From IMG/VR virus record IMGVR_UViG_3300034682_000209, positions 1 to 29,208 of that record: a stretch of DNA of 29,208 nt. One strand, given 5' to 3'. Below, piece after piece: positions 1-29,208 of this stretch. Below the pieces are notes generated by a model, which saw only the letters and a program-made list of their open reading frames with translations, made no database searches and was not told the DNA's origin. Origin of the DNA: a virus. The position numbers and the translations under genes are program-made. Every line of letters begins with the position of its first letter. The first letter of the stretch is position 1.

Positions 1-1336
1 CCGAGGCGTAGTTGATCTCGCCAGTGGCGGCGCCCTGCAGGTCGCCCTGGCCGTTGTCCGTGGCCGTGCGCAGCAAGCCGCCCGAGGTCCATTTGATGAC
101 CAGCGTGCCCGGCTTGATGCCCTGGTGCGGCAGACGCATGGCGTGCTCGGGCAGCCGCCAGCCCGTGGCGCTGGAGCGGTTGACGAAGGCCGAGGCCTCG
201 CCCCATTGGAAGATGATGGAGCTGCTCACGTCGGGCAGCGCAGGCAGAGTCACGGACACCGAGCCATTCGCATAGTTGACAGTGCCCACGGCCGAGCCGG
301 TCAGTTCGCCCTGACCGTTGTCGGAGGCGGTGTACCAGACGCCCATGACCTGGAACGAGACCACCAGGGTGTTCGGCGCCGGAAAGGGTTTGAGGATGGC
401 CACCCAGCTGAAACTGCGGTTTTCCTGGCCGACCTTGATGCGGCGCGTGTGCGGCGCATTGGGCACGCGGATCTCGCGCGGCGAGGTGGCGAGTACCAGT
501 TCTCGCACGCCGGCCGGGCGCTGGTCCAGTGCCGCGGTCTCGGTTCGGGAGTTGGGCACCAGCTGGGTGTAGATGCTGGCAACGCGTAGCATGCTCTCGC
601 CCAGCTGCACAGCCGCCGTCACCGGCTGGGCGCCGTAGAAGCTGGCCGCATCCGCGACGGTGGTGTCCCGAATGCGGGTCTTGCTGGCGTCCATCGCGTA
701 GCCCCGGTTCGGCGGTGACCCGGGGAAGGCGCTGCGTAGCCGGGGAGTGATTTCGCACGTAGTGACGCTGGCCGTGTAGTCGGTATAGCCGCCGCTGCTG
801 GAGTACGAAAACTGCAGGGTCTCGGTCTCGGCGCGCAGCACGCGCACGTACTGCAGCACCTGGCTGGCCAGCCCCTCGTTGTAGACGAGGATCAGCGTGC
901 GGCCGATGGTCGGCGCCGGTGTGCCGGGCCGGTGGAAGATCTTGATTGAGGCCTGGCCCTGGACGTGGTTCTCCAGCAGGTAGCCGCCCCACTCCGTGCC
1001 AGGGATCAGGTAGGCGGCAATGGCCGCCGCGATTTCCGAGCGGCGCGCAAACACGCTGCAAGGGGCGATGGTGATGGACACATTCGGGTCGTTGGGCACG
1101 GCCGAGACAATGATGTTGGTGTCCATCAGCGGCTCGGTGGTGGGCGTCTGCACAGCCGCGTGTACCTGTCGAATGGACACGTCGCCGCCGGCGCGGTCGA
1201 CCTCGGTGATGTCCTCGAAGACGCCATTGCTCTTGCCCCATGGGATGACGTTGCCAGTGGGGCCGCCGCCGCCGTTGGCGTCATCGGTCATCACCTTGGA
1301 TTCGAGCAGGCGGATGTCGCCGTCTTTGATGGTCAT
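1..1336 (-). CDS. Large phage tail protein, C-terminus cut off by the window edge
   Basis: An open minus-strand frame of 445 codons runs without a stop from an ATG at 1336 to the left edge, so the protein is incomplete. The N-terminus reads MTIKDGDIRLLESKVMTDD. Near the visible end a module containing DNGQGELTG...GTVNYANGS occurs, and a second version, DNGQGDLQG...GEINYAS, begins 264 bp (88 residues) further on, so the protein carries tandem beta-type repeats. It follows the tape measure gene and a 129-aa tail gene, separated from the latter by 13 bp; GAGAGAT precedes the ATG. The position and the repeats suggest a virion tail component such as a tail-tip or fibre-like protein, which I infer from context. 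I do not recognise a specific family. It was absent from simple ORF lists because it has no stop in the window. Confidence 0.8.
   Translation of the reverse strand, partial: MTIKDGDIRLLESKVMTDDANGGGGPTGNVIPWGKSNGVFEDITEVDRAGGDVSIRQVHAAVQTPTTEPLMDTNIIVSAVPNDPNVSITIAPCSVFARRSEIAAAIAAYLIPGTEWGGYLLENHVQGQASIKIFHRPGTPAPTIGRTLILVYNEGLASQVLQYVRVLRAETETLQFSYSSSGGYTDYTASVTTCEITPRLRSAFPGSPPNRGYAMDASKTRIRDTTVADAASFYGAQPVTAAVQLGESMLRVASIYTQLVPNSRTETAALDQRPAGVRELVLATSPREIRVPNAPHTRRIKVGQENRSFSWVAILKPFPAPNTLVVSFQVMGVWYTASDNGQGELTGSAVGTVNYANGSVSVTLPALPDVSSSIIFQWGEASAFVNRSSATGWRLPEHAMRLPHQGIKPGTLVIKWTSGGLLRTATDNGQGDLQGAATGEINYAS
10..340 (-). repeat. Tandem ~88-residue module in the tail protein
   Basis: Two copies of a segment with the core pattern DNGQG-L-G...G-NYA lie 264 bp apart (DNA cores near 10-75 and 274-331). 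The second copy is cut by the window edge, so the total number of modules is unknown. Confidence 0.6.
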
Positions 1337-1349
1337 GTGGATGGATCTC

Positions 1350-1739
1350 TCAAACCGTGATGAGCCGCAGCGTCGCCACGTAGGGGTTGGTTAGGATGGG
1401 TCGCTCAGGCCTGCCAACGGGCTGGGCCTTGATGGGCGAGCCATCAGCAAACTGCACGCGGAAGCTGCGGCCATCGGCGAGCACCAGGTCGTGGACCTGA
1501 CCGACCTCGTCCGCCATGGCACGCAGATCAAGCAATGTTTTTCGGGAGATCCAGCCCTGATCCTCGGCCGCCTCCAGCGTGATGGGCCGGCCAGCGACCA
1601 GGGCTCCGGCATCCACGATCAGGGCGCCTGTGATACTGCGGCCGATGGTCTTGGCCACGGCGCTCCAGTCGAATTCATCGACCCAGACCATGCCGGCGGG
1701 CAGTTCTAGGGAGCCGAGAAGGTGATTGCTTGCTGCCAT
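1350..1739 (-). CDS. Small phage tail-associated protein of unknown function
   Basis: The product is 129 residues from the ATG at 1739; a TTG two codons upstream (1745) is a weaker alternative. The start sits 2 bp after the tape measure stop, so translation is probably coupled. The N-terminal half reads like a beta-rich tail module (WVDEFDWSAVAK, then SITGALIVDAGALVAGRPITL), followed by GWISRKTLLDLRAMADE and a C-terminal strand-rich segment. No catalytic motif, membrane segment or signal peptide is visible. Genes directly after the tape measure in siphoviruses usually encode distal tail or minor tail proteins (lambda M/L region). I infer a baseplate or tail-tip role but cannot name a family with certainty. 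Confidence 0.8.
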   Translation of the reverse strand: MAASNHLLGSLELPAGMVWVDEFDWSAVAKTIGRSITGALIVDAGALVAGRPITLEAAEDQGWISRKTLLDLRAMADEVGQVHDLVLADGRSFRVQFADGSPIKAQPVGRPERPILTNPYVATLRLITV

Positions 1740-1741
1740 GG

Positions 1742-4600
1742 TCAAAGCCCCGTGAGCGACTTGCTTCGCTCAAGTTCAGACATCAGCGTTCGGATCGTGC
1801 GTTGCATGGTTTGCTCGCCTTCGGTGTCGGTCCGGACGCGGCCCTGGTCCTGGCCGTTGACCTGCAGGTTGATCGTGACCGACTGCGAGCCGAACATGCT
1901 GTTGTTCGATGGACGCTCAACCTCCGGCGCAGACTTGGGCGTGGTCCCTGAATCCGCCCCCTTGAGGAACGCAACGCGCTGACTTGCCTCAAATTTGCCG
2001 TCGCCGTACTTGTAATAGTCGGCCATGTTTCCGAGGGCTTGGGCCAGCGTGCCAAACTGACCACCCCAACGTTTCTGTGCGTCGTTGGCAACATACGGAA
2101 CCGTACCGTCCGCATTCGTGAATTGCTTTGCCAAGTCCTCAGCCAGAAGCTCGTCCAGACCGGCCTGCTGCAGGTATTCGATAATGGCTGCGCGAGTCCA
2201 AACCCATTGCTGCTGGACGTTCCCCTTTGCATCCGAGGTAAAGCCGTCCTTGTTACGAAATTGGGCACCGCCAGAGCCTATCTGCTGAACTCCATCACCC
2301 AGTTGCTCTCCATTGGAACCGTTTTGCCCAGGACGCCCGTATTTGTCATTCATGCGCCGCTTGAATTCGCGCGCCGCATCACTGGCTTCGTTGATGGAAT
2401 TTCGCACTCCACTCCATTGATTCCGAATGTTTGCACTGGCACTGCCACTAGTGCTGGCAGCTCGCTCAAATTCATTTCGCAGCGTGACGACTGACTTACC
2501 TCCCTCACCTACCTCGATGCGTACACCCCGCGCTGCTGCTTCGGCGGCAACCCATGAAGGGGCGACGCCCTTGTTGGCAGCAATTGCATCTTCAGCAGCT
2601 TTTTTGAATGCTCCACTCAAATCCTCCGCTGTGGCGACACCAGAGTTCTTGATGATTTCGTAATCGCGACGGGCGTTGGCGGCCTGGTCTTTCAATGCCT
2701 GAGAGCTGACAACGCCCAAACGATCGAAGGCAGCCTTGAGCTGCTCGGCCGCATCCTGCGCGGCCTTGCCCGCGTCCGCCGCTGCGCCTGGGGTCTCGCG
2801 CAGCTTCTTGTTGATCTGCTCGAGCTTAACGGCAGCAGCATCAAGGTTTCCTGCCTGAACAAACTGCTGATACTCTGCGCGGAGTTGCACCAATGAATCA
2901 CGATGCTGTTGAGCTGCAATGCGTGCAGCCTCATCAGCACGGGCCTTCTTTTCGATGGCTTGGCGAGCAGCAGTGTTGGCATCAGCGGCCTGGGTCAGCA
3001 CCTCTGCCATGCGCGACATGGCCCGATCCGACTGTTGAGCGGAGCCTGCTGTCTGGTCCATGGTCCCCGCCAAACCAAAAAATCCATCTCGGGCTTTTTG
3101 GGCTGCATCGGCAGTGTCTTGCAGAGACTGCGCGGCTTTGTCACGCATCGCCTGGGCAGCATCGCTGAACCCCTCCGCCGCGAGCACGGCGTCAGCAGCT
3201 GCGAGCTTGAAGGATTCGGAGAGCGAGCCAAAGGTGACAGATGCCAACCCGGCCCGCAGCTTGGACACGCCCGTCATGATGCCACTGGCCACTTCGGCAA
3301 ACACCGTGCCCAAGCCATAAATAACCGTCAAAACCGCATTCGAGCCTGCGGTCATCACACCCCAGACCAGCTGAAGTGTGTTGCCGGCGTTGGTCGCGTA
3401 CTCACCGACTTTGGCGAATGCTGCATTTGTCTCTTCAGCGAAAGTCTGGAGCTTCGTTATCACGACCTGAAAATCAATGGTCAGCAAAAACTGCCGCACG
3501 TAATCAATGCCGTTCTTGAAAGCAGTAGCAATGGAATCGCCAAATTTCGTGACCGTTCCATCCGCAACGATTCCCCGCAAAGCAGTTGCGAGCTCCTCGA
3601 ACGCCTGCTTGAGGACAGGCAAAACCGGAGTGGCCAAAGCAGTGGTCAGCGAATCCCATACGCTGGACAGCCCTTTGATGGAGCCATTCAGGTTATCGGA
3701 CATCGTCTTGGCAGTGGAGGCAGCGCTGCCCTCGGCATCACGCAGCTTTCCGGTCAGTTCGTCCAGAGCGCCCATGCCCTGGTTCAGCAACGCACGCAGG
3801 GCTGGTCCCGCCTCCAGGCCCACCGCATTGATGGCACGCGCGCCCTCGGGACCCTTGGCGGCCAGCTCATGCAAGGCTTTCTCGAAATCGTTGGTGATGA
3901 TGCCGGCCGACGCCAGCTCGCGGCGGAACTGGCTGGCTGGGTTGGCAAACTGGCTCAACACGGAATTAAGGGCCGTACCTGCACGACTCGCATCGATGCC
4001 AGCGTCCGCGAATTTACCGATGATGGCGACCGTGCTTTCCAGGCTGATGCCCAGCGTATTAGCCACAGGCGCCGCATAGCTCAGCGCTTGCGCCAGGCCC
4101 TCCACGCTGGTGTTGGTGGCATTGGCGCCCTTGGCCAGCACGTCGGCCACGCGCCCTGCGTCATTGAAGGACAGGCCCATGCCCATCACAGCCTTGGTCA
4201 CATACTCGCTGGCCTGGCCAAGGGCGATGTCGCCAGCCTGAGCCAAGCTGAGCACTGCTGGCAGTGCCGCCACGCTGTCCTTGGCAGACAGGCCGGCCTT
4301 CGCCAGGTTCTCCAGCGCCCCGGCCGCCTCCACGCTGGTGTACTTGGTGTTCGCCCCCGCGTCCTCTGCCGCCTTCCTGAGCGCGGCCATTTCCTCAGCA
4401 GTACCGTCAGTTGCGGCCTTGACACGGCTCATGGCCTCTTCAAAGTTCGCGGCGCCCTTGACCGCGCCGGCGAAGGCAGAGACCCCGAAATAGCTGAGGA
4501 TCGCTGCCCCTACCGCCGCGATCAAGGTCTGCAGTCGGCCGAACACCGCCGAGGCGTTGTCCTTGGCGTTGATGACGATCTCGATGGGCTTGAAAGCCAT
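1742..4600 (-). CDS. Phage tail tape measure protein
   Basis: The 952-residue product sets tail length and helps DNA ejection in long-tailed phages. The N-terminus has the TP901-type tape measure signature: MAFKPIEIVINAKDNASAVF, then AANFEEAMSRVKAATD and repeated helical segments with many Gly-Ala-Leu steps (about residues 50-330). A long Ala/Gln/Lys-rich helical part follows (about 490-740). It is the longest gene in the structural cluster, as expected. The ATG at 4600 matches the family N-terminus, but no Shine-Dalgarno sequence is evident upstream, which is unusual beside the other late genes. Only 104 bp separate it from the tail tube gene, and no tail-assembly chaperone (lambda G/GT type) gene is found there. 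A perfect 12-bp inverted repeat occupies that gap. Confidence 0.95.
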   Translation of the reverse strand: MAFKPIEIVINAKDNASAVFGRLQTLIAAVGAAILSYFGVSAFAGAVKGAANFEEAMSRVKAATDGTAEEMAALRKAAEDAGANTKYTSVEAAGALENLAKAGLSAKDSVAALPAVLSLAQAGDIALGQASEYVTKAVMGMGLSFNDAGRVADVLAKGANATNTSVEGLAQALSYAAPVANTLGISLESTVAIIGKFADAGIDASRAGTALNSVLSQFANPASQFRRELASAGIITNDFEKALHELAAKGPEGARAINAVGLEAGPALRALLNQGMGALDELTGKLRDAEGSAASTAKTMSDNLNGSIKGLSSVWDSLTTALATPVLPVLKQAFEELATALRGIVADGTVTKFGDSIATAFKNGIDYVRQFLLTIDFQVVITKLQTFAEETNAAFAKVGEYATNAGNTLQLVWGVMTAGSNAVLTVIYGLGTVFAEVASGIMTGVSKLRAGLASVTFGSLSESFKLAAADAVLAAEGFSDAAQAMRDKAAQSLQDTADAAQKARDGFFGLAGTMDQTAGSAQQSDRAMSRMAEVLTQAADANTAARQAIEKKARADEAARIAAQQHRDSLVQLRAEYQQFVQAGNLDAAAVKLEQINKKLRETPGAAADAGKAAQDAAEQLKAAFDRLGVVSSQALKDQAANARRDYEIIKNSGVATAEDLSGAFKKAAEDAIAANKGVAPSWVAAEAAARGVRIEVGEGGKSVVTLRNEFERAASTSGSASANIRNQWSGVRNSINEASDAAREFKRRMNDKYGRPGQNGSNGEQLGDGVQQIGSGGAQFRNKDGFTSDAKGNVQQQWVWTRAAIIEYLQQAGLDELLAEDLAKQFTNADGTVPYVANDAQKRWGGQFGTLAQALGNMADYYKYGDGKFEASQRVAFLKGADSGTTPKSAPEVERPSNNSMFGSQSVTINLQVNGQDQGRVRTDTEGEQTMQRTIRTLMSELERSKSLTGL

Positions 4601-4635
4601 GGTGCGTGCGGTTGTTGGCTACGGGACGGCGCGAC

Positions 4636-4673
4636 GGTTGGGACTGCGGCCTTGGCAAGCGGCAGTCCCAACC
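4636..4673 (-). terminator. Strong hairpin between tail tube and tape measure genes
   Basis: GGTTGGGACTGC (4636-4647) and its exact reverse complement GCAGTCCCAACC (4662-4673) form a 12-bp stem around a 14-nt loop. There is no T-tract on either side, so a plain intrinsic terminator is unlikely. It may pause or stabilise the transcript, or set the ratio of tail tube to tape measure. Confidence 0.6.
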
Positions 4674-4704
4674 ACCTGGCAGGGGCCGGGTGGAGGGTGA
4701 GCGA

Positions 4705-5502
4705 TCAGACGTTGGGCAAGGGGCGGCCGTCGCAGTAGACGGCCTCGGCATTGGCAGGCTTCAGCACTTCAAGGCCCATTTCCATGCTCACGGGGTCAGT
4801 GCCTTCTGCGATCAGGGTCAAATCCCCATTGGGCGAGAGCGTGACCTTGGGCAGATACCAGTCCCGGTTTCCGCCTGCAGCGTTGTTCGACACGATGCGG
4901 AGCGCGCCGGAGAGCTCAGCCTTAGCGCCCGAGGCCACCGACTCGAACCGTCCGGCCACAGGCTTGTAGCCAAACATCACCTTGCCCGCCGGGATGCCAC
5001 CTGTCTCGAGCTCCAGGATCTGCACGCGGCCAGTTTCGGTATCTACGTTGAAATGCACGCCCGCATCAAAATCGGTCTGACCGTCCTCGCTCTTGACAGT
5101 CACTTCAGTCACGTTCCGCACGCCCAGCGGATTCGCCGGTGTGGCACCCAGCTGGTACTGGCGACCGGGCAACACCGAGCGGACTTCACCAGTCACTGCC
5201 ACCGCCGCCTGCTGCTTGACTGCATGCGTACCAGACAACCACAGCGCGGCAATGCGGGGCGAGAAGTTGTCGCAGGTGACCGAGCCCGTGCGGTTGATCT
5301 GCACGACCCAGCTGCCGTCCTTTTCCTTCAGGCCGGTTTGGCTGCTGAAATGCTCGGCCTTTTCGCTGGCCACGGTGAGCTTGATGTCCGGGCAGTTGCC
5401 CAGATCTATCTCGCCAGTCAGGGCTTCATTAGCATCGAAGGGGTCAAAGTAGGCGCGACCGCGCGGGATCAAATACTGGTTGGAGGTATGTTGGATAGGC
5501 AT
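4705..5502 (-). CDS. Phage major tail tube protein
   Basis: The product is 265 residues from the ATG at 5502 (MPIQHTSNQYLIPRGRAYFD), preceded by AAGGAG eight bases upstream, so upstream in-frame codons are not used. The family pattern is visible: a start like 'LIPRGRAYFDPFDANEALTGEIDLGN', then 'SEKAEHFSSQTGLKEKD' and a beta-rich body with ATPANPLGVRNVT and VSMEMGLEVLKP, typical of tail tube proteins of siphoviruses with lambda-like heads. It sits between a tail terminator-like gene and the tape measure, which is the standard place for the tube protein. It would polymerise into the inner tail tube. Role assignment rests on motif style plus position. Confidence 0.85.
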   Translation of the reverse strand: MPIQHTSNQYLIPRGRAYFDPFDANEALTGEIDLGNCPDIKLTVASEKAEHFSSQTGLKEKDGSWVVQINRTGSVTCDNFSPRIAALWLSGTHAVKQQAAVAVTGEVRSVLPGRQYQLGATPANPLGVRNVTEVTVKSEDGQTDFDAGVHFNVDTETGRVQILELETGGIPAGKVMFGYKPVAGRFESVASGAKAELSGALRIVSNNAAGGNRDWYLPKVTLSPNGDLTLIAEGTDPVSMEMGLEVLKPANAEAVYCDGRPLPNV

Positions 5503-5528
5503 CTCGGATGCTCCTTGGAAATGGTTTG

Positions 5529-5939
5529 TCAGGTCTGGCCAGGCACCAGGGTGGTTGTAGTGAAGGAAATCTCGAAGCCGGCCAGGCCCGACTCGCTGAA
5601 GGCCGCTTCGCGGACATTGGCGAACTGCAGCTCGGTCCACTCCTGCCCAGCCACATTCCCCGGCCGCCAGTTGTGCAACGCTCCCAAGGCGGCGCGCATG
5701 GCCGCGCCAATTTCCCCGGCAGCGTTGTCGCTACGGCAGACGACAAGGCCCACCGTCCAGACAAACTGCAGTTGGGAAACCGTGCGACGCTCAGCTGCGC
5801 CATTGGCGCCGCTCATGCGCACATCGGCGCCGGGCACCCGGGTGCGGTTGGCTGCGTCTGTACCGCCGCTGATCCGCCAGCCAGTGAAGGCCGGCAGTGC
5901 CGCCAGGCGCTGGACGAGCACAGGTTCAAGCTCCAGCAT
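5529..5939 (-). CDS. Probable tail terminator / minor tail protein
   Basis: This 136-residue protein starts at an ATG at 5939 whose A is shared with the stop of the upstream gene (TGATG), so the two are translationally coupled. It begins MLELEPVLVQRLAALPAF and contains a beta-rich middle (VSQLQFVWTVGLVV) and an end (FEISFTTTTLVPGQT) like Mu gp37-type or lambda U-type tail terminators. It lies between the FII-like head-tail connector and the tail tube gene, exactly where a terminator is expected. The terminator caps the tail tube and joins it to the head. Family membership is inferred mainly from position and length; a neck protein is the main alternative. Confidence 0.65.
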   Translation of the reverse strand: MLELEPVLVQRLAALPAFTGWRISGGTDAANRTRVPGADVRMSGANGAAERRTVSQLQFVWTVGLVVCRSDNAAGEIGAAMRAALGALHNWRPGNVAGQEWTELQFANVREAAFSESGLAGFEISFTTTTLVPGQT

Positions 5940-6280
5940 CAGGCGCCTCCCTGCGGCATCACAGCAAAGGTGGCCCAGCCACCAGCGTCGGGAATGACAG
6001 GGCTGGTCACGATGTAGGGCTCCCCATCAACCACCAGGCCGCGCTCGCCTTCAGCAATGCCGGGCGCGTTGGCCACACACATGGATACCGTCAGGCGGCT
6101 GGCCGAGACGGTGTCGGGCATGTAGCCATCGTCAAGGCCCTGGTCGAAGATCACGCCAAAGGCAGGACCGCCATTCCAGATGGCCACGGCATTGGGTAGC
6201 AGGGACTGCACACCCGCGCTGATCTGCGCCTCGAGCGCCGCAAAGGGCGCGAGCACGGCACTGGGGTTGAAGGGTTGCAT
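5939..6280 (-). CDS. Head-tail joining protein, lambda FII-like
   Basis: The product has 113 residues, close to lambda gpFII (117). It has the expected layout: an N-terminal helix, then GGPAFGVIFDQGL, a beta-rich core, and a C-terminal GEPYIVTSPVIPDAGGWATFAVM segment that resembles the FII 'Gxxxx-V--V-PDDGG' end. The gene follows the major capsid gene directly (12 bp gap), as in lambda-like head clusters, and its stop overlaps the next start. The protein is predicted to bind the bottom of the head connector and form the interface for the tail. GAGGGTAGG upstream of the ATG at 6280 is a reasonable ribosome binding site. Confidence 0.7.
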   Translation of the reverse strand: MQPFNPSAVLAPFAALEAQISAGVQSLLPNAVAIWNGGPAFGVIFDQGLDDGYMPDTVSASRLTVSMCVANAPGIAEGERGLVVDGEPYIVTSPVIPDAGGWATFAVMPQGGA

Positions 6281-6292
6281 GGCGACCTACCC

Positions 6293-7333
6293 TCAGGCGC
6301 GCTTGGCGCGCTGCAGCATGCCCGGGCGGGTGCAGATGTGCAGCGGGTAGCTGTACACCTCGGGGCGCACCCAGGCCTGGCGATCCTTGTCCTGGACGAT
6401 CAGGGCATAGACGTCCTGGCCGGGCGTGTTGACGAAGGGCAGGAATTCGGCTGGCGAGAAGCCGACAGCGAAAGCGTCCGGCGCATCGACAGGGAAGAAT
6501 TGGCACTTGTCGGTGCCCACCGCTACCTTGCTGCCGTCGTCGGTACCACGGTAGTTGATGAACAGGATGTCGCCATAGCGGAACTGGCCAAAGGCCTGGC
6601 CCACGTTGTTGCGCAGATCTGTTGCCTCCTGCTGGCCCAGGAACGTGGAACGGGTTTCCTTGTTCTGGGTCAGGTCGTCGAAGAAGTTGTCTCCGCACAG
6701 GCCAACGGCATAGGTTTGACCAGGCAGCCAGGCGCCCTGGCTGCCCTTGATCATCTTGCGCACCACGTCGTTGCACTTCTTGCGAATCACACCGCCATCA
6801 GCCGTAGCGCTGGCGAAATCGAAATTGATCTCGGGCGGTTGTGCAATACCGAACTCGCCATACCAGTCGAAAATCTCGGTGCCATCGGCATCGAGCAACT
6901 TGCCCTGGACAGCACCAAGGCGCATGTTTTCGTGCGTGAGCTCCACTGCAGAGCGCAGGCCCGTCTTGCCGTTCATGATGTCCGCCACCTCGTTCTGCAC
7001 GGCCTGCAGTTCGCTGGTGGTGCCGTACGCACGGATGTTCTGCAGCTCGGCCGCGTACAAGGTCTTGCCACGGGCAATGCGGCTGGTCTCGAAATGGCGC
7101 ACGGTGCGCTTTTCGCGCTCCCCTTCTTCGATGGGCGCTCCGCGTTCGCTGGTCTGGATCAGGGACAGTACACCGCCCTTGTTCTCGATCGTCATCATCG
7201 TGGTGCGCAGCGGCTTGGGGGTGAAGATCCCCATGTTGCCCAGGAGACGCGGAATGTAGGGAGCCGCCTGGATAGCGGTGGACAGCTCGGACATGCCGAA
7301 GGCGCTGTGGTTGAAGATTCCGATATCGGCCAT
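6293..7333 (-). CDS. Major capsid protein, lambda gpE family
   Basis: The 346-residue protein starts at the ATG at 7333 (MADIGIFNHSAFGMSELSTA); GAGG lies seven bases upstream. It shows gpE-family features: LSTAIQAAPYIPRLLGNMGIF, ENKGGVLSLIQTSERGAP, a middle 'DGTEIFDWYGEFGI' typical of lambda-type capsids, and C-terminal GDILFINYRG... and CQFFPV...AFAVGFSPAEFLPFVNTPG. The length matches lambda gpE (341). It would assemble into the icosahedral procapsid on the scaffold encoded upstream and be stabilised by the gpD-like protein. The gene is flanked by two GCGCGC-N3-GCGCGC hairpins, one at the preceding gene's stop and one at its own. Confidence 0.95.
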   Translation of the reverse strand: MADIGIFNHSAFGMSELSTAIQAAPYIPRLLGNMGIFTPKPLRTTMMTIENKGGVLSLIQTSERGAPIEEGEREKRTVRHFETSRIARGKTLYAAELQNIRAYGTTSELQAVQNEVADIMNGKTGLRSAVELTHENMRLGAVQGKLLDADGTEIFDWYGEFGIAQPPEINFDFASATADGGVIRKKCNDVVRKMIKGSQGAWLPGQTYAVGLCGDNFFDDLTQNKETRSTFLGQQEATDLRNNVGQAFGQFRYGDILFINYRGTDDGSKVAVGTDKCQFFPVDAPDAFAVGFSPAEFLPFVNTPGQDVYALIVQDKDRQAWVRPEVYSYPLHICTRPGMLQRAKRA

Positions 7334-7361
7334 TGAAATGCCTCGTCCTTTCTGCGCGCGC

Positions 7362-7727
7362 TCAGCGCGCAACGATGCCGACGCTGGCCAGCTGGTCCAG
7401 GACGGCGGTTTTCTGTGGGGTGGTGGCCGTTGCCGGCAAAACCAGGGCTGCCGCTGCAACTTCGGCGTCGCGGGCTGTCACGACGGCTGCATGGTCTGCG
7501 TCAGTCGCATCCACCGGCGCGAACAGCACGGCCACGGCCTTTTCGCTGCCATCGGTCGCAGCAGGCGCGACCTGCGTGTATTTGCCCGAGGCAGTGATGC
7601 AGCCGAGCACCGTGCCGGGAATGAGGTTGTTGCCAGCGAGCAGCGTCACGACCTCGCGCGAGCGGGTGCCGTTTGCCTCGCTGATGAGGTAGCCCGCCGT
7701 GTGCGGGCCTTCGGTGAAGGTGGTCAT
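7362..7727 (-). CDS. Head decoration protein, lambda gpD family
   Basis: The product has 121 residues, near the family's usual 110-120. It has the characteristic start (TFTEGPHTAGYLISEANGT), the segment VTLLAGNNLIPGTVLGCIT with the conserved 'L-AG--L-PGTVLG' turn, and 'KAVAVLFAPVDAT...' typical of gpD. The trimer sits on the capsid surface after expansion and stabilises it. It lies between the protease/scaffold gene and the major capsid gene, as in lambda. AGAGGA precedes the ATG at 7727. Confidence 0.93.
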   Translation of the reverse strand: MTTFTEGPHTAGYLISEANGTRSREVVTLLAGNNLIPGTVLGCITASGKYTQVAPAATDGSEKAVAVLFAPVDATDADHAAVVTARDAEVAAAALVLPATATTPQKTAVLDQLASVGIVAR

Positions 7728-7751
7728 AGGGTGCGTCCTCTCGGTGGTGGG

Positions 7752-8189
7752 TCAGTGCTTGGGCGCGACGCCGAACGCGCTGGCCCACGATTTCTGGATC
7801 GCGGCGGGCTCTGCGGCTTCTGCCGTGTTGCCCGGCTCCACGCCAGACACGCTGGGGTTGCCCAGCGCCGCCATGTGCTGTTCAAACTGGCCACCGCCCT
7901 TGGCTGCTGTGGCAGCTGGAGCAGCACCAGCTGCGTCGAGCACCGCCTTGGCTTGCTCAGCGGAAAGGCCGGTGCTGATGCAGGTTTGGGCAATTCCGGC
8001 ATGGGTGCCAGCCGTGGGGTGCGCCAGGATGGCGACGACGCGCTCACGTTCGGCAGCAGCACCTGCGGCCTGCGCCTGCACTGCGTCCTGAACGCTGGCC
8101 GCAGGTGTCGCGGGTGTGGAGGGAACCGCCGGCGCTCCAGGCGCGGCGGCGGACGGCGCAGCGGGCTGCGCAGCGGCGGGTTGGCTCAT
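7752..8189 (-). CDS. Nested capsid scaffold protein (Nu3-like), same frame as protease
   Basis: A second start inside the protease gene, ATG at 8189, is preceded by AAGAGGT with an 8-base spacer, a good ribosome binding site within coding sequence. It would yield a 145-residue protein, MSQPAAAQPAAPSAAAPG..., with a low-complexity Ala/Pro N-terminus, then a helical AAGAAAERERVVAILAHP and a C-terminal IQKSWASAFGVAPKH. Lambda makes its scaffold Nu3 from the 3' part of gene C in just this way. The C-terminal helix would bind the major capsid protein during procapsid assembly. The separate product is inferred from the site and the lambda precedent. Confidence 0.75.
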   Translation of the reverse strand: MSQPAAAQPAAPSAAAPGAPAVPSTPATPAASVQDAVQAQAAGAAAERERVVAILAHPTAGTHAGIAQTCISTGLSAEQAKAVLDAAGAAPAATAAKGGGQFEQHMAALGNPSVSGVEPGNTAEAAEPAAIQKSWASAFGVAPKH

Positions 8190-9137
8190 GGTTGATACCT
8201 CTTGAGTTGCGGGTTGGGATGAAGCGCTTGGGCCGGCGGGATAGCTGCGCGAGCGACGTGCCGACAGCTCGGTGATGACTGCATCGACGGTGCCGATGCG
8301 ATCTGCCAGGCCTGCGGCCACAGCGGCCACGCCCCGGTAGGTGGCCGCCTGTGTCTTGCGAACGGCGGCCTCGTCCATACGGCGGTGAGCGCTCACCGCC
8401 TGCACGAACATGGTGTAGAGGCCGTTGATGTCTTCCTGCAGCGAGTCACGCACCGCCGCAGGCAGGGCCTCGTATGGGTTGCCGTCGATCTTGTGGGAGC
8501 CGGCAAAGATGTGGGTGACCGAAATGCCCTCGTTGGCCAGGGCACGGGACAGATCGACGTGGCGCATCACCACGCCGATGGATCCTGCATAGCCCGTGGA
8601 GGTGATGACCAGTTCGTCGGCGGCGCTGGCAGAGAGGTAGGCCGCACTGGCCGCCATGCTGTCGGCAATGGCGATCAGGGGTTTGCGGCCCCTAAGATCG
8701 AAGATGCGCTGCGCGTGCTCAAACGCGCCAGAAACCTCGCCGCCTGGGCTGTCGTAAACCTGAGCCACGGCATGCACATCGGGGTGGGCCATGGCGTCTT
8801 CGAGATCGGCGGCCAGGTCGTTGTAGCCGATGAGCAGTGTGCTGTCGGCTTCGAGACGGGTGCGGTGCACGAGCGCTCCCATTGTGGAGAGCACGGCCAC
8901 TCCATCAACCATTCGCCAGCCCCTGTCCGTGCGTTCCCCTCGGCGGGTGCTGAACATCTCCGGCGCCAGTGCATTCACGGCGGCGGCAGGATCAGCGATC
9001 TGAACCAGCGGCTCATGGGCGCCGAGAAGGCGCTGACCCACGCCGGCGATGATGGCATCCAATTTTTGAGGGTGCATCAGCAGCGGCGTGTTGAAGATGC
9101 GCTGCGCCAGGTGCGGATAGATGGTGGCTCTGCTCAT
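7752..9137 (-). CDS. Prohead protease (S49 family, lambda gpC-like) with C-terminal scaffold
   Basis: This 461-residue protein combines a serine protease (about residues 60-290) with an Ala/Pro/Gln-rich scaffold domain (about 317-461). The S49 signature is clear: a strand with YDSPGGEVSGAFE, the likely nucleophile Ser164 in SMAASAAY, and the likely general base Lys216 in GSHKIDGNPY. The enzyme is expected to cleave the scaffold and connector during prohead maturation. AAGGA sits six bases before the ATG at 9137, which follows the portal stop by 10 bp; a longer in-frame extension upstream overlaps the portal gene and is rejected. An internal ATG at 8189 with its own Shine-Dalgarno would give the scaffold alone, as in lambda C/Nu3. 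Confidence 0.95.
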   Translation of the reverse strand: MSRATIYPHLAQRIFNTPLLMHPQKLDAIIAGVGQRLLGAHEPLVQIADPAAAVNALAPEMFSTRRGERTDRGWRMVDGVAVLSTMGALVHRTRLEADSTLLIGYNDLAADLEDAMAHPDVHAVAQVYDSPGGEVSGAFEHAQRIFDLRGRKPLIAIADSMAASAAYLSASAADELVITSTGYAGSIGVVMRHVDLSRALANEGISVTHIFAGSHKIDGNPYEALPAAVRDSLQEDINGLYTMFVQAVSAHRRMDEAAVRKTQAATYRGVAAVAAGLADRIGTVDAVITELSARRSRSYPAGPSASSQPATQEVSTMSQPAAAQPAAPSAAAPGAPAVPSTPATPAASVQDAVQAQAAGAAAERERVVAILAHPTAGTHAGIAQTCISTGLSAEQAKAVLDAAGAAPAATAAKGGGQFEQHMAALGNPSVSGVEPGNTAEAAEPAAIQKSWASAFGVAPKH

Positions 9138-9147
9138 GGGTTTTCCT

Positions 9148-10728
9148 TCATTCGCCAGCCTGGGCGGCAGGGTCCTGCGCGCCGGCATCGCTGCTGCCGC
9201 CATACCGGCGTCGGCGCAGGCTGTCGAGCGAAGGCAGGCCACGTGCGGCCAGCATTTCCTGCTCGATCTGTCGCTGGTTGAGCACTTCCTCGTAGTCCAG
9301 ACCCTGCTCGGCGCATTCCGCTTCCAGGGTGGAAATGCCGCCTTCCATGCGCATGAGCGATGCCTCGGCTTCCTTGACCGGGTCCACATAGCCACGGCCT
9401 CCGAAGATGAAGCGGCAGCGCGTATAGGCGTAGCGGTTTTCGTAGTAGCCGGGAGCATCGACAACGCCGGCATTCACGGCCTCTTCCAGCCACAGCTCGT
9501 AGATGGGGCGCAGCCAGTAGTCGGTCAGCCAGCGGCGGCGGCCGTGGAAGTAGCGCCAGGCCTCCAGCAGCGCAGCACGGGCGCTGCTGTAGTTGGTCTT
9601 GCTGAAGTCCTTGAGCAGCAGCTCATAAGGCATGTTCATTCCGGCAGCGATGTGCCGCAGCACGGCCAGCATGAAAGCCTCGAATGCCGCATTGGGCCTG
9701 CCAGGTGCAAAGCTGCTGAGCTTGGCACCCACGGGCAACGGAATGACGGCTGCGCCCTGCAGCTTGCCGATGCTGCGCGCCTCCTGGAGCGACTCCTGCC
9801 AGGCCTCGCGCGGGTTATCACCGAACAGGGCAGATGCCGATTCCTGATCCATATCGGATTCAAGGAAAGCGGCGACGAGGGAATTGGCCAGGCTGGCCTG
9901 CAGCTCGTTCTGCGAGTACTTGCCGGCCATGTGGAACTCACGCATGACCGCCGTCACAATCGGACGTCCACGGGATTGCCCCGTGCGCTCCTTGTCATGC
10001 AGGTGCACGACACGGCGTCGCCCCCAGCTCGTGAAGGCGGGGACGCGCTCCCAGCGCATCAGGTCCATTGCCTCCTCGCCACTCAGCTGGTAGCTGTCCC
10101 CCGGATGGGCATTCTGGAAGTGATAGGCGATGGGCGCGCCGTCCCTATCGAACTCGATGCCACTGCGCAGACGGGCCAGGCTCGCAAGCCCGGGCGGCGT
10201 GCTCATGCGGGCCGAGTCGATCAGGCTGATTCGCGTATTCCAGCGCAGGCCGGTGCGCGGTTTCCAAAGCGGCAGTGCGACGGCATCACCCGCCAGCATG
10301 CTGCTGGTCAGTGCCTGCAGCGTCAGCCCCATGAGGTTGAGCGTCAACGCCGCATCGCACTCGGTGCTGTCGGCCCAACTGCGGAAATGGGCCTCGGTCA
10401 TGTTGCCCCACTCGCGCGCCCGCCTGGCGTCCCATCCCAGCAGACGATAGTCGGGCATGGCGGCCAAGCGCAGAACCGAGCCGACGATGTTGTCGCGCTT
10501 GGTCTGCAGGCCACCGGCCATCAACCCATTGTTGCGGGCTAGGTCATAGGAGCGGTTTGCCAGGGTGTCCAGCTCGGGCAGCAGCGCAGCGTCGGCGCTG
10601 GACTGCTGTGGATGCCAATCCGCCAGGGCGAGATCGCTGTGCGAAGCGCCCTGATAGGCCGTCATGCCGGCCTTGGTGATGGATGCGGCGGTGCGGGCGT
10701 GCCGGCTGATACGGTTTTTTCGGCCCAT
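9148..10728 (-). CDS. Portal protein, lambda gpB family
   Basis: The 526-residue product (lambda gpB is 533) forms the dodecameric ring through which DNA enters and leaves the head. Visible family features include RSYDLARNNGLMAGGLQTKRDNIVG, the segment LTLQALTSSMLAGDAVAL, GVDH-like turns replaced here by AFTSWGRRRVVHLHDKERTGQSRG, and AAGMNMPYELLLKDFSKTNYSSARAALLE, a highly typical lambda portal stretch. I use the ATG at 10728; a GTG at 10734 overlaps the gpW-like stop (GTGA) and could be used instead. Neither has a clear Shine-Dalgarno, so coupling to the gene above is likely. Confidence 0.95.
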   Translation of the reverse strand: MGRKNRISRHARTAASITKAGMTAYQGASHSDLALADWHPQQSSADAALLPELDTLANRSYDLARNNGLMAGGLQTKRDNIVGSVLRLAAMPDYRLLGWDARRAREWGNMTEAHFRSWADSTECDAALTLNLMGLTLQALTSSMLAGDAVALPLWKPRTGLRWNTRISLIDSARMSTPPGLASLARLRSGIEFDRDGAPIAYHFQNAHPGDSYQLSGEEAMDLMRWERVPAFTSWGRRRVVHLHDKERTGQSRGRPIVTAVMREFHMAGKYSQNELQASLANSLVAAFLESDMDQESASALFGDNPREAWQESLQEARSIGKLQGAAVIPLPVGAKLSSFAPGRPNAAFEAFMLAVLRHIAAGMNMPYELLLKDFSKTNYSSARAALLEAWRYFHGRRRWLTDYWLRPIYELWLEEAVNAGVVDAPGYYENRYAYTRCRFIFGGRGYVDPVKEAEASLMRMEGGISTLEAECAEQGLDYEEVLNQRQIEQEMLAARGLPSLDSLRRRRYGGSSDAGAQDPAAQAGE

Positions 10729-10730
10729 GC

Positions 10731-10961
10731 TCACGCCAAGTAGATGGGTCGACGGGAGCCGCCACCTGCACGGCGCAGCAGCTCTTCGTTGATGGCGATG
10801 ATCTGCTGCTGAAGCTGCCTGCCGCCATCTTGCTGGAACTGGACGGAACGGCCATGGCCGGCTGCCGACGCTGGGCCTGTCAGCCGCTGCTCGAAGGCCA
10901 CGGACAGGCGGTCACGCATGGCCGTGAGTTGATCAGTGGTGTAGTGGCTGTAGAGTCCCAT
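10731..10961 (-). CDS. Head-tail joining protein, gpW-like
   Basis: A 76-residue protein sits directly before the portal gene, the position of lambda W. It begins MGLYSHYTTDQLTAMRDRLS and has a central basic strand (GRSVQFQQDGGRQL) followed by a helix (QQQIIAINEELLRR) and the end GGSRRPIYLA. This helix-strand-helix plan and the short length (lambda gpW, 68) fit the family. gpW adds to the portal after packaging and is needed for tail joining. Its stop overlaps a possible GTG start of the portal gene. Confidence 0.7.
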   Translation of the reverse strand: MGLYSHYTTDQLTAMRDRLSVAFEQRLTGPASAAGHGRSVQFQQDGGRQLQQQIIAINEELLRRAGGGSRRPIYLA

Positions 10962-11000
10962 GCACCGATGGTCGGCGCGGTGCTGCGACAGTTTCCTATG

Positions 11001-11013
11001 ACAATTTCATTGT
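11001..11013. promoter_or_regulatory. Dyad ACAAT-N3-ATTGT in the gap before the gpW-like gene
   Basis: A perfect 5-bp inverted repeat with 3-bp spacer lies in an AT-rich island (about 10994-11025) between the Mor-like gene and the gpW-like gene. Mor-family proteins bind dyads upstream of the promoters they activate. I see no convincing -10/-35 pair, so promoter activity here is only inferred. Confidence 0.35.
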
Positions 11014-11032
11014 TTTTGACACTATCGCCAAG

Positions 11033-11359
11033 CTACTCGGCGGCCCCCTTGCTTTCCGCCCTTGCAACCCTTCTTCGCTGCAGTTCCACGATGCGATAGA
11101 CCGAGCGCACCGACATGTGATGCTTGCGGGCCACCTCATGCGCGTTCGTTCCGTCGAAGTCACGCCAAACCTGCTGCATCCGCTCCGATCTGCTGCTGAT
11201 CTTGGTGCGGATGTAGACCGTCTGCCCGCCTGTGCGTGACACCACGCGGCGCAGCACACTTTCGGTGAGATCGCGCACGCGCTCCACTCCAAAGCACACG
11301 CCGGCCGCATTCAGTTCTTCGCGCAAAACGTCGATAAGTTCCAAAGTCTTTTTGCTCAT
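11033..11359 (-). CDS. Mor/C-family transcription activator
   Basis: The 108-residue product matches the Mor transcription activator family of Mu-like phages: an N-terminal helical dimerisation part (ELIDVLREELNAAGV), a short beta segment with the hallmark GGQTVYI (residues 44-50), then a basic helix-turn-helix DFDGTNAHEVARKHHMSVRSVYRIV (about 68-91) and a basic tail. In Mu, Mor and C switch on middle and late genes by binding upstream of weak promoters and contacting RNA polymerase. Here the gene is embedded between the terminase and the gpW-like gene instead of lying ahead of the late genes. Its stop is followed by an AT-rich gap with a dyad. It may boost head and tail expression from within the operon. 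Confidence 0.75.
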   Translation of the reverse strand: MSKKTLELIDVLREELNAAGVCFGVERVRDLTESVLRRVVSRTGGQTVYIRTKISSRSERMQQVWRDFDGTNAHEVARKHHMSVRSVYRIVELQRRRVARAESKGAAE

Positions 11360-11391
11360 ATTTCTATAGCCCTCTTTCTTTCATTTGCGCT

Positions 11392-13338
11392 CTATTGCAT
11401 GCTGATAGGTGCAAATAGATTGGTCTTTTGCTGTGGCTTCTTGGGTTGAGCCAATGCGGTGTGCAAATCAGACTCTGATTCTTGGGGGGTCGGCGTGTAC
11501 GTGCCGTCAGGCTGACGCACCAACTGCTGCAGCAGGTATTGCTCGCGCGCAGTCCAATCCACCTCTCGGTGTCGATGCAGGCGCAGTTCCGGGTGATGTG
11601 CTGCGGCATAGCTGTAGCACCAGGTATCCAACGGCTCGTTGCGCGCGCCCTTCTTCACCACGTAGCGGTTTTTCGAGGGGTCGTAGGTCTCGGACACCAG
11701 GCCCGCGAAATAGAAGGCGTCCAGTTGATCACTGAAGTGAGTGACTCGCTCCTCAGGCTTGCGCTCCGCATCCACACTGAGCCGCCCGAACAGCCAGTCC
11801 TTGCAGGCCACCGTGCCCACCGTGTAGACCCGCACGCCCTTCTTGTCCGTCTTGCCCTTGTGGGTCACGTCCATCAGCTTGGGTTTGCTGAGCACGGGCG
11901 CGTTGTTGGCGATGGCCCCATGGATGGACATGGGCCGGCGCACCAGGGCCTGCCGGATGTAGTTCTTGACCTCGTCGGTACGGTGGCCGCCCTGGTCCTG
12001 GGCCATGGCTTCGACGCGCAGCAGCACGCCGTCCACCCGCTGGATGGCCTTGTTGAGCGCCTCGGTCAAGGCCACCCACACGGCGCCTTCGGCGGGGTCG
12101 CCTGGCAGCTCGAAGTAGTCCAGCGTCCAGAAGGCCATGCCGCGGCCCCAGCCGGTCAGGTGCACTGCCAGCCGGTCGTCCTGCGTGTCCACGCCTGCCG
12201 TAACGTAGAGCACGCCACGCGGCGCAACGCGCAGCACATAGGGCTCGGCCCGCTCCTGGATAACGTTGTGGCGCACCAGACGCATGGACTTGTCTTCCCA
12301 GGGCTCGGCCAGGCGGTCATTGACGAACGTCTTGAGCCGGGCCGGGTCGCCCTGCACGTCGAGCCACATTTCCACCAGGGTGGCCCAGGTCGGGCCCAGG
12401 CCGAACTGGTAGTAAAGGCAGTTGATGTGGTAGCCGCGGATCTTGCTGTCGGGGTTCTCGGCAACCCAGCGGCCGGCGGCGATCATGGCCGTCTTGTGGT
12501 GCTCATCGATGCAGCAGCCGTTTTCCTCGCAGACGTACCAGACCTTGGACCGATCCGGGCTCCAGTGCAGGCCTGACCATTTCAGCGGCTGCATGTGGCC
12601 GCAGTGCGGGCACGGGACGTGGTAGCGGCGCTGGTCGGACTTGAGGTATTTGGCCTCGATGCGACTCAGGCCCCGTACCTGGGGGCTGCTGATGTACACG
12701 CGCAGGCCGGTGGCCGGAAAAGCGCTGGTGCGGCCGTCGAACATCTCGACAGGGTCGTCTCCGCCCTTCCAGTTGGCAGCGATTTCATCAAGCTCATCGA
12801 CCAGCAGCTTGCGGATGGAGGAGGACTTGGCGCGCGAGGGAGAGCCGGCGTGCTCCATGTACAGCTGGCCGCCCACGAAGTCCTTGAACTCGCGCGTGTT
12901 GCTGGCATCCCGGCTGGCCACGCTGCGCAGCGCTCCGCGCACGGCGTCGCACTCCTCAATCATGGGGTTCAACTTCTGGTTGACCCACTTGTTCATTGAG
13001 ACTTCACCGGGCAACACAACCATCACCGGGCAGGGATCGTCGGTCATGGTGTGGCCCAGGATGTTGACCTCCACCTCTGTCTTGCCGAACTGGATGGGGA
13101 ACATCAAGACGATTTCATGCACCCCGGACTTGGGCGATGCGCAGTCCATGGGCTCGCGCAACGGCGGGTTGCGGCTGGTGCGCCATTGCCCGGTGATCGC
13201 GCTGCCCTTGCCCGAGAGCTTGCGCTCTGCATCTGCCCACTGGCTGACGGACCGGCGCTTGCGTGGCCCTATGGTCTTGGCCATGGCGCGCAGCGCAACG
13301 CTGGGACAACCGATGGTTCGTTGATCGACGGTACTCAA
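11392..13338 (-). CDS. Terminase large subunit, lambda gpA family
   Basis: The 648-residue product (lambda gpA 641) powers DNA packaging and cuts the concatemer. Visible parts: the typical SVSQWADAERKL...WRTSRNPPLREPMD start, a Walker-A-like MFPIQFGKTEV (residues 79-89), a Walker B LLVDELDE (178-185), a zinc-binding pair CPHC (243-246) with C270 and C275, and the nuclease start TAGVDTQDDRL (380-390). The start is probably the TTG at 13338, because AGAGGGGG lies just upstream and the TTGA overlaps the small-subunit stop. The first ATG (13284) has no Shine-Dalgarno. It acts with the small subunit encoded directly upstream. Confidence 0.95.
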   Translation of the reverse strand: MSTVDQRTIGCPSVALRAMAKTIGPRKRRSVSQWADAERKLSGKGSAITGQWRTSRNPPLREPMDCASPKSGVHEIVLMFPIQFGKTEVEVNILGHTMTDDPCPVMVVLPGEVSMNKWVNQKLNPMIEECDAVRGALRSVASRDASNTREFKDFVGGQLYMEHAGSPSRAKSSSIRKLLVDELDEIAANWKGGDDPVEMFDGRTSAFPATGLRVYISSPQVRGLSRIEAKYLKSDQRRYHVPCPHCGHMQPLKWSGLHWSPDRSKVWYVCEENGCCIDEHHKTAMIAAGRWVAENPDSKIRGYHINCLYYQFGLGPTWATLVEMWLDVQGDPARLKTFVNDRLAEPWEDKSMRLVRHNVIQERAEPYVLRVAPRGVLYVTAGVDTQDDRLAVHLTGWGRGMAFWTLDYFELPGDPAEGAVWVALTEALNKAIQRVDGVLLRVEAMAQDQGGHRTDEVKNYIRQALVRRPMSIHGAIANNAPVLSKPKLMDVTHKGKTDKKGVRVYTVGTVACKDWLFGRLSVDAERKPEERVTHFSDQLDAFYFAGLVSETYDPSKNRYVVKKGARNEPLDTWCYSYAAAHHPELRLHRHREVDWTAREQYLLQQLVRQPDGTYTPTPQESESDLHTALAQPKKPQQKTNLFAPISMQ

Positions 13339-13952
13339 GCGGCCCCCTCTTTCCTGCGCTTGCTGATCTCGGCGGCCAGCTTTTCAATGCCTGCGGCTAG
13401 CACGGCCCGGGCCACATCCATCTGGTCTTCCAGGATGCGCACAATCTCCTCGGCAGGCTGCCCCACGAGCATGGGGCCGATGCTGGCGGGCACGGTGTCC
13501 AGCACTGCGCCCACGCGTGCCCCCGCGTCCGCGAAGGCGCCCAGGGCCTCGTCGGCATCCATGAGCTGGCCCACTTCCTTGAAGTAGGCGATCTCCTCGC
13601 GGAGCGCAGAATAGTGCTCGCGCTTGGCCTTGCCGTCGTGGAACTTGAAGCCGCTGCCCGTGGCGCCTGGCTCTGATGCGGTGGCCTCGCCGTCGTCCTC
13701 TGGTTCTTCTGGCGTGGAGGCCAGTGCGCCCTGCCTGCCAGCGGCATGGCGGGCGGCTACGGCGGCTCGGCTGGGGTCCTTGGTGTCGTTGATCAGGCGG
13801 ATGGACTCGGCCACGCGCACACGCTTGCCGTCCTCGCTCATCACCAGGCGCTGCTCATTCTTGAGCTGCCAAGCGAAGCGGCCCTTGTAGCCCATGTGAC
13901 GGTTGAACTCGCCCAGGCTCATCTCTTCAGGATGCATGCGGTGCTCGCTCAT
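13335..13952 (-). CDS. Terminase small subunit, Nu1-like
   Basis: This 205-residue protein starts at the ATG at 13952, which overlaps the preceding stop by 4 bp (ATGA), and its own stop overlaps the large-subunit TTG. The N-terminal part (MSLGEFNRHMGYKGRFAWQLKNEQRLVM) resembles a winged-helix DNA-binding segment in which the phage genome recognition site would be read. A Ala/Glu/Asp-rich linker follows (about 85-105), then HYSALREEIAYFKEVGQLMDADEA and a C-terminal helix, matching Nu1-like small subunits that contact the large subunit through their C-terminus. Assignment rests on these features and its place directly before the large subunit. Confidence 0.8.
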   Translation of the reverse strand: MSEHRMHPEEMSLGEFNRHMGYKGRFAWQLKNEQRLVMSEDGKRVRVAESIRLINDTKDPSRAAVAARHAAGRQGALASTPEEPEDDGEATASEPGATGSGFKFHDGKAKREHYSALREEIAYFKEVGQLMDADEALGAFADAGARVGAVLDTVPASIGPMLVGQPAEEIVRILEDQMDVARAVLAAGIEKLAAEISKRRKEGAA

Positions 13953-14776
13953 ACTCCGGCGGCCTCCCTCACGCGATAGCGCAGGCGCTTCTCAAGGTAG
14001 TTCTGTGCGTCAGCACGCTTCGCGATGGCCTCTCCCTGCAGTCGCACGCTGTAGTGGGCGCGCTTCACGAACATCAGCACGGGCCGCACATCCGCGCCGC
14101 CGGTCCCGCTCGCGGCCCAGATGCCCGGGGCCAGGTGGGACGTGCGGGCGTCGGCTTCTCCCATGGCGGTGGTGCGCGCGCCGCCGCGCGCCTTGCCGTA
14201 GGCCACGAAGTAGCGCCGGCCCGCCGCCTTCTTGGTGCCCTTGTGCACGCGCTTGTAGCCCTTCTCGGTCATGTTGGCCTTGTAGCCCTGCTCCCCGAAG
14301 GCCTGGAAATACGCCAGCAGCTGCACCAGAAAGCTGCCCTTGAGGTTGCCGCGTCCGTCGTCGCTGCCCGGGTAGGGCGTGGCCGGTATGGCTGTCTGCA
14401 TGCCGTTGGGCAGGATGCCCACGCGACGCAGCGCCACCTCGCTGCGCTTGTCGCGGCGGGTGCCGCCCTCTCCCTGAGCGCGCAGGATCTTCTGCGGATC
14501 AATCCCCTTGCCGCCCATGTAGTCCGGCGCGATCGAGGCCGACAGGCGCGCCGCCGTGGCCATCTTCACGCGCGGCGAGCGCAGGATGTAGTCAGTGGGG
14601 CGGTCGAACTGGGCGCGCATCTCGGCCTGCATGGCACGCCGCACCTCGAATGCCGTGTCGTTGATGGCCTTGGCGTAGGCACCTGCCGCCTGCGATCCGG
14701 TCAGGCCGTGCAGCTGGGCCAGCAGTTCGGCCTGGCCCAGCATCCGGGCCGAGATCTCGACAGAGAAGCCGCTCAT
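13949..14776 (-). CDS. Phage morphogenesis protein of uncertain role (minor tail Z/neck-like)
   Basis: The product has 275 residues from the ATG at 14776, preceded by AAGGGAG. The N-terminus, MSGFSVEISARMLGQAEL then AAGAYAKAINDTAFEVRRAMQAEM and FDRPTDYILRS, follows the plan of lambda Z/neck-type proteins ('A--A-n-ta---r-am'). A basic C-terminal half ends in VLMFVKRAHYSVRLQGEAI and a helical tail. In lambda gene Z lies after FII, but here this gene precedes the terminase genes, joined by ATGA overlaps on both sides. A virion assembly role is inferred from similarity of pattern and its place in the late operon; I cannot pin the family. Confidence 0.65.
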   Translation of the reverse strand: MSGFSVEISARMLGQAELLAQLHGLTGSQAAGAYAKAINDTAFEVRRAMQAEMRAQFDRPTDYILRSPRVKMATAARLSASIAPDYMGGKGIDPQKILRAQGEGGTRRDKRSEVALRRVGILPNGMQTAIPATPYPGSDDGRGNLKGSFLVQLLAYFQAFGEQGYKANMTEKGYKRVHKGTKKAAGRRYFVAYGKARGGARTTAMGEADARTSHLAPGIWAASGTGGADVRPVLMFVKRAHYSVRLQGEAIAKRADAQNYLEKRLRYRVREAAGV

Positions 14777-15012
14777 ACCGTGCTCCCTTCCTCGGCTGCT
14801 GTGTTGCTCACCAGGAGTGCCTCCAGGCCCTGGGCCCGGAACTGCGGACTGCCGCGCAGCGTGAACTCCAGGGCACGCAAGCCAGGGAAGATGCCGGCGG
14901 CCTGCAGCTGCTGCACCAGCCCGTGCAGCTGCGGCCATGCCTTGACCACTTCACGCACCAGAGCAGCGTTCTCAGCCGTGCAGCCGATCACCCTCTTTTC
15001 TTCTCTCTCCAT
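14773..15012 (-). CDS. Small protein at the head of the packaging operon, unknown function
   Basis: A 79-residue protein starts at the ATG at 15012 with AAAGGA six bases upstream; a longer frame to the right runs into the repeat array and looks non-coding. The sequence, MEREEKRVIGCTAENAALVR then VVKAWPQLHGLVQQLQAAGI and LRALEFTLRGSPQFRAQG, is helical and soluble, without known motifs. Its stop overlaps the next start by 4 bp (ATGA), so it is the first gene of the coupled packaging set. It lies directly beside the TGTGCGS repeat array. I do not recognise the family. Confidence 0.75.
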   Translation of the reverse strand: MEREEKRVIGCTAENAALVREVVKAWPQLHGLVQQLQAAGIFPGLRALEFTLRGSPQFRAQGLEALLVSNTAAEEGSTV

Positions 15013-15034
15013 CTCTTTTCCTTTCAAAAAGGGT

Positions 15035-15284
15035 TGTGCGGTATGTAGTGCGGCTACTTGTGCGCCGTGAAAATTACGTAAGTGCTTGTCGCGCTTGATG
15101 TGTGCGCTATGTGCGGTATGTGCGCCATGCTCACGTGCAGGCACATGCGCGCACCTGCGCAGGTGTGCGCACACGCCTGCGCCCACACACATAAGGAGGG
15201 ATGGCGCACATGCCGCACATGCCTTTGAAATCAATGAGTTAATGGCGCACACGAAGCCGCACGGCATGCCGCACATAGCGCACA
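15035..15284. repeat. Array of direct and inverted TGTGCGS repeats; candidate origin or packaging site
   Basis: This gene-free stretch (15013-15311) is packed with copies of TGTGCG followed by G or C. Forward copies or near-copies lie at 15035, 15048, 15059, 15101, 15110, 15119 and 15164. Inverted copies or near-copies lie at 15149, 15203, 15212, 15244, 15256, 15268 and 15277. Two larger inverted repeats are nested: 15101-15120 against 15265-15284 (19 of 20 match) and 15108-15126 against 15203-15221 (17 of 19). A perfect 14-bp palindrome, CACCTGCGCAGGTG, sits between them at 15152-15165. AT-richer patches occur at 15068-15083 and 15222-15243. Such iterons fit a replication origin bound by the primase-helicase encoded next door, or a terminase recognition/cos region. 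Confidence 0.8.
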
Positions 15285-15311
15285 AGGCAGGGCGAGCGAG
15301 GGTGCAGCGCT

Positions 15312-17780
15312 TCACAGAGCACCTCCCTTGGCGTCTTTCATCGAACGCTTGAAGACATCGATGCGCTCGCCCAGCCATTCCGTCTCAGGGCGGCCGGGCG
15401 GTAGCTCCTGGCCGCCGGGCAGATAGCAGACGCTGGCCGGACCCACCGTCCGGTAGGAATCCAGCACGTAGCGTTTGCGCTCAATGCCGGCCTGGTGCTT
15501 GCGCTTGAGGGCGTTGGAGAACCTGGGCAAAGTCAACGCCTTCTCGTTGGTATTGCCGCACCACCACTTGTAGAGCTCGTAGATGTCCGTGGTCAGGCAC
15601 GGCGTCAGCAGGCCCGGGGCGCCCTTGCCCGGGAAGCCGGGCACATCCCCCGCCTCGAAGGCCCGCACGAACTTGCTCGGGCTGTCCAGGCTCAATGCGA
15701 TGAGCTCCTGTTTGGCCTCGGTCATCGGGGGCTGCGTGGCGTTGTCAAAATCGCCAACATCCCAGCCCAGCAGGAAGTCGTGCAGCGCCGCGACACCTCC
15801 GGCATCGATCTCCGCCTTGACGGCCCGGTAGAACTCGGCGCTCAGCTTGGCTGGCGTCCAGATGATGGCGTGGCGCCGGTCGTCCTCCTCCAGAACCACG
15901 GGCATGGCCTCGTTGGACAGGAACACCATGTTGACGTGGTTGGCCTCGTAGTAGGCCGCCATGTTCTTCGGGTTGATTCGGATCTGGTCCCCGGTGATGA
16001 AGGCCTTGAGCTTGTTCTTGACGTGGTACAGGTCCGAGCGGGCCACCACTTCATCGGCGATCAGGAACAGCTTGCGGCTGGCCCAGTCATTGAACTTGTC
16101 CTCGATGGCGGACTGGTCGATGGTCCAGCCGTATTTGCCGAAGATGGCCATGTAGGCCTCGAAGAACATGTTCTTGCCCGTGCCCTGGGGCCCGTGCACG
16201 ACGATGGTGGATTTCATCTTGGCGCCAGGGTGCTGCAGCGGGTAGGCCAGCCAGTTGATCGCCCAGTTGTAGAGCGCATCCGCGTTGCCGTCGCCACTGC
16301 ACATGTGCCACAGCAGCTCCAGCAGCTTCTCGCAGCTGCCGGGCTTGGGCCGGGTGGGCCAGCCGTCCCACAGATTGCAGGTGATGGATTCGTCAGTGCA
16401 GGCCGGGTCGAAGCCCACCTGCTCGGGACGCACGATCTGGCGGTCTGGGTGCTCGCTCCAGGTCCGGTAGAGATCGCGGCTCAGGCAGATGTGACCCATG
16501 TCTGTAAGGGTCACAAGCCGGTGCTCATCGTGGTCGAACACCGCGCCGCCCTGGCCGTACACCAGGGCAAAACGCTCCAGCAGTTCGTCCAGGCTGTCGA
16601 TGGGCCGCAGCTGCTCCAGCACCGTGCCACCCCCCTCCCCCCGGCTGGGCTGCAGGCGCTGCGCCCCGCTGCGCGTGCGCCAGCCCAACTCCAGCAGGCG
16701 GGCCTCGACCTGGGCGCGCACCACATGCAGGCCTTCGGACATGTGCAGGTCGTTGAAGTCGTTGAGCTTGACGCCGTTGTCCAGCCAGCCGGCGCGCAAC
16801 GCCATCGGGTCGGCAAAGGCGGGCGCCACCCACTGGCCGTCCACCTGCATGGCGGCGGTGCTGGCCATGGTCATGCCGGCATTGCCCGCGTTGTGGTCCT
16901 GGCCGCACTTCGGGCAGGCCCGGCCATCGGGCAGCCACACCCGGGCCCGGCACTCCACATGCTTGCCCAGGCGCTGGCTCTCGGCCTCGTCCTTGGCGTG
17001 GCAGCGCTGGGTGTTGTCGTCGTCGGCGCACATCAGCAGGCGCACGCCCTTGTAGCGAGCGCGCAGAGCCTCGGCCACCACCGGCACATTGTTGGCGTCG
17101 AAGGCCACGGCCACCGGCAGGCTCGTGGCCATGTGCAGGCTGGCCGCAGTGGCATAGCCCTCGGCGACCAGCACCACGCTGCCAGGCACCGGCATGCCGA
17201 TCAGGTGGAAGCGCCCTTTCTTGACCAGACCCAGCGGCCAGTATTCCTTCTCTCGCGCGCCAGGCTTGCGGTCCTTGCCCCGGATGATCTGCAGGCCGTG
17301 GATGTGACCCATGGCATCCAGCAGCGGAATGACCATGGCGCCGCTGGGCGAGTAGCGCACGCCGTAGCCGCCCACACCCTTGCGGGCCAGGTAGTCGCTG
17401 TCGCCGGTGGGCTGGCATTTCTTCCAAGCGGCAGTGGCCCTGGCCGCTGCGCGCTCGGCCTCGGCCTTGCGCTCTGCCTCGGCGCGGCGCTTGTCTTCGG
17501 CCAGGCGCTTGCGCAGCGCCTCGGACTGCTCGCGGCTGAGCTCCGACTTGCGGATCTCGACCTTGCGGGCATTGTTCTCGGCGCCGCTCCAGACGCCGAA
17601 GCTGCCGACGATCAGGTCATTGCCGTTGTCCAGCCGCATCTCGTGCAGCAGATACCAGCCGGGCTTTTCCTTGCCCCGGCCCTCGACCCGGCAGCGGCGC
17701 AGGCGCCCCACTTCGAGCCGATCCACCTCCAGGCCGGCCTGGACGAGCTGGCCCAGGACGTCGTCATAGTTCGAGGACAT
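15312..17780 (-). CDS. Phage primase-helicase (Toprim plus SF3/D5-like helicase)
   Basis: The 822-residue protein would start DNA replication. The N-terminal part (1-120) ends in a charged coiled segment (ARKVEIRKSELSREQSEALR onwards). A Toprim-type primase core follows: VAEGYATAASL (205-215), AFDANN (226-231) and CADDD (251-255). A Cys pair CPKC (289-292) suggests a zinc site. The C-terminal helicase has Walker A GPQGTGKN (530-537), Walker B LFLIADEV (571-578) and a sensor-like NMVFLSNEAMPV, in a DUF5906/D5-type ATPase. This architecture is like the P4 alpha protein, which also recognises iterons at its origin. The start codon at 17780 lies three bases after the stop of the ORF upstream, with GGGAG about ten bases ahead. 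It ends beside the repeat array. Confidence 0.95.
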   Translation of the reverse strand: MSSNYDDVLGQLVQAGLEVDRLEVGRLRRCRVEGRGKEKPGWYLLHEMRLDNGNDLIVGSFGVWSGAENNARKVEIRKSELSREQSEALRKRLAEDKRRAEAERKAEAERAAARATAAWKKCQPTGDSDYLARKGVGGYGVRYSPSGAMVIPLLDAMGHIHGLQIIRGKDRKPGAREKEYWPLGLVKKGRFHLIGMPVPGSVVLVAEGYATAASLHMATSLPVAVAFDANNVPVVAEALRARYKGVRLLMCADDDNTQRCHAKDEAESQRLGKHVECRARVWLPDGRACPKCGQDHNAGNAGMTMASTAAMQVDGQWVAPAFADPMALRAGWLDNGVKLNDFNDLHMSEGLHVVRAQVEARLLELGWRTRSGAQRLQPSRGEGGGTVLEQLRPIDSLDELLERFALVYGQGGAVFDHDEHRLVTLTDMGHICLSRDLYRTWSEHPDRQIVRPEQVGFDPACTDESITCNLWDGWPTRPKPGSCEKLLELLWHMCSGDGNADALYNWAINWLAYPLQHPGAKMKSTIVVHGPQGTGKNMFFEAYMAIFGKYGWTIDQSAIEDKFNDWASRKLFLIADEVVARSDLYHVKNKLKAFITGDQIRINPKNMAAYYEANHVNMVFLSNEAMPVVLEEDDRRHAIIWTPAKLSAEFYRAVKAEIDAGGVAALHDFLLGWDVGDFDNATQPPMTEAKQELIALSLDSPSKFVRAFEAGDVPGFPGKGAPGLLTPCLTTDIYELYKWWCGNTNEKALTLPRFSNALKRKHQAGIERKRYVLDSYRTVGPASVCYLPGGQELPPGRPETEWLGERIDVFKRSMKDAKGGAL

Positions 17781-17783
17781 CAG

Positions 17784-18206
17784 TCAGTAACTCCCAACGC
17801 CACTGACTACCCGGCAGAAGGGGTTCGAATTACCCGCTTTGAAGCTCGCCAGGAAGGACCCGTGATCGGTTTGCTTAATTTTTAAGCAGCCGTTGCGAAA
17901 AAGCGACAAAACCGCATACCCCCCAACTGACAGGCGCGTGCGCGCGCCTCCCTGAAAGCAAAGGGGAGCGGGGAACAGAGGGCGCGCGGGCGCGGCGCGG
18001 CGAGAGAGAGTTGTGTGCATGCTGGTGCCTGCTGTTGTGCGTGCGCACGGGCTGTCACCCCCATGCGTGCGATGAGCCGCGAGTGCGGAAAGAAAGGAGC
18101 GACCACCCTGACCACCACGAATCAGCAGGGAGATAGAGGTGCAGGCCCGAACGGCGGACAAGGCCAGGCCGTGGTGGTTGTTGGTTGGGGTAGTCGCTGG
18201 AAACAT
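17784..18206 (-). CDS. Candidate 140-aa ORF joining CII-like and primase genes (Ash/Icd-like?)
   Basis: An open frame of 140 codons fills the whole gap between the CII-like stop and the primase start. Its ATG follows the CII stop by one base (TGA-C-ATG) and its stop precedes the primase ATG by three bases (TGA-CTG-ATG). That fit is unlikely for non-coding sequence and suggests translational coupling, since no Shine-Dalgarno is seen. The protein is rich in Arg, Ala, Ser and Thr, looks low in structure, and ends FKAGNSNPFCRVVSGVGSY. That ending recalls Ash/Icd-like proteins that often precede P4-type primase genes. The resemblance is weak and from memory. It could also be a spacer that happens to stay open. 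Confidence 0.5.
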   Translation of the reverse strand: MFPATTPTNNHHGLALSAVRACTSISLLIRGGQGGRSFLSALAAHRTHGGDSPCARTTAGTSMHTTLSRRAAPARPLFPAPLCFQGGARTRLSVGGYAVLSLFRNGCLKIKQTDHGSFLASFKAGNSNPFCRVVSGVGSY

Positions 18207-18207
18207 G

Positions 18208-18729
18208 TCAGGTCGCCCGCTTTGGAACCATGGCCGCCGTGGTGCTCACCATGTGGCATGTGGCCGCAATCACTTCCTGCGCGCGGTAGTCGATGCGGCG
18301 CTGGGCGTTGGGGCTGGGAGGCTGATGGACCATGGCGTCGGCAATGGCGCGGGAGAAGTCGGCCACCTCACCCTGGAAATTGGCGAATGCCTGTATCGGG
18401 TCACCCTCACCCTGGTCTGGCGTGGCCAGGACACAGACGTAGCCCAAGGCCTTGGCCATGGCGCGCAGCACGCCTACGTCGCGCGTGATGCGTTGCAGCG
18501 CGATGGACTCGCGCAGGGTCAGGTGGTGGCGCGCGTTGCCCGGGTTGAGCTTGTGCTGCAGCGTGTTGGGCGATATGCCCATGGCCTGGGCCAGCGCAGG
18601 CACCCCGCCCTTGAACGCCTGGGCGGCCTGTTGCGCCGCCACTATCTCGTCCATCCCCAGTTGAGTGTCGGCCGCTGGGCCCACGCCGCCATATCCGCCA
18701 GGCAGAGAAATTGAGAAAGTCGAGGACAT
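18208..18729 (-). CDS. Phage regulatory protein CII (CP76-like family)
   Basis: The 173-residue product starts at the ATG at 18729 with GGGGAG five bases upstream; an upstream GTG-type extension is rejected. Residues 25-100 match the CII/CP76 family of P2- and 186-like phages: MDEIVAAQQAAQAFKGGVPA, then LAQAMGISPNTLQHKLNPGN (a helix-turn-helix, about 43-62), HHLTLRESIALQRITRD and AMAKALGYV. Such proteins act as DNA-binding regulators at the lysogeny decision, usually activating repressor expression. It stands ahead of the primase in the presumed early lytic transcript that starts near the Cro-like gene. The C-terminal half (FANFQGEVADFSRAIADAMV) is helical. Confidence 0.88.
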   Translation of the reverse strand: MSSTFSISLPGGYGGVGPAADTQLGMDEIVAAQQAAQAFKGGVPALAQAMGISPNTLQHKLNPGNARHHLTLRESIALQRITRDVGVLRAMAKALGYVCVLATPDQGEGDPIQAFANFQGEVADFSRAIADAMVHQPPSPNAQRRIDYRAQEVIAATCHMVSTTAAMVPKRAT

Positions 18730-18759
18730 CAGCACTCCCCAACGAAAGGACCAGAACCC

Positions 18760-18987
18760 ATGAGCCACGAACGCACCACACCCGACACCAGCCAGGACTG
18801 GATGGATGCCATGGAACTGTTGTTGGGCCAGTTGGCCTTCGTGCTGGAGTGCGAGGGCCGGGGCTTCACGGTCGCCAAGCTGCGCCGCTGGAGCCAGCTC
18901 TGCACGGAGCGGATGGAGGAAACGGGTAGCGTGCCGCCTGCAGTCGTGTTGCAGTTGCGCCGGATGGCAGATCGGGTTGCGCCATGA
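18760..18987 (+). CDS. Small hypothetical protein, opposite strand between Cro-like and CII-like genes
   Basis: A 75-residue protein starts at an ATG at 18760 with AAAGGA nine bases before it. It is acidic and helical: QDWMDAMELLLGQLAFVLE, then FTVAKLRRWSQLCTERMEET and PPAVVLQLRRMADRV. No known motif is visible. It is divergent from the CII-like gene, whose start codon lies only 30 bp away, and it converges on the Cro-like gene, 21 bp from its stop. Any early leftward transcript from the Cro-like gene to CII must therefore pass through this gene in antisense. It may have a regulatory part in the switch, but that is inference. Confidence 0.6.
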   Translation: MSHERTTPDTSQDWMDAMELLLGQLAFVLECEGRGFTVAKLRRWSQLCTERMEETGSVPPAVVLQLRRMADRVAP

Positions 18988-19008
18988 CGGCCGGCCGCAC
19001 TAAGTTCA

Positions 19009-19266
19009 TCAGACACGGCAAGCCTCCCCAGCTTCGGAGACCTGTGGAGCCAGTTCGGGCCAGTGGATGTGCCAATCGGTTGGGCGCAAATCCTTACGGC
19101 TCACCGCCCCAGCCGTGGCCATCTCGATCGCGGTACAGCGATGGAGAGGCACGGGGCGCTTACCTGCCAGCCAATCGGACAGGTCAGAGGCATGCGCTCG
19201 GATGTCCCTGGCGAGCTTTGCCTTGCTGCCCCGCCCCTTGGTTTGAAGGTAGTTCGATAGCTTCAT
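19009..19266 (-). CDS. Cro-like repressor, YdaS family
   Basis: The 85-residue protein matches the YdaS/Cro-like helix-turn-helix family: MKLSNYLQTKGRGSKAKLAR, DIRAHASDLSDWLAGKRPVP, then LHRCTAIEMATAGAVSRKDL and RPTDWHIHWPEL, which is the family's typical ending. The helix-turn-helix covers about residues 14-40. It is divergent from the S24 repressor and separated by 84 bp holding two TTAGC-N5-GCTAA dyads, the layout of a lambda-type cro/cI switch. It would repress the repressor gene and its own promoter during lytic growth. No Shine-Dalgarno is seen before the ATG at 19266. Confidence 0.88.
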   Translation of the reverse strand: MKLSNYLQTKGRGSKAKLARDIRAHASDLSDWLAGKRPVPLHRCTAIEMATAGAVSRKDLRPTDWHIHWPELAPQVSEAGEACRV

Positions 19267-19276
19267 GGCAGCAAGT

Positions 19277-19291
19277 TTAGCCTAAAGCTAA
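19277..19291. promoter_or_regulatory. Operator-like dyad O1, TTAGC-CTAAA-GCTAA
   Basis: A perfect 5-bp inverted repeat with 5-bp spacer lies 10 bp before the Cro-like ATG. The same dyad recurs at three other places near the repressor gene, so it is the likely site for the S24 repressor and/or the Cro-like protein. Confidence 0.75.
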
Positions 19292-19324
19292 TCACATTGA
19301 ATAGCCCCTGGCACGTTGCCCAAG

Positions 19325-19339
19325 TTAGCCAAACGCTAA
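19325..19339. promoter_or_regulatory. Operator-like dyad O2, TTAGC-CAAAC-GCTAA
   Basis: The second perfect dyad lies 48 bp centre-to-centre from O1 and 11 bp before the repressor ATG. It overlaps a possible -10 (TAAATA at 19337-19342), with a weak TTGCCC at 19316-19321. If that promoter is used, the mRNA would start almost at the ATG and be leaderless, as for lambda cI from PRM; no Shine-Dalgarno is present. Confidence 0.7.
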
Positions 19340-19350
19340 ATACTCATCCG

Positions 19351-20043
19351 ATGCAACCCGTAGAAGCCACCCGCCGAGTGAAACTAAGCCTGTTGATCAA
19401 GGAGGCAGGAAGCCAAGCAGCCTTGTCAGAAAAAATAGGCAAAGCCCCCGCGCAGATCAGCCAATGGCTGAACGCATCGACAAACTCCAAGACAGGCAAG
19501 CCTCGGGTGATGAGCAACGCCATCGCCCGCGAGATCGAACAAAAAACAGGAAAGCCCACGGGCTGGATGGATCAACCGGCAGAGCGAAGCACCGACCCTC
19601 GCGACGCTCCAAATGTAGAGATTGCACTGCCGGAGGTGCGTCGGATTCCCCTGATCTCGCACATCCAAGCAGGCGCCTGGAAAGAGATTGCAGACACATT
19701 TCAACCAGGCGACGCCGAGGAGTGGCTCTTCACTGACCGAAAGCATTCCGGCACGACGTTCGCCCTGACCATCCGCGGCAACTCCATGGAACCAGACTTC
19801 AAGGAAGGTGACCGCGTGCTCATTGACCCATGCGCCAGACCCCGACCCGGCTCTTTCGTAGCGGCGAAGAATGGGCACGAGGAGGCCACGTTCAAGAAGT
19901 ACCGGCCGCGTTCCATCGACGTACTCGGCAACGAGGTATTCGAGCTCGTCCCACTCAACGACGACTACCCAACCCTACGCTCGGACGAGACCACCATCAC
20001 CATCATCGGAACGATGGTCGAACACCGCCGTTACTTCAAGTAG
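19351..20043 (+). CDS. LexA-like S24 prophage repressor (CI-like)
   Basis: The 230-residue protein keeps the prophage silent. An N-terminal helix-turn-helix is visible in QAALSEKIGKAPAQISQWLN (about residues 22-41). The C-terminal half is an S24 peptidase: the likely autocleavage bond Ala107-Gly108 in HIQAGAW, nucleophile Ser145 in RGNSMEPDFKEGDRVLIDP, and Lys182 in EEATFKKY. It should therefore be cleaved on RecA activation, giving SOS induction. I choose the ATG at 19351; a TTG at 19297 would read through operator O2. Operator dyads lie on both sides of the gene, so it probably controls its own promoter, the Cro-like gene and a promoter downstream. Confidence 0.95.
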   Translation: MQPVEATRRVKLSLLIKEAGSQAALSEKIGKAPAQISQWLNASTNSKTGKPRVMSNAIAREIEQKTGKPTGWMDQPAERSTDPRDAPNVEIALPEVRRIPLISHIQAGAWKEIADTFQPGDAEEWLFTDRKHSGTTFALTIRGNSMEPDFKEGDRVLIDPCARPRPGSFVAAKNGHEEATFKKYRPRSIDVLGNEVFELVPLNDDYPTLRSDETTITIIGTMVEHRRYFK

Positions 20044-20061
20044 CCAGCCAGGAGCTAATTG

Positions 20062-20076
20062 TTAGCACAAGGCTAT
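20062..20076. promoter_or_regulatory. Operator-like dyad O3, TTAGC-ACAAG-GCTAT
   Basis: This copy has one mismatch to the consensus and touches the -35 element of the promoter at 20076-20105. It also partners with the GCTAA at 20054-20058 in an overlapping GCTAA-TTG-TTAGC dyad. Confidence 0.6.
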
Positions 20077-20105
20077 TGACGCAAATATTAGCCTAGAGCT
20101 AATAT
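20076..20105 (+). promoter_or_regulatory. Sigma70-type promoter TTGACG-N18-TAATAT under operator control
   Basis: A near-consensus -35 (20076-20081) and -10 (20100-20105) are spaced 18 bp. O3 overlaps the -35 and O4 fills the spacer and -10, so repressor binding should block polymerase. It would drive rightward transcription toward the accessory genes. Confidence 0.65.
20088..20102. promoter_or_regulatory. Operator-like dyad O4, TTAGC-CTAGA-GCTAA
   Basis: A perfect dyad that differs from O1 by one spacer base. It lies across the spacer and -10 of the promoter at 20076-20105, 45-60 bp after the repressor stop. Confidence 0.75.
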
Positions 20106-20447
20106 GCGCCTGCCGATCAAGTATCGGCGGGCTCCACGGCATCGACCGGGCAAGCCCCGGTCCTTCAAAATTCACTGGGATAAGAACGCGACCTGGGCGG
20201 TAAGCCCAGGCGCACTGCACCCGACCCGCCTGCAGCACCAAAGAAAGAGCGCGAAACCTGGCCCTCCCTGGCCGAGCGCATCGCGTGGTGCGTGATGACA
20301 CTACAGGGCCTGATCGCTCGACAGAGCGGCGCCCACCTGCATTGGCGCGGTAACTGCAGGCGGCTGGGGGCGCATCGGGCTGATGCACCCCGCCTGACCA
20401 GCCCGGGAAAGCAGCGGGCAACAATTCATATCGCACACCCCACCTAG
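20104..20447 (+). other. Stretch without a confident gene
   Basis: Two small frames are seen: a 63-codon ORF from an ATG at 20104 to 20295 and a 50-codon ORF from an ATG at 20295 to 20447 that overlaps its stop (TGATG). The first ATG overlaps the -10 of the nearest promoter and has no Shine-Dalgarno. The frame of the second stays open upstream with a protein-like stretch (KKERETWPSLAERIAWCVM) but lacks a good start. It may be the decayed remains of one frameshifted gene, or an untranslated leader. I make no functional call. Confidence 0.3.
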
Positions 20448-20463
20448 CTGGTGTGCGATTTCT
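20431..20463 (+). terminator. Hairpin with short T-run before the DUF4124 gene
   Basis: TCGCACACC (20431-20439) pairs exactly with GGTGTGCGA (20450-20458) around a 10-nt loop, followed by TTTCT. It could end transcription coming from the operator-controlled promoter. The T-run is short, so it may leak. Confidence 0.5.
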
Positions 20464-20505
20464 CCTCTGTGCTACAACCCGATACGGATCACAGACAGAG
20501 GAGAA
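20460..20505 (+). promoter_or_regulatory. Inverted repeat that would hide the Shine-Dalgarno of the DUF4124 gene
   Basis: TTCTCCTCTGT (20460-20470) is an exact 11-base complement of ACAGAGGAGAA (20495-20505). The 3' arm contains the ribosome binding site GAGGAG of the gene starting at 20514. In an RNA that begins upstream of 20460 the site would be paired and translation reduced. Confidence 0.55.
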
Positions 20506-20513
20506 CTCAGAGT

Positions 20514-21077
20514 ATGCGAATGCACATGCTTGCAGCCGTAATAGCGGCATGCGCTTGTTCCAGCCCGGCGTGGGCAGTCTTCAAGTGCCAAGATGCCAAT
20601 GGCCGCTATTCTTTTCAGGAAACGCCTTGTGCATCCAGCAGCAAAGGCGGAGAAATTGATGTCAGGCCAGCTACTGGTCACGCAGCGAGACCTGCAGCAG
20701 TGACAGAAGCCCCCCAATCCGCAAATGGCGCTGCAGCAACAACCGCCAAACCCATGAGCGAGGCGGATCGTCTGAACGCACAAGCCGCGACCATACGCAA
20801 GCGCAACAGGCTTTCGGACCTCAAGAATCGCCATATTCCTGATGCATACGGAGCGATCGATCGATCCAAAAGTAATTGCGATCAGCGTATGGCCAGCCTG
20901 CGTAATAACAAAAGGTCCGCATCAAACAACCTCGCAGGTGCAACCTACGAAAACTCGCTTTCCTCTGAAATGCAGGCAGTCGCAACACAGTGCGACAGCG
21001 ATCAACGCCGCCTGAATCGTGATCTTGATCGGCTTCTGGCCGAGCGCAAAGACATAGAGACGAGCCTAGGCCAATAG
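20514..21077 (+). CDS. Secreted DUF4124-domain protein, probable moron
   Basis: The 187-residue product has a signal peptide, MRMHMLAAVIAACACSSPAWA, with likely cleavage after residue 21. A DUF4124-type segment follows at once (VFKCQDANGRYSFQETPCAS), with two Cys that may form a disulphide. After a low-complexity linker (about 50-85) the rest is helical and charged, ending in CDSDQRRLNRDLDRLLAERK, with further Cys at about 125 and 165. It should act in the periplasm. Such proteins are common in Burkholderiales genomes but not part of a phage particle. A hairpin upstream and a strong terminator downstream make it a self-contained unit, so I infer a lysogenic-conversion gene. Base composition is less GC-rich than the neighbours, hinting at separate origin. 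Confidence 0.88.
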   Translation: MRMHMLAAVIAACACSSPAWAVFKCQDANGRYSFQETPCASSSKGGEIDVRPATGHAARPAAVTEAPQSANGAAATTAKPMSEADRLNAQAATIRKRNRLSDLKNRHIPDAYGAIDRSKSNCDQRMASLRNNKRSASNNLAGATYENSLSSEMQAVATQCDSDQRRLNRDLDRLLAERKDIETSLGQ

Positions 21078-21099
21078 CAGGCCATTCCCGAACTCACGA

Positions 21100-21124
21100 A
21101 AGCCCGCACGAAGCGGGCTTTTTC
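21100..21124 (+). terminator. Intrinsic terminator after the DUF4124 gene
   Basis: AAGCCCGC (21100-21107) pairs with GCGGGCTT (21113-21120) around a 5-nt loop, followed by TTTCTTTT. It lies 22 bp after the stop codon and is the clearest intrinsic terminator of the switch region. Confidence 0.88.
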
Positions 21125-21131
21125 TTTTCCC

Positions 21132-21187
21132 GGCCGCGCGTGTCCAGGAGATGCGGAAACGTAGTGACGCGCAACAGCGGCCCTTTT
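21132..21187 (+). terminator. Long stem-loop with T-tract
   Basis: GGCCGC (21132-21137) pairs with GCGGCC (21177-21182), and GCGT just inside can pair with ACGC near 21167-21170. The stem is followed by CTTTTTCTT. It lies between two other hairpins in a gene-free gap and could be a terminator or the 3' end of a small RNA. Confidence 0.45.
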
Positions 21188-21204
21188 TCTTCTCACCGCC
21201 CCAT

Positions 21205-21233
21205 GGCCCGCAAATCAGCGGGCCGCCTCTTTT
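21205..21233 (+). terminator. Hairpin plus TTTT just before the next gene
   Basis: GGCCCGC (21205-21211) and GCGGGCC (21218-21224) form a 7-bp stem with a 6-nt loop, followed by GCCTCTTTT. The next gene's Shine-Dalgarno (GGAG) lies directly downstream, with its ATG at 21249. Confidence 0.55.
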
Positions 21234-21248
21234 GCACCTGGAGACACC

Positions 21249-21506
21249 ATGCGCGACACCACGCAGAAGCTCTGCAAGAACTGCATCCACTACCACCGCA
21301 CCAGCACCGGCCGATTCGACGACCGTTGCAAAGCCCCCCACCAGGGCACTGACCCGGTCAATGGCAAGCCACTGGACAAGGCCTGCGAATTCGAGCGCGA
21401 CCCGTTCAAGTCTGGGGACCGCTGCGGCCCCCAGGCTCTGCACTACGTCCCCCGCATTGCATCGGCAGCCTCGACCACAGCCTCCGAGAGCGCATTGACG
21501 CCCTGA
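21249..21506 (+). CDS. Small Cys-rich phage protein
   Basis: This 85-residue protein begins MRDTTQKLCKNCIHYHRTST and has five to six Cys: CKNC (residues 9-12), then C at about 27, 46 and 59. The CxxC start suggests a bound metal such as zinc. GGAG lies five bases before the ATG. The last 19 residues (from VPRIASAAS) lie over the end of a minus-strand gene and look less protein-like than the first 66. Function is unknown; small zinc-type proteins like this are common in phage early regions. Confidence 0.7.
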   Translation: MRDTTQKLCKNCIHYHRTSTGRFDDRCKAPHQGTDPVNGKPLDKACEFERDPFKSGDRCGPQALHYVPRIASAASTTASESALTP

Positions 21507-21670
21507 AAGTGCTGGTCCGTTGCCGCGGCCTGGACCATGGCCGCGACCAGCTGCGGATTGGCCTTGGCATACCCCTCGCCATAGCGCTCATCCAGCTCGC
21601 GCGCCGCTGTGCGCATCCAGTTGATGGCCTGGTCCATCGCCTTCCCGTTCGTCATCGTCACGTCCAGCAT
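21443..21670 (-). CDS. Small helical protein on the minus strand, unknown function
   Basis: A 75-residue product starts at the ATG at 21670 with a near-perfect AAGGAGG eight bases upstream. The sequence is convincing for a folded protein: MLDVTMTNGKAMDQAINWMR, TAARELDERYGEGYAKANPQ, then LVAAMVQAAATDQHF and GVNALSEAVVEAADAM. It overlaps the 3' end of the plus-strand Cys-rich gene by 64 bp, tail to tail. All neighbours read the other way. No family is recognised. Its transcript would be antisense to the Cys-rich gene's end. Confidence 0.7.
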   Translation of the reverse strand: MLDVTMTNGKAMDQAINWMRTAARELDERYGEGYAKANPQLVAAMVQAAATDQHFQGVNALSEAVVEAADAMRGT

Positions 21671-21729
21671 CTGCGGCTCCTCCTTTGTTGATGGCGCCAT
21701 TGTCACCGCCCCGCCGCAGTGCACTACAG

Positions 21730-21750
21730 GCCGCCCATGAGGCGGCTTTT
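21730..21750 (+). terminator. Hairpin GCCGCC-N5-GGCGGC with TTTT
   Basis: A 6-bp GC stem (21730-21735 with 21741-21746) and TTTT form a compact terminator-like element 24 bp before the ATG at 21775. Confidence 0.6.
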
Positions 21751-21774
21751 CCATACCCACCCAGGAGAGCCGCC

Positions 21775-22020
21775 ATGACAGCCACCCGAGTCACCATGCC
21801 CAGCATCCCGCTCACCAGCAGCGCATTCGCATACCGCGACAGCCGCTGCACCGATGTCGCCGCAACCATTGCACGCGCTCACCAGCAGCGCTGCATGGTG
21901 CCCACCGATCAAGGCGACACCGACCTGGTGCTGGCGACCCTGCCCCGCCGCCGCGTGCGCGCTGGCGCGCCGGCCATGCCTCAGTACCCCACAGGAGTTC
22001 TTCCATGCGCCCGTTCCTGA
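21775..22020 (+). CDS. Hypothetical small protein
   Basis: An 81-residue frame starts at the ATG at 21775 with AGGAGA upstream. It reads MTATRVTMPSIPLTSSAFAY, then RDSRCTDVAATIARAHQQRC and MVPTDQGDTDLVLATLPRRR. The first half looks protein-like; the C-terminal part, which overlaps the next gene by 16 bp, is less so. No motif or membrane segment is evident. Its function is unknown. Confidence 0.55.
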   Translation: MTATRVTMPSIPLTSSAFAYRDSRCTDVAATIARAHQQRCMVPTDQGDTDLVLATLPRRRVRAGAPAMPQYPTGVLPCARS

Positions 22021-22145
22021 TCACCATCGGTGCTCTCACGCACATCGCTCTCGCACGCAGCAGCTGCGCGGCCGTGTGCGATGCCATGGAGCGCCATCCG
22101 GGCGCACGCTCCATAAGCGCCCGAGCCCTGCAGCGCAGCGCATGA
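22005..22145 (+). CDS. 46-aa micro-protein
   Basis: A short gene with CAGGAG seven bases before the ATG at 22005, product MRPFLITIGALTHIALARSS then CAAVCDAMERHPGARSISAR. Its pattern (hydrophobic strand, two Cys, then a helix) looks like a small phage protein. Its stop overlaps the next ATG by 4 bp (ATGA). It was too short for a length-filtered ORF list. Confidence 0.6.
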   Translation: MRPFLITIGALTHIALARSSCAAVCDAMERHPGARSISARALQRSA

Positions 22146-22258
22146 GGCGACCCATGCTGCACGCAAGAGCCCTGGCGGTGGCCTTCTGGCTGCTGCTCCT
22201 GATCAACGGCACCGGCCTTGCCGCCCTCGTTCTCTTTCCCCCTGGCCCTGTTCTCTAA
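22142..22258 (+). CDS. 38-aa single-span membrane micro-protein
   Basis: The ATG at 22142 overlaps the preceding stop (ATGA), indicating translational coupling. The product has a positively charged start (MRRPMLHARALA) and one strongly hydrophobic segment (VAFWLLLLINGTGLAALVLF), so it should insert in the inner membrane. Role unknown; superinfection or membrane-stress functions are possible for such peptides but not shown. Confidence 0.55.
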   Translation: MRRPMLHARALAVAFWLLLLINGTGLAALVLFPPGPVL

Positions 22259-22284
22259 CCCAACCGCTCGAAAGGAGCATTTCC

Positions 22285-22653
22285 ATGCATCAGGTTCCCC
22301 AAACTTCGGCCTCGCAAATCGACGTCAGCGAGTTCATCACCGACCTCGACGGCGGCCAGTTCGACCGCATGCTGTCCGCCGCACTGGGCAAGGTTGCGGC
22401 CGGCGTGGTCGACAACGACCGCCAGGGCGATGTGGACGTGAAATTCAAGATCGCTCGCATCCCCGGCACCAGCCAGGTGACCGTGTCGCACACCCTGAAG
22501 TACACGCGCCCCACGGCGGATGGCAAGGCTGCCGAGGAGGCCACGCGCAAGACGGTGATGCACGTGGGCAAGTTCGGCGTGATGACCCTCATGCCCCAGA
22601 ACCAGACACAGCTGTTCGCCGGCGCCAAGGATGGCGCCACTCAGCAGTCCTGA
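22285..22653 (+). CDS. Conserved-looking phage protein of unknown function
   Basis: The 122-residue product starts at the ATG at 22285 with AAAGGAG upstream. It is a soluble alpha/beta protein: IDVSEFITDLDGGQFDRMLS, AALGKVAAGVVDNDRQGDVD, then VKFKIARIPGTSQVTVSHTL and KYTRPTADGKAAEE. It sits one gene before the DUF2303 protein, a pairing I associate with phage early regions. Together with DUF2303 it may serve recombination or replication, but no motif proves this. Confidence 0.8.
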   Translation: MHQVPQTSASQIDVSEFITDLDGGQFDRMLSAALGKVAAGVVDNDRQGDVDVKFKIARIPGTSQVTVSHTLKYTRPTADGKAAEEATRKTVMHVGKFGVMTLMPQNQTQLFAGAKDGATQQS

Positions 22654-22677
22654 ACCGCTCTACCCGTCCCAGCAGAT

Positions 22678-22705
22678 CGGCCCGCCACGTGCGGGCCGCT
22701 TCATT
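22678..22705 (+). terminator. Hairpin CGGCCCGC-N5-GCGGGCCG
   Basis: A perfect 8-bp stem (22678-22685 with 22691-22698) lies between two genes, followed by CTTCATTT. The T content is modest, so it may be a pause or processing site instead of a terminator. Confidence 0.5.
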
Positions 22706-22728
22706 TCAACCGTACCTGAAAGAAATCA

Positions 22729-23568
22729 ATGAACAGCACTTCCACCGCCCTGCACGCCAACGCTCACGCCCTGGGCGCGCCTGAGAAGGACATCGACCAA
22801 GCCGAGGCCGCCATCTCCGCCGCGCTGAGCACGCACAGTGGCGCCCTGGCCCTGCCTGAGCAGTTCAAGCTGCACAACCTGGAGGCCTTCCTGCCTTTCC
22901 GGCGCCGCGCCGCCGGCAAGATGGCCTCTCCGTACATCAACGACTTCGTGGCATACATGTCCAGCCACCGGGATGAGGGCTGCACAGTCTTCGTGGATGC
23001 GGATGCCATGACCGCTACGGCCGTGCTGGACCTGGGCACGCCCACCAAGCCCGGCCACTGCGCGCACACAGCCATCCTCAAGCCCAGCGCTACGGCAGCC
23101 TATGCCGCGCTGCTCGCCATCATCAACCGCCAACAGAGCCAGAAGGACATGGCCGAATGGCTCGAAGACTGGTCCCTTTTCCTGCAGGCGCAAAGCGATG
23201 GTGTGCCCCTGGAAGTTCGCAAGGCGGTCTCGGCAGTCCGCGACATTTCCGTCGAGGCCATGAAGAAGGCCCAGAGCAATGTGCAGGCATTGAGCACCGA
23301 GCAGTCCGTGCTGGAGAGTGCACGGGCCAGCAGCAGCCACACGCTGCCCACACACCTGCTCTTCACCTGCACGCCCTACCCGGACCTGCAGACACGCACG
23401 TTCTCGCTGCGGCTGAGCGTGCTGCTGGATGACAAGCCACGGCTGATCCTGCGCCCGGCCGCTTTCGAGGAGCAGGTGGAGCAGATGGCCAACGAGTTCG
23501 CCACGCTCATCCGCACGGCAGTTGAAAACACTTCGCCGGTCCTCATCGGCACCTACACCAAGGCCTGA
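22729..23568 (+). CDS. DUF2303 family phage protein (YfdQ-like)
   Basis: The 279-residue protein follows the DUF2303 plan: LPEQFKLHNLEAFLPFRRRA, ASPYINDFVAYMSSHRDEGC, TVFVDADAMTATAVLDLG, PGHCAHTAILKPSATAAYAA and then AEWLEDWSLFLQAQ. A helical middle and a beta-rich C-terminus (LFTCTPYPDLQTRTFSLRLS) follow, as in E. coli YfdQ. The function is not known; the family is common in early regions of phages near recombination genes. The ATG at 22729 lacks a strong Shine-Dalgarno (GAAAGAAATCA upstream). It is the largest protein of the small-gene block. Confidence 0.85.
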   Translation: MNSTSTALHANAHALGAPEKDIDQAEAAISAALSTHSGALALPEQFKLHNLEAFLPFRRRAAGKMASPYINDFVAYMSSHRDEGCTVFVDADAMTATAVLDLGTPTKPGHCAHTAILKPSATAAYAALLAIINRQQSQKDMAEWLEDWSLFLQAQSDGVPLEVRKAVSAVRDISVEAMKKAQSNVQALSTEQSVLESARASSSHTLPTHLLFTCTPYPDLQTRTFSLRLSVLLDDKPRLILRPAAFEEQVEQMANEFATLIRTAVENTSPVLIGTYTKA

Positions 23569-23574
23569 CCTCGC

Positions 23575-23595
23575 GCCCTCGCCACATGCGAGGGC
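23575..23595 (+). terminator. Hairpin GCCCTCGC-N5-GCGAGGGC after the DUF2303 gene
   Basis: A perfect 8-bp stem starting 6 bp after the stop codon. No T-tract follows; a second hairpin lies at 23603-23628. Confidence 0.5.
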
Positions 23596-23602
23596 CATCT
23601 GC

Positions 23603-23628
23603 CCAGCGCCTTGCAGCCAGGGCGCTGG
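23603..23628 (+). terminator. Hairpin CCAGCGCC-N10-GGCGCTGG
   Basis: A second perfect 8-bp stem in the same gap, without T-tract, 28 bp before the next ATG. The tandem arrangement is unusual. Confidence 0.45.
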
Positions 23629-23655
23629 CCTGATGCACCACCGGAAAGGAGCGCC

Positions 23656-23868
23656 ATGCGCAGTCCAAAGAAAGGCCGAGAGCCCATGCGGCTCCATGAC
23701 CTGGCCGAAGCCATCTTCTGCATCCAGTGCGAACAAGAAAAGCCCGCCGCCGGCTCGCGTCGCTTCCGCGCCTGCCACGTCTGCGCTGATTGTTCCGTCC
23801 GCCTGGATCGCCTACCACCGCCTGAAGCCAAGCCTAGCCCAGGGCAACCAGCCGAAAGGAGGCAATGA
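23656..23868 (+). CDS. Small zinc-ribbon-like protein
   Basis: A 70-residue protein starts at the ATG at 23656 with AAAGGAG four bases upstream. It has the Cys pattern CIQC (residues 22-25) and CHVCADC (40-46), spaced like a four-Cys zinc ribbon: EAIFCIQCEQEKPAAGSRRF then RACHVCADCSVRLDRL. It probably binds zinc and perhaps nucleic acid. Its stop overlaps the next start (ATGA). Specific function unknown. Confidence 0.7.
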   Translation: MRSPKKGREPMRLHDLAEAIFCIQCEQEKPAAGSRRFRACHVCADCSVRLDRLPPPEAKPSPGQPAERRQ

Positions 23869-24197
23869 TGAAGCACACCGGCACCGTCTTTTTGAGCCGC
23901 ACGCCGCCCCAGGCAACCCACGCGGCGTGCGGCGCGTTCCAGCTACAGCTCCTGCTGTATGACCGCATCGGGCCACACCGCGTTGAGCCCTGGCGCGTAA
24001 CCTGGACAGGCAACGCCGCCCAGCGCTTTTGGAATGAGAGCAAGGCTCGGCTGGTCCCGGGCGCTGCGCTCGTTGTCGAACTCGACCGAGCACAGGTGCA
24101 CACCCTGCATTGCAGGCCGCCCAGGAGCGAGGTGCACGCCCATATGGTCTGCGCAGCGCTGGTGCCACCGCGCTCTGGGGAGGAGGCTCATGGCTGA
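23865..24197 (+). CDS. Hypothetical protein, possibly OB-fold-like
   Basis: The 110-residue protein starts at ATG ATG (23865 or 23868) with AAAGGAGG upstream, overlapping the preceding stop. It is beta-rich: GTVFLSRTPPQA, FQLQLLLYDRIGPH, VEPWRVTWTGNAAQRFW, and VPGAALVVELDRAQVHT. The strand order recalls small OB-fold or SSB-like proteins, but no diagnostic motif is visible, so that is only a suggestion. Overlaps the next gene by 8 bp. Confidence 0.65.
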   Translation: MMKHTGTVFLSRTPPQATHAACGAFQLQLLLYDRIGPHRVEPWRVTWTGNAAQRFWNESKARLVPGAALVVELDRAQVHTLHCRPPRSEVHAHMVCAALVPPRSGEEAHG

Positions 24198-24408
24198 CCC
24201 CATCGTTGACCAATGCGGCACATGGGTAACCAGCGTTCCAAAAGCCGTCATTGAACGCGAAGCGCGCGAGGCCCATGCGGCAGGGCTGACGCCCAATGAA
24301 GGCTGCCGCTATCCGTTCTACAGCCATCGCGCTATGCACTGGCTGGCCATCTACAACCTCTGCATGCCCCTCCCAAACCATGGCAAACCGAAAAACACCC
24401 TCACCTGA
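24190..24408 (+). CDS. Hypothetical small protein
   Basis: The 72-residue product starts at the ATG at 24190 after GAGGAGG. It reads MADPIVDQCGTWVTSVPKAV, IEREAREAHAAGLTPNEGCR, YPFYSHRAMHWLAIYNLCM, a small aromatic-rich protein with three Cys. It overlaps the upstream gene by 8 bp and the downstream one by 29 bp. No family recognised. Confidence 0.65.
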   Translation: MADPIVDQCGTWVTSVPKAVIEREAREAHAAGLTPNEGCRYPFYSHRAMHWLAIYNLCMPLPNHGKPKNTLT

Positions 24409-24679
24409 CAGTGCATTCACCGTTGGCGGAAAGGCGCCGCAAGTGCTCCGCCCGAGCGAATTGCAACAGCGAAAGGAATCACTTGCAGCGACCACTCCCT
24501 GGCACAACCCATGGGGCCGACAAGACAACCTCTACACAGGAGATGAATTGAAAACAAACCCTGGCATTCCGCCAGAACGCATGGCTGCCTATGGACTGCC
24601 CTCGCGCGTCGGCGGGCGCCTCCACTACCCCGACGGAAGAGTCGAAGTTTTTCCAGATACAGAAAGGAAGCTGAAATGA
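24380..24679 (+). CDS. Hypothetical protein upstream of the H-NS-like gene
   Basis: The likely start is the ATG at 24380 (99 residues, MANRKTPSPDSAFTVGGKAP), inside the end of the previous gene; no Shine-Dalgarno is seen, so coupling is probable. The middle, LYTGDELKTNPGIPPERMAA, and the end, GGRLHYPDGRVEVFPDTERK, look like a real soluble protein. Its stop overlaps the H-NS-like ATG (ATGA). The local base composition is lower in GC than the neighbours. Function unknown. Confidence 0.6.
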   Translation: MANRKTPSPDSAFTVGGKAPQVLRPSELQQRKESLAATTPWHNPWGRQDNLYTGDELKTNPGIPPERMAAYGLPSRVGGRLHYPDGRVEVFPDTERKLK

Positions 24680-24987
24680 GCGACTACCAGACACTGCTGG
24701 CCAAGAGGGCAGAACTCGATGCACAGATTGCAGCCGCTCGGGCTTCAGAGCGCGCCCAGGCAATCCTGCAACTCCGCGAGATCACCCTGCAGGCCCGCTC
24801 ACTTGCAGATGAGCACGGCATCACCACTGATGAGCTTTTTCCCGGAACAAAAGCGAAGAAGGCCGGCAGCGTGGGCGCCCCGAAGTACCGCGACCCCGCC
24901 ACCGGAGCCACCTGGACAGGCCGGGGCAAGCCGCCGAACTGGATCAACGGCAAGGACCGCACTCCCTTCCAGATCACACCCGACTGA
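24676..24987 (+). CDS. H-NS-like nucleoid-associated protein
   Basis: The 103-residue protein has the H-NS layout of Burkholderiales: an N-terminal helical oligomerisation part (YQTLLAKRAELDAQIAAARA), a linker, and a C-terminal DNA-binding motif PKYRDPATGATWTGRGKPPN ending WI. It binds curved AT-rich DNA. A phage copy could silence host or phage genes, or replace and interfere with host H-NS. It is coupled to the gene before it and followed by a 100-bp gap with hairpins. Family assignment is firm; its role in this phage is inference. Confidence 0.9.
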   Translation: MSDYQTLLAKRAELDAQIAAARASERAQAILQLREITLQARSLADEHGITTDELFPGTKAKKAGSVGAPKYRDPATGATWTGRGKPPNWINGKDRTPFQITPD

Positions 24988-25050
24988 ACGATGCATGAGC
25001 GAAGGAGCCGCGCGGCCCCTTCCCTGATACATCCCCTCCCCCTTCAACCA

Positions 25051-25073
25051 AGCCAGCCGTCGCGCTGGCTTTT
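25051..25073 (+). terminator. Hairpin AGCCAGC-N6-GCTGGCT with TTT
   Basis: A 7-bp stem (25051-25057 with 25064-25070) and TTTCTC, ending 14 bp before the DUF5131 ATG. A shorter palindrome GCCGCGCGGC lies at 25007-25016 in the same gap. Confidence 0.6.
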
Positions 25074-25087
25074 CTCATGGAGCCGCA

Positions 25088-26149
25088 ATGTCCGAGAACA
25101 GCAAGATCGAATGGACCGACCACACGTTCAACCCCTGGGAAGGCTGCCAGAAGGTGGGCCCGGGCTGTGACCACTGCTATGCCGAGACCCGCAATGCGCG
25201 GTTTGCCGGCGGCCAGGCCGTGAACTGGGGCCCAGGCGCGCCGCGCCGTCGCACCAGCCCTGCCACCTGGGCCATGCCGCGCCGCTGGAACGCGCAGGCT
25301 GATGCATTCATGGCTCAGCATGGACGCCGCCAGCGCGTGTTCTGTGCATCGCTGGCGGACGTGTTCGACAACGCTGTGGACCCGCAATGGCGCGCCGACC
25401 TGTTCACCCTGATCCACCAGACGCCGAACCTTGACTGGCTGCTGCTCACGAAGCGCATCGGCAACGTCATCCCCATGATGGCGGAGCTGGTGCACGACAA
25501 GGACCAGGACCTGCCATGGCTGGACATGATGCCGCTGCCCAATGTGTGGATCGGCGCCACCATCGTGAACCAGGCCGAGGCCGACCGCGACATCCCGAAG
25601 CTGCTGGCCGTGCCGGCGCGCGTGCGCTTCCTGAGCATGGAACCGCTGCTGGGGCCTGTGAATCTGGAGCGTCCTCGCCCTGGGCCTGACCTGGACCAAG
25701 GCGGCGGCTCGAAGATCTGCCAGCCCTGGCTGATCCAGAGCGGAATCCATTGGGTGATCGTGGGCGGCGAGAGCGGACCAGGCGCTCGACCCATGCATCC
25801 CGTCTGGGCATCCAGCCTGCGGGACCAATGCGACGCCGCAGGAGTGCCCTTCCTGTTCAAGCAGTGGGGTGAGTGGCGGCCGATCTCACAGATGAGCGAC
25901 GGCGAGTACCGCGCTATATGGAGGTCCCGTGTGATTGCAAAGCCCCACGAGGACCAAGCCAACTTGGATGACATCTATGGCCGCGTGTGCAGCACGGAGA
26001 GCACGGTCATTCACCTGGACGGCACCGTGCATCACTTCCTGGAGCCGAACGCTTTCCCGCCCGGCGCCATGATGATGTACCGGGTCGGCAAAAAGGCCGC
26101 AGGCCGCCAGCTGGACGGCCGCACCTGGGACGAGACGCCCGCCAACTGA
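25088..26149 (+). CDS. DUF5131 (phage Gp37/Gp68) family three-Cys protein
   Basis: The 353-residue product has the clear DUF5131 signature: IEWTDHTFNPWEGCQKVGPG then CDHCYAE, with Cys at 20, 27 and 30, and later RVFCASLADVFDNAVDPQWR, LDWLLLTKRIGN, VWIGATIVNQAEADRDIPKL, VRFLSMEPLLGPV and HWVIVGGESGPGARPMHPVW. The three-Cys pattern (C-x6-C-x2-C) is like an iron-sulphur site and the family has been compared with radical-SAM-like proteins. Its true reaction is not established. A separate gene for the TcmP-type partner known for some homologues is not seen here. GGAG precedes the ATG at 25088. The C-terminal 90 residues are specific to this member or subgroup. Confidence 0.92.
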   Translation: MSENSKIEWTDHTFNPWEGCQKVGPGCDHCYAETRNARFAGGQAVNWGPGAPRRRTSPATWAMPRRWNAQADAFMAQHGRRQRVFCASLADVFDNAVDPQWRADLFTLIHQTPNLDWLLLTKRIGNVIPMMAELVHDKDQDLPWLDMMPLPNVWIGATIVNQAEADRDIPKLLAVPARVRFLSMEPLLGPVNLERPRPGPDLDQGGGSKICQPWLIQSGIHWVIVGGESGPGARPMHPVWASSLRDQCDAAGVPFLFKQWGEWRPISQMSDGEYRAIWRSRVIAKPHEDQANLDDIYGRVCSTESTVIHLDGTVHHFLEPNAFPPGAMMMYRVGKKAAGRQLDGRTWDETPAN

Positions 26150-26163
26150 CCACTGGGGCATTA

Positions 26164-26176
26164 GCACAGCCTGTGC
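26164..26176. terminator. Small palindrome between convergent genes
   Basis: GCACA-GCC-TGTGC lies in the 39-bp gap between the ends of the DUF5131 gene and the minus-strand gene. It has no T-tract on either side and could be a weak two-way terminator. Confidence 0.35.
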
Positions 26177-26188
26177 GGGCAGGAGTTG

Positions 26189-26440
26189 CTAGACGTCTTG
26201 CGAGAGGATTTTTGGAGGCAAACCCGCCGCGAACTTGAGCGCGGCAACGCCGTGGATCTGCACCCAGTTCGTGGAATAGGATTTCAGACAACCGGCCTCA
26301 AGTCCAGCATCTCCGCCGGCCAATTTATCGAGGGCGTCACCGGAAATGGTCCCCATATACCGCGCCTCTTCAACCCAAAAATTAAACGACACGCGCCGGG
26401 GATTCATTTTGTACTCGGCATCAAGGTCGCACCTGTCCAT
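26189..26440 (-). CDS. Small minus-strand protein (possibly DUF1488-like)
   Basis: An 83-residue protein starts at the ATG at 26440 with a strong AAGGAG five bases upstream. It reads MDRCDLDAEYKMNPRRVSFN, FWVEEARYMGTISGDALDKL, then STNWVQIHGVAALKFAAGLP and PKILSQDV. The strand-turn-helix with 'V-F-----GTISGDAL--L' faintly resembles DUF1488 proteins, but I am not sure. It is the only gene on this strand between the DUF5131 and methyltransferase genes and would be transcribed away from the methyltransferase. Local base composition is less GC-rich than the neighbours. Confidence 0.7.
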   Translation of the reverse strand: MDRCDLDAEYKMNPRRVSFNFWVEEARYMGTISGDALDKLAGGDAGLEAGCLKSYSTNWVQIHGVAALKFAAGLPPKILSQDV

Positions 26441-26478
26441 CTTTGCTCCTTTTATATAGAGCCCTAATTTCAACAGAA

Positions 26479-26496
26479 GCCTCCGACCATGGAGGC
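26479..26496 (+). other. Hairpin GCCTCC-N6-GGAGGC in the methyltransferase leader
   Basis: A perfect 6-bp stem lies just ahead of the terminator at 26503-26538. The two together form a structured leader of about 60 nt before the methyltransferase. Confidence 0.45.
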
Positions 26497-26502
26497 AAAC
26501 CA

Positions 26503-26538
26503 AAGCCGCCCGGCCCTGCCGCGAGCGGCTTTTTTTTT
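26503..26538 (+). terminator. Strong intrinsic terminator in front of the methyltransferase
   Basis: AAGCCGC (26503-26509) pairs with GCGGCTT (26525-26531), followed by nine T in a row (26530-26538). It ends 20 bp before the methyltransferase ATG, and the gene upstream on this strand has already ended 350 bp earlier. It could therefore act as an attenuator for the methyltransferase. Confidence 0.8.
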
Positions 26539-26558
26539 GCCCAAAGGAACCCCACCCG

Positions 26559-28718
26559 ATGAAGCGCGACAACTTCACCATGCCGCTGGCCTTCCCCGGC
26601 GAACTCATCATCGACAACTTTGCCGGCGGCGGCGGCACCTCCACCGGGTTGGAAGCCGCCTTCGGCCGGCCTGTGGACATCGCCATCAATCACGACCCCG
26701 AGGCGCTGGCCATGCACGCCGCGAACCACCCGCACACGCTGCACCTGTGCGAGAGCGTGTGGGACGTGAACCCGATTCAGGTCACCGGCAATCAACCCGT
26801 AGCTCTCGTCTGGCTGTCGCCCGACTGCAAGCATTTCAGCAAGGCCAAGGGCGGCACGCCCGTCTCGAAGCACATCCGGGGCCTGGCCTGGGTGGGCATG
26901 CGCTGGGTGGCGATGTGCAAGCCCCGCGTGCTCATGCTGGAGAACGTGGAGGAGTTCCAGACCTGGGGCCCGATTCTGGTGGGCCCCGATGGCCAGGCCC
27001 GTCCGGACCCCGCACGCCGGGGCAAGACCTTCCAGTCGTTCGTGCGCCAGCTCAAGGCCCACGGCTACCAGGTGGACTGGCGCGAGCTGCGCGCGAGCGA
27101 CCACGGCGCGCCCACGATCCGCAAGCGCCTGTTTCTCGTTGCGCGCCGCGATGGCCTGCCAATCGTCTGGCCCGAGCAGACCCACGCTGAGCCCACTGAC
27201 CGCCGCGTGATCGCTGGCAAGCTGGCCGCGCACCGGACGGCTGCCGAATGCATCGACTTCGACCTGCATGCCGACAGCGTATTTGGCCGCAAGCGCCCGC
27301 TGGTGGACAACACCATGCGCCGCGTGGCAAAAGGCCTGTGGAAGCATGTCCTCACCAGTGCCAACCCGTACATCGTCGGCGCCCAGGCGCCCTATCTCAA
27401 CGAGCACGCGAACGCCAGCAACCAGCGCACCATGCCCGCCGACGCGCCGCTGCGCACCATATGCGCCCAGGTCAAGGGCGGGCACTTCAGCGTGGTGGCG
27501 CCCACCCTGGCCCCGCTGCGCGGAACGTCCGAGCAGCACCTGGTCGGCCATGCCGTGGATGCCCCGCTGTCCACCGTTGCCGCGTCCGGCACACACCACG
27601 CCCTGGTGGGCGCCAACCTGGTCACCATCGGCTACGGCGAGCGCGAGGGCCAGCAACCGCGCGTGCAGGACATCGATGCACCGCTGGGCACCGTGGTGGC
27701 CGGGGGCATCAAAAGCGCCCTGGCCATGGCCCACATCACCAAGTTCAACACGGGAAGCGTGGGCAGCGCGGTGGACGCACCCCTGCCAACGGTCACGGCT
27801 GGCGGCACGCCGAAGCGGCCCAGCACCGGCATTCAGATGGGCATGGTGGCCGCGCACCTGGTGGACATGGGCCACGGCGAAGGGCCTGCCGGCGGCAAGC
27901 GCTGGAGCCATGGCGCGCGCAGCCTGGAGGTGCCGCTCAACACGGTCACCGCCAGCGGCGGCACCAGCGCGCTTGCTGCCGTGCACCTGACCCACCTCAC
28001 GCATCACGGCGAGCGCACCGGCAACGACCCGCGCGAGCCGCTGCGCACAGTCACCGGCGCCAACCGGGGCGAGCAGGCCATGGTGGCCGCGTGCCTGGAG
28101 CAAGCCAACGGTGGGTTCTACGACGGCGACGGGCGCCGGGTGTGCGACCCGTTGTCCACGATCACGTCCAGCGGCACGCAGCAGCGCCTGATCACGGCCT
28201 ACATGGTCAAGTACTACAGCGAGGGCGGCCAAGACAGCGCCTGCAGCGAGCCCATGCACACCGTGCCCACGAAGGCGCGCATGGGCCTTGTGCAGACCTG
28301 CCAGGTGCCGGCCGCAACGCTGGCGCCCGAGCATGCCGAGCGGGCCCGGCTGTGCGCCGAGCTGCTGCACAAGCACCTGCCCGAGCACTTTCCCGATCCG
28401 GCCGAACTCGTGCTCATGTGGCACGCAGGCCAGTGGTGGGTGCTTGTGGACATCACGCTGCGCATGCTCAAGCCGCGCGAGTTGTTCCGAGCCCAGGGCT
28501 TCCCCGAGGGCTACCACTTCGAGCGTGTGCCTGACCCGGCCCTGCTGTTCCCGAACGGCAAGCAGGCCACCCCCAATCCGCTGGACATGCCCTTCATACC
28601 CCTGAGCACTACCGCCCAGGTCCGCATGGTCGGCAACAGCGTCTGCCCACTGGTGGCTAAGGCTCTTGCCCGCGCCAACTTCGCGCATGAGGCCTTGATC
28701 TACGGAGCCGCTGCGTGA
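26559..28718 (+). CDS. C5-cytosine DNA methyltransferase with repeat-rich recognition region
   Basis: The 719-residue enzyme transfers a methyl group from S-adenosylmethionine to cytosine C5. Motif I is IIDNFAGGGGTSTGLE (17-32), the catalytic Cys90 lies in LSPDCKHFSKAKGG (motif IV, with an extra Asp before Cys compared with the usual Pro-Cys), motif VI is ENVEEF (128-133), motif VIII PTIRKRLFLVARR (185-197), then RELFRAQGFP (640-649) and GNSVCPLVAKAL (692-703). Between motifs VIII and IX, where the target recognition domain sits, are eight PLxTV-type repeats (residues 296-569). The length is well above the usual 330-450. No restriction partner is seen, so it probably protects phage DNA or alters gene expression. 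AAAGGA lies about ten bases before the ATG. Confidence 0.95.
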   Translation: MKRDNFTMPLAFPGELIIDNFAGGGGTSTGLEAAFGRPVDIAINHDPEALAMHAANHPHTLHLCESVWDVNPIQVTGNQPVALVWLSPDCKHFSKAKGGTPVSKHIRGLAWVGMRWVAMCKPRVLMLENVEEFQTWGPILVGPDGQARPDPARRGKTFQSFVRQLKAHGYQVDWRELRASDHGAPTIRKRLFLVARRDGLPIVWPEQTHAEPTDRRVIAGKLAAHRTAAECIDFDLHADSVFGRKRPLVDNTMRRVAKGLWKHVLTSANPYIVGAQAPYLNEHANASNQRTMPADAPLRTICAQVKGGHFSVVAPTLAPLRGTSEQHLVGHAVDAPLSTVAASGTHHALVGANLVTIGYGEREGQQPRVQDIDAPLGTVVAGGIKSALAMAHITKFNTGSVGSAVDAPLPTVTAGGTPKRPSTGIQMGMVAAHLVDMGHGEGPAGGKRWSHGARSLEVPLNTVTASGGTSALAAVHLTHLTHHGERTGNDPREPLRTVTGANRGEQAMVAACLEQANGGFYDGDGRRVCDPLSTITSSGTQQRLITAYMVKYYSEGGQDSACSEPMHTVPTKARMGLVQTCQVPAATLAPEHAERARLCAELLHKHLPEHFPDPAELVLMWHAGQWWVLVDITLRMLKPRELFRAQGFPEGYHFERVPDPALLFPNGKQATPNPLDMPFIPLSTTAQVRMVGNSVCPLVAKALARANFAHEALIYGAAA
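27440..28296 (+). repeat. Eight PLxTV repeats within the methyltransferase
   Basis: Copies begin at residues 296 (APLRTI), 335 (APLSTV), 374 (APLGTV), 407 (APLPTV), 458 (VPLNTV), 493 (EPLRTV), 530 (DPLSTI) and 564 (EPMHTV). The period is 33-51 residues. Most copies continue with A/T-x-G-G/T and a hydrophobic ALVAAHL-like stretch. Confidence 0.85.
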
Positions 28719-28816
28719 CCCATGCCTCACCCCCGTGCCAGCTGCTGCTGCTGCGCGCCGGCCACGTCATCAACACCACCGCCAGCCACTGGCAAATCGA
28801 CAGGAGCAACCCATGA
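28715..28816 (+). CDS. 33-aa micro-protein linking methyltransferase and next gene
   Basis: A GTG at 28715 overlaps the methyltransferase stop (GTGA), and its TGA overlaps the next ATG (ATGA). The product is THASPPCQLLLLRAGHVINT followed by TASHWQIDRSNP. The double overlap is the main evidence; it may serve only to couple translation of the flanking genes. Confidence 0.45.
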   Translation: MTHASPPCQLLLLRAGHVINTTASHWQIDRSNP

Positions 28817-29208
28817 CCCACATCCTGATCCCGCGCGAACCCAGCACCGCCCTGCTGCGCCCCTTCATCGGCTGCAACTCCCAGGAACTGCACGAGGCCT
28901 GGGCCGCGATGGTCCGCATTGCCGAGGTCCAGCATGCCCGCGCCGGCAGTCAATGCCTGCAGCAGATCGAGGAGGGTCCTCAGTCCGTGGACATCGCCAT
29001 CAACCACGGCACGGAAGACCTGGCGATGCACCCGCTTTCGACAGCTCCAGCCGCTTTGGCCGGGCCGGCTTGGGACAAGACGCGCGACTCCCTGGCGGCG
29101 CTGTTGTTGGGGCTGGCGCGCCATCCCTTTCTGAACTTCGATGTGGCCTGCATCGCACTGGACGCTGCGACGGAGCGGGGCATGCCACTGGCCTACATGC
29201 GCGCCGCC
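28813..29208 (+). CDS. Hypothetical protein, cut off by the right edge
   Basis: The frame from the ATG at 28813 (AGGAG six bases upstream) stays open for 132 codons to the window edge. It begins MTHILIPREPSTALLRPFIG and continues CNSQELHEAWAAMVRIAEVQ, later LAALLLGLARHPFLNFDVAC and IALDAATERGMPLAYM. It appears soluble and helical. No family is recognised. The complete length is unknown because the stop lies outside. Confidence 0.75.
   Translation, partial: MTHILIPREPSTALLRPFIGCNSQELHEAWAAMVRIAEVQHARAGSQCLQQIEEGPQSVDIAINHGTEDLAMHPLSTAPAALAGPAWDKTRDSLAALLLGLARHPFLNFDVACIALDAATERGMPLAYMRAA

Follow-up and report, generated by a model that had tools for sequence, protein, structure and literature searches.

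The window, by which we mean the whole stretch of 29,208 nucleotides of viral DNA analysed here, contains a dense array of short repeats that follows a primase-helicase gene. The order of transcription is primase, array, a tail-completion-like gene, the small terminase subunit (TerS) and the large terminase subunit (TerL), which places the array one gene away from TerS. The initial annotation had set it directly after the primase and before the terminase operon. Its position behind the primase holds, as the array begins 27 bp past the stop codon, and one gene intervenes on the other side. The upstream gene, initially described as P4-alpha-like, encodes a primase-helicase to which Pfam assigns DUF5906 and Toprim_3, with no match to a P4-alpha model. 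The window encodes TerS, TerL, portal and protease, and the element thus has packaging genes of its own, in which respect it is not a satellite. The features of the locus, listed in the order of transcription, are as follows.

15312-17780, minus strand: primase-helicase of 822 amino acids with a Toprim_3 primase part and a DUF5906 helicase (phrog_2249), the proposed initiator
15315-15593, minus strand: C-terminal winged-helix domain of the primase-helicase (codons 730-822), the proposed iteron binder
15423-15488, minus strand: predicted wing hairpin (codons 765-786) with the covarying residues R768 (15477-15479), G780 and S783 (15432-15434)
15276-15284, minus strand: iteron unit 1, TGTGCGCTA, left arm (window and relatives)
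15267-15275, minus strand: iteron unit 2, TGTGCGGCA (window and relatives)
15255-15263, minus strand: iteron unit 3, CGTGCGGCT, degenerate (position kept in relatives)
15243-15251, minus strand: iteron unit 4, TGTGCGCCA (window and relatives)
15229-15241, plus strand: exact match (AATCAATGAGTTA) to WATCAANNNNTTR, the IHF consensus, located where units 4 and 5 are 32 bp apart from start to start (place kept in relatives)
15211-15219, minus strand: iteron unit 5, TGTGCGGCA, inner tandem pair
15202-15210, minus strand: iteron unit 6, TGTGCGCCA, inner tandem pair
15128-15201, no strand: centre of the proposed origin, GC-rich and rich in alternating purine/pyrimidine (from composition and stability)
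15119-15127, plus strand: iteron unit 7, TGTGCGCCA, inner tandem triple
15110-15118, plus strand: iteron unit 8, TGTGCGGTA, inner tandem triple
15101-15109, plus strand: iteron unit 9, TGTGCGCTA, inner tandem triple
15079-15091, minus strand: IHF-like site of degenerate sequence, CGACAAGCACTTA, located where units 9 and 10 are 42-43 bp apart from start to start
15059-15067, plus strand: iteron unit 10, TGTGCGCCG
15047-15055, plus strand: iteron unit 11, AGTGCGGCT, degenerate
15035-15043, plus strand: iteron unit 12, TGTGCGGTA
13949-14938, minus strand: tail-completion/minor-tail-like gene (phrog_1924), first after the array; its true start may be near 15006
13335-13952, minus strand: terminase small subunit (phrog_57)
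11392-13338, minus strand: terminase large subunit, gpA type

Counted on both strands, the motif TGTGCGS occurs 12 times exactly at 15035-15284 and 14 times in the rest of the 29.2 kb, and any other 250-bp segment holds at most one exact copy. Dinucleotide-matched random sequence yields a mean of 0.98 and a maximum of 7 copies (5000 trials), in agreement with the earlier statement that the order exceeds expectation. The earlier count of about fourteen copies or near-copies in both orientations is refined to 12 exact copies of the 7-bp motif and to a repeat unit of 9 bp, TGTGCGSYA. The array is composed of twelve such 9-bp units at conserved positions, the two degenerate ones included, with six units per orientation flanking a centre. 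Units of the first orientation start 27, 36, 48, 60, 92 and 101 bp after the primase stop, and those of the opposite orientation, beyond a centre of about 74-75 bp, at 184, 193, 202, 244, 256 and 268 bp. Two exact copies of TGTGCGS within the central palindrome, at 15164 and 15167, are off the conserved unit positions. The long inverted repeats were recovered at 15109-15128/15201-15220 and at 15101-15120/15265-15284 (19/20 each), with another at 15028-15046/15208-15226 (84%). The perfect 14-bp palindrome CACCTGCGCAGGTG was also found, at 15152-15165, and is overlapped by a second perfect palindrome, GTGTGCGCACAC, at 15163-15174. The central palindrome was considered as a key element and rejected, being absent from more distant relatives. 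GC skew, which had been suggested as a check, displays no clear switch at the array in the 29.2-kb window, which is part of the element.

Two of the steps between units are long and contain IHF-like sites, and the IHF consensus matches in these two gaps face opposite ways. The site between units 9 and 10 is degenerate in the window, and several relatives have an exact IHF consensus, AATCAAGCACTTA, in the same step. Among 97 arrays, the exact consensus is present 0.48 times per array, compared with 0.006 in shuffles, and occurs at fixed places; it is missing in many CA/CC-type arrays. The centres of the arrays are characterised by alternating purine/pyrimidine (0.70 versus 0.53 in random stretches of the same contigs; p<0.05 in 59 of 77 loci), and the longest alternating run is 20 versus 6.7 in controls. 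In the window, the centre is GC-rich and its thermostability is above the window average, and the easily melted stretches of the array are the IHF-like gaps and the end beside the tail gene. Because the centre is GC-rich, alternating and more thermostable than average, it does not constitute a classical AT-rich unwinding element, and an element of this kind at the centre was rejected. As a separate observation, GCGTATATA or a similar TATA stretch is located just ahead of the inner tandem triple in many relatives (L050, L084, L090, L097 and L104 in our numbering of loci).

Relatives were collected by scanning the primase once against genome contigs and once against viral contigs, which resulted in 100 loci from Delftia, Comamonas, Curvibacter, Malikia, Rhodoferax, Variovorax, Pseudacidovorax, Methylococcaceae and others. 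An array was found right behind the primase stop in nearly all of the approximately 97 homologues with enough flank (41-99% identity). The search beside homologous primases, proposed in the initial annotation, thus returned arrays almost without exception, with a different unit sequence. The layout is fixed: the unit finder gives conserved starts at about 0, 9, 21, 33, 65 and 74 in one orientation and at about 0, 9, 18, 61, 73 and 82-84 in the other. The unit sequence, by contrast, changes, and it switches in all copies of one phage together. The variants comprise TGTGCGGTA, TGTGCGCTA, TGTGGGGTA, TGTGAGGCA, TGTGCCGGG, TGTGCAGGG and TTACGCTTA, and a further set of TGTGAAGGG, TGAGACGGG, TGTATACGG, ATATTACCG, ACCACGGCA and CGCTACGGG. 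Because the unit turns over in this way, no DNA-level match is expected, and phage records queried with the nucleotide sequence of the array gave none. Besides the units that match the primase, the arrays have in common their IHF-like gaps and a centre of the same general kind, and nothing further; no conserved nick-like sequence was seen in them. In L068 and L069 the array is displaced by a gene inserted between it and the primase, the arrays of L010, L088 and L152 are degenerate or mixed, and L020 is a fragmentary relative.

Several individual loci deserve separate mention. Two unit types are present in L088 from about 0 to 340 bp past the primase stop (2065), TGTTCCGCA in the arms and CATGTAACG-like inside, next to a primase with K768, and this origin may have been caught between two specificities. 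In the phages pAN, Turba and SC_9 (L106, L111 and L112), the outermost right-arm units, 260-305 bp past the primase stop, are reversed with respect to the window family, and the inner pair and inner triple keep the window-family orientation. In Stenotrophomonas phage S1 (L104), the annotated gene gp2 overlies the array at 2454-2804 and is probably not a real gene.

The C-terminal domain of the primase-helicase was analysed in AlphaFold2 models of residues 676-822 (mean pLDDT 86) and of the full protein (88). A winged helix is predicted, with helices at 730-743 and 751-762 and hairpin strands at 765-773 and 777-786. Residues 768 and 780/783 lie on opposite strands of the predicted wing, and judged from the limits of the strands residue 768 should face 782-783 across the hairpin, so that two neighbouring bases would be tracked by two neighbouring side-chain positions. 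A Foldseek search with the domain revealed weak matches, the best of them to the initiator Cdc6/Orc1 bound to origin DNA (E 0.02, prob 0.98) and to the DNA-binding domain of RFX (E 0.44, prob 0.80); they are taken as no more than consistent with a winged helix. The top match of a profile search against PDB sequences, 7ola 'DNA primase', was not significant (E 0.09).

Along the primase, the local divergence that accompanies unit class is greatest around residues ~615-630 and ~745-790. Among the 822 columns, the strongest association with bases 5-6 of the unit was found for residues 780, 783 and 768. Of the 65 sequences that have a C at base 5, 64 carry arginine at position 768; Q768 accompanies G at base 5 (2/2), S768 or P768 accompanies A at base 5 in AG units (4/4), and I768 or V768 is found in AA units (2/2). 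Residue 783 is related to base 6: serine, alanine or glycine occurs with G, arginine with C (8/8), and mostly threonine with A. Shared ancestry was removed by placing changes by parsimony on a tree made from primase residues 1-700 only. The tree then has 5 branches with a change of base 5 and 6 with a change of residue 768, and on 5 branches both occur (hypergeometric p=1.2e-8; next column 2.6e-4). For base 6 the best column is residue 780 (5.5e-5), with residue 783 fourth. These p-values are rough, because branches are weighted equally and 5-6 independent switches carry each test. No comparable column was found in TerS, TerL, the tail gene or CII on the same test (best 2.6e-4), and for base 5 on the same taxa TerS reached 8e-3 versus 3.5e-7 for primase residue 768. 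Newly fetched loci, many of them related to the fitted ones, were then compared with the rule. Wherever it could be evaluated, residue 768 agrees with the unit, H768 with a G5 unit in L151 included, and residue 783 agrees in every locus but L151; the loci that fit include new CC (L154) and CA (L147) units. The exceptions are L151, which retains S783 despite an apparent A at base 6, and L056, which retains R768 despite A at base 5. Separately, the stretch at ~615-630, located in the helicase domain, diverges with unit class, and A625 is among the top columns.

Arrays also occur apart from the packaging genes of this family. A 9,720-bp Roseomonas plasmid without an annotated terminase has an array behind a DUF5906 gene, with the unit TGTCCAGGG. 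In P. stutzeri phage pAN, an array with the unit TGTGTTGGG follows a distant primase, the terminase is of P27/HK97 type, and the P27-type TerS is at the other end of the record. Arrays also follow the distant primases of Turba, SC_9, Halomonas H4907, Marinobacter PS3 and P. aeruginosa U5. No array was seen behind the DUF927 gene of plasmid pTAO100. A further observation concerns plasmid NZ_CP104987 (pW47-1, 8,955 bp; L110), in which GGTTACAAC units around an AT-rich centre lie at ~6280-6680, downstream of a DUF5906/PriCT-2 gene; the record may represent a circular element of PICI type that was deposited as a plasmid. A search of E. coli with the pW47-1 primase region gave no more than an 8% match and was uninformative.

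The initial annotation had offered three readings of the array: a replication origin with iterons for the primase, a terminase or cos site, or both. As a terminase recognition site (cosB/cosQ-like), its repeats would be bound by TerS, IHF would bend the DNA and packaging would start there. The lambda cosB has the order R3-I1-R2-R1, with an IHF site among the TerS-binding repeats, and the locus resembles it in having repeats with an IHF-like site between them upstream of gpA/lambda-type terminase genes; moreover, no other obvious cos gap is present between the primase and TerS. The repeats here are, however, about four times as many as in cosB, and they are separated from the TerS-TerL operon by one gene. 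In this phage group the primase, the array and the terminase genes nearly always lie next to one another, and linkage alone is therefore not decisive; the covariation and the plasmid decide. The iterons co-vary with primase residue 768 and not with TerS or TerL, and the Roseomonas array lies beside a primase on a plasmid without an annotated terminase. In pAN ~2 kb separate the array from the ends of the record, and these ends flank the P27-family TerS like the cos of HK97-type phages. The distance from array to TerL is 7 kb in L140 and 4 kb in L192, and the S1 record begins 39 bp before the primase, outside the array, with the reservation that record ends may not be physical. A negative control of terminase relatives without the primase was empty because all 63 usable loci (63/63) had a primase, and a protein search for TerS in phages gave no match. 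A terminase site as the main function finds no support, and we regard it as highly improbable.

A double use, in which the origin would at the same time contain the packaging site or overlap with it, would suit the near-constant adjacency of primase, array and terminase as well as an array that fills the space between primase and tail gene. It meets the same counterevidence, and the conserved parts of the arrays, with no nick-like sequence seen among them, offer nothing beyond an origin; we consider it unlikely. The repeats could also serve as operators for the transcriptional control of the packaging genes by the primase or another regulator, or as copy-number control sites, without being a replication start. 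Iteron arrays often serve copy-number control too, and the position ahead of the late operon would permit regulation. Twelve sites in a two-armed geometry round a centre, matched by an initiator-type helicase, nevertheless correspond to the anatomy of an origin, and the array persists where the downstream genes vary, so that we give an operator function very little credence. By comparison, the array is very probably the replication origin of the phage, recognised by its own primase-helicase through the C-terminal winged helix, because the units track the primase, the terminases give no signal and the array occurs without an annotated terminase or with unrelated packaging genes. The origin with iterons for the primase, as initially suggested, is thus strongly supported.

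A comparison with known systems reveals similarities at the level of layout. In satellite P4, the alpha protein is a primase-helicase that recognises the short iterons of the origin through its C-terminal domain, and P4 replication additionally requires the distant crr region. The present protein is also a primase-helicase with its C-terminal domain as the predicted iteron binder; the repeat sequence and arrangement differ, as do the DUF5906/Toprim_3 domains. Iteron plasmids of the RepA, TrfA and pi types share tandem short iterons and an initiator with winged helices. By contrast, the initiator here is itself a primase-helicase, the arms are two and opposed, and the centre has no AT-rich unwinding element. 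The closest layout is that of PICI and SaPI origins. A two-armed iteron origin has been described as unique to PICI satellites (PMC6092414; Fillol-Salom 2018), and in SaPI origins repeats in opposite orientations direct two self-loading helicases head to head (PMC9894130). As in these elements, the origin proposed here is directly 3' of the primase/initiator-helicase gene (27 bp in the window, the same in relatives), two iteron sets surround a central region (six units per side, ~75-bp centre), the iteron sequence varies between elements and the primase-helicase modules are of a related kind. The earlier remark that no described consensus equals the array is therefore right for the sequence, and the layout is one already described. 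The differences are that the carriers here are complete tailed temperate phages, which encode a capsid and a terminase of their own, that the centre is GC-rich and alternating instead of AT-rich, and that twelve units at fixed spacing have IHF-like sites in the gaps.

In the mechanism that we propose, the C-terminal winged helix of the primase-helicase would bind the 9-bp iterons. Two helicase rings would be guided head to head onto the ~75-bp centre by the inner tandem pair together with the inner triple of opposite orientation. Bending of the DNA, in which IHF probably acts at the two IHF-like gaps, would bring in the outer iterons, which would nucleate assembly; in arrays without IHF sites, the flexibility of the DNA may suffice to fold them in. 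The centre, a flexible, Z-prone alternating tract, would open between the rings, and the Toprim primase part would prime synthesis. In support of the origin, the computation shows an array that keeps a fixed geometry and accompanies the primase, iteron bases that co-vary with residues of the wing, and matches to the IHF consensus. Against it stand the thermostable centre, unlike ordinary unwinding elements, the exceptions to the rule in L056 and L151, the degenerate or mixed arrays of L010, L088 and L152, and the IHF-like sites missing in many CA/CC-type arrays.

Our literature search, which left much subscription literature outside its reach, returned no description of such an origin in such phages. 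We tentatively put forward, as a possibility somewhat short of even, that the arrays represent a large, undescribed class of temperate-phage origins, in which single wing swaps rewrite specificity (768 for base 5, 783/780 for base 6) within a rigid 12-site layout, with IHF shaping both arms and opening at a GC-rich, Z-prone tract. The GC-rich centre challenges the assumption that AT-rich DNA is needed for the opening of such origins. A layout known from PICI satellites that is also present in complete phages and on a small plasmid, there next to DUF5906 primases, links satellite and phage replicons. With about 100 natural initiator-iteron pairs that display matching single-residue and single-base changes, the evolution of origin specificity becomes directly testable, and the covarying pair allows a prediction of which phages or satellites resident in one cell could activate one another's origins.
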